A stretch of 64,000 nucleotides of DNA from Magnolia sinica. Its lineage: Eukaryota > Streptophyta > Magnoliopsida > Magnoliales > Magnoliaceae. The stretch covers positions 4,774,001-4,838,000 of the forward strand of contig NC_080577.1 in the NCBI RefSeq assembly GCF_029962835.1, read 5' to 3'. Made by a program: the position numbers and the translations under genes. Positions 1 through 64,000 of the stretch are shown here, one piece after another; position 1 is the stretch's first letter; each line of letters begins with the position of its first letter. The notes under the pieces were generated by a model. It saw only the letters and a list, made by a program, of their open reading frames with translations. It ran no database searches and was not told the origin of the DNA.

Positions 1-238
1 GATTCCGGTCCCCTAGTCTCCGTATACGTCGCAGAGATGCGGAGAAACCGGTTATTCAGTGTATTTACGACACGATGCGTAGATCCTGACCATCTATTGG
101 AGGAATCTTACCCATTGAATGCTGATCGCTGGTTTTTTTGCTAGCCAACCTTACTTCTCAAGAGTCCTCCGATCAGGGCTAGATCGCCCGGTGCGTGTAA
201 GGTGAAAGGTCCGGATCTCCTGCATGTGTACTGCATCC

Positions 239-556
239 CGTGTACTTTTACAGGCAGAACGCAGGCCAGCCTGGAAAGTGTGTAGGACATCCGAGTGGTT
301 GGTAAGGTGGCACACACTGCGAAGATCACCACATATAAAAAATTCATTTGGTCCGCTCATCAGGCGGTTCACACGTACTTTGGATGTGAGCCGTTTATCT
401 AAACCGTTCCCTATTTCTAATAACAGTGGCCCACCTGATGAGCCGATTCTCACGATTTTTGCAAATGGTCATCTTGACGATGGGGCCAACTTATGCTCTG
501 CTCAGATGTCCAACGCACGTGCCAGGTTGGCATGCGTGCTGGGTGTAAAGGTGCGT
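239..556. repeat. Inverted-repeat element with about 55-bp arms
   Basis: The arm at about 239-295 reads, on the opposite strand, as CGGATGTCC, then AGGCTGGC, then TGTAAAAGTACACG. The arm at about 503-556 reads CAGATGTCC, AGGTTGGC, TGTAAAGGTGCGTG in the same order. The arms are therefore imperfect inverted copies separated by about 205 bp. This fits a MITE or foldback remnant. No target-site duplication was established. Confidence 0.5.
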
Positions 557-919
557 GTGTGGCAAGCAAACGTGTGAACGGAGTGACCGAGTCCATGTAT
601 TACTCATCTTTTCTCTTCGCGGTTTTGCCAGTGTTTTATTAATTTATTTATCTCGTTTTTGTGGTTTTGCTTGTGTTTTATTTTCTTTTGATTTCGTTTT
701 TATCACGACTCACGATCCAACGTGTTATTGTAAATAAGCTATTATTCCGTAATCTGAGCCATTGAAAGATGATGATGGCTACCGAGGCAAAAAGCATGCT
801 TCTGTACCCAGCTCGATGTGAAAATGTAACTGTATTAATCATCGCTATATAGTTTAAATCAAGACAATTAATCACTTTCTCTGAAATCATGACAAATTAG
901 CCGAGGCCCACTTTGACTA

Positions 920-1430
920 CTTTATGGACCACATCACGTGCCTCACATGGGTCATCCATCCTCCCACAGGTCACCCCACCCGAATCCATTGTGAAAATAT
1001 CCCTACAATATGTTGTCTTTGGGTCATCTACTCCATCGATCAGTTGAGGCTAAGCCCTGAGATTAAAAATCGGCCTCATCCACAACTGAGGTGGCCCACA
1101 CGACAGGGAATCTAACCCTTGGTTTTATTTATTTATTTATTTTATTTTATGTGCGGCCATTCGTTAGAACCGTTCATTAGCTGTGCCCAACAGGATGAAG
1201 GGAAAATATAAAAGTCAGCCTGATCCAAAATTCAGGCGGGCCATAGGTTTTAGGTTCAATTTACATTGTTCCTAGTGGCGTGGCCCATATGAGTTTTGTA
1301 TTGAGCTGTTCGTTCACTATTTATAATGGACATAAGAGCCCTCACCTGATTAAGGGAGTAGATGTCAAACCTACGATATGGTGGGCCTCACAAAGCTGGG
1401 CTGCTGTGCCCCGTTCGTAAAACAGCTGAT
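920..1430. repeat. Degenerate foldback repeat of the GGGCCCAC family
   Basis: The text contains eroded versions of family words: a GTGGCCCACA inner block, a 'gaagggaaaatataaaagtcagcctgatcc' type middle given here only in outline, and a closing GATATGGTGGGCC. It is too decayed to set ends or a target duplication. Boundaries are approximate. Confidence 0.35.
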
Positions 1431-1971
1431 TCCGGTTCACGAATCTGGAAGAGCCTCATTAATTCCGGTTCCAATGCTAGTGATAACCATGATGCCGTCA
1501 CTGGAATCTCCATCATATGTGTGGTAATGGTCTTAGGGTGATCTGGACCTTTAATCTGGTAGGGCAATCATTTCTATGGAATCTAACCCACAAAATCGTT
1601 GATAAGGCAGTCTTATCCGTTTGATCAATCTATCTAATTTGCTCAATGCTCTTTTTTTCTCTCTGTTTTCTTTTTATGTAAACCGCCCATTCGCGCTTGG
1701 GCCTAGCCTCAAATAAATTGTTACTCAAACATACTTGGGCCCCAAAAGGGGCCGAATGGTGCCCATTATAGGTTTTTTAGGCCCAGATGCCAACGGCCGT
1801 CCATTTAATATCTTGGCTAACGTAGTTGGAAAAGACCTTGATGCTTAGTCTGTGACGAAGGCAAGCACGGTCGTCCACCAAATCAACCGACCCTACCACC
1901 CTACAAGTGCAAGTTTGCCATGTTTAGTCTATGACGCCCGTTTTAATCAGCTTGTAAAAGGCCCAAGCTGT

Positions 1972-2406
1972 GGGGTCCACCATTTTTTATATGTAAAATC
2001 CACTCCGTCCATCAAGCGAGAACAATTATATGAAACATACATAATGTAAGCCAGATTAAAAACTCATGTAGGCCACACCAATGGGAACAATATAAAATGA
2101 AACTGCTCCCAAAATAGCTAAGTTCACATGGTGTGGCCCGCCTGCCGTTTATATCAGGTTTTATTTATTCATGTATTCAATATTTTCTTCATCCTGGTGA
2201 TGTACACCTGATTAACGGCTTTGATGAAAGAAAGACACCATGGTGGCCTCATATATAAACCTGTGGTTGGCATCCCATCCCCATTGTTCCATGAGGTGTG
2301 GCCCATCTGAGTTATGGATCTAGCTGATTTTTTAGATTAAGAAGGCTGACATCGACAAGAACCTGATATAAGGAGTGGATTATACATATACAACCTGGTG
2401 GGCCTT
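1972..2406. repeat. Old foldback repeat copy
   Basis: The left end reads GTGGGGTCCACC followed by AAAATCCACTCCGTCCATCA. The right end, on the other strand, reads AAGGCCCACCAGG followed by a similar ATAATCCACTCC block. Both ends therefore share the inverted order seen in the better copies at 4,227, 52,702 and 54,112. The copy is diverged and lies just upstream of the first visible IQD exon. Confidence 0.45.
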
Positions 2407-2477
2407 GTAGTGGACAACAGTCCCTTTTCTTGCAGTGCAGTGCTATATTTTCCTAACAATCTACACGTGATGTGCAG

Positions 2478-5400
2478 AAAGAAAACACACAGAAATGGCA
2501 GCCAGATATGCCGGAGGTGGTCTCTCTGGAACATTTCCCTGAGGGAACCTCGCCTGACATTACTAATGATGAGAGCGCAATGCATTCTCCCACATCCGAT
2601 GATCAAGGCCACGCGATGGCTGTGGCCATGGCAACCGCCGCCGCCGCGGAAGCGGCTGTTGTGGCTGCACAGGCGGCCGCGAGAGTTGTCAGACTAGCTG
2701 GATATCGACGCCAGCCCGACGAAGAAAGGGCTGCCACCATCATTCAGGCTTTCTACAGAGGATACCTGGTGAGTGCTAGCTAAGAAATTAGGGGTGCAGT
2801 GGGCTGAGTTGGGGCGGGCTAACCAAAAAAAAAGAAGGGGTGCAGTGGGCTGAGTTTGGGCGGGCTAACCAACCAAAAAAGGAGTGCAGTGGGCTGTGTT
2901 TGGGAGGGCTAGGTAGGCCCGAGCCCACACTAATGGCCCAAGCCCAATCCTGAAAGAATTTGTTGGCCCTGGACCAAGCCCAATGTTCATGAATCCATTT
3001 ATAAAGGTGTGGCCCAGCTAATGAATTGATCTGCTTGATTTTATGGAAGTAAATCGATGTGTCCTACGCACGTGACACGATGGCTGGAAGGGTGGGGCTA
3101 TGCCTGTATGTGATCACTTCTCGCTTTAAGGCGTCGTATATGGTCTTCTCACGTGCATGCTACGGCGTGGATGATGGTTTTGTAGGCACGAAGAGCTCTG
3201 CGCGCGTTGAAAGGGCTGGTGAGGCTGCAGGCGCTCGTACGCGGACACAACGTACGAAAACAGGCCCAGATGACGATGCGGTGCATGCAAGCCCTCGTAC
3301 GTGTTCAAAGGAGAGTTAGAGCACGACGCCTCCAGCTGGTCGAGGAGAAGACTTACCACAAGAAATTGGAAGAAGAAGAAGAAGAAAACGAAATGCAAGG
3401 TCAGAAGAACACGTACGTGACGGACATGGAAATGGACGGCTGGGATGGAAGGCCCCAAAGCTTGGAGACGATAAGGGCTGAGTCTCAAAGGAAGCACGAT
3501 GCTGTGATCAGACGCGAGAGGGCCCTTGCTTATGCTTTTACTTATCAGGTAATTTTGACCCTAGTTATGAGAAAGATGGGTCCACCTTCAAGACAATAGG
3601 CTCAGGCGTGGTAATGGATCGGACAAGGGTCTAGTCGGGTAAGCCCGACCCTGACCTTCTTCGTAATGGGCCAAGAATTATGGCCCGAATCATGATCCAT
3701 TACCATATGGCTAAGGTTGCAATGGGCTGGGTAGCTCCCCAACCTGGCTTTTGGCCGGGCCTGGACCTACTTATCTTGGACAGTGGGCCGAGATTGGGTC
3801 ATCAAAATCCCAAACTCATCCTGATCAGACCCATTTAATTGTGAATGGGTCAAGCTTGATTGACTGACTGGGTGAGGTTGTGAAGGGTTCAAGCTGAGTC
3901 CGACCCATTTACTTAAATGAGCTACATTTTCTAATCCAAGCCTGGCCGACGACAGAATTAAGTTGGCCCAAACCTTGAGAAGCAGGTTGGGGCAGTTGAC
4001 CTGCTGGCAGACTGACCCGTTGCCACCTTGAATGGGACTTGGGTGACAGAGCCTGGTCAGAGTGTGTCCATAGTGGGCCAGGTTTGAGCGAGGTTGGACC
4101 CACGCCTTACTAATTTGGGCTCTGTATAGGGCCAGCACAACCCTATTACTGAAAACTTCTGGTCTCAGCATTTGATTGTCAAGCCCATCCTGACATAAGC
4201 CCGACTCAGGCGTGGGTGGACTTGGGGAAAATGGATGGGCTACTCCCCCTGCCACCAGCCATTGTGCTCTGTGGGCCCCCCATGATGTATGTATTTCATC
4301 CATGCTGTCCATCTATTTTTCTAGATCATTTCATGGTATGAGACCAAAAATTAGGTACATCCCAATCTCAAGTGGACCACATTACAGGAAACAATGTTAA
4401 ATGAACGTCGAACCATTAAAATTTTTTTGGGGGAAATTAAAGTTTTGGATCAATCTGATATTTGTCTTTTCCCTTCATCCGAGTCTGTATGACCTAATCA
4501 ACAGATTGGATGTCAAATAAACAGTACAGTGGGCCTTAGGAGGATTTTAATGGTAGATATCCAATCAATATTGTCTTCCTGTGGTGTGGTCCACCTGAGA
4601 TTTATATCCCTCTCATTTTTGGGACAAAGCCTAAAATCATCTGTAAAAAATGGATGAAACACATACATCATGGTGGGGCCCACACAGCACCGACCACCAG
4701 CCACGGGGCTGGTGGCGGGTCGAGTAGCCCATCCATTTCCGGACTTCGGAGCATACGCCGCCAGAAATGGGACCGCTAGAACGGTTGGTGTTTGAACTCG
4801 CAAGTCCACTTTTCTTGGCATCTGCTTCGCACACGTTTGACGTTTGTGCGCGGGGAACCATGGGGCTTTCGGCATCATACCACAAAAGGGCAGCATCCCT
4901 GTTTTACACGTGCCATGCACCTCAAATCCAAGCCGTCCATATTGTGAGACATAATACGGATTTGTGGCATCCCCAAAATCAGATTGATCAAGAAATCCTG
5001 ACCCTCTGATAAATGGACATCTGTTCGACGAAAATGGCCCATTTTTCGCTACATGAAGATGCCCACGAACCGGCTGATTAGAATCATATTTGCACTTGGT
5101 ATCGATTCCCTAGTGGGGGTAAGCTAACCAGAAAAAAAAAAACAAAAAGGATCGTATTTGCATTTCTTGGGTTAAAATCTATCCACCGTGGTCCTCATTA
5201 CTTGGACGGCTCCTATTTGGGGGACATACACATATACGGTGGACCATCCATTAAATTGTTTTAAACATCCATTTATTTTCGTATCTGGCCCATCCGATGA
5301 TCAGACCGGCCTGACCTCTGATTGATGGTCCCACTGCAGCAGCAGCAGCAACATCAGCATCTGTGGGCGTCGGAGGCGGAGACGCCCCAATTGGGATGGA

Positions 5401-5942
5401 ACTGGCTCGAGCGTTGGATGGCCTCTCAGCCATGGCACGACCGACCCGTAGCGCCACCGCCACCAGAGAGCTCCTATGCCACTGTCACGAACACCGACGA
5501 CACTTCGGAAAGAACAGTCGAGATCGACATCCCAAGACCAGTAGGCCGCAACCCCACTGATACAACGAGATTTTCAAATACGCACCCACGCACTTCCGTG
5601 GACCAGCACGTACCGTCCGAGACGGTTGGCGAGGGACGAGATATTCCTGTGGTGGTCCCCAGTTACATGGCCCCAACACAATCGGCCAAAGCTAAGGTTC
5701 GGAGCCAGAGCTGCAGTAAGCAGCGGGCGAACCCGTCTGCAAAGCGGGCATTTGGTGGTGCAGATTCATCGAGCTCAGGGGGAGGGATGTCAGCCTACCA
5801 TGCGGTGAGGAGCCCAAGCCCAAAGCCAAATGGGGTGCGCCTACCAGCTCGACGGGTCACCAGCTACAGTCCTGATTCCAGCGTCGGAGATGATCGGACC
5901 CCGCCTCGTGTTGGGCAAGGTCGGAAGAGCGGTTTCGGATGA
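2478..5942 (+). CDS. IQ67-domain (IQD) calmodulin-binding protein, 5' end not seen
   Basis: Three exons join in phase 0: 2,478-2,768, 3,186-3,548 and 5,340-5,942 (stop TGA), giving about 418 residues without the usual first exon. The IQ67 region starts with [13 protein letters not shown], continues across the first visible intron as [20 protein letters not shown], and ends with [15 protein letters not shown]. These are repeated IQ motifs with the basic and hydrophobic spacing known to bind calmodulin. A phase-0 intron inside the first IQ motif is a hallmark of plant IQD genes and fixes this splice. Before it lies an alanine-rich helix ([20 protein letters not shown]). After it come a WLERWM block and a C-terminal DUF4005-type stretch with [21 protein letters not shown] proteins act as scaffolds linking Ca2+/calmodulin to microtubules, membranes and kinesin light chains. 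The open frame runs left to a GTG at 2,472, but the TGCAG just before 2,478 looks like an acceptor, so I place the exon border there. The intron at 3,549-5,339 has been enlarged by repeats. Which IQD member this is cannot be told. Confidence 0.88.
2791..2920. repeat. Three-copy tandem repeat of about 45 bp in an IQD intron
   Basis: A unit beginning GGGGTGCAGTGGGCTGAGTT, followed by a GGGCGGGCTAACC segment and an A-run, occurs three times. The third copy is diverged. It sits wholly in the intron between the first two visible exons of the IQD gene. Confidence 0.6.
3600..4215. repeat. Low-complexity GGGCC/GACCC-rich repeat tract
   Basis: This part of the IQD intron is made of short degenerate words such as GGGCCGAG, GACCCATTTA and GGGTCAAGC in varying order. 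Similar text recurs at about 6,330-6,490, 7,560-7,700 and 8,090-8,720. I see no ORF, TIR or tail. It looks like decayed high-copy repeat DNA. Confidence 0.4.
4227..4740. mobile_element. Foldback Mutator-like MITE with near-perfect 9-bp target duplication
   Basis: The left end reads GAAAATGGATGGGCTACTCC and the right end is its inverted match, GAGTAGCCCATCCATTTCC. Inside come the family words: GCTCTGTGGGCC, CATGATGTATG, then TGGACCAC and CAGGAAACAAT, mirrored in the right half. The flanking direct repeat is GGACTTGGG (4,218-4,226) versus GGACTTCGG (4,741-4,749), eight of nine matching. Nine-base duplications are typical of the Mutator superfamily. There is no coding capacity. It lies in the large IQD intron. 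Confidence 0.8.
5095..5150 (+). repeat. 3' fragment of a SINE-like repeat with A-rich tail
   Basis: The text CCCTAGTGGGGGTAAGCTAA followed by an A-rich run matches the 3' half of the SINE at about 45,090-45,232 (CTATTGGGGGTGGCTAAC then GCTAAC-A-tail). Only the tail end is present. It lies in the IQD intron about 190 bp before the last exon. Confidence 0.45.
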
Positions 5943-8333
5943 TCGCATATCCCTCTATGTTCTCTAAATTTATATTGTTTTTTTCTAATATTATTGTTAA
6001 TGCAATGAGATTACATGTATTTATGTATTTATGGGAGAGGACTTTAATCTTGTAAATCATAATACTATATAGATAATATTTGTGGAGTTTATCTTGCCGT
6101 CGCAATGCCGGGTCGTATCATATCACCCTTCATTGGACTGTTTGACATGGGCTGTAGCTGGTACAACTGTATTGTTCATCGATGATATTGGGTTGAAATA
6201 GTAAATGATTTTAAATGAAAATTAAATGGAATGTTCTTACTTTTCTTTTTCTTTCTATTTATTATGAAGTATTATATAATTATATATAGTATGTCTGACC
6301 TGAATCAGCATATTTTTGTTTTTCTCCCCGCAACTCTTCCTCAGCCAAGCTTGGGCCAAATAGCAGAGCAAATAGCCCTTGGTCTAAACCCAACCTCCCC
6401 CCTCAATTCAAGATGCGACTGTGTTTTGGCCCACTCTTTTATTTGTAAGCTGGTCAGGGTCAACCTCATCCTACCCAGCACGACCCAACTAATGTTTAAG
6501 AAGACAACATAGGGCATAGGTACTGCCATCATGGCCCAGTCAAAAATACTACATGCATGTACATGCACATAGGTCTTGGCAACGTCCTCAAACCTTTTAA
6601 ATAGCATAAAGGTGGCCTATTGTTAATCCCAACTGTTGATTAATTTATGCTTCCAGAGTAAACCATTGTGCTAAAATCATGTCAATAAGGTGATCCTACT
6701 CAAACCACGGGATTTGTGGCTCATATATAATGAATAGTTATAACAAATTCTCCTCGTTCCAATGAATATGCATGATTCTTACATTTTGGCTTACTCATAG
6801 TTGTAGTATGAATGAATGAATGGTTTAGATTGATAATAGGTCACATTGAGTGTCATTTATAAAGGTTTGAGAACAAAGTAAGAAATGCTCAAACAGTAGT
6901 TATACATTTAACTAGTTATGCGTGAGGCCGACCATAGTGTTTGCATAACATCCAACCTGTCTAGTAAGGTAGTCCCACCATGAAAATGGGTTATCCTAAA
7001 ATCAGATACATCCGAATATTAAATGGACCACATCTATTAGTCCTTTCGACTTGATTTTTGAGGCAATATTCCATTTTCATTGTGGGGTTACCACCGTGGA
7101 AGTATGGGACGGCATACAAACAACATGATTGGGTCCAATAGATGGATGTATAACTAGTTGCGTGTGAGCATTTATCAAGTGATGCACATGGATAGATTAT
7201 TATGTTCCTGCATGGATAGTACTATGAATAGACAATCAACCCTTATAATGGTCATGTTTGAATACATGATGTACTTGTCTTCAATGTTTTTTATTTAACA
7301 ATGAACTTGGCAAATCCAACGCAGGCTATCTAGTCAAAATAGCTTATGTGGTGCGCTATTCCCTTTAAAATTTATAAGGACCCCTTTTTTCTAAATTTTT
7401 GGGGTGAGTCATGTCAAGTCATCCAGCGATCGTTTGGATACCACCAAATAAGTTATTTTTAAAAAAAAAAACTTAACAGTACTAATACATATTAGTAGCT
7501 TTCTAAAGTAGCATATTTTAAGTAACTTATGATCCAAAAGTCCCCTTGGTAACTTACATGGGCGGGATGAGTTTAACCCTATTTATTTAAATAGACTACA
7601 TTTTCTTACTTGAGCCAGGCCAACTAACCATTTACCTTGACCTGAACTCATCTTAACAGCGAATGGCACAAGGGCTGACTGACCCAAGAAATTGCCACAT
7701 CTAACTCTGGATGAGAATTTTGTGCAAGAAGATGGTCCGTTCATTAGGTGAGGGCTCCAACGTTGAAACAAGTTGAACATCTTACAACAACTTGGCAAAG
7801 TTTTTACAGTGGCCCCTATTTCTTAAATTGCGGCCTCACCTAATGATCGTTGACTCAAGAATGTTGGATTAGAGCTTCTAAGTGGTCGACCGATTAATGG
7901 TCTATATCTAAAGCGCATAAAGCATAATGTCATGTAGATGGTCTCCCTCATATGCATTCTCCCATTTAATGTCCACAAAGATAATTGCAAAATTAATAAA
8001 GACCCACCTACATTAGACCCATGGTTTCGAAGCTCTACTTTGAGAAGATAATTGCCTATGACCTCAGTGGTAAGGGGGTTTTAACTAGAGATGGGCACTG
8101 GACAACTCGATCCAGCTAACCCGACTCGTCTGACTCATTCAAATCCGACTCGACCCAAACTAAATGGGTGAATTGGTTCGAACCGAGTAGGCTTCACCCG
8201 ATCCGAACTCAAACTAAGTGGAGTTCAAGTTATCCCGAAACTTGATCCGGTTAGACTCGACCCGATTCGAAGCCCTACTCGACCCAATTCTCTAACCCTA
8301 CCTGCAGCACTCTATCTCGATCCGATCCCGAAC

Positions 8334-8540
8334 TCTCTCTCCCTCCCTCATCCTCCTCCTCTTCCAAGCCCCGACAACCACCCAACACCATCACCCTCAT
8401 CCTCCTCCTCCTCCTCCTCCTCCTCTCCACTCCCTCCCTCCCTCATCCTCCTCTTCCTCTTCCAAGCCCAGCAACCACCCACCACCATCACCCTCTTCCT
8501 CCTCCTCCTCCTCCACTCTCTCCTCTCCACTCCTTCCCTC
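8334..8540. repeat. TCC/TCCC-rich low-complexity tract
   Basis: A long run of TCCTCC and CTCCCTCC words includes two similar halves, each containing CAAGCCC and CAACCACCCA. Open frames here are low-complexity artefacts. Confidence 0.75.
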
Positions 8541-8929
8541 CATCATCTCTCAATTCGACTTGGTGCCAACTCGACTTGACTCGGTGCTTTTGATTGGATC
8601 GGTCTCGATCCAGATCAATCTAGGTCATACCAATCGGATCAAGTTTGGGTCAGGCCTATTTCAAAATCGAATCGAGTTGAGTCAGCCCTAACTCAATCCA
8701 ACTCAACTCAATGCCCCGCTCTAGTTTTAACTTCTGCCCCCGAGCAGTAACTCCATGTGTATGACACTTTGTTAGAGTGTAAAAGTTATTTGATATATAC
8801 TAATATGTCATCCTCTAACAGTGGAATTTCTTGTATTTGATTTTCTCAAGGTAGGCCGTATGTATTTTTGCATCTGGCATGTTCAAAACTCTTTTAAGTT
8901 GGGAAACACGAATGAGGATTTAATGCTTG

Positions 8930-9216
8930 CAGTAGAAACCTTAGTGGGTCACAGAAATTTTAGTTTAGGTTTATAATGGTTTTTTCCTTCATCCACGTGG
9001 TAATCACCTTATGAATGGATAGGATGTTATCCGAACATCACTGTGGGCCCAGAAAGGTTTAAACGGTACGCATCTCCATCCCCGCTGTTTCTTATGTTAT
9101 ATGGCTCACTTGAGTTTTGGATCCCATAGTTTTTGGGCTCATGCCCTAAAATGAGCTGACTAAACTGATGGACGGAGTGGATATAACAAAAACATTATGG
9201 TGGCCCCACATAGCTT
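8930..9216. repeat. Right half of a foldback repeat
   Basis: The text runs from a CTTCATCCACGTGG block through CACTGTGGGCCC and CCCTAAAATGAGCTGAC to the closing AACATTATGGTGGCCCCACA. This is the order of the right half of the 54,112-54,649 element. The left half is missing. Confidence 0.5.
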
Positions 9217-9624
9217 GCGGTTACCGGGGAGCCGTGAAACACCGGGTTAGAGGCACCCATCTGCCATATTATCAAAGAATTCTCTCTGATAACGGGAGCA
9301 TCTTCTCAAATCTTCTGTATCATTTTCGATCGTTTTAACGATTACGATGTGGCCCCCACTTCCGATCATAAATTCTCTGGCCTCCATTTTCTACCGTCCA
9401 AAGCAAATCCATTCACCTACGTGTCACTGCCCAATCCAAGCTTCCGTCGAAACTCTCTAACTCTACGTGGCAGAAACATCGCCAGGCATCATCTTTAAGG
9501 CTTAGCAGTAGCAAATCATCTCTCCCACAAAAACAAGATAAACCGAAAGCCAGCCCTACGATACGAGACCTCCTCAAAAGGCTCCCTACGCCTCCCGGCA
9601 CACAAAAGCAAAGACGAGAGAGAG

Positions 9625-10719
9625 ATGGGATGCACTTCTTCCAAACGCATCGATTCGTCCATCGCGGCGGACGTGTACCGTCCGGCCCCGACCAGCTTCG
9701 CCCTCTTCGACATCAACGCCATCGAGGAGCCGTGGCTCATCGCCACCGCCCAGCAGCAACAGCACCACCATGAGAAATCGTCGCACGTGCCGGCTCCCAT
9801 CCTCGAGAAGCTCGACACGTTCGAGCTCGCATCCGACGCGCCGCACTCATGGTCCGAAGTCAGCAAGGCCTTGGAAGATCTCAAGCCCACCTTGAATCAG
9901 AAACCCCCGCCCGCCTCGGAAGCCGACCCGCCGGGCACCAAACCCTACCCCCCGGCGCAAGATAGTCCGACCCTTCAAAAACCTATCATGAAAAAAACCC
10001 AGTCTTTCCACACTCTCGAAGAGCTAGATGCCAAGGTCTCGACGCAGAAGACAGAAACTCGACTTCCGAAACTACCCCCGCCCGAGCACGACGGTTCCAA
10101 GATAGATTCTGAGGGTTTCAAGCCTGTGAGGGAGAACAGCTTCATCATCAGAGACAGGTTGGAGAGGCAGGGGAAGGTCGATCGAGAATCCGAGCCGAGG
10201 CGACTCGGTGGGAGGACTCGTCGCGACCCGCTGGCAGCGTACCCGGAGAAGTGCCCGCCGGGCGGGTCCGACGCTGTGGTTCTGTACACGACCTCTCTGC
10301 GAGGTGTGCGGCGCACGTTCGAAGACTGCCAACGGTTGCGGGCATTGCTGGAAGGGCAACGAGTCGCGGTGGACGAGCGAGACGTGTCGCTGCACGGCGG
10401 CTTCCTTAGCGAGTTGAAGGAGATGGTTGGGGAAGGGGCGGGCGTGCCGAGGCTGTTCTTGAAGGGGAGGTACTTGGGAGGAGTGGAGGAGGTGGTGGAC
10501 CTGAACGAGTCGGGTCGACTCGGTGAGTTGCTGGACTGGGTCGGGGTAGGGAGGGCGCTTGGGAGGAGAGCGTGTGAGGGATGCGGAGGAGCGAGGTTTG
10601 TGCCGTGCTTGGAATGTAATGGGAGTTGTAAGGTGCTGGGTGGGGACGGGAAGCAGACGGTGAGGTGCGCAGTGTGCAACGAGAACGGGTTAGTGCTATG
10701 CCCTCTTTGTCATTATTAG
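9625..10719 (+). CDS. Glutaredoxin-like protein with C-terminal four-CxxC zinc-binding tail
   Basis: This is a single 364-residue open frame with no intron. The start ATG is preceded by a purine-rich GAGAGAG leader and followed by Gly-Cys-Thr-Ser-Ser-Lys, a good N-myristoylation/palmitoylation signal, so the protein probably sits at a membrane. Residues about 8-210 are Pro/Ser/charge-rich and probably disordered, with the SFHTLEELD motif seen in this plant family. Residues about 215-310 form the glutaredoxin-like fold: VVLYTTSLRGVRRTFEDC, later VPRLFLKGRYLGG and a DLNESGRL helix. The usual CPYC/CGFS active site is replaced by SLRGV, as in related plant proteins, so ordinary thiol exchange is doubtful; a cysteine follows in FEDC. 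Residues about 316-362 carry CEGC, CLEC, CAVC and CPLC, like the DnaJ-type zinc finger. The length and order match the 'glutaredoxin family protein' group of plants (Arabidopsis At5g39865-like). The coding DNA is much more GC-rich than its surroundings. The in vivo role is not known to me. Confidence 0.9.
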   Translation: MGCTSSKRIDSSIAADVYRPAPTSFALFDINAIEEPWLIATAQQQQHHHEKSSHVPAPILEKLDTFELASDAPHSWSEVSKALEDLKPTLNQKPPPASEADPPGTKPYPPAQDSPTLQKPIMKKTQSFHTLEELDAKVSTQKTETRLPKLPPPEHDGSKIDSEGFKPVRENSFIIRDRLERQGKVDRESEPRRLGGRTRRDPLAAYPEKCPPGGSDAVVLYTTSLRGVRRTFEDCQRLRALLEGQRVAVDERDVSLHGGFLSELKEMVGEGAGVPRLFLKGRYLGGVEEVVDLNESGRLGELLDWVGVGRALGRRACEGCGGARFVPCLECNGSCKVLGGDGKQTVRCAVCNENGLVLCPLCHY

Positions 10720-11821
10720 GTTTGAAAAGGGCCCGCAGCGCAATCCGGCGCACGGTAGCGTGCACCGTATACGTTTACGGTGAATGTACTGTATTATTGT
10801 TGTTGTATTTTGATAACTGCATAAGAATGAAACCACGGCAAAGAATCTCGTTGCTCTGTTAATTATACAGTAGACTCCTGTGTTGATTTTGTACCGTTTA
10901 GAAATGGTGGTGATTCATCCTCCTCACACGTGGCACTGATGTACATCTGTCCGGACCATTTAAATTGTGGGTCCCACCGTGGATGGAGGTTATATCTAAA
11001 ATCATACTGGTCAAGTAATCCTAATCGTCTAATTTGTGGCTATTAAATGGATGGTTAAAAGTAAAATCATGAACGGTCACAGTTGGAAGGGAAAAGTCAG
11101 ATGGTTAATATCATTTTATCAAAGCAAATTTCCGGTTATTCTCCCTTCACAGTTTAGTCAGAGATGCGGGCGGTCTGGATTGTCTATGGCATGTGTACGT
11201 TTGAAAAGTCACTGTGATCTTTTAAATGGTGCGAAACTAACACGGGATCCGGGTCCGTAATTATATTTGTATATACGTTTTTGTTAGGAGCTATAAGAAC
11301 GGAAAGAGGTACAGACATGATCTCTTCTCTCCGTTGTACAAGTGGAAGGTGATGCATCAATCCGGCCAGTCCATGTCGTCGGACCTATCATGCATGGATG
11401 ATTTTTCAGAAATGTCGTTTGCAAGATAATCCTACCCATCCATCTTCTTCAATTTCCTTTTAGATGACTATGATATCTGAAACTCTTCCATCGGCATCAG
11501 GGGATGCTGAATGGACGGTTTCAAAGGATATGTAAGACTTTATCTTTAGTGGGTCTTCACAAATCAACGGCGTCAATCAAATGTATTTGCATGGAGAGAG
11601 ATAGAAGAGGTAGCTAGAATATATTGAAGAAGCAATTCAGGTCATCATGCGAGCTAGAATGTGCCTGATGAGATCTGGACCATTTGTAAATAGAGCCTAC
11701 CATCAACATGCCTGAAGTCGGCTCTCCTGCTCCTTGTGTGAGAAGAAAAAATGGACGACTATAAAAGATATGGTACGTTCTTGCGGATTTCCTGCAAAAG
11801 GAGTTTGTGCTGGGATGCTTA

Positions 11822-12203
11822 GGTGGGGCCACCATGATGTTGCTGAGAAATCCATCCCGTTAGTATATTTTGAAAGCTCATTTTAAAACATGCCATGAAA
11901 AATAAGGTAAATCCAAAACACGAGAGGAGACTGTGAGGACTCAATGTCTATCATTAATTTGTACAAGGCTAATCAGCTTTTTTGTGTTTTCACTTCATCC
12001 CAGTGGGACTTTACAAACGGTTGTTTGGAGACGCCAAGAAGTTTTCAATGGTAGGTATTTCTTTCCTTTCATCTTTTGTGGCTTACTTGAGATTTGAATA
12101 TCCTTGGTTTTTTTTTTTGTTTTTTTTATAATTGCATGACCTAAAATGAACTTACAAAACGGGGTGGATTTCTCACAAGCATCACGGTGGACCCCACCTA
12201 GCA
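11822..12203. repeat. Foldback repeat, shortened copy
   Basis: The left end has GGTGGGGCCACCATGATG and CTCATTTTAAAACATGCC. The right end has CATCACGGTGGACCCCACCT. The two are in inverted order. The middle keeps the CTTCATCCCAGTGG word. No target duplication was settled. Confidence 0.55.
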
Positions 12204-14165
12204 TGCCAGTATAGAAACAACAAAATCCTTTGGCAGGAAATCCCCATCCCTACTGGGACGAAGATAAAAGATGAGTGGCCTATGTTAATCGAATGATCTT
12301 ACATCTCAGCTTAGGTATATCAAGAAAAATTATCTACCTCAAGGGACATAAGTCCAAAAAATGTGGTAGTATCTTTCATGCTTTGTCATTTCCTATGACA
12401 GCATTGAGAGAGAAATTCAAGAAATACGACAAAGCCAACGACTTTTCCTGCGATGGGGGAGGCTATATGGAGTCCTGAAGTTTGGCCGGGCAGAAAGTCC
12501 TGATCTCTAAAAAATGATATTATTGCAATAGCAATGCCATATTAAAAAAACCTTAATAGTTTGTAATTGATTACAAATGGAGTTCTCTTCATCTTAACAC
12601 AAAAATATGTTCTTTGAAATACATGTTATAATGTCAAACACATATATTTAAAGGCTTTAAGAACTCCGATTAGAAGGACTGCATTGTTCAACTTTAAAAA
12701 TGATGTAGAGTGGGTTGCCTATAATTTCATGGCCAGGATGGACTAGAAAAGGCCTGGTCGGAGATGGAGGTGATTTGGACCGTCAAAACCTAAACGGACA
12801 TATCTCACAAACTAGAATGAGTTATTTATCGTGTCACATATGATTTTGGGGTCGGACGAGCTACTTTAGCCACCTATCCCCACTATTCCGGATTGTGCAT
12901 GCTGAATTTGTGAAATACCATTAAATCAACGATCGAATTCCTATTTTAATTTCATTTTTACTATCTATAGTTAATTTTAGTTTGAGTATAAATCTTCATC
13001 CATTGGGCTTTTTCGAAGTTGTGCCCAACATGAAAAGTGCTTAGAATAATTTGGGGAATATCATGGTTCGGCCAAATAAGACACCTAATATTTTTGGCCG
13101 AAAACCATGCGCACTAGTAGGAATCGTGACCGTCTTGTTTACTATTTATAGTAAATCGCGATTTCTAAGAATTTTAATTATAGTATGATTCCGAAACTTC
13201 TCCCTAGTGTTCATAGCCTTATTGAAAGAGTTGTAAACTCAATTTTTATCATCAATAAGAATATTTTGAATTTTTTAGATTTTTTTTTTTTTTCGTGAAT
13301 TGGAGGCATCTTTGTGAGGAGTCCAGAGAAACTTCGTAAATTCGAAGTACTTATCCTCGAGGAAGATGGTGCTCGACTTCTACAAGTCCTTTCCTGGATT
13401 AAAAAAAGGGTAAGGAAAATGACTAAAATAACGATAGTGAGAAAATAATTGATGACCCATAGTCCAAATGAAGTTGCAAACCTTGATAGAGGATAATTGT
13501 GAACTATGAAGTATTGTGGATCTCAACGAGTTGGATCAAGCTTATATGATGATAATGTAATATTTTTTATTTTTATTTTTATTTTCAACAACATTTTCTT
13601 GATACTATCTTAAGAGAAAAACTCAAAATTTAAAAATCTCTCGATAAATTTCCAAACCGAGATATTGCCTAGAGCTATAATTGTGACGATGTTGAGCGGT
13701 AGGCAGTTGTGGCACATTCTATCTTCTCGATGTCATGCTTCATATAAGTTGCGATACCAATTTGAGAATTCTATTAGTATACCTAATAAAATAAATAGAA
13801 TACTAAAATACCAATTTTAAATTTAACTAATTAATGATGAAGAGCAGTGATCTAGTGGCAAAAGTTAGTGTACAGGAACTTTTCATACACTTACATTTGG
13901 ACTTGGTTGGCATCAACTTCACCTGTATGGACTATATATTAGGCCTAGTTTACTCCTCATAGGCTTCCTCTGAAAAGCCATGATGTCGAGAGGATCTAAA
14001 CCATCCATTCAGTGGCATGTAAAAATTGTTCCACAAGATCATTCATCGGAGGTGGATCTAAATATGAAACTATCTTGCTATGATCTTTGCCCAATAACTT
14101 TAAAAAGGGACTAGATTTATTTTATGGCACACTAGATGGTCACTTGAGTCGACACCTGGGGGACA

Positions 14166-14572
14166 TGGATCACCTATTGGCAGCCACTCACTATGGGACA
14201 ACGCTCTTTGGGCCCCACGATGATGCATGTCTTCTATCCATGCTGTTCATCCATTTCGCTAGCTCGTTTTAGGGCATGAGCCAAAAAATGAGGCCGATTC
14301 AAATCTGACAAGAAAAAGCGGTGATTGAACACCCAACACTAGTTAAAAACTTCTAATTTTGAGCTACAAAAGTTTTGGAGCAGGCTGATATTTGTGTTTT
14401 CTCTTCATCCAAGGTACATGTGATCTCAACAGTTTTGATGGCAAATAAACACTAGAGTGGGCCTATGAAGTTATGAATGGTGGGAGGTCAATCACCATAG
14501 TTTTATTCATTTTTGGGCCATGCCTTAAAATAACGATCCAAAATAAATGGAAGGTGTGGATAAAACACACAG
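14166..14572. repeat. Foldback repeat truncated at its right end
   Basis: It starts with GGATCACCTATTGGCAGCCA, then CTTTGGGCCCCACGATGATG, matching the left end of the 54,112-54,649 element. It runs through TTTTCTCTTCATCCAAGG and stops within the GGATAAAACACAC word, before the right terminal part. Confidence 0.6.
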
Positions 14573-14637
14573 TATAGATAACCTTGGATAGAGTACATTT
14601 GCAAGATATGCTTTCTTTGCAAATTAATTTTTATACT

Positions 14638-15416
14638 TGTTGGGGGAAAATATGACAAGTCCGGAGACCCGGTTATGAAATAGACCAACTCTACTGACAC
14701 TGCCAGAAAGTCCGAGGCAACGGGTTGGACCGAGACAAGAAGAAGCCTAAATGAGAGATTTAGCTCGGATTTGTAGGAAATGAAATCCGACCGAGAATTA
14801 AAGAGTCAAGAGCCATAGGCAAAATATACAAGATGCATAAAGTTGATTTGGTTAACGAGGCAGGAACGTCCAAAAGGGCCGATTAAGACCCGAATGTTAG
14901 AAGTCACTTGATCGACCATAAAACCGAGTTATATTAGTCCGATTATAGTGTTGGCTATCGGATTGAGGAAGGACATCGGCCATGAGCCGACTCTATTTCG
15001 TCTGACAGAAGGTAAAAAGCTTCATCCTTGTAGCCAGTCGAGACTTGTTTGCTACCAGAGTCGGTTAAGGTAGAGCCGAGCAAGGAAGAGACGGTGTAAT
15101 CCTTAATACCGTCTTGAAAATCCAACACACAGATCTCCGGTCCTAAGAATCTCGAGATCGGATAAAATCCGTAACCAAATCAAATATCCTAAGAATTAAG
15201 AAGAGAATCCCTGCATGTCAGGACCTCCCACTCCTATAAAAGATGGACGTCTCTAAGATCAAAGGTACATAGAAAATACCTCAAAAAGACTTTCTTTCTT
15301 GTTCATCAACTGACTTAAGCATCGGAGGTTCCCCGACTCTAGCCAGGGTCCCCTTTACATCTTCCTTGTGCAGGTCGTGACGAAGAAGGATGTGTGTCAG
15401 GTTTTTTGCATCAACA
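14638..15416. mobile_element. Solo LTR fossil with 5-bp target duplication
   Basis: A 779-bp block starts TGTTGGGGG and ends GCATCAACA, that is TG...CA with short inverted ends. It is flanked by ATACT on both sides (14,633-14,637 and 15,417-15,421). It has no internal coding domains. A CCTATAAAAG promoter-like word lies near 15,233. This is what remains after recombination between two LTRs of an LTR retrotransposon. The superfamily cannot be set from an LTR alone. The perfect duplication suggests it is not very old. Confidence 0.85.
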
Positions 15417-16889
15417 ATACTCATCCTTCAAGTGTCAATATTGCTATGTTACAAGTCATTTTATGCCATCCATGATCCCAACTTTAGTGACATATGTTGC
15501 ATTGCGGTGGTGTAAGAGGATATAATCACAGGAATGGCTGTCGAAGGGGCAGGAGAATCTCGCTCAATTCATGTTCTACGCCTGCTTGACTAGCTCAAAA
15601 AGTAATGGAGTATGTAGATGGGCTTGGAATAAGATGAGGTTGATCACTTCCAATCTTGTGTTGAAACTCTTGAGAGTCTACCACCAAAGAAAGGATAATG
15701 ACCTTCATGAGAACAACCTATTCAAATTATTTCATTCATAATATATATGAATTATCTCTCATCCATGGTCTAAACATACATTAACCATGGTACATTAGAT
15801 GTGTGAGCCGGATTTATGTCCATAGACGTACAGCCCAACAACCTTTGCAAATTGGCATTATGCCCATCCTTCAATTCTATGCCTTTACCACATTCAGTGA
15901 GGGAATGTCTACTTTTTCTTTTTAATCACTTACATGTGATGAGAGTGTAAGAGCCAACTTGTTAATCGTGCAAGTCTGCTCAAATGTGTGGCATAAAATT
16001 CAAACTCCTCTACTCATTATATGGTCCAAACTCTGCGAAATCGATGAAGATTTCTAAAAATAAAAATAAAACTTAAATTCCCCAGTACAAAATGTGCCTA
16101 ATTGTATATGCATGTGACCCACCATTATGTGATCACAACGGTTGTAGAAATACATAGGGAATTAAGCCTAATATGCAATGGACAATACATGTTTACGGTC
16201 AAACACAATGCCAAATCCCCATGTAACAAACATCTCCAACTACATATCTCCCTCAACTAAAAGTACTCGAATCCAAGTTGTTGAGCGGCGCCGACGGATT
16301 TTGAATTCTTCCAGCGGGCCTATTCAAAAATTTAATTTTGCCTAGCTTAAACCCAGTCCATTGACATCCCTGTGAGTAACAAACTTGCATAGTTATGTAT
16401 CTATTTAGAATTTGGAAAATATTTTAGATCTTGAATTAAAACAAAGAGAAACTTTTATACTTTATATGAGTGATATAAAAGTAATTAACATTAAGCTGAG
16501 TTATGAGTCCTTGATGGACAAATATTTATGATTGTTTGATTATATGACTAAAGGGACATTAATAGGACGGTTAGGAATTAAAAATAATAATAGTTTACTT
16601 TGATTGGTGGGCCCATTTAATCACATGTCATGTTCTCTTTATGAAGACATGACTAGTTGCTGATGTGGGATGTGGGTTGAGGCCCACCTAGCCCATTGGG
16701 TGCATGCTGCCAGTGTATTTGGACTCTGCCTCAAAAACCATGTTGACTCAAAAACTCAAAAATCAGGTGGGCTAAGAAATACGAAACATGGGGATTAAAT
16801 GCCCATCTTTGGAAACTTTGTGTCGGCGACCATACCACAGTTCATGGGAGGAGGATTTCATGCCTTTAACTAGAAGTTACTAGGGAGGT

Positions 16890-17345
16890 AGGGTGGGGCC
16901 AGCTAGGAAGTTTACAAAAAAAATCATAATCCTTTCATTTTTTTAGCTCATTTTAGGACACCAGGCAAAAAAAACAAAAAGGTGCATCCGAAAGTCAAGT
17001 GGGCCAAACCAGATAATACAGTGGGGATTGAACAATCACGGTTGATTGAATGACTACTGTTGAACCTTTTGCATAGCTACTAAAGTTTTGGCAAAGTTTT
17101 GGGTTTTTTTAATTCATCCAATTGGGAATGACCTTATAAAGGGTTTGGATGGCATATAAAGGTCAAGGTGGACCCTAGAAAAGTTTCAACCATTGGCACT
17201 TCTTTCCCGACTTTTTCCCCTTATGTGGTTTCCTTGGGTTTAGGATTTTCCTCACTTTGGGTCTTATATCCTGAAATGGGCGGGCAAAATGGATGAATGG
17301 GGTGGATTTATCACAAACATCATAGTAGGCCCTACCTAGTTTCCC
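16890..17345. repeat. Diverged foldback repeat
   Basis: The left end is GGTGGGGCCAGCTAGGAA with TTAGCTCATTTTAGGACACC. The right end is CAAACATCATAGTAGGCCC followed by TACCTAGTTTCCC, in inverted order. Both halves keep the family spacing. No target duplication was set. Confidence 0.5.
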
Positions 17346-18618
17346 ACCGTAAGAACTTTACGGGGAAGGCTTGTGAAGAGACTCCACGTCCCAATTTGTG
17401 TAAGTGGTAATAACCCCATGAACAGTTAGGATAACATATAAACATCATGTTCAGCTCCAGTAATTTTTTAATGGTGGGCGTTTCCGTTCCCCCTGTTTCA
17501 TTTGGTGTGGCCAATTAGATTTTATTCGCTTGATTTTTATATTTCTATCATAATGCAGCCTTACAAAACGGATGGGCTTGATTTGTCACCGGCATTTCTT
17601 TAGGCCCCACACGGCTTCTGACAGCAAGGGCCACAGCGTCCCTCACTCAAGTGGGCTACACCTTGGCAGGGGTGTACACGAGTCGGGTTCAACTTGGCTC
17701 GACCACATACTGGGACGGTTAGATGTGGATGGGATCCAATGCCCCTGTTGTGGAAAGTTGTGTGGGGCCTATGGAGATGCTTGTGACAAATTCACTACAT
17801 TCATTAGTCTTGCAAGCCCACGATAAGGCAGGAGTTTAAAATTAAGGTAATCCAAAATTGATATGGGCTATACCACACAGAAACAATATGAATTGATTGA
17901 AAATAATAAGTTTTGTCTCAGGATGACATTTGTACCTATGGTTTAAATAAGTGTTAATAATTCTATGAATGGTTTAGATAGCTTGTAAATATCATGGTCA
18001 CCTTGAGGAAGGTTTCCATGGTGGCCCCACCGATATGAGGTCCATATTAGTCTATTTTGTAGGCCCAACCATGTTGCATACCTTTTATGCGTTCTGTTCA
18101 TTATTTTTCTTATCATTATATTACATACACTAAGAGATAAGGCATGTCAAAACCTTCAGTTAATCGCATTATACGAGACAATAAGGAATCGAATGTCTAT
18201 CATTGTAAACCTCTTAAGGAGTACAGAAGTTTTGGATCAAGTAAATTTTATATTTCCCATTCATCCACATGTATGTGACCTTATCGATAGGTTGGACGGC
18301 AATTAAACATCACAGTAGACCCTATAAAATATTTTAGGCTCAACTTTCACCCATAGGTGTTTTCTATGGTGCGGCTCACCTGAGATTTGGACCTGTCTTA
18401 ATTTTGGGATATTATTCTAAAATGAGTTAGAAAAATGATTAAATGACATGACGTCATTGTTGGGCCCATAGATATATGGAGCTGTGTTCTACACCACGCT
18501 ATCCAAGCCCGGTTAGAATAGTTAGATATAAACTTGCCTTGGGAAGCGAATTGGCTGGTGTACCTCAGACGAGTTATATGTCTGTTATATTTAGGTAAGT
18601 GAGTTTTGTGGGTCTGAT

Positions 18619-19030
18619 CACGAGGTATGTGTTATATCCAACTGTCCATGCGTTTGGATGGATCTCGTAAAGCTTGAGATGAGAAATAAGATATATCTAA
18701 CCATCAAGGGACCACACTGCAAAATGCAGTGGGGATTGAATGTCTACCATTGAAACCCTCTTTGGGGTCACATAAGTTTTAGATAAATATGAAATTTGTT
18801 TTTCCTCTTCATTCATGTCTTTTTGACCTAATGAACAGATTGGATGGAAAATAAACGTTATGGTGGGACCTACGAATTGTTTAACGGTGAAAATCATTAT
18901 CTCCGCTGCTATTTGTGGTGTGGTCCAGATGATCTTTGGATATAATTCATTTTTTGGATAATGCTATAACATAATCTCTAAAAATAGATGAACGGTGCAG
19001 ATATAATACATACATCACCATGGGGCCATG
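18619..19030. repeat. Diverged foldback repeat next to the GRWD promoter
   Basis: It keeps GGTATGTGTTATATCCAAC on the left, AGTGGGGATTGAATGTC and TTCATTCATGTC in the middle, and ATAATACATACATCACCATG on the right. The right end lies about 90 bp upstream of a TATA-like word. Confidence 0.5.
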
Positions 19031-19118
19031 TAACTTTGATCTCCTTTGAACCGTTCGTACAACTCGGAGCTCGAGGAGCGTCAGTGCTCGTCTTCGCACG
19101 ACACGTACGTACAGCAGC

Positions 19119-19125
19119 TATATAA
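19119..19125 (+). promoter_or_regulatory. Probable TATA box of the GRWD gene
   Basis: TATATAA within CAGCTATATAAGTG lies 140 bp upstream of the start codon at 19,265. That leaves room for a 5' UTR of about 110 bases. Placement is by position and sequence only. Confidence 0.45.
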
Positions 19126-19264
19126 GTGATGTGTGGTACACCAGCCAATCCGCTTCCTCCGTCTTACTGCCCATAGCAAGTCCGAAAAACTAAAACCCTG
19201 AAACCTCGTTTAAACAGGAGCTTTTTCTTCTCTCCAACAGAGTCGACTTCGAAGGAAAAAGAAA

Positions 19265-19706
19265 ATGGTTCGCAGTCTAAAAAATGCTAAGAAGACGAAG
19301 CGCAAGAACAGAGTACGTCCTCTGCAATTTACTCTTTCTTACTCTCACTTTCCTCTTTTGCCCCTCTCCGACGCCCTTATTTTTGTATTCGTTATTCCTT
19401 ACCCATTTTGTTTTGTACAGGCCCCGAAGACGGAAGAAGGTCCCTCCAACCCTGCCAAGGTACATAAATTTCATAAAAGCCCCTATCTTTCTGTATTTAT
19501 TTTCGGTTTTGCCATTTTCAGGTCTTTTTTGTTGGGAATTTTGGTGAGATAGGTATGGCAACCGGGCGTTGACAAATTAGAAGAGGGAGAAGAGCTTCAA
19601 TGCGATCCTTCGGCTTACAATTCTCTCCATGGCTTCCATATCGGGTGGCCCTGCTTAAGGTAGAATTTGCCTCTCTTTTTGAATATTTAACTTCCTGCCA
19701 TTTCAT

Positions 19707-19767
<61 letters not shown>

Positions 19768-22700
19768 AAATTTTAATTTTGCCTTTTGGTGTGTATGTAA
19801 TTCAATGCTGCAGCTTCGACATAGCACGCGATTCGCTGGGATTGGTACGGACGGAGTTCCCACATTCGGTGTACTGTGTCGCCGGGACTCAGGTAGGAGA
19901 GTTTGGATTGTATTTGTTTCTTATTAGTATTAGAAGATCCAATTTCAGTTGTAATTTTGATTGACTGGATATATATATTTTTTTTGAGTGGGCCTCCTAA
20001 CTAGGATCGCCAGTTGATTTTTAATTCCAGGTTTGGATGTTTGTAAACTAGTAGATTGGGATTCATTTGATTGACATGCAGGGAACGGACTTGTGCATGG
20101 TGGATGCAGATTGCCTGCGAGCGGGGGTTGTAGGGGATTCCTGCATCCCCAAGCGCTGTGGGCCCCACGGTGATGTTTGTGTTGTATCCACTCCATCTAT
20201 CCGTTTTGCCAGCTCATTTTAGGGCATGGGCACAAACATGAGGGAGATCTATAAATCAAGTGGGCCACACCACAAGGAACACTGGGGATTGATTGCCCAC
20301 CAGTGAAAACTTATTTGGGGCCATAGAAGTTTTGGATCAGGCTGATATTTGTGTTTTCCCTTCATGCAGGTCGGAATCACCTCATGAACACTTTGGATGG
20401 CATATAAACATCAAGGTGGGCCCCATAAAGGTTTCAATGGTGGATGTTTCCATCCCACTGTTTCCTATGGTATGGCCCACTCGAGTTTTGGAACTCCCTT
20501 GTGTTTAGGCTCATATCCTAAAATGAGCTGGTGAAAGCCAGGGAGAACAGGGAATTGCCCTTCCGCTGGTCTTTTGTCCGGATGGACAGAATGGATATGA
20601 CCCAAACATCACGGTGGCCCCCATAGTGATCCCTCAATGGCTTGTTGATAATTCAGAATGACCTTAGCATTTTTAGACGTTAGTATTGTTCTTGATGCAG
20701 AACATGAAATTTAAGTATGAGATGCAAGAATTCAGGCTTAGATCATACCAATTCAGAAATAGTTACAAAAATTTCACATCCCACATGACAGTTCAAATCA
20801 TTCAATTAAAATGAGAATCTATGCGGGTCCAGGCCGACACAGGCTAGAACTGGACCAATAAAAATTATAAACCAAACGATGTCAAAGCGAAATAGAAATC
20901 AACCACACATGCATAAAAATCAGTCCCTAATCCAAGGGATTCCCCAATTTCAATTCAAGGAACCATTGGGTGATGAAAACGGCAAACAAATTTGGGAAAA
21001 CGCAATCTAAGTTTAGGGTTTATGAATAAAACATGTATGAGGATGCAAAAGAGGATAAAAACTTGAACCCAAGACGATTCCCGCGTGTGGATAGCGGGCC
21101 TGGGGCGTTCGCACGTGCGCAGGTGCCTGACCGCACGTGTGAGGGGGCGTTGGTTTTGAGAAAGCCCTTCTTGGCATTGATCGGCTGAGGGTAGGCTCCA
21201 AAACCTCGAAGTTTCGGGTCGATCCGAGCGGTGGTTTGTGCGTAGTACTCCGTCGAAGTTTCTGACCTCCTGCAGGGCCGAAATCTGAAAATCTGCTGTA
21301 ATGAAGAAAACTGATGCAACAAGGGACGAATTTGAAGCACGGATGGTGGTAGAAGATGGAAAAAAAAATAGATGATGGAAGATGGGGTGAATCGGGATCG
21401 ATGTGGCTTCGCACCACGGTAGTTAGCCCTTCGAAAAGGGAGGGCTTCGCACCCACTTTTGAATTCTTTCACAACTCACGAAGAGAGCAGAAAAATAAAG
21501 CAGGAATTTTTATTAAACTTGAATGAATGAAAAGAACTATAAAGGGTGCCTATTTATAGGAAAAAACCTATACTTCAAAAACTCGCACCATGTGCGCAAC
21601 ATATTACTTGGCGATGAAGTAAAATAAAATAAAAAGCAAACAAAGAAATCCAAAGCGTTCATTATGTTCTAAATAATAACAATAAGCAAAACCTAAAATA
21701 TGAAATCAATTCGACTAGTGGGCTACGATCATGAGATCCCATGATGGGCTTTTCTTGACTAACGAGCCCACTCTTTTGAATCAAAACTTTGTCTTCTAGC
21801 TAGGAGGCCCTCCTTGGACGTCGTTATTGATCTGGATCGATGGTGGGGCCCTCCTTCTGACGTACGAGCGTAGGGGGGTGTGCGTGCACGTGTGGACGAC
21901 GTGTGCCGGATGTCCCCATCAAATCTCCCCGATTGCGAAGATTTCGCCACTGGCGAAATAAAACTCCTGAATTACTCCGAGATGTAGGGATCAAGTCTCT
22001 AAAGCTCCTCAGCGAACCACGTATTGGTTAAAGCTGGACATGACTTCCACTTGACCAAGAACTTCTGAAACTCGTCGTCCGACGTTGAAACTATCTGATG
22101 GTCCAGGATATCCTCTATTTCTTCTCTGGGTGTGTGAAGGTTAGGTATGGTAGTAGAGGCTGGAAAGAACGGTCGGTACGAGTATGTATGGGAGGTAGAG
22201 GCTGGGAAAATAGGTCGGGACGGGTAGGTATGAGAGGTAGAGGTTGAGAAAATAGGTCAGGACGGGTATGTATGGGACATAGAGACTGGAAAAATGGGTC
22301 GAGACGGGTATGAATGAGACGTAGAGGCTGGAAAAATGGGTCTGAAGGGGGCCATCCATAGATCAAGGGAAAGGTTTGGGGAATCAGGATGGTTAGGTGA
22401 AAGGCTGGACAATGCATCAATGGCCCCTTGAAATGCAACTAGATCCTCCACATTGAACGTGGAACTAATTCCCATGGAGGGTGGAAGATTTGCCACATAC
22501 ACATTGAGACCGGTTCGTTTTATAATTTTGAATGGTCCAGCGCTATATGTGTGTAATTTTCGAACGGCTCCCTGAGGGTACCGCTCTGGCCTGATGTGGA
22601 TCATCACAGAGTCCCTCACATTGAATTCCTTGAAATATTTATGTTAGTTTGCAGAAAGTGAGTAATGTTCATTACTAGTCATGATCTTCTGCCTGATTTC

Positions 22701-25700
22701 TCGATGCCATGAATGAATGTGATGCGCAAAAGACTCTGCACGCTCTGACAGCCTATGGTACAGTGACATAAGGATAAGATTAATAGGTTTCCCAGGTTTA
22801 TAACCATTAACGACTTTATAAGGATTGAGACCTGTGGACTTATCGACAGAACTATTAAACGCAAACTCGGCAATAGGTATTATGGTGTCCCATGTTCTGG
22901 TATGCTCTATATCCCTCATAGGGGGAGACTCATCCGGTAGATCATCAGGAATGACATTACGAAACTCATCCACTACCGGAATGGTCTCAGTGGGTAATTC
23001 TACGCTAGCCTTTGGTGCACTCTCTTTAGCCACGAGGCCGCACATGTTGTACTCCTCAAAATAATGGTCTTGATGTCCCTCATGGGGTGGGGGTACAGGT
23101 GCACGCCCATGATTGATTCCTTGGCCACCTCCATTCATTGGTCTATCCTCCCGACCACCTGCCTGAGATTGGCCATCTTCCCTAATGGTATGGTTTGTCC
23201 TGAGGGAGGCCTCTATTTGGTCAAGGCGTTGATCTATGCTTTGTTCCAAGCACTTACCCCAAGACTCGATCTATTGGGACAGTTTGTTTAGTGACTCTAG
23301 CAGTTGTTCCATATTTAGTGTAGGGTGTTAGCCAAAACCATGACCCGTATGTGTGGGCGTACAACATGCTAACTCCACCTATGGACTTTCTATGACGACT
23401 ATATGAGATTAAATGATCCTATGAGACTCTATATGAGGGAAACTACGCAGTGCTACTAAAATCCAGCAATATAGTTGTCAAATTAAAGGAATAACGGAAA
23501 GTTGCAACAATGTAAATTGCTAACTTCCTACTAACAGAAATTTCAACAACTAATATCAGGGACTATGGACTCCTAAAAGATACATGTGATGGACTGGATG
23601 CATGAAGGACTCAAACAAACTAACCTTAAACAAGTAATGTATTCCCCTATAAGAACCCTAAACTTTGATACCAAATTTGATGTAGGACATGAAATTTAAG
23701 TATGAGATGCAAGAGTTCAGGCTTAGATCATACCAATTCAGAAACAATTACACAAATTCCACATCCCACATGACAGTCCAAATCATTCAATTAAAAAGGA
23801 GAATTGAGCTCTACAGTGATGTATTTATTACATCTACACCGTTCGTCTATTTTCAGAGATCATTTTAAAGCACCACCCAAAAAATGACTTATATCCAGAG
23901 TTCATCTGGACCACACCAAAAATAGCAACAAAGATAATGATTTTCACGTTAAATAATTCGTACGCGCACGGTAACGTTTATTTTCCATCCAATGTGATCA
24001 GACCCGAGTGGGCCCACTATGATGTATATTTTCTATCCATATCGTCCATCCATTTTGCCACATCATTTTAAGTCAGGATTCAAAAAATTAGTAATATCCA
24101 AATCTTAGGTGGACCACACCATAGGAAAAAATGGTTATAGAATGCTCACTATTAAAATTTTCTTAAAGTCCACTGTAATGTTTATTTTCAATCTAACCTA
24201 TTAATTGAAGGGAAAACACACATGTTAGCTTGATCTAAAACTTTTCTAGCCCTCAATAAATTTTTAACGGTGAACATTTAATTATTGTTGTTTTTTATGG
24301 TACAATCCACCTGAGCTTTGGATGTACCTCATTTTTGGGCTCATGCCCTAAAATTATTTGGCAAAATGAATGGACGTTATGGATATAACACATTCATCAC
24401 GGGTGGGGCCCAAAAAACTTTGACATGTGTGTTGCACTTTACATCTAAGTCCCTCCTAATTCAAGCCTTAAAAAATTGTACACGAAACATATATTAACTT
24501 AAAATTTGACAATTAAATTATGGACTGCAATTGCTAACTCACAATGCCAAAATCAAATTACTTAAATAGTTTTAATTATTAATTTGTGAGTTTTTATTTT
24601 TTAAAATAGGGCCTTTTGATTTTTATTTTTTATTTTTTATGATTCACTATTCAATAAATGTCCACCAATTTATAAGTAGGATAATGACAATAAATGACAT
24701 GAATTTGAGGCTGATTTGGAGAATAGATTGGTCCTCCAAATCAGCCCCAAATTGGTAACGTCATCTACCTGAATTTAATTTCATTTTTTTTTTAAAGAAC
24801 TATTGGGAAAAATAATATCAAGTTGTTAAGTATATAAATTACATATTTTAAAAAAATTAAATATATGAATTTTGTAGTCAAATTAAAGTTACCTGGTTCA
24901 TCAGACAGGATACAACTTCTCACCAAAGAGTGGACCGTTACACCACCATAAACATGTTCCAATTTATAAATGAATGCATATTTGGAATGCTTAGAATAAT
25001 CAGGATTTAATCCATATTTTTCATATTTTTTTGGCAAAAAAAAAAAAATTTGCGCATGATGTCAAAAGGAAATAGAAATCAACCACACATGCATAAAAAT
25101 CAGTCCCTAATCTAAGAGATTTCCCAATTTCAATTCAAGGAACCATAGGGTGATGAAAACGGCAAACAAATTAGGGAAAACGCAATCTAGGTTTAGGGTT
25201 TATGAATAAAACATGTATGAGGAGGCAAAAGAGGATAAAAACCTGAACCCAAGACGATTCCCGCGTGTGGACAGCGGGCCTGGGGCGCTCGCACGTGCGC
25301 AGGTGCCTGGCCGCACCTGCGAGGGGGCATTGGTTTCGAGAAAGCCCTCCTTGGCACTGATCGGCTGAGGGTAGGCTCCAAAACCTCGAAGTTTCGGGTC
25401 GATCCGAGCAGCGGTTTGTGCGTAGAACTCCGTCGAAGTTTCTGACTTCCCGCAGGGCCAAAATCTGAAAATTTGCTGTAATGAAGAAAACTGATGCAAC
25501 AAAGGACGAATTCGAAACACGGATGGTTGTAAAAGATGAAAAAAAAAAAAGAGATGATGGAGGATGGGGTGAGTCGGGATCGATGTGGCTTCGCACCAAA
25601 GTAGTTAGCCCTTCGAAAAGGGAGGGCTTCACATCCACTTTTGAATTCTTCCACAACTCACGAAGAGAGTAGAAAAATAAAGCAGGAATTTTTATTAAAG

Positions 25701-28700
25701 TTGAATGAATGAAAAGAACTACAAGGGGTGCCTATTTATAGGAAAAAACCTATACCGCAAAAAACTCGCACCATGTGTGCAACCTATTACTTGGCGATGA
25801 AGTAAAATAAAATAAAAACTAAACAAAGAAATCCAAAGCGTTCATGATGTTCTAAATAATAACAATAAGCAAAACCTAAAATATGAAATCAATCTGACTA
25901 GTGGGCTACGATCATGAGATCCCATGATGGGCTTTTCTTGACTAATGGGCCCACTCTTTTGAATCAAAACTTCGTCTTCTAGCTAGGAGGCCCTCCCTGG
26001 ACGTCGTCATCGATCCGGATCGACGGTGGGGCCCTCCTTCTTCTGGCATACGAGTGGACGGCGTGCGCGGGATGTCCCCATCAGTTCTCCTGTGGCAGCA
26101 CAAGAGGATCTAGGAAGGTAAAGGTCTCATAACCAGTAGGAAGAGATCTCCCTTTTACGCTGATCTTTGTTTCGTCCTAATAAATGGGAGGAAGGCCTCT
26201 GCGCTATAAGACTTTCTTGACAGAATGACACCAGCTCCAAGCTGATGCCTAAGTTTTAAAACAACAATGCGCGACTTTCTTTCCTTAGACATGTGGAGCC
26301 ATTGAAAATACTTTCCCTTTGGTTGAGTTGATTCAGTGTAATGACGATAATCATGATGAGGGGCCATGTGGCTCGTGCTCCTTCATGAAGGGTATCAGGG
26401 TTGTTGATACCAAGGTTTTAGAACTCAGCTTCAGTGTGCGTGTCGTGGTATTTGACTGAGTTGTATTGTCAACATGGTATCCAAAGACGGTTATGTAATG
26501 GTAACAGTGGGTATTGTTACACGTTTTGGAGCTGCAATGGCCGTTACAATTTTTTTAACCTAAATTTGCCTGTAACTGCATTACAACCTGTATCGTAATG
26601 TTAATGGTGGAAGTTGCTGTTAAAATTTGTGAATACCTTGATTGTTGATATAGAATCATAGATATGACTCATCCAGTGTAGGATAGCTTGCCTAGACAAT
26701 GTGGAAAAATGTAAAAAAATGACCCTGGACCTGACTCAGTCCGAATTGGCTCATTCTGATTCAGAACAAGTTGGGACTGAGTCACTCGATGCTAACTTAT
26801 AGGTGGTCTAACTCGGACTGTTTCCCACTGAAACTGATATGACTAGTGTGATACCGTGTCATATCAAATAATATTTAAAACAATGGTTGATATTTGATAG
26901 GTATGATGCTCATCTATAGCTTTAGCATTGTCTCTGCCTGGTGTTCAAAATCCAGGTTGTCTAAGAGGTGATTCCCCGACTCCATATACCATGTTCATGA
27001 TTGTCCTGTGGATCAGAAGTGTTATTCTTGCCTTTCTCTATAACCTTGCCCATTAATGGTAGCCACCGTACTTCCCCTGGAACCCAGCTTTTCTCTCATG
27101 TGTTTCATCCTTAGTTGTAGGATCCTTCTAACTAGGCGCTGCTCCCACTCCGAATCACGCTTTGGACTCTTGCTCCCGCTCCTCTTTGTAGGCATCTATA
27201 CTAGTACACATTTTGAAACAGATTCTTCCCTGCTCCTGCACCCGAATATGTTGCTGCTTCGCTGCATGCTTCGTGCAACTATAGTTTCATCAATCTCGTC
27301 ATTAAACTTTGACTTTCACTCGCCATTTGAGGGCTATATGAAACCCCACATGTCGTATGCGAGAATGAGTTGAATGAAGTAGGTGGGTTGCCTATGGCCA
27401 GGGGTGAAGGCTAAAGTTTTGAACATATTTAAGAGACGATTTGCTGGACAGGTTTGTGAGGAAACCAGACAAGTATGGCCAAAAACTAAACATGGTGTGG
27501 GGGTTAATCAGAGTTGACACTAGTAAGTGGGTAAAGGGTTAAACTATGGACATTTTGGTATTGGGTTTCTTGGATGTAGGCGGACAGATTCTGGATTAAT
27601 TTAGGGCAAGTTGCAAATGCTGTTGGTGTTGTGATTTGGGAATAGGGCTGTTAAATGTGAATAGCACAGTTATGACTATTTGGGGGACAGGTAAAGGAGG
27701 TGGTTTTTGGACTGTGTCAGGCCGAACTGATTTTGATGGGGTAGAATTAGGGCACTGTTTGGGATGTATTTCAGGGTCATATATAGATATTGTTTGGGAC
27801 AAACTTTTATGCTGAGACTGAAGTGGTTTTGGATAAAAGCCAATTGGCCAGTTCTTTGTGTTGGATGTATGGGTTTAGTATGATGCCTTGGGGGTTTACC
27901 ACTGATTGGGCAGGGTCTTAGGTTGTGAGCTAAGGACTTTTTGATGGTATACAGTTGAGGTATGGTTTATGTGAAAGGCTGTAATTAGGGAATAATCTGG
28001 GGTAAGGGAATAGTTGGGTAATTTAAGGCTGAAAAAGGTTTTAGGCTCTTTTGATATAAATAGGGGCTACATGTGAGTTTTAATGAAATTTTAAGTGCTG
28101 CGGTTAGGAATTTGAAATGGGAAAGGGGATCGGGGTTGATAATTAGGGTGAATCGGACTTGGAAGTGGTATGGTTGAAAGAATTCGGGCTGATTTGAATT
28201 AGGATCAGGATTTGGGTCTCTAATTTGGTGATTTGGGGTTTTGGTTTCGGGGAACTCAGAGAAAATGGGAACCTTGGATTTTTCATGTGGTTAGTGTTTG
28301 GGTGCAGAAAGTGAGCAGTTTATGGAAAAACTAGGAATTAGGTTAGTTTTGAGATGGGGGACAGATTATTATTATTGATATTATTATAATTTTCTGGTTG
28401 CTGCAATTAAAATGAAAAGGGGAAACTCGAGTTACCTACCAAAATCTCCCTAAGGCTTGTTTTTGGAATGTTGAAAACTTACGAAAAGAAAACTGATTTC
28501 CACCAATATCTACTTTTTCGCTTGGGTAAAAAAGTAGCTGCGGTGATCATCCCATTTCAAGAAACTTTTCTCAGAGGAATCAATTTCTTAAAAATGTTAA
28601 AAAGTCGAACCCTGTTTTCTCAGAGGTAACTCATTGATTACATTAACCGATGTACTAGACTATTAGATAGCGCTTGATTGTAATCAACCTATGTAATAGT

Positions 28701-31700
28701 CTATTACATTACACCTATGGGTGTTTTGTTCTCTCATTGCCAGTCCCAAGCCTAGATAAAGGAGGGTTGCATCAAGTTGGCAGCCGGTGTTAAACTTACG
28801 CGATAACTTCCATCATGAATCCGAACATCCGAACTGGGTAAGGGTTGTATGATGATTTGGATGATGATGAATATAGATTCCAAGGTTAGGAGAGACAACT
28901 CTCAGCATTTGGCTGTTGACTTTTTAACATTTTGACGGAGTACTAAACTTACAAACAAAATGACAAAGTACCTATTGGAATCTGCAGTTTTTTTTTGGGA
29001 TCCACAGTTTTTCATCATTTCCTGAGGATTCCGTGTTGACTTTCCATGTCTATATTCTGGTGTCTCTCAATTCAAAACACCCCCCTTACAGAATTGAAAA
29101 TTGAGGTTGAATAAAAATATTACAATGTGTTTCAAATAAGCTCCCACCGCTAATTGGATGAAGAGCAACACATGCCTAAGGGGAACCTACACAAGCTATA
29201 AACCAAAGAGAACAAATTAAATCTGATACAGCCTTGTTTGTACAATTGTTCATGTATGATTTTTTTTTACAAACTACTAGTACACAAACCGTAATTTGAT
29301 ACTAAAGCCTTATAACCATGCAAATGCAAATGGGCCCCCTTTTGTGCAACCTCATGGGTATTGATTGGGAAAAACCCTCCCTACACCCATATTGTTTGGA
29401 TAGAGACTCCAAGCCTTCTTAGAAGTCTTTAAAAATCAGCCCATTGAAGTAAAAGGACTGAATCAAGAATCCAAACAACAAATCCACATGCATACGGGTT
29501 TTAGCAACAACTGGTGGAATGTGTACATGACACAGTTTGCAATTCTCTCCTATATACACAACATGGTTTGCATATGCTTACCAATTATTGCAATTGAATG
29601 ATGTATAAACTCATTTAGTTCTAGTAAGACTTTTATTTCATTCAATACAACATCATATATCAACTTTATGGTCTTTGTAGTAGACTATTAGATAGCACTT
29701 GATTGTAACTAACCTATGTAATAGTCTGTTACATCGCACCTGTGGGAGTTATGGTGCTCTAATTGCCGGTCCCCAGCCTGGATAAAGGAGGGTTGCATCA
29801 GGTTGGCAGCCAGCGTCAAACTTTTGCCAAAACTTCCATCATGAATGTGGGCTATTTGACATTCCAAACTCATGCTAGGGCATGCTATGACCCTAGATAG
29901 AATATGGTGGAAAAAAAGTCATGTAGCCAACCCCAATTTGGCTGGGATAAGTTTTAGGTGATGTTGATTATGATGATGGTTGATATTGGGGCCTAAACAA
30001 CATCTAATTGGCCCTGGTGGATCCCACAGTCCACTGGAGCCCACCTTTGAAGGAAATTCTGACACGGGTGGGTTCCTAGTTCCACACATGACACATGGTT
30101 TGGACGCTTCAGAAGTTGTTTTGAATTCTTTGAAAGTTGTTGATAATAGATGATGTACAGTGGAACATGGTCATATGGTATATTGGCACATTAACAAAGT
30201 GTATTTGATTAATGTGATCCTGCCCCTTGTGACTTGTGAGCAAGTGTATGCCTTTCCACGCTGAGGGTTTGCATTGGAAAGTATCTCTATGATGCTTTCC
30301 TATGCAAAGAGGGAGGCTGAGATATGTCGATGGTTGTCCATGCCGTTACACCCAAACACTGAGGCAAGGTTAGCAATGTCTTCCCTGTTTAGATTCATTC
30401 CTAGAAGTTTGCCTTTTGGAGATTAATCATTTGTCTGACACTGCTTCGGAATACCTTAATACAATTCTCAGATTGACAGTATGGTCTCGACATGCATCGC
30501 AAAACAAGAGTTTGTCATCGGTAAACTGATGATGGGAGTCCTAAAAATTGGCATTTTCAACCATGAATATCTTAATAAGCTCCTACTCTCTCCTTTTTAG
30601 CATACTCAGCCTTCACTGTCACCACAAAGAGAAATGGGGATAAATGATCCCCTTGACAAAGGTCCCTTGCCCCCTTAAAAAAGCCTTAATGCGACCCATC
30701 GATGAGAAGCAAGAAATTCCCCGAGCTAATGTGCTCCATCTTTCCACCTTACCCCGAAGTTGAGTCTCAACATATACCTTATGAATTTCCAGCCAACATG
30801 GCAGTAAGCTTTTGAATATGAACTTGGCCTCTCCTGCTTCTACCTTCAAGCAATTAGAGCTGCATCAAGGATTTCTCCAACTAACAAAAGCACCTTGCAA
30901 GCTCAAGGTCACACATATAAGCACCTATTTGAGACTCAAAACCAAGACTACTGTTAATATTTTGTTGGGACTTCTTATTGACCTTCTGGGTCTAAACTCC
31001 TTCCAAGTTTCCTGCCCCTTGTTTGGCTCCAATTCAATACAATGATGCTCCTATGTCCTTAGAGGGCTTCCTCTTTTGTAGAATTCTGCTACAAGCTTGA
31101 GAATGCCTTCTGTCATATCCTCCTGGAACAGTTGGAAGGAAGAAGCAATTGTATACCTGTCCAGTCTGGCTGCTTTGTACCTCCCTCGCTCTGAAGTTAC
31201 TGACTTTACTGCTTCCTCCCCAGTCAGACATTCTAACCAGTTTGCCTCTCCTGCTGAAATATGACTGTTGATCTAATCTTTTGTTGATGATACAAGGTGT
31301 GGCCCTTGGATGCAACATTCGGCTTGATTCAGTCCCGGCACAATTAAACTGTAGGTATGGAGCTATCATAATCAGCGCACGATGTCTCCCACAACTGTTA
31401 ATAAACAAAGAATGTATAAACACGGCAAGTAAAATATAAAAAATGGCAAGTGATGAAATCAGTTTGTAACTCAATTTTCATTTGCATAATGCTATCACAG
31501 ATTGAGCATCTGAAATTGAGAAATCACCTCTCGAGTGAGAGAGAAGAATCACTTCAAGCAAAACTCTTAAAAATTTCCTCCATTCATATCTATGTCCAAT
31601 AGAAATGTCAATACACCATTTATAAGGGCCATTCTCTCTCCTATCTCTTTTTCTTCATGTATACTCCCTTCCCTAATTAATTCAAACCCTTAAAAGCACT

Positions 31701-34700
31701 CACCTCCCTCCGAAATAAAACAACAAAGGAATAGATTTTCCCTAATATGCTCGCTTTCCTGATTAGAATTGGGAGGAACCTTAGTTTTAGGGAGTAACAA
31801 ATAAATGCTTATCCATTAAGGAGTAAAGAAGAGAACTCTGTGAAGCCCTTCTTGGAAGGGGTTGGATTCTCTTGGGCATGGTGAGAATATCCAATTTTGG
31901 GAAGATGCTTGGTTTGGAAACTCCCCTTAAACGCCAACTTTCCTAGGGTCACTTGGCCATGGGTCCTTCCGTAGCGGTGGCTGGTTTTTTTTCCCATTAT
32001 TGGGAATGCAGTTGTTTGGGAACCTCCCTGTAGAAGGTATCTTTGCGATGATGAAGTGACTGAATTTGTGGCGGGCTTCTTAATAAAGTTATTGTTGCCT
32101 TTCAAAAAAAAAAGGTAATAAAATAAAAATTGTGCCACTTTTGGAGCGCGTTCATCTTTGGTCTCCAGTTGCTTCTGATCTGATAAGATGGTTTGAAGGA
32201 TTGAAAGTTGGGTTCCCTCTTGGTTCGGTCTCTTTATTCCATTATTCGTGAGGATAGTAGGTGTGGGGGAGGTGAGAAACAGCAAGTTTGTATGTCACTA
32301 TGATGTTCCTCCCAAAATAGCCTCCTTTGCGTGGTTGGTTGGTAGGAAGAAAGTCTTAACTATTGACAATCTTTGGAAAAGGGCAATGGTGATCCTGAAT
32401 ATTTGCCTCTTGTGCATGAACGATGAGGAAATGGCTGATCACCTTTTTGTGCATTCTCCCTTCGTGGAATCCATTTGGTTGCATTTGCTATGTCATTTCA
32501 AAGTTTCTTGGTCCTTTCCGAAATTGTTGGGTGATCTTTTGATTGCGTGACATGGAGTGGGCATTGGTAAAGCTAAAATGTCACTTGGATAATGGCCTCT
32601 CATGGGCCATTTGGGAAGAAAGAAATGCCAAATGTTTCAAGAATGATAGAAAGTCAGTAGAGGGATCCTCCCAAAGGTCTAGATTGCTTGTTGTTTAATG
32701 GGCTTATTGTGTGCCTAGGCTTTGGGGTTGTAATTTTGATTTTCTTGGGATGCAATTGGGTTGCCCTCTCAGCGCCCCTGGTTTCCTGCCTTTTCTGCTT
32801 TGTTGCTGTTTTGCTTTCAATAAAATTTTCGTCATCTTTCAAAAAAAAAAAAACTTAAATAAATAACATATATTCCTAAAATAGCTTTGCCAAATCTTTC
32901 GCTTCAAACAGGGGTTACTCTATTAATCATTGGATCTCACTGCTGTGCATGGGCCCCCACCTGATGATGTCATCTGCCAGTTGCTGTCTATCCTCCCTTC
33001 TCCCTTGCTTCTTGTGCAAATGATGTAGAAAACTTGTCTGGATCGGATGGTTATGAAATTCTAATCAGCCTCGTTTCTAGGATCTGGTTCATCCAAGAGT
33101 CTGCCCACAAATTGGATGGTCTGCATCCATCACTAAAGTGCACCAATCAATGATTTTTAGGGTTGATGCTGTTCACTTAATGGCCTCCGGTGCACACTGG
33201 ATCCTACTCGAACCACTTTATCATTTAAACTGGATGAAAAATGTCTTGGTAGATTGAGCCAAGTTTCTTTCTCAAGGATCTTGAATGTTTTAATTGTTTA
33301 ATAAAAGAACACATTTCTAATGCTTTGAGGACACTTGCTTTCATCTTCAAAGGAGCCATTAATCACGGGAATGTCTCAACTGTAGTAGGAGCTGTTTGCA
33401 TGAACTAGTACAAGCAAGTTGAGTTGGGTCCTGTTGTTTCTGTTTTTGTCGTTTGTCTCTCTTGACTTCTGCTTTCTTTGTGATTGCAGGCTGAGAAAGC
33501 TGGCTGGAACTATATTGGAATATTTAAGCTATGCAATATATCTGGAAAAAGGCGTGAGTTGTTGCCTACTAAATCTGTTGGTAGTGACGTTGATATGGAT
33601 GATAGTGATAGCAGCAGTAGTGATGAGGAGGATGAGAATGATGGGCCTGGTGGATCCGAGCCACCTAGTTTGCAGGTAGCATTTGTTTTATAGGTCTATT
33701 TCGAGAAAATCTGCATTTTAGATGTAGTACATGGGTTCACACTGTGATCTGTGTCATTGTTAATTTTTTCAACACCTAATGTCTTACACAGCAAGACGTC
33801 ATTCGTATTCTTTTCATCACCAAATGTTTTGCAACAAGACCTTGCTTACAGTTCTTGTCTATGTCACTGTGTAACAGCTGCGCAAGGTGGCCCATGAAGG
33901 ATGTGTAAACCGCATACGCTCAATGACCCAACAACCCCATATATGTGCAACATGGGCAGATAATGGTCATGTGCAGGTGGGGCTGTCTTTAGGTTATCTG
34001 GAAGTTAATGCATTTATCCCCCTTGCAACTAAAACTGATGTATCATGGATCTGACATGGTGTATCGATATGTACAACCATGGGTCCCACACATACATAAT
34101 CCATATGGATTCTATACTTGCAAAAGAATCTTCTGATTTGGGTTTTATACTGCTAACTCTTTTCTGCAGGTCTGGGACTTCACCTCTCATCTAAATACTC
34201 TAGCAGAGACAGAAGCGGGAATTAGCACAGGAGCAAGTTCCATATCTTCTCAGGCACCCTTAATTAAATTTAGTGGGCAAAAAGACGAGGGATATGCAAT
34301 AGACTGGAGCCCTGTTGCTCCTGGGAGGCTCGTCTCTGGTATTGTTTATTATACTTTTTGAGCCAAGTTCCTTTCATGAGGATCTTGAATTTTTTATTTA
34401 TTTATTTATTTTTTTTAAATTATTGCTTAATGAAAGGAAACATTTCTAATGCTTTGAGGACACTTACCTTCATCTTCAAGGTGATTGCAATAATTGTATT
34501 CATCTTTGGGAGCCTTGTACTGGCGGAACTTGGAAGGTTGATACAAATCCATTTATTGGACATACTGCGAGCGTTGAAGATCTGCAAGTATGTTAATTTG
34601 CCTAGAAGTCTATCTCTGCGTGTTTTGTTGCATTTGCATGTTTGCTTTGTAAGTACAATACCTGTCTACTTTTGTTTGTGTAGTGGAGTCCCACGGAAGC

Positions 34701-37700
34701 CGACGTCTTTGCATCTTGTTCTGTGGATGGAACTATTACGATATGGGACATCCGTGTTGGAAGATCGCCTGCAGTTTCTGTAAAGGCACATAATGCAGAT
34801 GTCAATGTTATCTCATGGAACCGGTAAGAAGAGTATTTTTTATTTCTAGTATTCCATGCCCTTGTGTTTCATTCGATCTTTGTTCTTAATAATGCCCTCA
34901 CCTACACTTTTAACTATTTTGAATAGGTTGGCTAGCTGTATGATAGCTTCTGGAAGTGATGACGGCTCATTCTCTATTCGTGATCTTCGATTGATTCAGG
35001 TATGGGTAATGTGTTTGCATTTACGAGTAACTTGCATGCTTATAATAAACAAGCCAACATTATTTCATTGACATGCTTGTGAGGATGAGTTCTTTACATG
35101 CCCAGCTCGAGTCTTAAGTTGGTTATTATACCCACATTCCTGACCTGGTATCAAGCTTGGTTTTGACAAGGCAGTGACCCCGAAACTTCACCAAAAAGTA
35201 TATGGGCCAAAAAAAATAGAGGATTAGTTAGTTGTTTTTTTTAATAATCATTATCATCATCGTAGCCTTCCCCTGGTAATGTGGGTTTGGTTATTCTAAA
35301 AGTTTGATTGGCCAAAAGTTTACGATCAACTGGCCACCAGATATCAATCTTCCTCTTCTACTCAGGCTCTTGGAAACTGGCCATGGCAGAGGCCCAGGCT
35401 GACAGAACTTGCATGCCATTGTGGTCCCAGGAACACAAGCTAATTAGTTTCATGGAGGTGCAGTTGCCAGGCAATACTGTTAGGCGCAAGTCACACACAA
35501 AGATGGATTGTCATGATCGACTTCTTGGCTGCACAAAATATCTAAGGAGCCAACCAGTCCATGTTTATCGAACACCACTACATGCCAACACAGTCATCCC
35601 CCATGCTGCATGTTAGTTATATTATAGGTTAGCACAAAAGGGACATCTTCAAATAGTTAGGGTCCCTAGTGCATGCAGTGTCAGATACCCGCTGAGGTAC
35701 TCCAATTTTTTCTGGAAGGAAATTATATAGTCCTTACCCTAAGTATCCAACTCAGATACAATTTTTTGAAGGATCCAGGTATCAACTGCACCATAGATTC
35801 TTACAATGAATCTAATCGTTCTTATTGAACTCTTTACTGAGTGTGATTGCCCAAGTCCCTAATCCTCTACTGCGGAGAAGCTTATCGACCAACCTCCCTG
35901 CAACCTTCAGACTGCTGTATTCAGCCTATGTAACTAGTCGTTGTAGCCATCTCTACCATCCATAACAGCTGCAACAGGTTCTTGATCTGCCAATAAGAGA
36001 TCTCTAATTCAGACCTTTTTGATTACTCTCACTCCAGGATCTCTGTGCAGTCTCCTATAAGCTGGATAAAACTTGTTTATATAAGAGTGTGTTACATGAG
36101 GAATGATCGGATACAGCCCATTTCATTCAAAGCTAGCATGCTATTCCCTTTTTTCCCCGCCTCTCCATTTAATGTGTTACATGTGTATGACATCCGAGTC
36201 TTGCAAAAGGTGGACCCTGGCATTAACGTCAGTCTGATCTTCTCATCTGATGTGCCAGACCATTGAAATCCAATGGACAGGCAGTGATCTGACCCAACAA
36301 ATGGGTGTAATGGGTGTGGCCCATCTGATGAGTGGATCGGCCGATTTTCACTGCAGGTGATCTTCATGATCAGGTGAACCTTTTGCACACGTGGCTCGGA
36401 TGTCCTACATGTGATATGTTCGGAGTGTGTTTATGGTGATCATTACTCATGTTAAATGATTCTAGGCATTCTCTACACAGAGGCTTCCCAGCCATGCATT
36501 ATCACTTGTCACCCAAGTGGCACCTGTGGTTGGTCGATAATCAGTTTGATTTTTGTGAAGCATTGTGGCCCTAGTGAAAAAAAGAGAAGAAAAGGAAATA
36601 AGGCAATTGATGAAGACTTGTCCAATGAGACACTTGATCATGATCTGTATCCTTGCGTGCGGTTCAAATCTTCATATTTAGTTGATTTCAGAAAAAAAAA
36701 TAATAATAATAAAATTCATATTTAGGACTAATTGCGTGAGGCTATGGAAATCGGCAGGATGACATGCTTTATGAGTTCTTATGTTTTTACCCCAATTCTC
36801 TTTCTTTTCTTTTGTGCAGGGAGATTCACTTGTGGCTCATTTCGAATACCATAAGCACCCTATCACATCCATTGAGTGGAGCCCACATGAGCCCTCCACT
36901 TTGGCTGTTTCATCGTCAGACAATCAGCTAACGTAAGATGCTTCTTTATTCATAAATCCAATAGATGAATGAATTCTCATTGTCTTTTACTCTTCATTCT
37001 TATTTTGTCCTTTTACAATTACCAGGATTTGGGATCTTTCATTAGAAAGAGATGAGGAAGAAGAGGCTGAATTCAAAGCGAAAATGAAAGAGCAAGTGAA
37101 TGCCCCCCAAGATTTACCACCTCAGCTTCTCTTTGTTCATCAGGTCCTTTTCTTCTTACTCTATTTTTATTTTAAAAAAAGATTTTTAAGTCCTGCTAGA
37201 CGATAATGATCAAGCCTGCTATCTGTTCTGGTGGGAATAGGATTGTGAAATGTACTCTCATTGCATGTGCTGTCTATGGCTGGTGTGTCCAATCTGGCTA
37301 CTTAGTGACAAAAGCTCGTTCTTGGGAATTTCTCGTGAGATTTTCAAAATATGAGGTTTTTTTGGGAAAATCTTGCTAACAACGTTCTCAAATTACATAC
37401 GCCATTGTATGCGACCAACATATGCTATTCGCATATGTGATCACATACTCGCATATGCAATCACATATTTCTCTGTTTTTTGTGTGTGTGTGTTTTTTTT
37501 TTTTTTTTAAAAATAAAAAATTGAAAATATCTTAAAAATTAGGAAAAACTATGCTAATTACTTGATTGGATTTTATTTTTTTTTTAAATTATATATTTAC
37601 GTATTTCATTGTAGTTTGAGTGTTTGAGATGACTATCTATAAATTAAGTTATATATTTAATTATTTATATTATATTTACAAAAAAATTAACAAAACAATA

Positions 37701-38569
37701 TGCAATGGTGTATGGGGTATGCCATCACATGCTCTTATCGTGCAAAAAGGTACACCATCTCAAACTATCCTAGATCACATATGCCATATGTGATCCTTAT
37801 GAAAAAATGGCTTATGCAATCACACATGACAACAATGCTCGCTAAAAGTAAGAGTTATAAATACTTATTATAAATTAATAAATAGTTTTAAAAATTTAAA
37901 TATACAATTATTAATGAGTTAAAATTCAAAATAATTTTTGCTTTAATATTGGGATATTATCACAGTAAAACTGAGAAATATTGAAAAAGGTGATGTTTTG
38001 ATAATCTCACAATACCTTCACGATAATGTCATTTTGTTATTTTTCATGAAAATGTCACAAGATTTTCTAAATCTTGGTGATATTTGTCAGTCTGGCCGTT
38101 CATCCGGTGGACCCTGCTTTGTATCCTCCATGACTGAAATTTGGCTGGTTCAGTCATCAGGCGTGCTTAACTATCATTTTCATATATATATATATATATA
38201 TATATTTCAATCACATGTGGGCCAGTTGATGAACGAGGACTGCACCAGCCTGGTTTCTGCACCAGGGCACATTTACAGTTCGGTTTGCATGAGAAGCGAC
38301 CTGGATCTCACATGCATGGGAAATTTAGCCATTGCATTTCCTGTTATCATCTTGGAAGGAGTTTTTCTTTTGACGGATTGTGTAATAGATTATAGTTTCT
38401 AGATCTTGTAACTGTTATTTCCTTTGTTAAACAGGGTCAGAAAGACTTGAAGGAATTGCACTGGCATGCTCAGATCCCAGGGATGCTCATATCTACGGCA
38501 GGTGATGGTTTCAACATTTTGATGCCCTCAAACGTTGAAACGACTCTTCCATCAGCCAATGATCGGTAG
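19265..38569 (+). CDS. GRWD1: Glutamate-rich WD-repeat protein (GRWD1/HTD1/Rrb1 family), complete
   Basis: Thirteen exons read as one 470-residue protein: 19,265-19,312; 19,421-19,459; 19,553-19,659; 19,814-19,892; 33,490-33,675; 33,878-33,976; 34,170-34,338; 34,481-34,587; 34,684-34,823; 34,927-34,999; 36,820-36,932; 37,026-37,143; 38,435-38,569 (stop TAG). Every junction is GT-AG and phases agree; the total is 1,413 coding bases. The protein opens with a basic Lys/Arg tail ([16 protein letters not shown]). Then comes a CAF1C/H4-binding-type segment ([20 protein letters not shown], later [13 protein letters not shown]) and an acidic run ([17 protein letters not shown]). WD40 blades follow ([81 protein letters not shown]). 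Yeast Rrb1 and human GRWD1 act with ribosomal protein L3 in nucleolar ribosome assembly. The Arabidopsis relative HTD1 binds DDB1 through a DWD box, and a WDIR motif suited to that is present. Length matches the Arabidopsis protein. Intron 4 (19,893-33,489) is 13.6 kb. Confidence 0.95.
19709..19764. repeat. (AT)n microsatellite, about 28 units
   Basis: This is an uninterrupted AT dinucleotide run in intron 3 of the GRWD gene. It probably varies in length between individuals. Confidence 0.95.
20152..20626. repeat. Foldback repeat inside GRWD intron 4
   Basis: The left end is CGCTGTGGGCCCCACGGTGA, then CATTTTAGGGCATGGGC. The middle has GATATTTGTGTTTTCCCTTC. The right end is CAAACATCACGGTGGCCC. 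The arms are inverted and relatively well kept. A short extra piece (around 20,530-20,570) interrupts the right arm. Confidence 0.65.
22148..22344. repeat. Tandem array of a 42-bp unit, about 4.7 copies
   Basis: Units starting GGTAGAGGCTGG and containing GGTCGGGACGGGTA repeat every 42 bases. The period is a multiple of three. The array lies at the 3' end of the pol remains in the gypsy fossil. Confidence 0.8.
23812..24425. repeat. Foldback repeat(s) inserted in the LTR of the gypsy fossil
   Basis: A partial copy (CAGTGATGTATTTATTACAT and CCGTTCGTCTATTTT) is followed from about 24,005 by a fuller copy. The fuller copy begins GAGTGGGCCCACTATGATGT and ends ACATTCATCACGGGTGGGGC. The element sits inside the 5' LTR, so it arrived after the LTR element did. 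Confidence 0.6.
24426..25055. other. AT-rich DNA between the foldback copy and the rest of the LTR
   Basis: This is very AT-rich, with an inverted pair near 24,710-24,750 (GGCTGATTTGGAGAA... and TTGGTCCTCCAAATCAGCC). It belongs to the insertion in the gypsy LTR. No coding potential is seen. Confidence 0.4.
26084..28640. other. Intron 4 DNA without recognised elements
   Basis: There is no ORF of interest and no clear repeat structure. The sequence is TG-rich on the plus strand between 27,400 and 28,400 (many TTGGG and TTAGG words), and looks like aged intron DNA. Confidence 0.4.
28649..28900 (+). mobile_element. RTE-type LINE fragment (copy 1)
   Basis: The block from GACTATTAGATAGCGCTTGA through GCCTAGATAAAGGAGGGTTG to CTTCCATCATGAATCC is repeated at 29,683-29,848. 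The GGATAAAGGAGGGTTG and 'gcagcc...aaactt' words resemble leader regions of plant RTE LINEs as I remember them. No reverse transcriptase was found. Confidence 0.45.
29683..29985 (+). mobile_element. RTE-type LINE fragment (copy 2) with 3' end
   Basis: This is a second copy of the 28,649 block. It is followed within about 80 bp by CATGTAGCCAACCCCAATTT and GGCTGGGATAAG, then GATGATGG-like repeats. That is the characteristic 3' tail of plant RTE LINEs (GTAGCCGACCCCAA...TTGGGATAAGG). The body between leader and tail is missing, so this is an internally deleted copy. Confidence 0.55.
30330..31230 (-). mobile_element. L1-type LINE reverse-transcriptase remnant
   Basis: On the minus strand the text gives [13 protein letters not shown] (normally RQGDPLSPFLF) and, further on, FTDDKLLFC (normally FADDTLIFC, the catalytic YxDD box). 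Upstream is a stretch matching the PGPDGF...FFQ..W region. The order is right for L1 reverse transcriptase. The frame is broken several times, the endonuclease and 3' end are absent, and the second catalytic motif has drifted (ADDT to TDDK). It lies in GRWD intron 4, antisense to the gene. Confidence 0.65.
31850..32854 (+). mobile_element. 5'-truncated L1-type LINE, 3' end with poly(A)
   Basis: The plus-strand frame at 32,248-32,550 gives [20 protein letters not shown] followed by NLWKRAM and a C-x2-C / HLF arrangement. This is the RT-associated zinc finger at the C-terminus of plant L1 ORF2. A FWEDAWFG block lies earlier (near 31,895). The 3' end has CAATAAAATTTTCGTCATCT and then an A-run at 32,841-32,854. 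An internal A-run near 32,104-32,113 may be a second tail or a later expansion. The 5' end is not fixed. Confidence 0.7.
33256..33352 (+). repeat. Copy of the 3' end of GRWD intron 7, lying in intron 4
   Basis: The segment from GAGCCAAGTT through CATTTCTAATGCTTTGAGGA to CATCTTCAAAG closely matches 34,360-34,481, the last ~120 bases of intron 7 including its acceptor. The copy sits about 140 bp before exon 5. Confidence 0.75.
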
Positions 38570-39142
38570 CTAATAGGAGGATTCACTTTCCATTGCTTGA
38601 TTCCCAAATCCAATATCGATCGGCTTATTTAGTCATTATAAAATGGTGTCAAAGCATCGGGCAATACTCCGAGTGTTTCCCAAGACCCAGTACGCATAGC
38701 CTCTATTGCACAAGTATTGACCAGAAGACACCAGCATCTGCTAGCAGTGGGATGCAAGCTTATGTTGGTGGGGTGCAATAGTTGTTTTTGTGGACCATAT
38801 AAATCATCTTTATTTGTCTCGACTGTATAAAGCCTCCCAATGATGTTTAGTATGAACGGTGCCCTAACTTTTATTGGGTCATGATGGTTATGCAATGGAT
38901 AGAGTTTGTAGATTATTTGATCCATGATGATGGTTTTTCAATGTAGGAATTATAGGGGTGGCAATGTCTAGGTGGGACCCGGCCAATGGTGAATGGCCTG
39001 TTTTAGCCTGTGTTAGGTAGTGCCTTTGAAAACCAATGTTTATGTTGCTCAATCTATTTATATGGTTATTCATTCATTGGCCTGGTTAGTGTGTGTGGAG
39101 CATGGCTTTATGATTATGGGTTTGTTACCTAAGGTGCACTAA

Positions 39143-39994
39143 GGGGTCGTTTGGATGCCTGTAAAATCCTCAAGTTGTTTAGGGATTAGAAGGGCTGTTT
39201 GGATGCATGTATTTGCCTGTAAAGCGGTAAACAGATTAAAGCTTTTAGATATAATCCGAAACCTGGTAAAAAGTCGTGTAAGTCTTTACATCTAAAAAGG
39301 TATTAAACATGTTAGAACACAATGGTTAATATAAACTTCATGATATGTGGGGCCCACTGTAATGTGTTTGGTACATCCAATCTATCCATCATGTGCTTCC
39401 CTTTATGCTCTCCTGTGGCTTTACGTGGTTGTAAGGCTTTACGTGGTTTTAAGTCTTACGTGGTTTTAAGAAAACAGCTCGTTCATTATCAAATGGACCA
39501 TATGAGGGAAGGATGGGATGTCCACCATTAAAAACTTCTAGATTGCATTTGTAGCTCATTATGATGGGTGGAAGACATCCAATCTGTTTAGTGTGTGCAT
39601 GCTTTAATGTTCTCTTCAGTCCAAAAAAAAAATCATATTTCTTATGTGATTTGTAGATTTAGGAAGGTTCACCACCCAAGCTCTATGGTATGAATGCTTC
39701 ATTCATTGTAAACACTTTACAGGCTTGCCAAACAAAGCATGTTTACTTGTAAATAGATTACCACTTAAAATATTGATCCCTAGTGGGGGTGGCTAACATG
39801 GAGTGCGTGTACTGACATGGGTGTGTGCTAACAAGCTAACCCCACCCCCCCCCAAAAAAAAAAGAAAAAAAAAAGAAGAGAAAGATTATCACTTAAAAGC
39901 CAAATGGAATAACATGTAAATTGATCACACCTAAATTTCTTTTAAGGTGTAATGTGTTTACAATTAAAAAATTTATAGGCATCCAAACAACCCC
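39143..39994. mobile_element. PIF/Harbinger-like MITE with TAA target duplication
   Basis: The left end GGGGTCGTTTGGATGCCT and the inverted right end (read outward GGGGTTGTTTGGATGCCT) agree at 17 of 18 bases. TAA flanks both sides (39,140-39,142 and 39,995-39,997). Three-base TWA duplications with G-rich ends are typical of PIF/Harbinger (Tourist-like) elements. At 852 bp it is long for a MITE. It contains foldback-like text (around 39,343-39,560) and a SINE 3' fragment (about 39,774-39,870), so it has received later insertions. Confidence 0.75.
39774..39870 (+). repeat. SINE 3' fragment with A-rich tail
   Basis: CCCTAGTGGGGGTGGCTAAC, then GTGTGCTAACAAGCTAAC, then a C-run and A-rich tail match the 3' half of the SINE at 45,090-45,232. 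The 5' part with the polymerase III boxes is missing. Confidence 0.55.
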
Positions 39995-40895
39995 TAAGAT
40001 GAGACACATTGGTCTATGGTTGAGGAAAGTTGTGATTCATGGATCTTTTTTGCTATGGCCATACAAGTGCTTCGATATGCTTGTACTATTATGATCCGTC
40101 ATCTTATATGAGGGGATTGGTTCAGCACAAGGATGGACACTCTGCCATTAAGCTTTGGCTTGGTTTTAGCTTGCCGTTGCCCTACTCCACAAGTGTGTTA
40201 TGCCCTCCCCCACAAGTGTGTGATGTGTCATGAATAATATCATGACTTGAGACCTTTGATCATTTACGTTGGCAGGATTATTTGCAAGTACTGGTCGAGA
40301 AGACCCATCGTTATTGGAGTAGAAGACACTTATGGTTGTACTAGTTTCATCAAATCTTGGATTTGAGGATGAGTGGATAGAGAGATCTCAATTGATAGTT
40401 CTTTAGCTTGATTTATGAGGCCGCTTAGGTGTGGCTGTGGGGTTTCATCAAGGTCGTCAGTTCACATGCATAAATATGAGATCTACTTGGTCTGTTCATG
40501 ACATTAGTATGTAGGTTGACCTTGGGGTTAAGCATTTTAAAGGTTGATCAACACTTTTATGATTTTTAATTGGTTAATTGTGTGTTTTCAACTATTAACT
40601 CAGAATTTTAACCGCTGATTTGTTTTAAAAAGTACTTGTTGGACATTCAATGGTTAAGATCGATTGAATCCCACCTTAGGGTGGTATGGGATAATCCTAG
40701 GTTCGTGATTAATGTCAATAAAAGGATTTGGATATTTGGGGTGTATGGGTTAGGAAGATAAATATATTATTTTTTATCATAAGGTACACATGAATATGTA
40801 AGATGGCATAACACTGGATTTTTCTATTCGAGATCCTACGAGGAGGGAGCAAGAGAGAGAAGCCCTAAACCCCACTCTCCTTGATGTCTGGATGC

Positions 40896-40898
<3 letters not shown>

Positions 40899-40938
<40 letters not shown>
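40899..40938. repeat. (AG)20 microsatellite
   Basis: A pure AG dinucleotide run about 220 bp upstream of the copia fossil. Confidence 0.95.
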
Positions 40939-40941
<3 letters not shown>

Positions 40942-41156
40942 GGTTTTTATTTATTTATGAAATATGGGATAATCACAACGGCAATCCACATTAACTAAAA
41001 ATATAGTTTGTTAGTTTTTTTTTTGGTTGTTGAAAAGTTATATTTTGCTAGGTTACATCAAAACCCAATGGCCTTGTCCATTGGATGCCTATAGAATAAA
41101 TGCAACACTTTAACCATGGGTACTCTTATGTGGGCCTATGTGATGGAGGACTTAAA

Positions 41157-44100
41157 TGTTATCAAAGAAGATGTCTTTAATCTTCTAGGTAGCTCGACCG
41201 GTCGAGCGGGTCGCTAGGCTAGTCGAGACCATCTCGACTCGAAGTTCAGCGAGCACAGATTTTTGGTGTCCGGGCCGCTCGACCAGTCGAGGGGGTCCCT
41301 CGATCAGTCAAGGACTCGGCTCGACCAGTCGAGGTTACGTAGATTCGAGACTGGATCTTGTGCGGATTACGGAAATTTGAGGCGGTTTTGCAAGGGTGCG
41401 AAAGGGAAGTTTCCTAAACTATAAATAGGGGTCCCTAGGGCTATTCTAAAGTATTCTAAAGCTTTCTAAAAAATTTTCAAGGGTTCATAAAGGGTTTAGG
41501 GTTATCAAAGGGTGTAGCAAGGGTGAGATTTGGGGATGTTCGAATCGGGTAAGTCCTCTCTCTTTGTAATTGATGCTTTCATAGTGAAATTCTATCGCTT
41601 TGTGCCGTGGTTTTTTTCCGCAAGGGTTTTCCACGTTAAATCTGTGTGTTCTCTTGTGTTTGCTTGGTGCCATTGTATTATTATCCTAGATCTAGATCTA
41701 TGTGATTCCGCAGCAAAAATCCCAACAAGTGGTAACAGAGCAATTGTTGGGGCACAGATCTGAATCTGAGAGATTAGTAATAATGGGAAGCACTAAGTAT
41801 GAGACTGAGAAATACTTAGGAAAAAATAATTTGAGTTATGGAAGATCAAGATGAAGAGTTTCTTAATCAAGCAAGGCGAAGTGGTGCTCTTGAGGAGCGA
41901 AAGTCTACTATGACTGATGATGATTGCAATACTCTTGATAAGAAGGCTTTATCATCGATCTGTTTATGTCTCACGGATGAGGTTCTCTACAACGCCATGA
42001 GGGAGAAAACTGTGGCTAAGTTATATGCGAAGTTAGAGGATGTCTATGCGAAAAAATCCTCTAAAAATCGCCTACACTTGAAGTGGCATTGGTATAACTT
42101 CAAGATGGCAGAGGGTGGAGATTTGGAGGCTCACATCAGCAACTTTAATAAATTATTTTGCAAATTGCTAGATATAGAGGAAGTGATGAAAGATGAAGAA
42201 CAAGTATGTATCTTGCTGAATTCTCTTCCAGCGTTGTATGAGTCATTCAGGGACACTATGTGTAGCACGAATAAAACCTTAAGTATCGACGTCGTTATCT
42301 TGGCCCTTCAGGGAAGGCTATGAGAAAGCTTAACGTCGATATGAGGATATCTTCTGATGCACTGGTTACAAGGGATATGAATTTTGAACAAGGTACGGGT
42401 TCTTCAGGTTCTAGATCTAAATTCAAGGGTAAGGGCAAGGGAAATGTAAAGTGCTGGAATTGTGGAAAGGAAGGATATGTAAAGAAGGATTGTGAAAATC
42501 CTAAATGGAAGAGAGAAGATTCCGAGGCTTTATATAGGAAGGCCAATGCTGCCACGTCTGATGGATCGAGTGGATGTGATGGTAATATTTTGTCTGTGTC
42601 TACTATCAGGCGGCCATACGATGATCATAAGGACGGGTGGATGCTAGACACAGGGGCATCTTTTCACATGACTTCTCATTGGAGTTGGTTCACCAGATAT
42701 AGGGAGTGCGATGGTGGACAGGTGTTTATGAGCAATGACTTTGCCTGTAATGTTGTGGTTGTTGGTACGGTATGCATCAAAATGTTTGATGAGGTGGAGC
42801 GTACCTTGACTGATGTCAGGCACGTTCCTGATTTGAAGTAGAATCTGATTTCTCTTGGTGTACTTGAGGCAACGGGCTGCAAGTTCACAGGTATTGATGG
42901 TGCTCTTAAAGTATCTAAGGGGGCATATGTAATCATGAAAGCGTAACGACTTGGTAACTTGTACAGGTTGATCGGGAGCACTTCAAAAGGTGGAGCTACA
43001 GCAGATGTAGTGGATTTCACCTCTACACGTGCGTGACATGTTGGGCATGGCCACATGAGCTGATAGGGCAGGAAGGCTGAGACGCGCCGACAAGGATACA
43101 GAGCAGGTGGAGCAGCCACCTGTGAGAAGAATCAGACGGCATAATCACAGGATATCGGCGATATACATAAATGACTCCAATATCGGAGGGGATTCATCTT
43201 CTATTCAGATGACTCTAGGTGATCCCGGTGCTGAGAAGTGAAAGGTGACTATGGGTGATGTGATGAATTCGTTGTACCAGACTGACATATGGGAGCGGGT
43301 AGAGCTTCTAGTGGGCCGGAGAGCGGTTGAATGCAGGTGGATCTTCAGGAGGATACAACATAAATACAGGGCAAGGTTGGTAGGTAAGGGATATGCTTAG
43401 AGAGAAGGGATCGGCTTTTAAAAGATATTTGCGTTGACAGTATAGCAGGTGTCTATTAGATCCGTAATTGTTGCTGGTTGGCCAATGTGATCTTGAGCTG
43501 GAAGGATGAATGCGGATTCTGCACTTCTGTAAGGGAAAGTGAAGAGCAGATCTACATGAAGCAACCAGAGCGGTTCGAAGTTAAAGGGACTGAGAAAAGA
43601 CTTTGCAGGAGGTCGTGGTTCGACCTGTCGCCTAGGCAGTGGTTTGATTCCTTCATGGTAAGTCAGAACTTCATGACATGTAGATCGCCAATTACGACAT
43701 GTTTGAAATCAATATATTGAAGACTCGGTTAAGTGAGACATTCAGGATGAAAGATCAGGGGGCTGCAAAGATGGTTCTCGGCGTTAAGACTGAAAGAGGA
43801 GTAGGCTTTGGTTATCTCGAGCAAAATACCTTGGGTAGGTATTGATCAAGGAGGTGATGGACCATGTAAAGTCGGAGAGCATTCCCTATACGTCTCTCTT
43901 CAAGTTTTTCTTAGGACATATTTCAAAACAGATGAGGAAAACCAGGATATCTCATGAGTCTTATTTGAATGCGGTTGACAGTGTATGCCGTGGTCTGGAT
44001 TAGACCGGTTATTTCACAGGCTATCAGTGTTGTCAGCAAGTACCCCGGTAAGCAATATTGGGTAGCGGTGAGATGGCAAGAAGACTACGTCTTTTCTTTT

Positions 44101-44935
44101 AGAAGACAGGAACAAAGGTGGTTGGGCATGTGGACTCAGATCCAGTAGGCATGTTCACCTAGATCATTCCTGCAGAGAAGTTCAAGTTCTGTATAACTTC
44201 TCTGGGCTTAGCGATGTCAGAAAAGAAGGACAGATTGTGCACGAGAAGCTATAATGTAATGCAGAGATAAGAAAAGAGGTCAAGGAGCTACACGTTTGAA
44301 GATTGAAGACATGGTGAAGATTGTTGTCATAGAAAATGTCTTAAATCTTCTGAGTTGCTCGACCGGTCGAGTGGACTGCTCGACCGATCAAGCGGGTTGC
44401 TAGGGTAGTTGAGGCCATCTTGACTTGAAGTCCAGCGAGCACAGATTTTTGGTGTCTGGGCCGCTCGACCAGTCGAGGGGATCGCTTGACCGGTCGAGGG
44501 GGTCCTTCGACCAGTCGAGGACTCGACTCAACCAGCCGAGGTTCGCAAATTCAAGTTCGGATCTTGTGCGGACTACGAAAATCTGAAGCGGTTTCGCAAG
44601 GGTGCGAAAGGGAAGTTTCCTAAACTATAAATAAGGGTCCCTAGGGCTATTCTAAAATATTCTAAAATTTTCTAAAAGTTTTTCAAGGGTTCATAAAAGG
44701 GTTCTAGGGTTATCAAAGGGTGTAATAAGGGTGAGATTCGAGGTTGTTCGAATTAGGTAAGTCCTCTCTCTTTGTAATTGATGCTTTCATAGTGGAATTC
44801 TGTTACTTTGTGCCATGATTTTTTCCTGCAAGGGTTTTTCACGTTAAATCTGTGTGTTTTCTTGTGTTTGTTTGGTGCCATTGTATTGCTATCCTAGATC
44901 TAGATCTGTGTGATTTCACAGCAAAAATCCCAATA
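41157..44935 (+). mobile_element. Ty1/copia LTR retrotransposon fossil
   Basis: LTRs lie at 41,157-41,727 and 44,322-44,935. They start TGTTATC/TGTTGTC and end in CCCAACA/CCCAATA. A perfect 5-bp target duplication, TTAAA, flanks the element (41,152-41,156 and 44,936-44,940). A primer-binding site, TGGTAACAGAGC, follows the 5' LTR and fits initiator-Met tRNA. Parts in order are gag (about 41,840-42,320), a CCHC zinc knuckle (around 42,450-42,500), an aspartic-protease start with LDTGASFHMT (around 42,640-42,670) and decayed pol remains to about 43,450. This gag-protease order and style resemble the Tork/TNT1-like copia group. It is broken in several places and shorter than a whole element. The LTRs are still clearly alike, so it is of moderate age. 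Confidence 0.88.
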
Positions 44936-45089
44936 TTAAATTGAAGATGGAGTACTTGAATTGATAAGCCATGTTCCATCTCTTTTCCACCAACATGCCA
45001 CTTTTGTAGATTAGTCTATTCATAGTAGGTCCCACCATAAAGATTACTTGGTACAGAAATGAAGGTTCCCATCATAAGGCCAGAAGCCC

Positions 45090-45232
45090 TTTTTTTTGTT
45101 AGCTTGTTAGTATACCCCACTGTTAGTTCACACTTCCACTGTTAGCCACCCCCAATAGAGATCAATGCCAAGACCCTAGTGTTGAAACGAGGTATCTTTC
45201 ACTCAGTCTACCACTTAGCTATGGATCAGGGT
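45090..45232 (-). mobile_element. tRNA-derived SINE with polymerase III A and B boxes
   Basis: On the minus strand the unit opens with an A-box-like TAGCTAAGTGG (45,211-45,221). About 33 bases on is a B-box-like CGTTTCAACAC (45,178-45,188). It then runs through CTATTGGGGGTGGCTAAC to GCTAAC and an A-tail of about eight. The spacing, short length and A-tail fit a tRNA-derived plant SINE. TAAGGCC occurs on both sides (45,075-45,081 and 45,234-45,240) and may be the target duplication, although a few bases separate it from the tail. Two 3' fragments of the family lie elsewhere in the window (39,774 and 5,095). Confidence 0.65.
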
Positions 45233-46964
45233 GTAAGGCCTTTTGCAGTGAATGGTGGCTCCAGTTGTAACCCATATGTGGGGCCCATGTGATGTATGTA
45301 TGAAATCCGACCCATCCATCAGATGTGACAACACATGTTACTCCTATAGCCCGAAAAACAACGAACGTTTAAGTTTGATTTGTATGGATAGCCGACCATG
45401 CGTGGATATGGAATCTTGGTTGCTCCTGACCATTCATCTGGCTTGGAGGCAGGGTCAGATAAAAGCTTGGGCTGTTTTTCAATTCAGGTGGGCCCCCTGA
45501 AAAATTAAGGGTGGGCGTCCTTTCTCACATTATTCGGTGTTTTGTTTTGTGGCCCATCTAAGTGTTGGATCGGCCTGATTTTTGGCACTAAGGGGTGACC
45601 CACAAAAATGGCAGCTTATGGCAAGTCCCTACAAAATGGCAAATAATTTAAGCAACGGTCACTAACACTCCCTGATGGACGGGTTGGATGGCCTGCATAC
45701 ACACGCGGGCCCCACATCTGCTCGCTACCACCGTACATGGGTACACACTGAGCGTGCCGCTTTGTGGTATACACTGATGCTTAGCTTTCAGGTTTCACCA
45801 GAGAGATGGGATCCATGTCATGATGATTCGGCCTCTTCATCTATTGGGTCATGAGTGGGGTTGCCGCAAAAAAATTCCGGATAGAAAGATCCCTTGCCTT
45901 TTGATCAGTGGGCCACAAGTAGGAAAGTTTTGAGTAGAGAGAAAGTATGTATAGATCAACGGTTTGGATCACTCTATTTATCCATTAATTAACTTAAATT
46001 AGACCAACTAGATTGCAGAAGCCACTGTTGCTGAGTCTTTAAATCAAAGTGTTTGATCCTGTTCTAATTCGTGGACACTGAAAAACATTTAGATGAGACG
46101 CACAAGAATCAAGTTCATCAAGACTCATGTGCACCATCGCATTAGAAGCTATGTAAAAACTACCCTATCCTCCAAATTCAAGTGGTGTGGTGTGACCCAC
46201 CTGTATTTATGGTTTACTCGATTTTCAAGGTGTCCCTTCATCATGGTGGGGTACACTTTATGAAGGAGTTTGATGGCAAATAGACATTTTGGAGGTCCCC
46301 ACACACAATCTGATTCGCTGGTGGGAATATTTCGTGTTGTATGGCCCACTTTAGTTATCAATTGTCGTGACCCTTTGAATTATCGCCGAATATGAAAGGG
46401 CGCTGTTGATGGATGGGGTCTTTCTATGTTGTTCCTTAGGTACTTATTGATAGTCTAAATCATTGATCTAGACCATTCATTTCTTTTTGTTCAACATTGG
46501 TCCACCTAGATCCAACAACCTTAACCATATGATGGATAACCTTTCAGATTGGCCGTCACATCACTACTTGAGAATATGGCAAACCAATAATCTAATTCAT
46601 GTATTTGCCAGAAATCATCATGGATCAAATGTCTTGGAGCATCATTAAGTTATAGTGTTCCAAGTTGCATTAGGACACTTAGTCTAATGTATTAATCTAA
46701 ACCGTGCATTAGGAGTAGCTTATAGTCAGACTAGTGAGGTGTTTCTCTTCTTTAATCGCGACTAGACATTGACAATTTGTTTGGAATGTGGGATTAGGTG
46801 ATACGGAATAGCATTTGGTTCAATATAAATTCATCAGGCATTTGGAATTTGGATTAATCCAGGTATTTGATATTTCAATCACAACAAAAGTTATCATATG
46901 ATTTTTTATGGATTTCAATATCCATTACATGCAGAAGTCCGATGTCCGTGCAATTCATTTGTAT

Positions 46965-47000
46965 ATACTCTTTACACTCCACATACTCTTTACACTCCAC
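46965..47000. repeat. 18-bp perfect tandem duplication
   Basis: ATACTCTTTACACTCCAC occurs twice in direct succession. No function is apparent. Confidence 0.9.
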
Positions 47001-48289
47001 AATCGAGTTGTGGCAATTGTGAAATTTGATTCGTGGATTGCAATTCCAGCATCCACCGAATGATAGTTTCATATAAAATAATAATTTTTCATAAAAATAA
47101 TTTCAATTCTAGTGTCCATGATCAAATGCTAGTTTTAGATGATAATCTTTTTCTAAAGGACAATTCGACCCCCAAAATCATATGGTAATCAGTGTAATAA
47201 TCAAAGTACCATGATATTTCTCAAGATATAATCACTGTAATAATAGTGCTAATTCCATCTAATCTAATTCAATGCCATCAGTGTAAGGTGGATTTTGAGG
47301 ATGCATATTGAGGGCCTGTTTGGATACATAGACTCACACAGGACACAGGAATTACTTTTCATTGAAAAAATAACGTGGGCTCCATAAAATAGTCAGGATT
47401 CTCCCACCAACAAAAATAAGTTATTTTGTTGTAATGACTTTCAAAAATATAAATAAATCTCATTGAATAATTATTATAAATAAATTTCATTGATCAAAAT
47501 CCTCATCAAATAATTATTATGTTTTCTTTGGATTCCACGGCCGTAAGTTCCTATTGTCTAATCCGTACGAAGATCCCATCCAAACAAGACCAACAATATT
47601 CCTGTAGATAATCATTATGCAAACCTTATCAGGTCCGAACCGCCCTGACTCGGGCTCAACCAAGGCGGTTCGAGGTCAATTCCATCATCAGGAGAGTTGG
47701 GTGCGGACAGGGAGCGTACGTACCGACCTTGACATTAACCGGGTCAATTCACAAGTGAGCCTTGTCCATTGTGGACCCTTCCACATTCAAATCTCCATTC
47801 TCCATCGTCCATTGGTATTTGTTCTCGCTTAATGGTCAACCAATCCACGTGGGGGGCAGTTAATGGACAATCTGGACGGTCAGGATCATAGACCATGTCG
47901 AAGAAGGTGGCTGTTCAACTGCCACGCAAAACGTTTGACTCATACCTGCCAGCTACCCATACCAATAAAAATAACAAGTCATATCAAGAAAGGTTACCAA
48001 ATACACCAAGATTTCTCCATTTTCTGCACATTATTTCAACCACCCACATCACCATCATCACCACATAAGTCTTAAATACAAATACCAAATCCCCGTTATT
48101 ACACATATCTAATCGTGTATAATCGAAGCTGGCACAAAAAGAGGCAAAACTTTAAAGCCTCCATATACATCATATACCCCATGACTATATACCAAATCCC
48201 CGGTGTATGTATATTGCTCTCGCGAAAAAAGCCCTATCTTTATCTAAAACTCCCTCTGTATCCTTTACCCCTTTGCCTCTTTTTCTATT

Positions 48290-50692
48290 TTATATTTTCA
48301 ACGTTGTATTGTTTTGTGTATGGATTTCTTCCCAAGCGTTTGTCTCTGCGAATATATCCAAGAGCGCTAGTGCCTGAAAATAAGAAAAATACATGAGGAC
48401 ATGAAGGGCATTACATAAAAAGCACGAGGACATTTTGGTCAGAACAGGAAAATTACCTCTGGAATGTTGAGTTCGAGACGGAACTTGGGACCGTCGTAGT
48501 GGTGAAGGATAGGACGGAAAGAGTCTTCTTCCAAGGGTTCGCAGTTCTTCCTTGTTACAACCCTCACCTAAAATCCAACAGCAATAATATAATAAGTTAA
48601 AGGCATCTAACCACCGTCTGCTTGGTGGGCCCCGAACTACTATCGGTCTGAATTCTGTCCTTAACTTATGTGGGACCCAGAACCAGAACAATCAAACTTG
48701 TACGGAGAAAACCATCTCCACCATACAATCGGACCGGAATACTCTAGAACACCTGCTGTACTGTGGGGATTAAACGCGGTGTATGTAGTTTATCCACACC
48801 GTCCATCCATTTTTCCATATCATTTTAGGTCACGATCCAAAAAATCAGGCAGGTCCAAGCTCAAGTGCACCACAAGGTGGGGATTAAACGCCCACCGTTG
48901 AAAACTTCTTAAGGGGCCACAGAAGTTTTAGATCAAGCCGATATTTGTGTTTTTCCTTCATCCACGTCTATGAGACATCATGAACAGTTTGGATGGTAAA
49001 AAAATTTATAGTCAAGGTGGGCCCTAGAAACCTTTCGGGCCCCACCGTATTGATTCCATCTAACCCGTTAATCAACGCACACCAAGGATGAAAAGATGTT
49101 CCGACAATCAACAGATGAGTTTTGGATCGAGTTGATTTTTGTTATGTGCGATGAACCTAAGGTTTAAAAACTGATGGACGGAGCGGATTTCACATATAAA
49201 TCACGGTGGGCTACACGCAGGTAAGGTGTTGCACGCGTTTCCTACAACAGGCTATGGAGAGGATTCGGCTGCCATTCAAACAGATGCCAATCAAACGCTA
49301 AACAGCATCAAACCCGTACAATTCAAACAACGCTAACCGTCTGATTGACGGACTGATGGTTGGTCCAGATTACAACAGCATGCAACGAGATGGCCCATTT
49401 AGAAGACGTGTACACATGTTCTGGTGCTGAGTAAAACACAACATGCTATCTACTAACATACACCGAGTCTCGGTATATAAACATACCTGTGCAGGAAAAC
49501 GGGATTCGCCAATGCATTTTTTGTCTTCCCAAGCCGTTGGATCAATGTTCGTACCTCCGAAGCTCGCAGCCTAAACATATAAATATATATATATTTAATA
49601 TATACGGAAATATCGAATACTTCCATTCCCAAATCACCCTTACCATTTTGAAGGGAGGAATGGAAATGGAAATGGCATTACCCGTAAATATATGAAATGA
49701 ACTGGATAAGATACAAACCTCGAAAATTCCGTGAAGCTGATGTGTAGAATAGTTGTAAAGGAAGAGAGGCAATCCCGGCGTTATCGCTCGTACGGAGTCT
49801 CGGTATCGAGGAGGAAGACCTGAAGATAGAAAATTTTAAAAAGAATTTCGAAAAACGAATTCTTCTATTTTAATTATAGAATCGAAATCCTTCGAAATTC
49901 TCTAAAATTCTACATCCTTTTCTTTTCATTGGCTAAAAAACCCTCTTTTTTTCCCAAGTATAAGAAGATTATACACGGAAATTCAGTGTATACGCGTGTA
50001 TCCCCCATCAGTCACGCAGCGATGTCAGCCACAACCCGGAATTACTTCCATCAAACAATCCCAGCCTTTAAGCAAAATTCATCAACCAATAGGTAGATCA
50101 TCTCCACCAAATGGACAGCAAAAGGCTTATACACCGAGCTTAGGTATATATATCCTAAAAGTTGAAATTTCAGGAAAAACCAGAAACCCAGTAAAATGAA
50201 ATTGGGATGAAATCACATACCGAACAACTGCCGTCGAAGATTCTCTTGCATCGTATCATTGTTACAAACGAATATATACCCTCCAACAGTTTCATTTCTT
50301 GGGAGAGCTTCCGAAGGCGGGAGAGTCTTGAATCTCTTATCTACGCTGTTATTTCCGTTATTTCCATTTCCTTTACTGCCGCTCTTATCGTTATCGTCGT
50401 TGTTGTTGTTCTTTTTCTTCTTCGAAATCTCCTTATTGAAAATCCCATTCACGTTCTTCTGCTGCCCACCACCAACGCCGCTGCCGCTGATCTTCCACCC
50501 GTCATTGAAGCCATTAAAATCTGTCCCTTTCTGCTTTGAGACCTTCCCTCCGACTCTGCTATCGAAATTCCTCCTCTCTTCGGGCCTCTTCGCCGTCGCC
50601 CAAATGCTGTCGTTGATCGAGAGGTTAGAGAAATTCGTCGATTGGAGGCGAAGCTGGTCGCTGAATTGCCAGAAGGACTGCTGGTTTTCCAT
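48290..50692 (-). CDS. NRP: Asparagine-rich DCD-domain protein (NRP/B2 type), complete
   Basis: Five exons on the minus strand: 50,221-50,692; 49,719-49,819; 49,487-49,570; 48,457-48,567; 48,290-48,373. All borders are GT-AG, phases agree, and the 852 coding bases give 283 residues. The N-terminus MENQQSFWQFSDQLRLQ and the following NLSINDSIWA and KRPEERRNFD are typical of plant NRP proteins. An Asn/Lys/Asp-rich low-complexity stretch (NNNNDDNDKSGSKGNGNNG) follows. The DCD (Development and Cell Death) domain begins near residue 136 with GGYIFVCNN and runs through LRRQLFGLPPRYRDSV, LPLFLYNYSTHQLHGIFE, FGGTNIDPTAWEDK and SRFPAQVRV to the LDIFAETNAW end. Soybean NRP-A/B and Arabidopsis NRP1 pass osmotic and ER-stress signals toward programmed cell death, and related proteins respond to pathogens. 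That role is by family, not shown here. Length and exon layout look normal. Confidence 0.95.
48768..49215. repeat. Foldback repeat inside intron 3 of the DCD gene
   Basis: The left half has GTAGTTTATCCACACCGTCC, CATATCATTTTAGGTCACG and GTGGGGATTAAACGCCCACC. The right half ends TCACATATAAATCACGGTGG. It falls wholly in the intron between the exons at 48,457-48,567 and 49,487-49,570. Outer ends are eroded. Confidence 0.6.
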
Positions 50693-50811
50693 TGGGTGTG
50701 GGTATTTTTCAATATTGCAATTAGATATTTTTCTAATGTGTGATTTTAGAGAAGAAGATCTTTTTCTTCGGTTTGTATTAGGTAAGGTAGAGACAAAGGG
50801 AGAAAGGAGAT

Positions 50812-50821
50812 GTTTTTATAG
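50812..50821 (-). promoter_or_regulatory. Probable TATA box of the DCD gene
   Basis: On the minus strand CTATAAAAAC lies about 120 bp upstream of the start codon at 50,692. That suits a 5' UTR of about 90 bases. Position and sequence are the only evidence. Confidence 0.45.
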
Positions 50822-50904
50822 AGATACTAGAGGCAAGAGAGAGGAAAGTTCGAGGAAAGAAACAAAGCGTGTGGATTTGTCAAAGAGAGAGAGGAGTTTG
50901 GGTC

Positions 50905-50905
<1 letters not shown>

Positions 50906-50936
<31 letters not shown>
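50906..50936. repeat. (GA)n run in the DCD promoter region
   Basis: A GA/CT dinucleotide run lies about 90 bp upstream of the probable TATA box. CT-rich runs are common in plant core promoter regions and vary in length. Confidence 0.85.
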
Positions 50937-50939
<3 letters not shown>

Positions 50940-52701
50940 GTAAGTGGGAAGGAGTGATGACGTTTGCTAAAACGCGTTTCTAGAAGCGGAGATACGATGG
51001 TGAGGGCTTTTGAAATATCGGAGCGGAGCCGACGCGTAACGGTTGAGGCGTTGAATGGATGGAGCGATTCTCTCTCAGAACGATTGAACGGATGAGATTC
51101 GCGGATAATTACTATATAAAAGAAATCCATTCCGTTCATTAACTTTGGGACACGAAGATGATCATATATTATACAAATTAAGCCGTTTTAGTTATATTTG
51201 GATCAGATATATTCTTCTAACATTGACCACCGTCCATATTTCTCTTTTACATGTGGCGCTTTGTTGGTAAAATGTCCTGATTTTTCCAATTAGCACGTAT
51301 CTGAGATGGGTCCCAAAATCACAAAATGTCCTGCGCGAGCCACGTTGCGGGCGGGTCCCTCCTCAATCTCTCCTCGCGCGAATCGCTTTAGCAACGCACG
51401 AAGAAAGAGAGGGAGGAGATTGCTTAATGGGAGAGGAAAGTAGGGAAATTATATGATCCTCGAGAAGAGGATATGGGGACGGTATCCTTGATTCTTATGT
51501 TTGGAAAAGTGGGACCCATATGTTTGTAATCCAAGACGTTAATATGATATAATATAACACAGATGGTATATCAGATGAAAAAATAATAGCGATGAAGAGT
51601 AATAACTCTTTTATCATTGGAAAAAGTATAGACGGTTAAAAGAAGAGAAAACAAACGGTTCAAATTCCACAGAAAAATGAATGAATTTACAATTTAATCA
51701 ACGTAATTTTAGAATCATCATCCGTCCATTCCACTTCAAAGCATTCCAACGGTCTGGATTACTAGAATGTGAGGCCAACATGTCCAAACATAGGGGTCGA
51801 GATACCGTGGATAGCTGGACGGAGGAGTAAGGGACGAGGTCAGATTCTAGAAGGTCCAGAAGATACGCTCAATCTTGCATTTGCTTAGGCGTTAAGAGAA
51901 GTTTCAAGGGCTACGGCGACACGTGGACGGTGATTGGCATGTTTGCGACTTAGACCACACGTGTGAAAAACACGTAACATGCAGTTGAGGGCAGGGACGA
52001 CCGACGCTCTAGTCGCTCATGATGTGGTCCTCGATCTCCACCATGACGAGGTAGGCCCACCACTGACTTATTATAGGATCTCAATCGTAGTTGTCAGCGT
52101 CTTGGATGGACGACGTTAAGAAAAACATCCAATGGTTCAGATTCAACATCAACGGATGGGGCCAGCCAGTCGGGTCTTTGGGCTTGGCCCATCATCGGCT
52201 GGTCTCGGACTAAGACTGCAAGGCCCATTGATGAGGGCCTAGAGGATCGTGACCGTCCATTATATAAGTTATTAATTGGATGGTGTGATTTTTGAACGGT
52301 AGCAACGAAATGTGGAAATAATCGACTGTTCGCATGGATGGATTACATTGTCTAATGACCCTAATGCAGCTACAAGCATGATAATTACAGTGGCGGATTA
52401 GGTAATGTTTATTTTCCATCCGACCTGTTGATAAGGTCACACATGCCTGGATGAAGGGAAAACACGAATATCAGCTTCACCCAAAATTTCGTAGCCCTAA
52501 AGAATCTTTTAATGGTGAGAATTCAATCCCTAATGTGGTCCACTTGAGATTTGGATGTGCTTCATTTTTGAGACCATACCCTAAAACGAGCTAAAAACAC
52601 CTGATGGACGGTGTGGATATACAGAATATGCATCAAGGTGGTCCACATGGTTAGGGCAATACCCTTTAACATGCTTTCTACTGTACCACGTACATCATGA
52701 A
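50940..52701. other. Intergenic DNA upstream of the DCD gene
   Basis: No gene was found. The proximal part should be promoter. A half foldback copy lies at about 52,400-52,665 (TTATTTTCCATCCGACCTGT, closing ATGCATCAAGGTGGTCCAC). The rest shows no recognised structure. Confidence 0.45.
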
Positions 52702-53241
52702 GAGAACGGATTGGCTGCTCACCCTGCTACCAGCCCAGTGGCTGGTGGTCGGCGATCTGTGGGCTCCAACATGATGTATGTGTTTCATCCATTCCGTTCA
52801 TCCATTTTTACAGATAATTTTAAGGTTTGGTACCAAACATTTAGAGGAATATAAATCTCAGGTGGACCACACCACAATAAAACAATAGTGATTGGATATC
52901 CACCACTAAAATCCTCCTAAGACCAATGTACTGTTTATTTGACATCCAATCTGTTGATTAGGTAATACAGACCCATATGAAGGGAAAAAAACAAAGATCA
53001 GCATCATCCAAAACTTTTATGGCACACAAAAAGTTTTTAATTGTCAACATTCATTCAACACTGTTTCTTGTAATGTGGTTCACCTGAGATTGGTATATAA
53101 CTAATTTTTGGTCTCATATTATAAAATTATCTAGAAAAATAGATGGACGGCATGGATGAAACACATACATCATGGTGGGGCCCACAGAGTACCGACCATC
53201 AGTCATTGGCTGCTGGCAGGGGGAGTAGCCAATCCGTTTCC
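52702..53241. mobile_element. Foldback Mutator-like MITE with perfect 9-bp target duplication
   Basis: The left end is GAGAACGGATTGGCTGCTC and the inverted right end is GAGTAGCCAATCCGTTTCC. Next inward come the CCAGCC.AGTGGCTGGTGG hairpin word, CATGATGTATGTGTTTCATC and CAGGTGGACCACACCACA, all mirrored in the right half. It is flanked by CATCATGAA at 52,693-52,701 and 53,242-53,250, a perfect nine-base duplication. There is no ORF of significance. At 540 bp, with arms spanning most of its length, it would fold into a long hairpin. Confidence 0.88.
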
Positions 53242-53250
53242 CATCATGAA

Positions 53251-54111
53251 GTTCCGTGCGAACGTACGTCTATTGGAGCATGGCACCAACGTCTAATGAT
53301 CAGGAACGTTGATTCGGTAGTGCATCAGGTGGATGGGTGGATATGATTTATTCACGTGGTGGTCCACACAACAATCCCGATCAACATGTAACTGTATTCG
53401 TTAAACTGAGGGGAATGATCCCATACGTTCAAACGTGACTTCCCAGACGTTTGAGCTGCGTGGGATCTGTAGTGACGTAGCTATTCCATCCAAACCGTCC
53501 ATCGGATGAATCTCATCATCTTACTCCCATATACTAAAAATCATCCTAACCCAAATTTCATGTCGGCCACACCACAGTGAAATTCAGTGAAATACGGAGG
53601 GCAGTGGGGAGAGGGAGGTACGGTGGTGCGACATCCTACTTTGGAGAAAATGACCACTGTAGACAAAACCTTTTACCCAGCGGTTTTTACGAAGGAAGGA
53701 ATACAAACTTAAGTTACCAACTTAGGTTAGCACGTGCGGACAGCGTCTTTGAGGACGAAACTACCCCTCCTTTTTACCGCCGTTGCTTTTCCACTCCCTC
53801 ACTTTCCTCTTTCCATTTTGGAAAAAATGAAGTCGAAAACTCCTGCACTGCTGCGTTTCCTCTCCCTCCTTTTCACCACTGCTTTTCTTCTCCCTTTCAA
53901 CTGTTTGCTTTTCCTCTTCCATTCCACTGCTGCTTCACTGCCGTTGCTTTCATCCCTTTTTTTACCGTTAGAAAGACAAAAAAAACCCTTTCTGTGGGCC
54001 CCCCCGATCAACATTTTGTCTTCTTCTGAAAATGGTCGGTCTAATGAAGAAAGCACATACCACAGGTATATTTTAAACTCAGTTGGACCCACATTGAATG
54101 TATTTAGTATA
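53251..54111. other. Spacer between two foldback elements, no gene
   Basis: CT-rich plus-strand DNA at 53,770-54,000 gives overlapping open frames of low-complexity Phe/Ser/Leu-rich sequence that I do not regard as coding. No known repeat was recognised apart from short foldback-like scraps. Confidence 0.4.
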
Positions 54112-54649
54112 GGAAACAGATTGGCTACTCCCCCTAACACCAGCCCTGTGGCTGGTGGTCGGTGCTCTGTGGGCCCCACCATGATGTATGTGTTTCATCC
54201 ATTTCGTTCATCCATTTTTAAAGTTCATTCCAGGACTTTATCCTAAAAATAAGAGGGATATAAATCTTAGATGTACCACAATACAGGAAAACAATAGTGA
54301 TTGGATATCCATCATTTAAATCCTCCTGAGGCCCACTGTATTGTTTATCTGAAATCCAATCTGTTTATTACGTCATAAAGACCCAGATGAAGGGTAAAAA
54401 CAAAGATCATCTTGATCTAATACTTTTATGGCCACCAAAAGTTTTTAATGGTCGATGTTCATTAAACACTGTTTCCTGTAATGTGGTTCAATTAAGATTA
54501 GGATATACCTCATTTTTTGTATAATATTGTAAAATGATATATAAAAATAGATGGACGGCATGGTTGAAACACATACATCATGATGGGGCCCACAGAGCAC
54601 CGAACACCAGCCATTGGCTGGTGGCAGGGGGAGTAGCCAATTTGTTTCA
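54112..54649. mobile_element. Foldback Mutator-like MITE with 8/9 target duplication
   Basis: The left end GGAAACAGATTGGCTACTCC and right end GGAGTAGCCAATTTGTTTC are inverted copies, followed inward by CCAGCC...GGCTGGTGG and GCTCTGTGGGCCCCACC on both arms. The flanks are TTTAGTATA (54,103-54,111) and TGTAGTATA (54,650-54,658). It is the same subfamily as 52,702-53,241, only about 870 bp away. Confidence 0.82.
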
Positions 54650-54650
54650 T

Positions 54651-55092
54651 GTAGTATATCCACGCCGTCCATCCGTTTTTCTATCTAATTTAAGGGGTTG
54701 AGCCCGAAATTGAAGCATATGAAAATATGAAGTGGATCATACCACGGGAAACAGTGAGTATAATGATTTTCTAGTTTGCCCCGCTGATTTTCTAGTTTGT
54801 TCCACTCAATTTAATATTTGCTGGAAGTGCATGGGTGGATGTATAGTATACTTTGTAATTTTGGTGGATGATGAAATGAACTTTATACTTTGTCCCATTG
54901 TATTTTCAGTTTGTCTCGCTCAATTTCCAGTTTGGCCCGCTCAATTTCATTTCCAATTTGGCCCGCTCAATTTCCAGTTTGGCCCGTAGTATATCCACGC
55001 TGTCCATCCATTCTTCCATCTAATTTAAGCGGTTTAGCCCCAAATTGAAGCATATCAAAAGATCAAGTGGATCATACCACGGGAAACAGTGG
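54651..55092. repeat. Direct duplication with 335-bp offset at the left edge of the MULE
   Basis: The segment starting GTAGTATATCCACGCCGTCC and ending ACCACGGGAAACAGTG (54,651-54,757) recurs at 54,986-55,092 with about a dozen differences. The DNA between includes the left 20-21-bp repeat arrays. Confidence 0.75.
54764..54986. repeat. Left 20-21-bp repeat arrays of the MULE
   Basis: Two small clusters of the unit (CTAGTTTGCCCCGCTGATTT type at 54,764-54,812; CAGTTTGGCCCGCTCAATTT type at 54,901-54,986) hold about three and five copies. Orientation is opposite to the arrays at 58,960 and 63,335. Confidence 0.75.
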
Positions 55093-55557
55093 TTTTTCTT
55101 GTCGTTGCTCAATTTCAACGTGATTTCCATGAGTATGCACAGTAATTTAGAATTTTTCATCTCAATGATTTTTAGAGTTTCACGAATATACGTGTTCTTA
55201 AATGTAAAAATTACTTCATCTATTTAATTTATCCTGATTTAAGATAATATGCCATAAGACCCATATTTGTCATTTCAAATTTACGAAGTAGCCTTTATGA
55301 ACTCATCAACCATAACACTATCATTGTTTGTGAATATTAAATCACCAATGTATAAGGATGTCAATAATACATCACCACGATCATTGTGTTAACATGGATA
55401 ACATGCTCATAGGGATAACTTGTTTGTTTGTTATCAAACCTATTCATAAGATCATAGATACATTGTTTTCAATTATATCTGATTTTGTCCACTATGTTTA
55501 TCTTGTGAATTTTATGTTTGATATGTTTTTCAATTCATCTCTGCAGGCGACAAATAT

Positions 55558-58397
55558 TCTGTCGTAATCTCCAACCCAACATTTAGGTGTACACTGACAT
55601 GGTGGTTTGACAAGGTGAAGGGTGGAGTAGAGAAGCACGATAGTCGGCTAAATTTGTTTAGGCAATCTCCTTTCTCGTTTCTATTATATATTACATCCTT
55701 TAGATTTATAGGGGCTTTATTTCACATTCTTCTTATAAGATACAAAGGTGATCTAGTATTTGAGATCAGGGGGAGGCGATTGCAGTTTACCGAGATGGAC
55801 TTCGCCCTCATTACCGGTCTTAAGATTGGAGATCTTACTGTTCCAAATATTTCTTGCACTACGAATACATTAAGAGACAAATACTTTAAAGAATATCCAG
55901 TATTAAAGAAGCACATAATGGACGTATTTGAGAGATTAGTTGACACCAATAACCATGAGGACGTCGTGAAGGTTGCCCTACTTCTAGTTGTGGAGTACTT
56001 TCTTAGGGGAAACGAACCGAAAACCAGGTGCAACATGAATTATATTCATCTGGTGGACTCGCTAGATGATTTCTATAGGTATCCCTTGAGTAGTTTGGGA
56101 TACAATACAATGTCGCAAGGAATCGAATCTGCCGTTACCGCATCAAGTTCCCCTCGGTACACTGTGTATGGTTGCGTCCTTCCTTTACAAGTAAGAACAC
56201 CTTTTATTTTCTATATGTTTTTCCTTTATAATTAATTTTAAATTTTTAACCGGATGCAATTTCATTCTAACAAGTATGAGCAGTAGAGATATTACCGGCC
56301 CTACAAGAATGTGTTGTTTCATATGTTCCCCATCAAATTCCACGCTTCATTCAATATCGAGGCTGGAAGGGTTGGAGGTACAAGAGAATACATGTTATTT
56401 TCGAGAGTAGAGCTGTAAGTTTATATATATCTCTTCCATTTATATTGCTTAACTTGACATATACGTTTTTATATTTAACATTACTCTTTGTTCTTTTACA
56501 GACATCAGTAGTAATGAAATTAGAACCAACACTACGAGAATGGGAAACGGATGCCGTTCGCTCGGTGCATGACAGTTTCCAGGTGAGATGTTATGAAAAA
56601 TGAACTATATTTTATTTACCATTATTAAGTTATCCTTACTCTGACATATCCATGTATACATTTTGCAGCTCACTGAGACCTAGGAAGATGATGAGGAGGA
56701 TGAGGAGGGTAATGAGATTGATCATGAGGAGGATGACGAGTCAGATGATAACAATGAGAAAGGCGTGGAGGGAGAGGGACCGAGGGTGGGTATTATGAAG
56801 AATGTTCTTTTTATGGAGGAATGTCGGATTGAGAGAGAAGAGTTAAAGAAGGAGAGAGAGGAATTGAAGAAGGAGAGGGACGAATTGAGAAAAGAGAGGG
56901 AAGAAATAAGGAGGAAAGAAGCAATGTTTGATGAGAGGGATACCTTACTGAAAGAGAAAGAACAATTGAAGAGGGAGAAGGATTTATTTTTTGAGGAGAT
57001 GGAAAAGTTAGCGAATGAGAGGGAGGAGTTTAATAAGGAGAAGGAAGGTAGTTATACACAGAAGAGACGTTTTGTGATGGAGGAGGGTAAGGAGTTGAGG
57101 AAGGGAGGGGAACTAAATAATATTGACGATAAAGAACTTGGATACGAGGATCTGGATGTGTAATTGTATAGTAATGCCAAAGGTAATGTATTGAATGCAT
57201 CCACTTCTCATCCCGTTTATGAAAGAAGAACCAAAAGGATACCGAAGCCATCATATTACAAGATGTCGCCGTACTTGTCCCTGTCTGCATTCGACACAAC
57301 CCATGAGGCGGTTCCCGAACCCAACCAAGTAACCGCTTTTGCTACTTCTCCGATACCATTTCCTCTACATATGCATCCTTTCAGAGCATTATCCGCGTAT
57401 GAGGTGAAAGAGGTAGAGGACTGGTATGAAGCAAACAAGGACATGCCAGCATGAAAATGGTCAGTACGATATGGATGAAGGATGTGGGTTGATAGCGAGG
57501 TAAGCATTACTAATTTATTCTCTATATGCATTGATTGACATATAATTAATTGTTATATTAATCTATAACTAAATTGTACTATCCTATTGATTAGGCTATC
57601 GACACATACATCGAGTTCCTTGAGAAAAGGCATAACGACCTTTCAATAATATATCGTCAGGATTGCAAGTTCTGTCCTACGTATTTTACGGTAACTGTTT
57701 ATTTCGTCAATCTTTAATCTGTTTGAAGATTTTATTTTCTTACATGTATTGAACTTTGATCATGTTTGTAACAGTAAAGCCTTGAGGGGTGTTTGCCGAT
57801 TTTGATCGCATACTGGGCCTCGAAATCGGCATCAGAACGGGTCTCGCTAATAAGCCAGCTGACCACGGCTTACGCAATTGCCAAGCAATGAGATAAACCA
57901 TACGCCAAAGCGATTTGGTGTTATGAACGGGTAATGCACTTGTCACAGAATATCATCTCTTACTGTTATGTATTCTATCATGTTTTGACTAATATATTAT
58001 TTTGTGAATCATGGACAAGTCTATGCGCCCATAAATCATGAAAATTCACATTGATTTTTGTTGGTTATCTAGAGTAAGAGAAATCGTTGTTGTGGATAGC
58101 TTATGCACAAATGTAATACCGAAGTATAAGCAGCAGATGAAGAACATGACTGATGCACTCCCCATGCTCTTTCATGCCACTGGAGACAGCACTGCGCTTG
58201 AAGGAAAGAATTGGTCCATCAGAGTGGATGAATCTGCGCCGAAGCAGCATAATGGTTATGACTACGGCATATTCGTAATGAAATTCATCGACATTTTGTG
58301 TAGTGGTCTCACCTTGGCGGGAACAGACATGCAAAAATTCACCACCGATTGGAGGAAGTCAATAGCATATGATTGCTTGTCTCTAGTCCGTAGATAA
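55558..58397 (+). pseudogene. Decayed DUF1985/ULP1-like cysteine protease gene of the MULE
   Basis: Pieces in order: (1) 55,615-56,190, a DUF1985-type domain with SRLNLFRQSPF, then FEIRGRRLQFTEMDFALITG and LKIGD; (2) about 56,286-56,416, a following exon-like block with LPALQECVVSYVPHQIPRF; (3) 56,690-57,163, an acidic run then a long Glu/Lys/Arg coiled coil (EREELKKEREELKKERDEL); (4) 57,164-58,397, remains of the C48 (ULP1/SENP) peptidase. The peptidase His context is visible as NHENSH, followed by a stop where Trp is expected. The Asp context is EIVVVDS in a shifted frame. The Cys context reads GYDYGIFVMKF, so the catalytic Cys of the usual YDCGxF motif is Tyr. ULP1 proteases remove SUMO; this copy could not. 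No ATG was found for the first piece, which is probably reached by splicing. Introns cannot be fixed because of the decay. Confidence 0.75.
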
Positions 58398-58949
58398 TAT
58401 TTGTCCAGGGCATGGGAAGATTTTTGGAAAGATGTATTATACGGAGTATTAATTTCATTGTTAAATATACTTTGTACATTGTCATCCCGTTCATGTACCA
58501 TTTCATGTTATATACATTGTATGAGGTTTACAGTAATCATGGAGTGACAACAAATTTTCATGTCTGTGCATTTCAGTTCGAGTTCCTTCTCTAATCATGA
58601 TGGCCTTGGGAGAGTTGATCCAAGGGATGGGTTGACTGCAAAAGGGTCGATTAAAACTATATTGGGTTATCTTACTGGTTCTGAAATCATTATGCCAGCT
58701 TGGTTTTACACAGTAATCTTTTGCAATCAGCCCAATATTGTGTTTCTTTTCTTTTCTGCTCAATTTTTTTTATTTTTTAACATTACTCTTAATTTCCTTT
58801 GTTCCATTGTCATCTTTGTATCATCGTGTAATTGTCCAGCCTTAGTTTTATGCTCAGGTGCTCCTGGCAACTTGGTTTTACACAGTAGATTTTGAAGAGG
58901 GCTCCTTATGCTTGTGTTGAAAACTCAGACTATCATATCAGTGCCAATA

Positions 58950-59050
58950 TATTATAACATAAGAAATTAAGTGAGGCAATATAAGAAATTCAGTACGACA
59001 AACTGAAAATGAGCGAGGCAACTTAGAAATTGAGCAAGACAACCAAAAGA
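58950..59050. repeat. Central 20-21-bp repeat array of the MULE
   Basis: About four copies (AAATTAAGTGAGGCAA, AAATTCAGTACGACAAACTG, AAATGAGCGAGGCAAC, AAATTGAGCAAGACAAC) lie between the two convergent genes, in the same orientation as the right-end array. Confidence 0.7.
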
Positions 59051-59314
59051 TTATTACATGAGAGGAAATATATTACAATATATATCATACAAAACACTAA
59101 ATAAATTACAAAGTATGTTACACATCAGGTATGAGAAACTTGCACGTCCAGCGATTATGCCCGGATTGTTTGCATCAACCGCACTTTAATGTTTTTGATT
59201 CTTCTCAACGCGAGGGAATTCTTAACTTTTTTGGTCTTCCAAATGGCCTCTTCTGTCCCAGGGGTTTAATTTTCGCACAATACTACTTGAAGCCATCTGT
59301 AATCTCCCATTCGC

Positions 59315-61526
59315 TCATGTCACGTACTGGGTACACCGATTCGTTATATGTGCTCAAGTAATTTTGCGATGTGTAGAATGGGGAGCAGTACGAGTAATGA
59401 AGAAGATTGTGGTTTATACATGCGGACAAGACATGCATATAAGGCTACCCCTTCATGTCAAACTCACAACATATACATGAAAGCGAGCTGAGCTTGACTG
59501 TATCATTATAATCTCCCATGACGTAGTACTCATCTCGAGAAATCGGATGACAGCGAACATCTCGCGCCTTCTGTATAAGATCCTTCAACTGTTGCTCCAC
59601 CCATGGTGTCAACGGACGTACAAATGAGGCTGCAGATTCTCTTCTCTTGTAAAACAATTCTTGTATCTTACATCTTACGGCCTCTATCAATTTAGTAACA
59701 GGGTATTCCCGTGCTTCTTTGAAGAGGGCGTTAACACACTCAGATATGTTTGTGGTGACCAAGTTGAATCTTTTACCTGAAAGTGCGAAGATGCCCATCT
59801 TTCGTAGCCGATTTCTGTCAGCCATGCATGTAATGGGGGGTTGGCCATTTTAATATCATGCATTAATTTTTCAAATTCAGCCCTCCTGCAAGTCTTAACT
59901 GCCCGCCAGTAGTATATCTCCAACGACTTGTCTTTAAAGGTGTCCACCAAGTTTCTATAAATATGGTATGCACAATACCTATGAATTGCATGTGGGAATA
60001 CTTGGGGAACCTCTTTCATTAAACCTTTATGTCGATCGAAAATAATCACAAGACCCTCCAGATACCCTAACGCATCGTTAAGGTAGGTAAGGAACCAATT
60101 CCAACTCATACTGTTCTCTGATTCCCCGATGCCAAACGCAATTAGAAATATATGATTGTCCCCATCCAAGGCCGTGGCGATGAATAGAACACCCTTGTAT
60201 TTACCCTTTAAGTGTGTCCCGTCAATGTCTAATACCTAATACCCTCCGCATACAATTCTGAAAACTTTGAACGCATTGTCCGAGCGCTACAAAACACCTC
60301 TCAAACCTCCAAGTCTCTTGGTTAACAAGCACGACAGTCACCGTCCCCGGGTTGACCATCCTCAACTCATGCAAATACAAGGGGAGTTGATTGTAAGAGT
60401 CTTCGTAACACCCCATCACCTGCTTAATTGTAAGCTCCTTAGCTTTCCATGCCTTTCTATAACTGATAAGAATATTATATTTCTCTTGCATAGCGAAGAT
60501 AATATCACGTGGCCTCAAACCTAACCGTTGCTCATTGCGGCTAACAACCAGATCACATGCTAACTTACTGCTTGCTTGCCGGTGATCATTCTTCATCCAC
60601 GACATGCCGCACGTGTGTTTTGACGTATAATTCCGTATCTTGAATATCCCGGTATCATTCACCCGAGTTGCGTCAACCCTTCAGTCGCATTTATCTTCAA
60701 AGCACACCACGTTAAATCTGCTAGAATTTGAGTACAGTACCTTATACTGGAATTTATTGTGAATTGCAAATTGGCTTAGAACATGCTGGCATCAACTCTT
60801 GTCCTTAAATGTTTGTCCAATAGCTATATCGATCAGTTCACTCAACGAATCTGTATATTCTAGCAGTACTGCATTGGTGAATACATCATCATCAAATGGC
60901 ACGGGAACTTGACGAGTGATGAAGTTTCCGCTTTTAGCAAGGTTTGGAAGCGGAATGTCGCTTACACGTACAGCTCGGGTGGTGGATGATGATGGCAGAT
61001 CTGCTGTTGTTGCTAAAGGCGGTGCCATATACTCATAAGTGAGGTTAAGGTCACGTGCCCAGCTGACTTGGCTACTCACAAAGTTTGATGTTTGAGGCGG
61101 CTCGGGCAGTTGATCGTTGCTCACTATCACTTGTAATGGAGATGCCCTGTATTCAAATTTCACGCCATGCTCCTCAGGCAAGCTGTCTATGCGTGTTGTC
61201 CAATTAATGTGTTGCGTTGTCTCGATGACTAAGGGAATGAATTTATCCGAATGCTCCAACTGTGTTACCAGGAACTCTCGCACGTCATCGTCGTCTGCGA
61301 TTACGATTGGAGGGATTGATTCATTTGTGCAAGGATACATTACTTTCATCCTAATATCACAATCTGTTGGTTGACTCTTAATAATCCTATAAATTCTAGA
61401 TAGAAGCTCCTCATACGTAGTCTCGACACGTAGCGAAAAAGTTTTCGAATCCCCACCAGTGTACGAGTATCGCTTGTTCTCATATTCAATCTTCCCGCCA
61501 TAACAGCAGATGATTCTCGTAGACAT
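59315..61526 (-). pseudogene. Decayed mudrA-like (MULE) transposase gene
   Basis: The frame at 60,792-61,526 begins MSTRIICCYGGKIEYENKRY, a PB1-like N-terminal domain typical of plant MURA proteins, starting at an ATG. Next (60,222-60,690) is the MuDR DNA-binding region with CDWRVNATRVNDTGIFKIRN and SKHTC. The DDE core follows: first Asp in VLDIDGTHLKGKYKGVLF (about 60,225), second in IIFDRHKGL, then HRYCAYHIYRN and the Glu in LTEIGYERW. All three catalytic acidic residues are still visible. The C-terminal SWIM zinc finger appears as CICCEFDMKG, then a stop where Leu is expected, then PYMHVLSAC. Damage seen: a stop just before the first Asp motif, a frame shift after the Glu region (near 59,770), the stop in the SWIM finger, and a break between the first two parts. 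It would have cut and joined the element's ends; it is now inactive. Confidence 0.82.
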
Positions 61527-63334
61527 TATCTGAAAACCAATACAATGACATTATATTAGTGAATCATTATGCAATGGAAGCTTGCCATAAGACAAAACTC
61601 AATTAAATAATAGAGGAGCAAGTACTCACGTTCCATAATAAATGACAATGATACATAGCTTAAGGAAATAAAATGTATGCAATGCGTTAAATTTTTTTAA
61701 ATAAACAAGAAGAGCTTATATGGATTACAAATTCAGAGATAAGAATGATTTCATGTGGTGCTTATTAAATTCAGTGATGCTATCTATCATGGAATATCCA
61801 TATAGTCTTCTATTTTAACAAGGGACAATTCTATGATGGCCTAGTACACTTTCAAAAAAAATATACGAACCTAACATTTCTACATGAGGATTTGGGTTTA
61901 AAATATGTTAAACTTACATATATTTTCAAAGCTAGTCTCAACAAGCAGAGTCTAGGGTTGAAATTTCACCTAAAATTTCACTATTAATTATTTCTAACTG
62001 TTAGAGAATACGAGAGATGTTGTTTCTGATCAACGAGATGTATTTGGCGATTCGAAATACAAAATCCTAGTCTCAATATGCTCCATTTAGAGCTGAAATT
62101 TTTTTCTCAAACCTTTATACATTCGCTTCTAATTAGTGCTAATTGCTAAAAGTTATGAGAAATATCATCTCTAACTAATGAGATTTCTTAGTGAATTTTC
62201 ATTTTTAACTCCTAGTGCGGGTTTTAAGTGTAGGGAGTGCTTAAATTTGATCTAATGTACAATGTAATGGGTAAGGAACTGCTTACAATGCCTAAACTCA
62301 TTTCACCTACTGTCTACTGAGTGTCTTTGCAATGTCATTTCAACTAAGAAAAATTATGGTAAATATCAAATCCTAAGTTGCTAAAAAGTTCATTGGAGGT
62401 CAAGTTCAAGGAACGTTTTTGTTTAGTCTAATATACATCATAGCAGTTTGTCTCCCATAATTCCTAAGTTTAGTTCTAAGTTCAAACAATCATTCTAAAA
62501 GTTTTTAATGGGGACCTAGGTTTTGTTCCTAGGTTTCATGGTTATGCAGGCAATCTCCTAGAGAACTTAAAATATTGAGTCTATATCTTCTCAAATGTCA
62601 TAATTCCAAAGTAATTCCAACCAAGTTTGAATGACTATTCTAATGATTTCAAGGGAACCTAAGTTTCATTTCTACGTTCAAACAACTAAAATTGAAATTT
62701 CCTAAGGGTCCTAAACTTTTGCGTCTCTAGGTTCGCAATTATACTTCTTCTGAGGGAATTCTATATAGGTTCAATTAGCTATTCTAGTAACTGGAGCAGC
62801 ATGTGGCTTACATTGAGCACCCGGTAAAGCTCATATGTCATGGGTGGATGTTATGCATCATGGCATCATGGTACCCACGTACATCCCTTAAAATTTGGCC
62901 AGATTGCTCTTTAAATTGTACACATTATCAAATCATGATATTAAACATCAACACATGAATTTAACATGAATTCTTATAATTCCTCTAAGCTCAAATGACG
63001 GCCCACAAACGTGTCATATCAATCTCAAGTATGGTTAAGCAATTTGGAATATTTAAAAGTTCATTCAACATTCGACAAATATTCCACATTGTATGGTTTA
63101 TAAGATAAAATAAAATGTAATTTAACGGTTCATGTCATATCTACTAGAAATATACCCATATTTAAGCAATCACAAATGTATCATAAGGGGATACAAGGCT
63201 AAATTCTCTACACATGGTTAATTAGAATTAGAGTAATAAGAATTTAAGCATTACATCATATATGTTAATACTAAATATCAAGCACTTGATAAATTTGAGC
63301 GAGCTTCAGATAAAATGGAATAAACCTTAACTAA
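61527..63334. other. AT-rich non-coding part of the MULE
   Basis: This stretch lies between the transposase start and the right array. It is AT-rich, with no ORF of note and no recognised repeat. It probably includes the transposase promoter and internal MULE spacer. Confidence 0.45.
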
Positions 63335-64000
63335 AATTAAGCGCGGCAAACATGGAAATGATTAAGGCAAACATGAAAATTCAGCGACGCAACTTATAAA
63401 TTGAACGAGGCAAACTAGAAATTCAGCGACGTAGCCTATAAATTAAACGAGGCAAACTAGATATTCAATGAGGGAAAAGCGAAAGTTCAGCGAGATAGGT
63501 TAGAAATTGGGCGAGGCAAACTAGAAATTGAATGAGGGAAAAATGAAATCGATCGAGGGAAGTTAGAATTTGAGCGACGGAAAAGAAATAATTGAGCAAG
63601 GGAAGCCTGAAAATTTAGTTACGCAACCTAGATTTTGAACGAGGTAAACTAGAAATTCAGCGAGGGAAGAGGGAAAATTGAGCGAGGTAAAGTATATATT
63701 AAGCGAGGCAAACTGACATTTGAGCGAGGAAGCTGAAATTGAGCATGGCAAACTAAAAATTGAGCGTGGCAAACTAGAAATTAAGCAACGCAAACATGAA
63801 ATTGAGTGAGACAAGAATGAAATTCATTGAGGCAAATATGAAATTTATCAATGCAAACATTAAATTGAGTGAGCCTAGCATGAGATTGAGTTGGGCAAAC
63901 ATTAAATTGAGCAATTCTACCATGAAATTGAGTTGAGGGAACATTGAATTGAGCAAGCCTAGCATGAAATTGAGTTGGGCAAACATTGAATTGACCGAGC
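63335..64000. repeat. Right-end array of a 20-21-bp repeat, about 30 copies, running off the window
   Basis: Successive units follow AATTGAGCGAGGCAAACTAG with much variation. The cluster at 63,780-64,000 favours AAATTGAGT(G/T)..GCAAACAT. The mean period is close to 20.5. On the minus strand the 21-base period yields a false open frame with a seven-residue repeat (63,774-63,986). Confidence 0.85.

What the first reader, a model, noticed from the sequence alone, without database searches (positions are those of the whole stretch)
54764..64000. Two-gene ULP1-carrying MULE bounded by inverted arrays of one short repeat
A mudrA-type transposase and a DUF1985/ULP1 protease gene face each other, and the flanks carry the same 20-21-bp unit in opposite orientation. 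Gene capture of ULP proteases by Kaonashi-type MULEs is known. The use of an expandable short tandem repeat as the inverted terminal region, rather than a simple long TIR, is what deserves attention.
Basis: partly seen in the sequence, partly recalled or inferred. Interest (0 to 1): 0.7.

Follow-up and report, generated by a model that had tools for sequence, protein, structure and literature searches.

The report
Magnolia transposon with apparent anti-silencing arrays
A large family of jumping genes in a magnolia genome carries a transposase, a DUF1985/ULP protease gene and arrays of a short repeated DNA word that changes from lineage to lineage, which looks like the self-protecting anti-silencing system known from Arabidopsis VANDAL elements, here in a plant outside the eudicots.

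Summary
The genes and the opposed arrays are real, but the arrays are not the ends. The element runs from 53,644 to 64,867 (11,224 bp, past the window), with ~150-bp terminal inverted repeats (TIRs, 90% identical) and a perfect 10-bp target duplication; five of six other TIR pairs have perfect 9-bp duplications. The two genes form one unit: 55 of 56 DUF1985-transposase pairs within 20 kb are convergent. The 21-bp unit sits in all three non-coding regions and recurs upstream of DUF1985 in 28 of 29 fetched relatives, always in one orientation. More distant DUF1985 lineages carry altered or different units (21-bp variant, 23-bp unit); each unit has 10,000-12,000 near-matches and associates with its own lineage (small numbers, capped lists). 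Best explanation: a VANC/KIU-type anti-silencing system in which the DUF1985-ULP protein recognises its own array. That function is inferred; co-divergence of the transposase is a confounder. The host is Magnolia sinica, a magnoliid (three scaffold lengths match the published table exactly), so a system described from eudicots reaches beyond them. The window copy itself is decayed.

The parts
53634..53643 (.). left copy of the 10-bp target site duplication TCCTACTTTG (right copy at 64,868-64,877, beyond the window = C5:4838868-4838877)
   Evidence: 10 of 10 identical
53644..53799 (+). left terminal inverted repeat, starts GAGAAAATGACC; partner 64,719-64,867 beyond the window
   Evidence: 90% identity over 156 columns, E 3e-56; 39 other scored places out of 1186 candidates, some of them the two ends of one element
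54763..54986 (+). left tandem array upstream of the DUF1985/ULP gene, 7-8 units of ~CTCAATTTCCAGTTTGGCCCG in two blocks
54986..55091 (+). 106-bp repeat after the left array; first copy at 54,651-54,756, 91% identical
   Evidence: the same arrangement at other places in the list
55548..56190 (+). DUF1985 exon of the ULP gene (splice borders judged by eye)
   Evidence: PF09331 E 3e-12 for the open frame 55,522-56,235; 1513 candidate places genome-wide, 150 scored
56831..56909 (+). coding 21-bp tandem repeat in the ULP gene (heptad EREELKK)
58035..58397 (+). Ulp1 (Peptidase_C48) open frame; Tyr at the catalytic Cys position and a degenerate His segment in this copy
   Evidence: PF02902 E 4e-9; alignment with 14 other copies
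58956..59051 (-). middle array between the two 3' gene ends, 3-4 units, same orientation as the right array
   Evidence: 2 or more units on the 3' side in 27 of 30 transposase loci, this one included
59445..61526 (-). mudrA-type transposase gene, broken into ORFs 59,445-59,849, 59,687-60,235, 60,222-60,680 and 60,792-61,550
   Evidence: PF10551 E 2e-20, PF00872 E 6e-13; ORFs; several other copies keep about 809 codons open
63329..64000 (-). right tandem array upstream of the transposase gene, 35 units in all, continues to about 64,125

Best explanation
A TIR-MULE family of Magnolia sinica that carries its own sequence-specific anti-silencing system. Shown: a Mutator-like element with ~150-bp TIRs and 9/10-bp TSD, a transposase gene and a convergent DUF1985-Ulp1 gene; arrays of a ~21-bp unit in its three non-coding regions; units that differ between DUF1985 lineages of one genome. 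Inferred: the DUF1985-ULP protein binds the units of its own family at high local density, mostly spaced by two helical turns, and removes or blocks silencing (DNA methylation) at both genes, with the ULP part perhaps stripping SUMO from silencing factors. Arrays and protein shift together, so each lineage de-represses itself, and non-autonomous relatives that keep the arrays would benefit too. The window copy is a decayed member.
For: TIRs and TSD. Convergent pairing 55 of 56. Four or more units upstream of DUF1985 in 29 of 30 loci including the window copy, all in one orientation; two or more on the transposase 3' side in 27 of 30, 26 of these 27 with one orientation only. Right arrays of 35, 42 and 43 units in 3 of 3 elements examined; 354 of 432 neighbouring spacings (110 bp or less, 13 array stretches) are exactly 21 bp. 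Lineage-specific units: DUF1985 identity to the window copy 77% (L087), 65% (L088), 38% (L089), 30% (L090), over partial exons, with units ~CTGAATTTCTAGTTTGCCCCG, CTCAATTTCTAGGTTCCCTCG (~120 copies) and a different 23-bp unit in L089 and L090. Exact units within 6 kb: lineage D has its own unit in 11 of 13, the window-type in 1 of 7, the 23-bp in 0 of 22; lineage E has its own in 9 of 62, the others in 0 of 19 and 0 of 45. Catalytic His, Asp, Gln in 14 of 14 and Cys in 11 of 14 copies chosen for lack of stops. Median DUF1985 dN/dS 0.33-0.44. Precedent: VANC proteins carry DUF1985, bind short motifs forming tandem repeats in VANDAL non-coding regions and cause hypomethylation (PMC5735166, passages); Ulp1-carrying VANC genes (KIU) are said to do this for KIU-VANDALs (review PMC13317346, passages).
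Against: No binding, methylation, small-RNA or expression data. The transposase diverges along with DUF1985, so the motif could belong to the transposase instead. The 23-bp period of lineage E is not two helical turns and its units lie in both orientations. Whether lineage-E or lineage-D elements carry ULP, TIRs or the same transposase was not tested. Most listed clusters of exact units have no listed DUF1985 gene within 25 kb: 31 of 35 window-type clusters lack a window-lineage gene and 56 of 76 23-bp clusters lack a lineage-E gene, though the gene lists are capped at about 150. dN/dS of 0.33-0.44 is only moderate purifying selection. The DUF1985 fold model failed (pLDDT 39). One DUF1985 locus (L065) and three transposase loci (L034, L040, L041) showed no unit.
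Confidence: 0.6

Rival explanations
1. The arrays are subterminal binding sites of the transposase, as in CACTA or hAT elements (recalled), and serve transposition; the ULP gene is a passenger.
For: The outer arrays have their nearest edges 0.6-1.0 kb inside the TIRs, in inverted orientation; transposase and motif co-diverge, as DUF1985 does.
Against: A third array lies between the genes, far from both ends; the element already has long TIRs; the outer units read the same way relative to each gene, as promoter elements would; the proteins shown to read such arrays in VANDAL MULEs are DUF1985 proteins.
Confidence: 0.2
2. The arrays are neutral satellite-like expansions without function that spread with the element.
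For: Units are divergent (TRF matches 64-84% in the right array) and number varies from 4 to about 120.
Against: The same unit recurs in three separate non-coding regions of one element, with fixed orientation in 29 of 29 array-bearing DUF1985 loci, and a conserved core down to 65% protein identity. Neutral arrays would not be expected to stay matched across separated regions.
Confidence: 0.12
3. One reading: the short tandem array itself is the inverted terminal region of the element.
For: Opposite orientation of the arrays.
Against: ~150-bp TIRs with a 10-bp TSD lie outside both arrays in the window copy, and TIR-bounded elements with 9-bp TSDs exist elsewhere.
Confidence: 0.01
4. The DUF1985-ULP protein is an ordinary transcriptional activator of its own element through the arrays, with no role against DNA methylation.
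For: Arrays stand upstream of both genes.
Against: Does not explain the array between the 3' ends; for VANC21 the authors hold that the primary effect is removal of silent marks, not activation (PMC5735166, passage).
Confidence: 0.07

Closest known systems
Arabidopsis VANDAL elements with VANC (VANDAL21/VANC21, VANDAL6/VANC6)
   Same: Mutator-like element; DUF1985 protein; [quoted passage not shown] related families carry different motifs; tandem repeats also inside the DUF1985 gene (PMC5735166, passages).
   Different: Arabidopsis VANDALs lack TIRs or have short degenerate ones; but the same paper says that some VANDAL-clade elements of other Brassicaceae do have TIRs and lists 46-174 bp for the group (PMC6446971, passages), so TIRs alone do not set the Magnolia family apart. 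VANC21/VANC6 motifs are 8-9 bp; here the repeat unit is 21 or 23 bp and the bound core is unknown. Anti-silencing is shown there, only inferred here.
Kaonashi / KIU-carrying MULEs
   Same: Ulp1-domain gene in reverse orientation to mudrA; KIU genes are described as Ulp1-carrying VANC genes that recognise motifs in non-coding regions of their own kind and hypomethylate them (review PMC13317346, passages, citing Sasaki 2022, which is not held).
   Different: Described as non-TIR MULEs of Arabidopsis with three genes; here TIRs, two genes seen (a third not looked for), and a magnoliid host.
ULP-containing MULEs of grapevine and melon
   Same: ULP region with mudrA also inside TIR elements, TSD of 9 nt where found in grapevine (PMC2528002, passages).
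   Different: The grapevine text has no occurrence of 'tandem' or 'subterminal', so no arrays are described there in these words; the melon paper was not read.

Membership tests
Mutator-like element (MULE), TIR type | MULE transposase domain | tested here: met
   PF10551 E 2e-20
Mutator-like element (MULE), TIR type | long terminal inverted repeats | tested here: met
   156-column TIR, 90%; 39 other scored places
Mutator-like element (MULE), TIR type | target site duplication of about 9 bp | tested here: met
   10 of 10 bp in the window copy; 9 of 9 in 5 of 6 other TIR pairs, 8 of 9 in the sixth, which sits in poly-T
VANC/VANDAL-type anti-silencing system | DUF1985 protein encoded in the element | tested here: met
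   PF09331 E 3e-12
VANC/VANDAL-type anti-silencing system | short motif in tandem repeats in the non-coding regions | tested here: met
   the bound core is not known
VANC/VANDAL-type anti-silencing system | motif differs between related DUF1985 lineages | tested here: met
   confounded by transposase divergence
VANC/VANDAL-type anti-silencing system | protein binds the motif and causes sequence-specific loss of methylation | not testable with these tools
   needs binding and methylation data
VANDAL clade of MULEs | transposase falls in the VANDAL clade | not tested
   no tree with named MULE transposases was built
Kaonashi (KI) MULE | Ulp1 domain gene in reverse orientation to mudrA | tested here: met
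Kaonashi (KI) MULE | no terminal inverted repeats | tested here: not met
   long TIRs present, so not filed as Kaonashi proper
Active ULP protease | His-Asp-Gln-Cys catalytic residues | tested here: inconclusive
   not met in the window copy; Cys kept in 11 of 14 other copies, His/Asp/Gln in 14 of 14; the 14 were chosen from 150 hits for lack of stops; residue roles recalled

The most novel reading that the evidence does not exclude
Sequence-specific anti-silencing by DUF1985-ULP proteins is older than the eudicots. In a magnoliid it runs in TIR-MULEs at very high copy number, and one genome holds several distinct protein-array codes (window-type 21 bp, GGTTCCC-type 21 bp, 23 bp), each with about 10,000 or more target units, so that anti-silencing specificity has diversified within one genome along with the arrays.
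Probability: 0.45. Interest if true: 0.8.

Novelty: new variant of a known kind. Interest (0 to 1): 0.6.

Why it matters
If the mechanism holds, it supports an origin of VANC-like anti-silencing before magnoliids and eudicots parted (barring horizontal transfer), shows it at work in elements with long TIRs, and offers a natural series of DUF1985 proteins with matched target arrays. Such a series would make it directly testable how these proteins read DNA and how target specificity changes, which is also of use for locus-specific demethylation in plants.

Tried and rejected
Arrays as termini: rejected by TIRs and TSDs outside them. Two separate insertions: not supported, see convergent pairing. 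The left array with its 106-bp flanking repeats as an independent repeat family: at first suggested, dropped because arrays recur upstream of DUF1985 in 29 of 30 loci. A fold of DUF1985 as evidence of DNA binding: model useless (pLDDT 39), no fold search made. CpG decay at the unit's CG as a sign of past methylation: in the window's right array CG 12, TG/CA 10, other 13 of 35 units; too weak to use. Sasaki 2022 could not be read; what I recall of its abstract (origin in eudicots, helical periodicity) is recall only; its title, with 'in eudicots', was seen in a reference list. The 2026 review places the Ulp1 capture at the separation of monocots and eudicots and names ULP MULEs of rice, so a magnoliid member is not against what is known. 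No paper joining magnoliids with this system was seen in the listings; that is not proof of absence.

Limits of the counts: protein and family searches score about 150 of 819 to 1513 candidates, those nearest the query, so absence of a partner in a list is weak and the pairing count covers only those lists. The motif-lineage matrix uses only the first 100 listed exact places of each unit (97 for the 23-bp unit, its last three, on C8, left out), hence only the contigs those cover. For lineage D I used the hits on C1-C7 with 79% identity or more; for lineage E the hits on C1-C7, with two fragments of split genes (C1:41114941, C4:73015697) left out; the window lineage's 'close' group is the first 22 rows, so that one 91% copy ranked lower (C14:14868651) fell into the other group. 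Cells are small. The earlier test with 25-kb windows gave 20 of 76 clusters of the 23-bp unit near lineage E (rotation mean 0.30, max 9) and 1 of 76 near the window lineage; window-type clusters 4 of 35 near the window lineage (mean 0.14, max 3) and 0 of 35 near lineage E. Pairs dropped from dN/dS: 21 of 153 in clade A by the filters on dN and dS; copies with stop codons were kept with those codons skipped; the 711-nt stretch includes some intron. TIR ends L085 and L086 were fetched but had no partner to test.

Full report
What is there. The window lies at C5:4774001-4838000 of a 1,838,573,281-base genome in 127 contigs. Lengths of three of its contigs, C1 141,926,363, C8 92,164,922 and C17 73,752,208, equal exactly the published maximum scaffold length, N50 and N90 of the Magnolia sinica assembly (PMC10999834, passages incl. 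Table 1). The published total (1,839,595,854 in 130 scaffolds) is 1.02 Mb and 3 scaffolds larger, about the size of the two organelle genomes given there (856,922 and 160,070 bp). The host is thus very probably this magnoliid.

True ends. Extending the assembly to the right shows inverted repeats at 53,644-53,799 and 64,719-64,867, 90% identical, starting GAGAAAATGACC, directly flanked by TCCTACTTTG on both sides. The element is 11,224 bp. A search with the left TIR gave 1186 candidate places, 40 scored, this one included. Six other elements with both TIRs in that list were checked by fetching their flanks: perfect 9-bp duplications in five (17.7, 35.9, 20.9, 8.7 and 33.6 kb), 8 of 9 in the sixth, which lies in a poly-T stretch. 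At C13 an inner left TIR shares the right end and has the same left flank, so a local duplication is likely there; it is counted once.

One element, two genes. The DUF1985 and transposase exons were each searched in the whole genome (150 scored of 1414 and 1513 candidates). Within 20 kb the two lists form 55 convergent pairs (the window's included), 1 divergent, 0 tandem, against about 0.5 pairs of any orientation expected by chance. Distances from gene to TIR are nearly constant: 19 transposase-TIR distances lie between 4,500 and 4,759 bp and 10 of 11 DUF1985-TIR distances between 2,243 and 2,359 bp, the eleventh being the far end of the 8.7-kb element (other copies only). That 8.7-kb element on C3 keeps TIRs, a 9-bp TSD and both ULP-gene exons, with no transposase hit in the scored list and only 3.4 kb between the ULP exon and the far TIR; it looks like a ULP-only derivative.

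The arrays. Unit about CTCAATTTCNNGTTTGCCNCG. Left array 7-8 units, middle 3-4, right 35. Among 30 fetched DUF1985 loci (window copy included), 29 have 4 or more units within 1.5 kb upstream (6 or fewer mismatches), all in the same orientation relative to the gene; L065 has none. Among 30 transposase loci (window copy included), 27 have 2 or more units within 1.5 kb on the 3' side, 26 with that orientation only, L029 with both, L034, L040 and L041 with none. Right arrays of two other elements hold 42 and 43 units. Of 432 neighbouring spacings of 110 bp or less in 13 array stretches, 354 are exactly 21 bp, two turns of B-DNA (recalled). Read towards the gene, the unit has the same direction upstream of both genes, so the inverted layout goes with the convergent genes.

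Lineages. A second clade of DUF1985 copies (L064-L066, L068-L071; 82.7-86.9% identical to the window copy) has larger left arrays: 15-29 units in six, none in L065. At 77% (L087) there are about 25 units ~CTGAATTTCTAGTTTGCCCCG, at 65% (L088) about 120 units CTCAATTTCTAGGTTCCCTCG over 2.5 kb, and at 38% and 30% (L089, L090) a different unit of 23 bp, about ACAACCACGATCCATATAACATG, in both orientations. With up to 2 mismatches the window-type, GGTTCCC-type and 23-bp (21 bases of it) patterns have 12,022, 10,060 and 10,271 places, the reversed controls 2 each. Among exact places, the GGTTCCC unit lies within 6 kb of 11 of 13 lineage-D genes and of none of 8 + 38 window-lineage genes or 45 lineage-E genes; the 23-bp unit lies near 9 of 62 lineage-E genes and near none of 8 + 55 + 22 others; the window-type unit near 2 of 3 close relatives, 2 of 20 further ones, 1 of 7 lineage-D and 0 of 19 lineage-E genes (only contigs covered by the first listed places). 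Many clusters of exact units have no listed gene near them (31 of 35 window-type, 56 of 76 23-bp within 25 kb), which the capped gene lists may or may not explain.

The ULP protein. In 14 other copies, chosen from the 150 scored hits for lack of stop codons, His, Asp and Gln of the C48 site are kept in 14 of 14 and the Cys in 11 of 14; the window copy has Tyr for Cys and a degenerate His segment. Median dN/dS of the DUF1985 exon is 0.42 and 0.44 within two clades and 0.33 between them. The gene also has a coding 21-bp repeat (heptad EREELKK). The window's transposase is split over several frames, while several other copies keep about 809 codons open.

Mechanism. [quoted passage not shown] motifs of related VANCs differ, and VANC genes have their own internal repeats (PMC10398659, passages). 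Ulp1-carrying VANC genes (KIU) are reported to act likewise (PMC13317346, passages). The Magnolia element meets the sequence-level expectations of such a system that I tested. Binding and demethylation are inferred.

Novelty. ULP in MULEs, also TIR-MULEs, is known (PMC2528002, passages), TIRs occur in some VANDAL-clade elements (PMC6446971, passage), and anti-silencing with KIU is reported in Arabidopsis. New here, as far as the searches named in Tried and rejected show, are the system's anatomy in a magnoliid and several distinct array codes in one genome outside the eudicots. The Sasaki 2022 paper, the closest work, could not be read, so any claim of being first outside eudicots is provisional.

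Noticed in passing
window 54,099-54,662 and about 52,705-53,240: Two related MITE-like elements with long inverted arms (77% between parts of them); the first is nested inside the MULE between the left TIR and the left array (the second's borders judged by eye).
   Followed up: partly
window 54,651-54,756 and 54,986-55,091: 106-bp direct repeat bracketing the left array, 91% identical; the bracket recurs at other copies found with this stretch. Its origin is unexplained.
   Followed up: partly
G000 C3:14864340-14873034: 8.7-kb TIR- and TSD-bounded derivative with the ULP gene exons but apparently without the transposase.
   Followed up: partly
L088 (C14:3705000-3708100): 2.5-kb array of about 120 units directly upstream of a DUF1985 exon with 65% identity to the window's.
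   Followed up: yes
window 56,831-56,909: Coding 21-bp tandem repeat (heptad EREELKK) in the ULP gene, of varying length between copies, like the internal repeats reported in VANC genes.
   Followed up: partly
window 42,000-44,300: Remains of a Copia-like retroelement (a CCHC zinc-knuckle is readable near 42,440); judged by eye.
   Followed up: no
G000 C13:21587960-21621640: Two left TIRs with identical 20-bp left flanks and one shared right end, which suggests a local duplication of an element.
   Followed up: no
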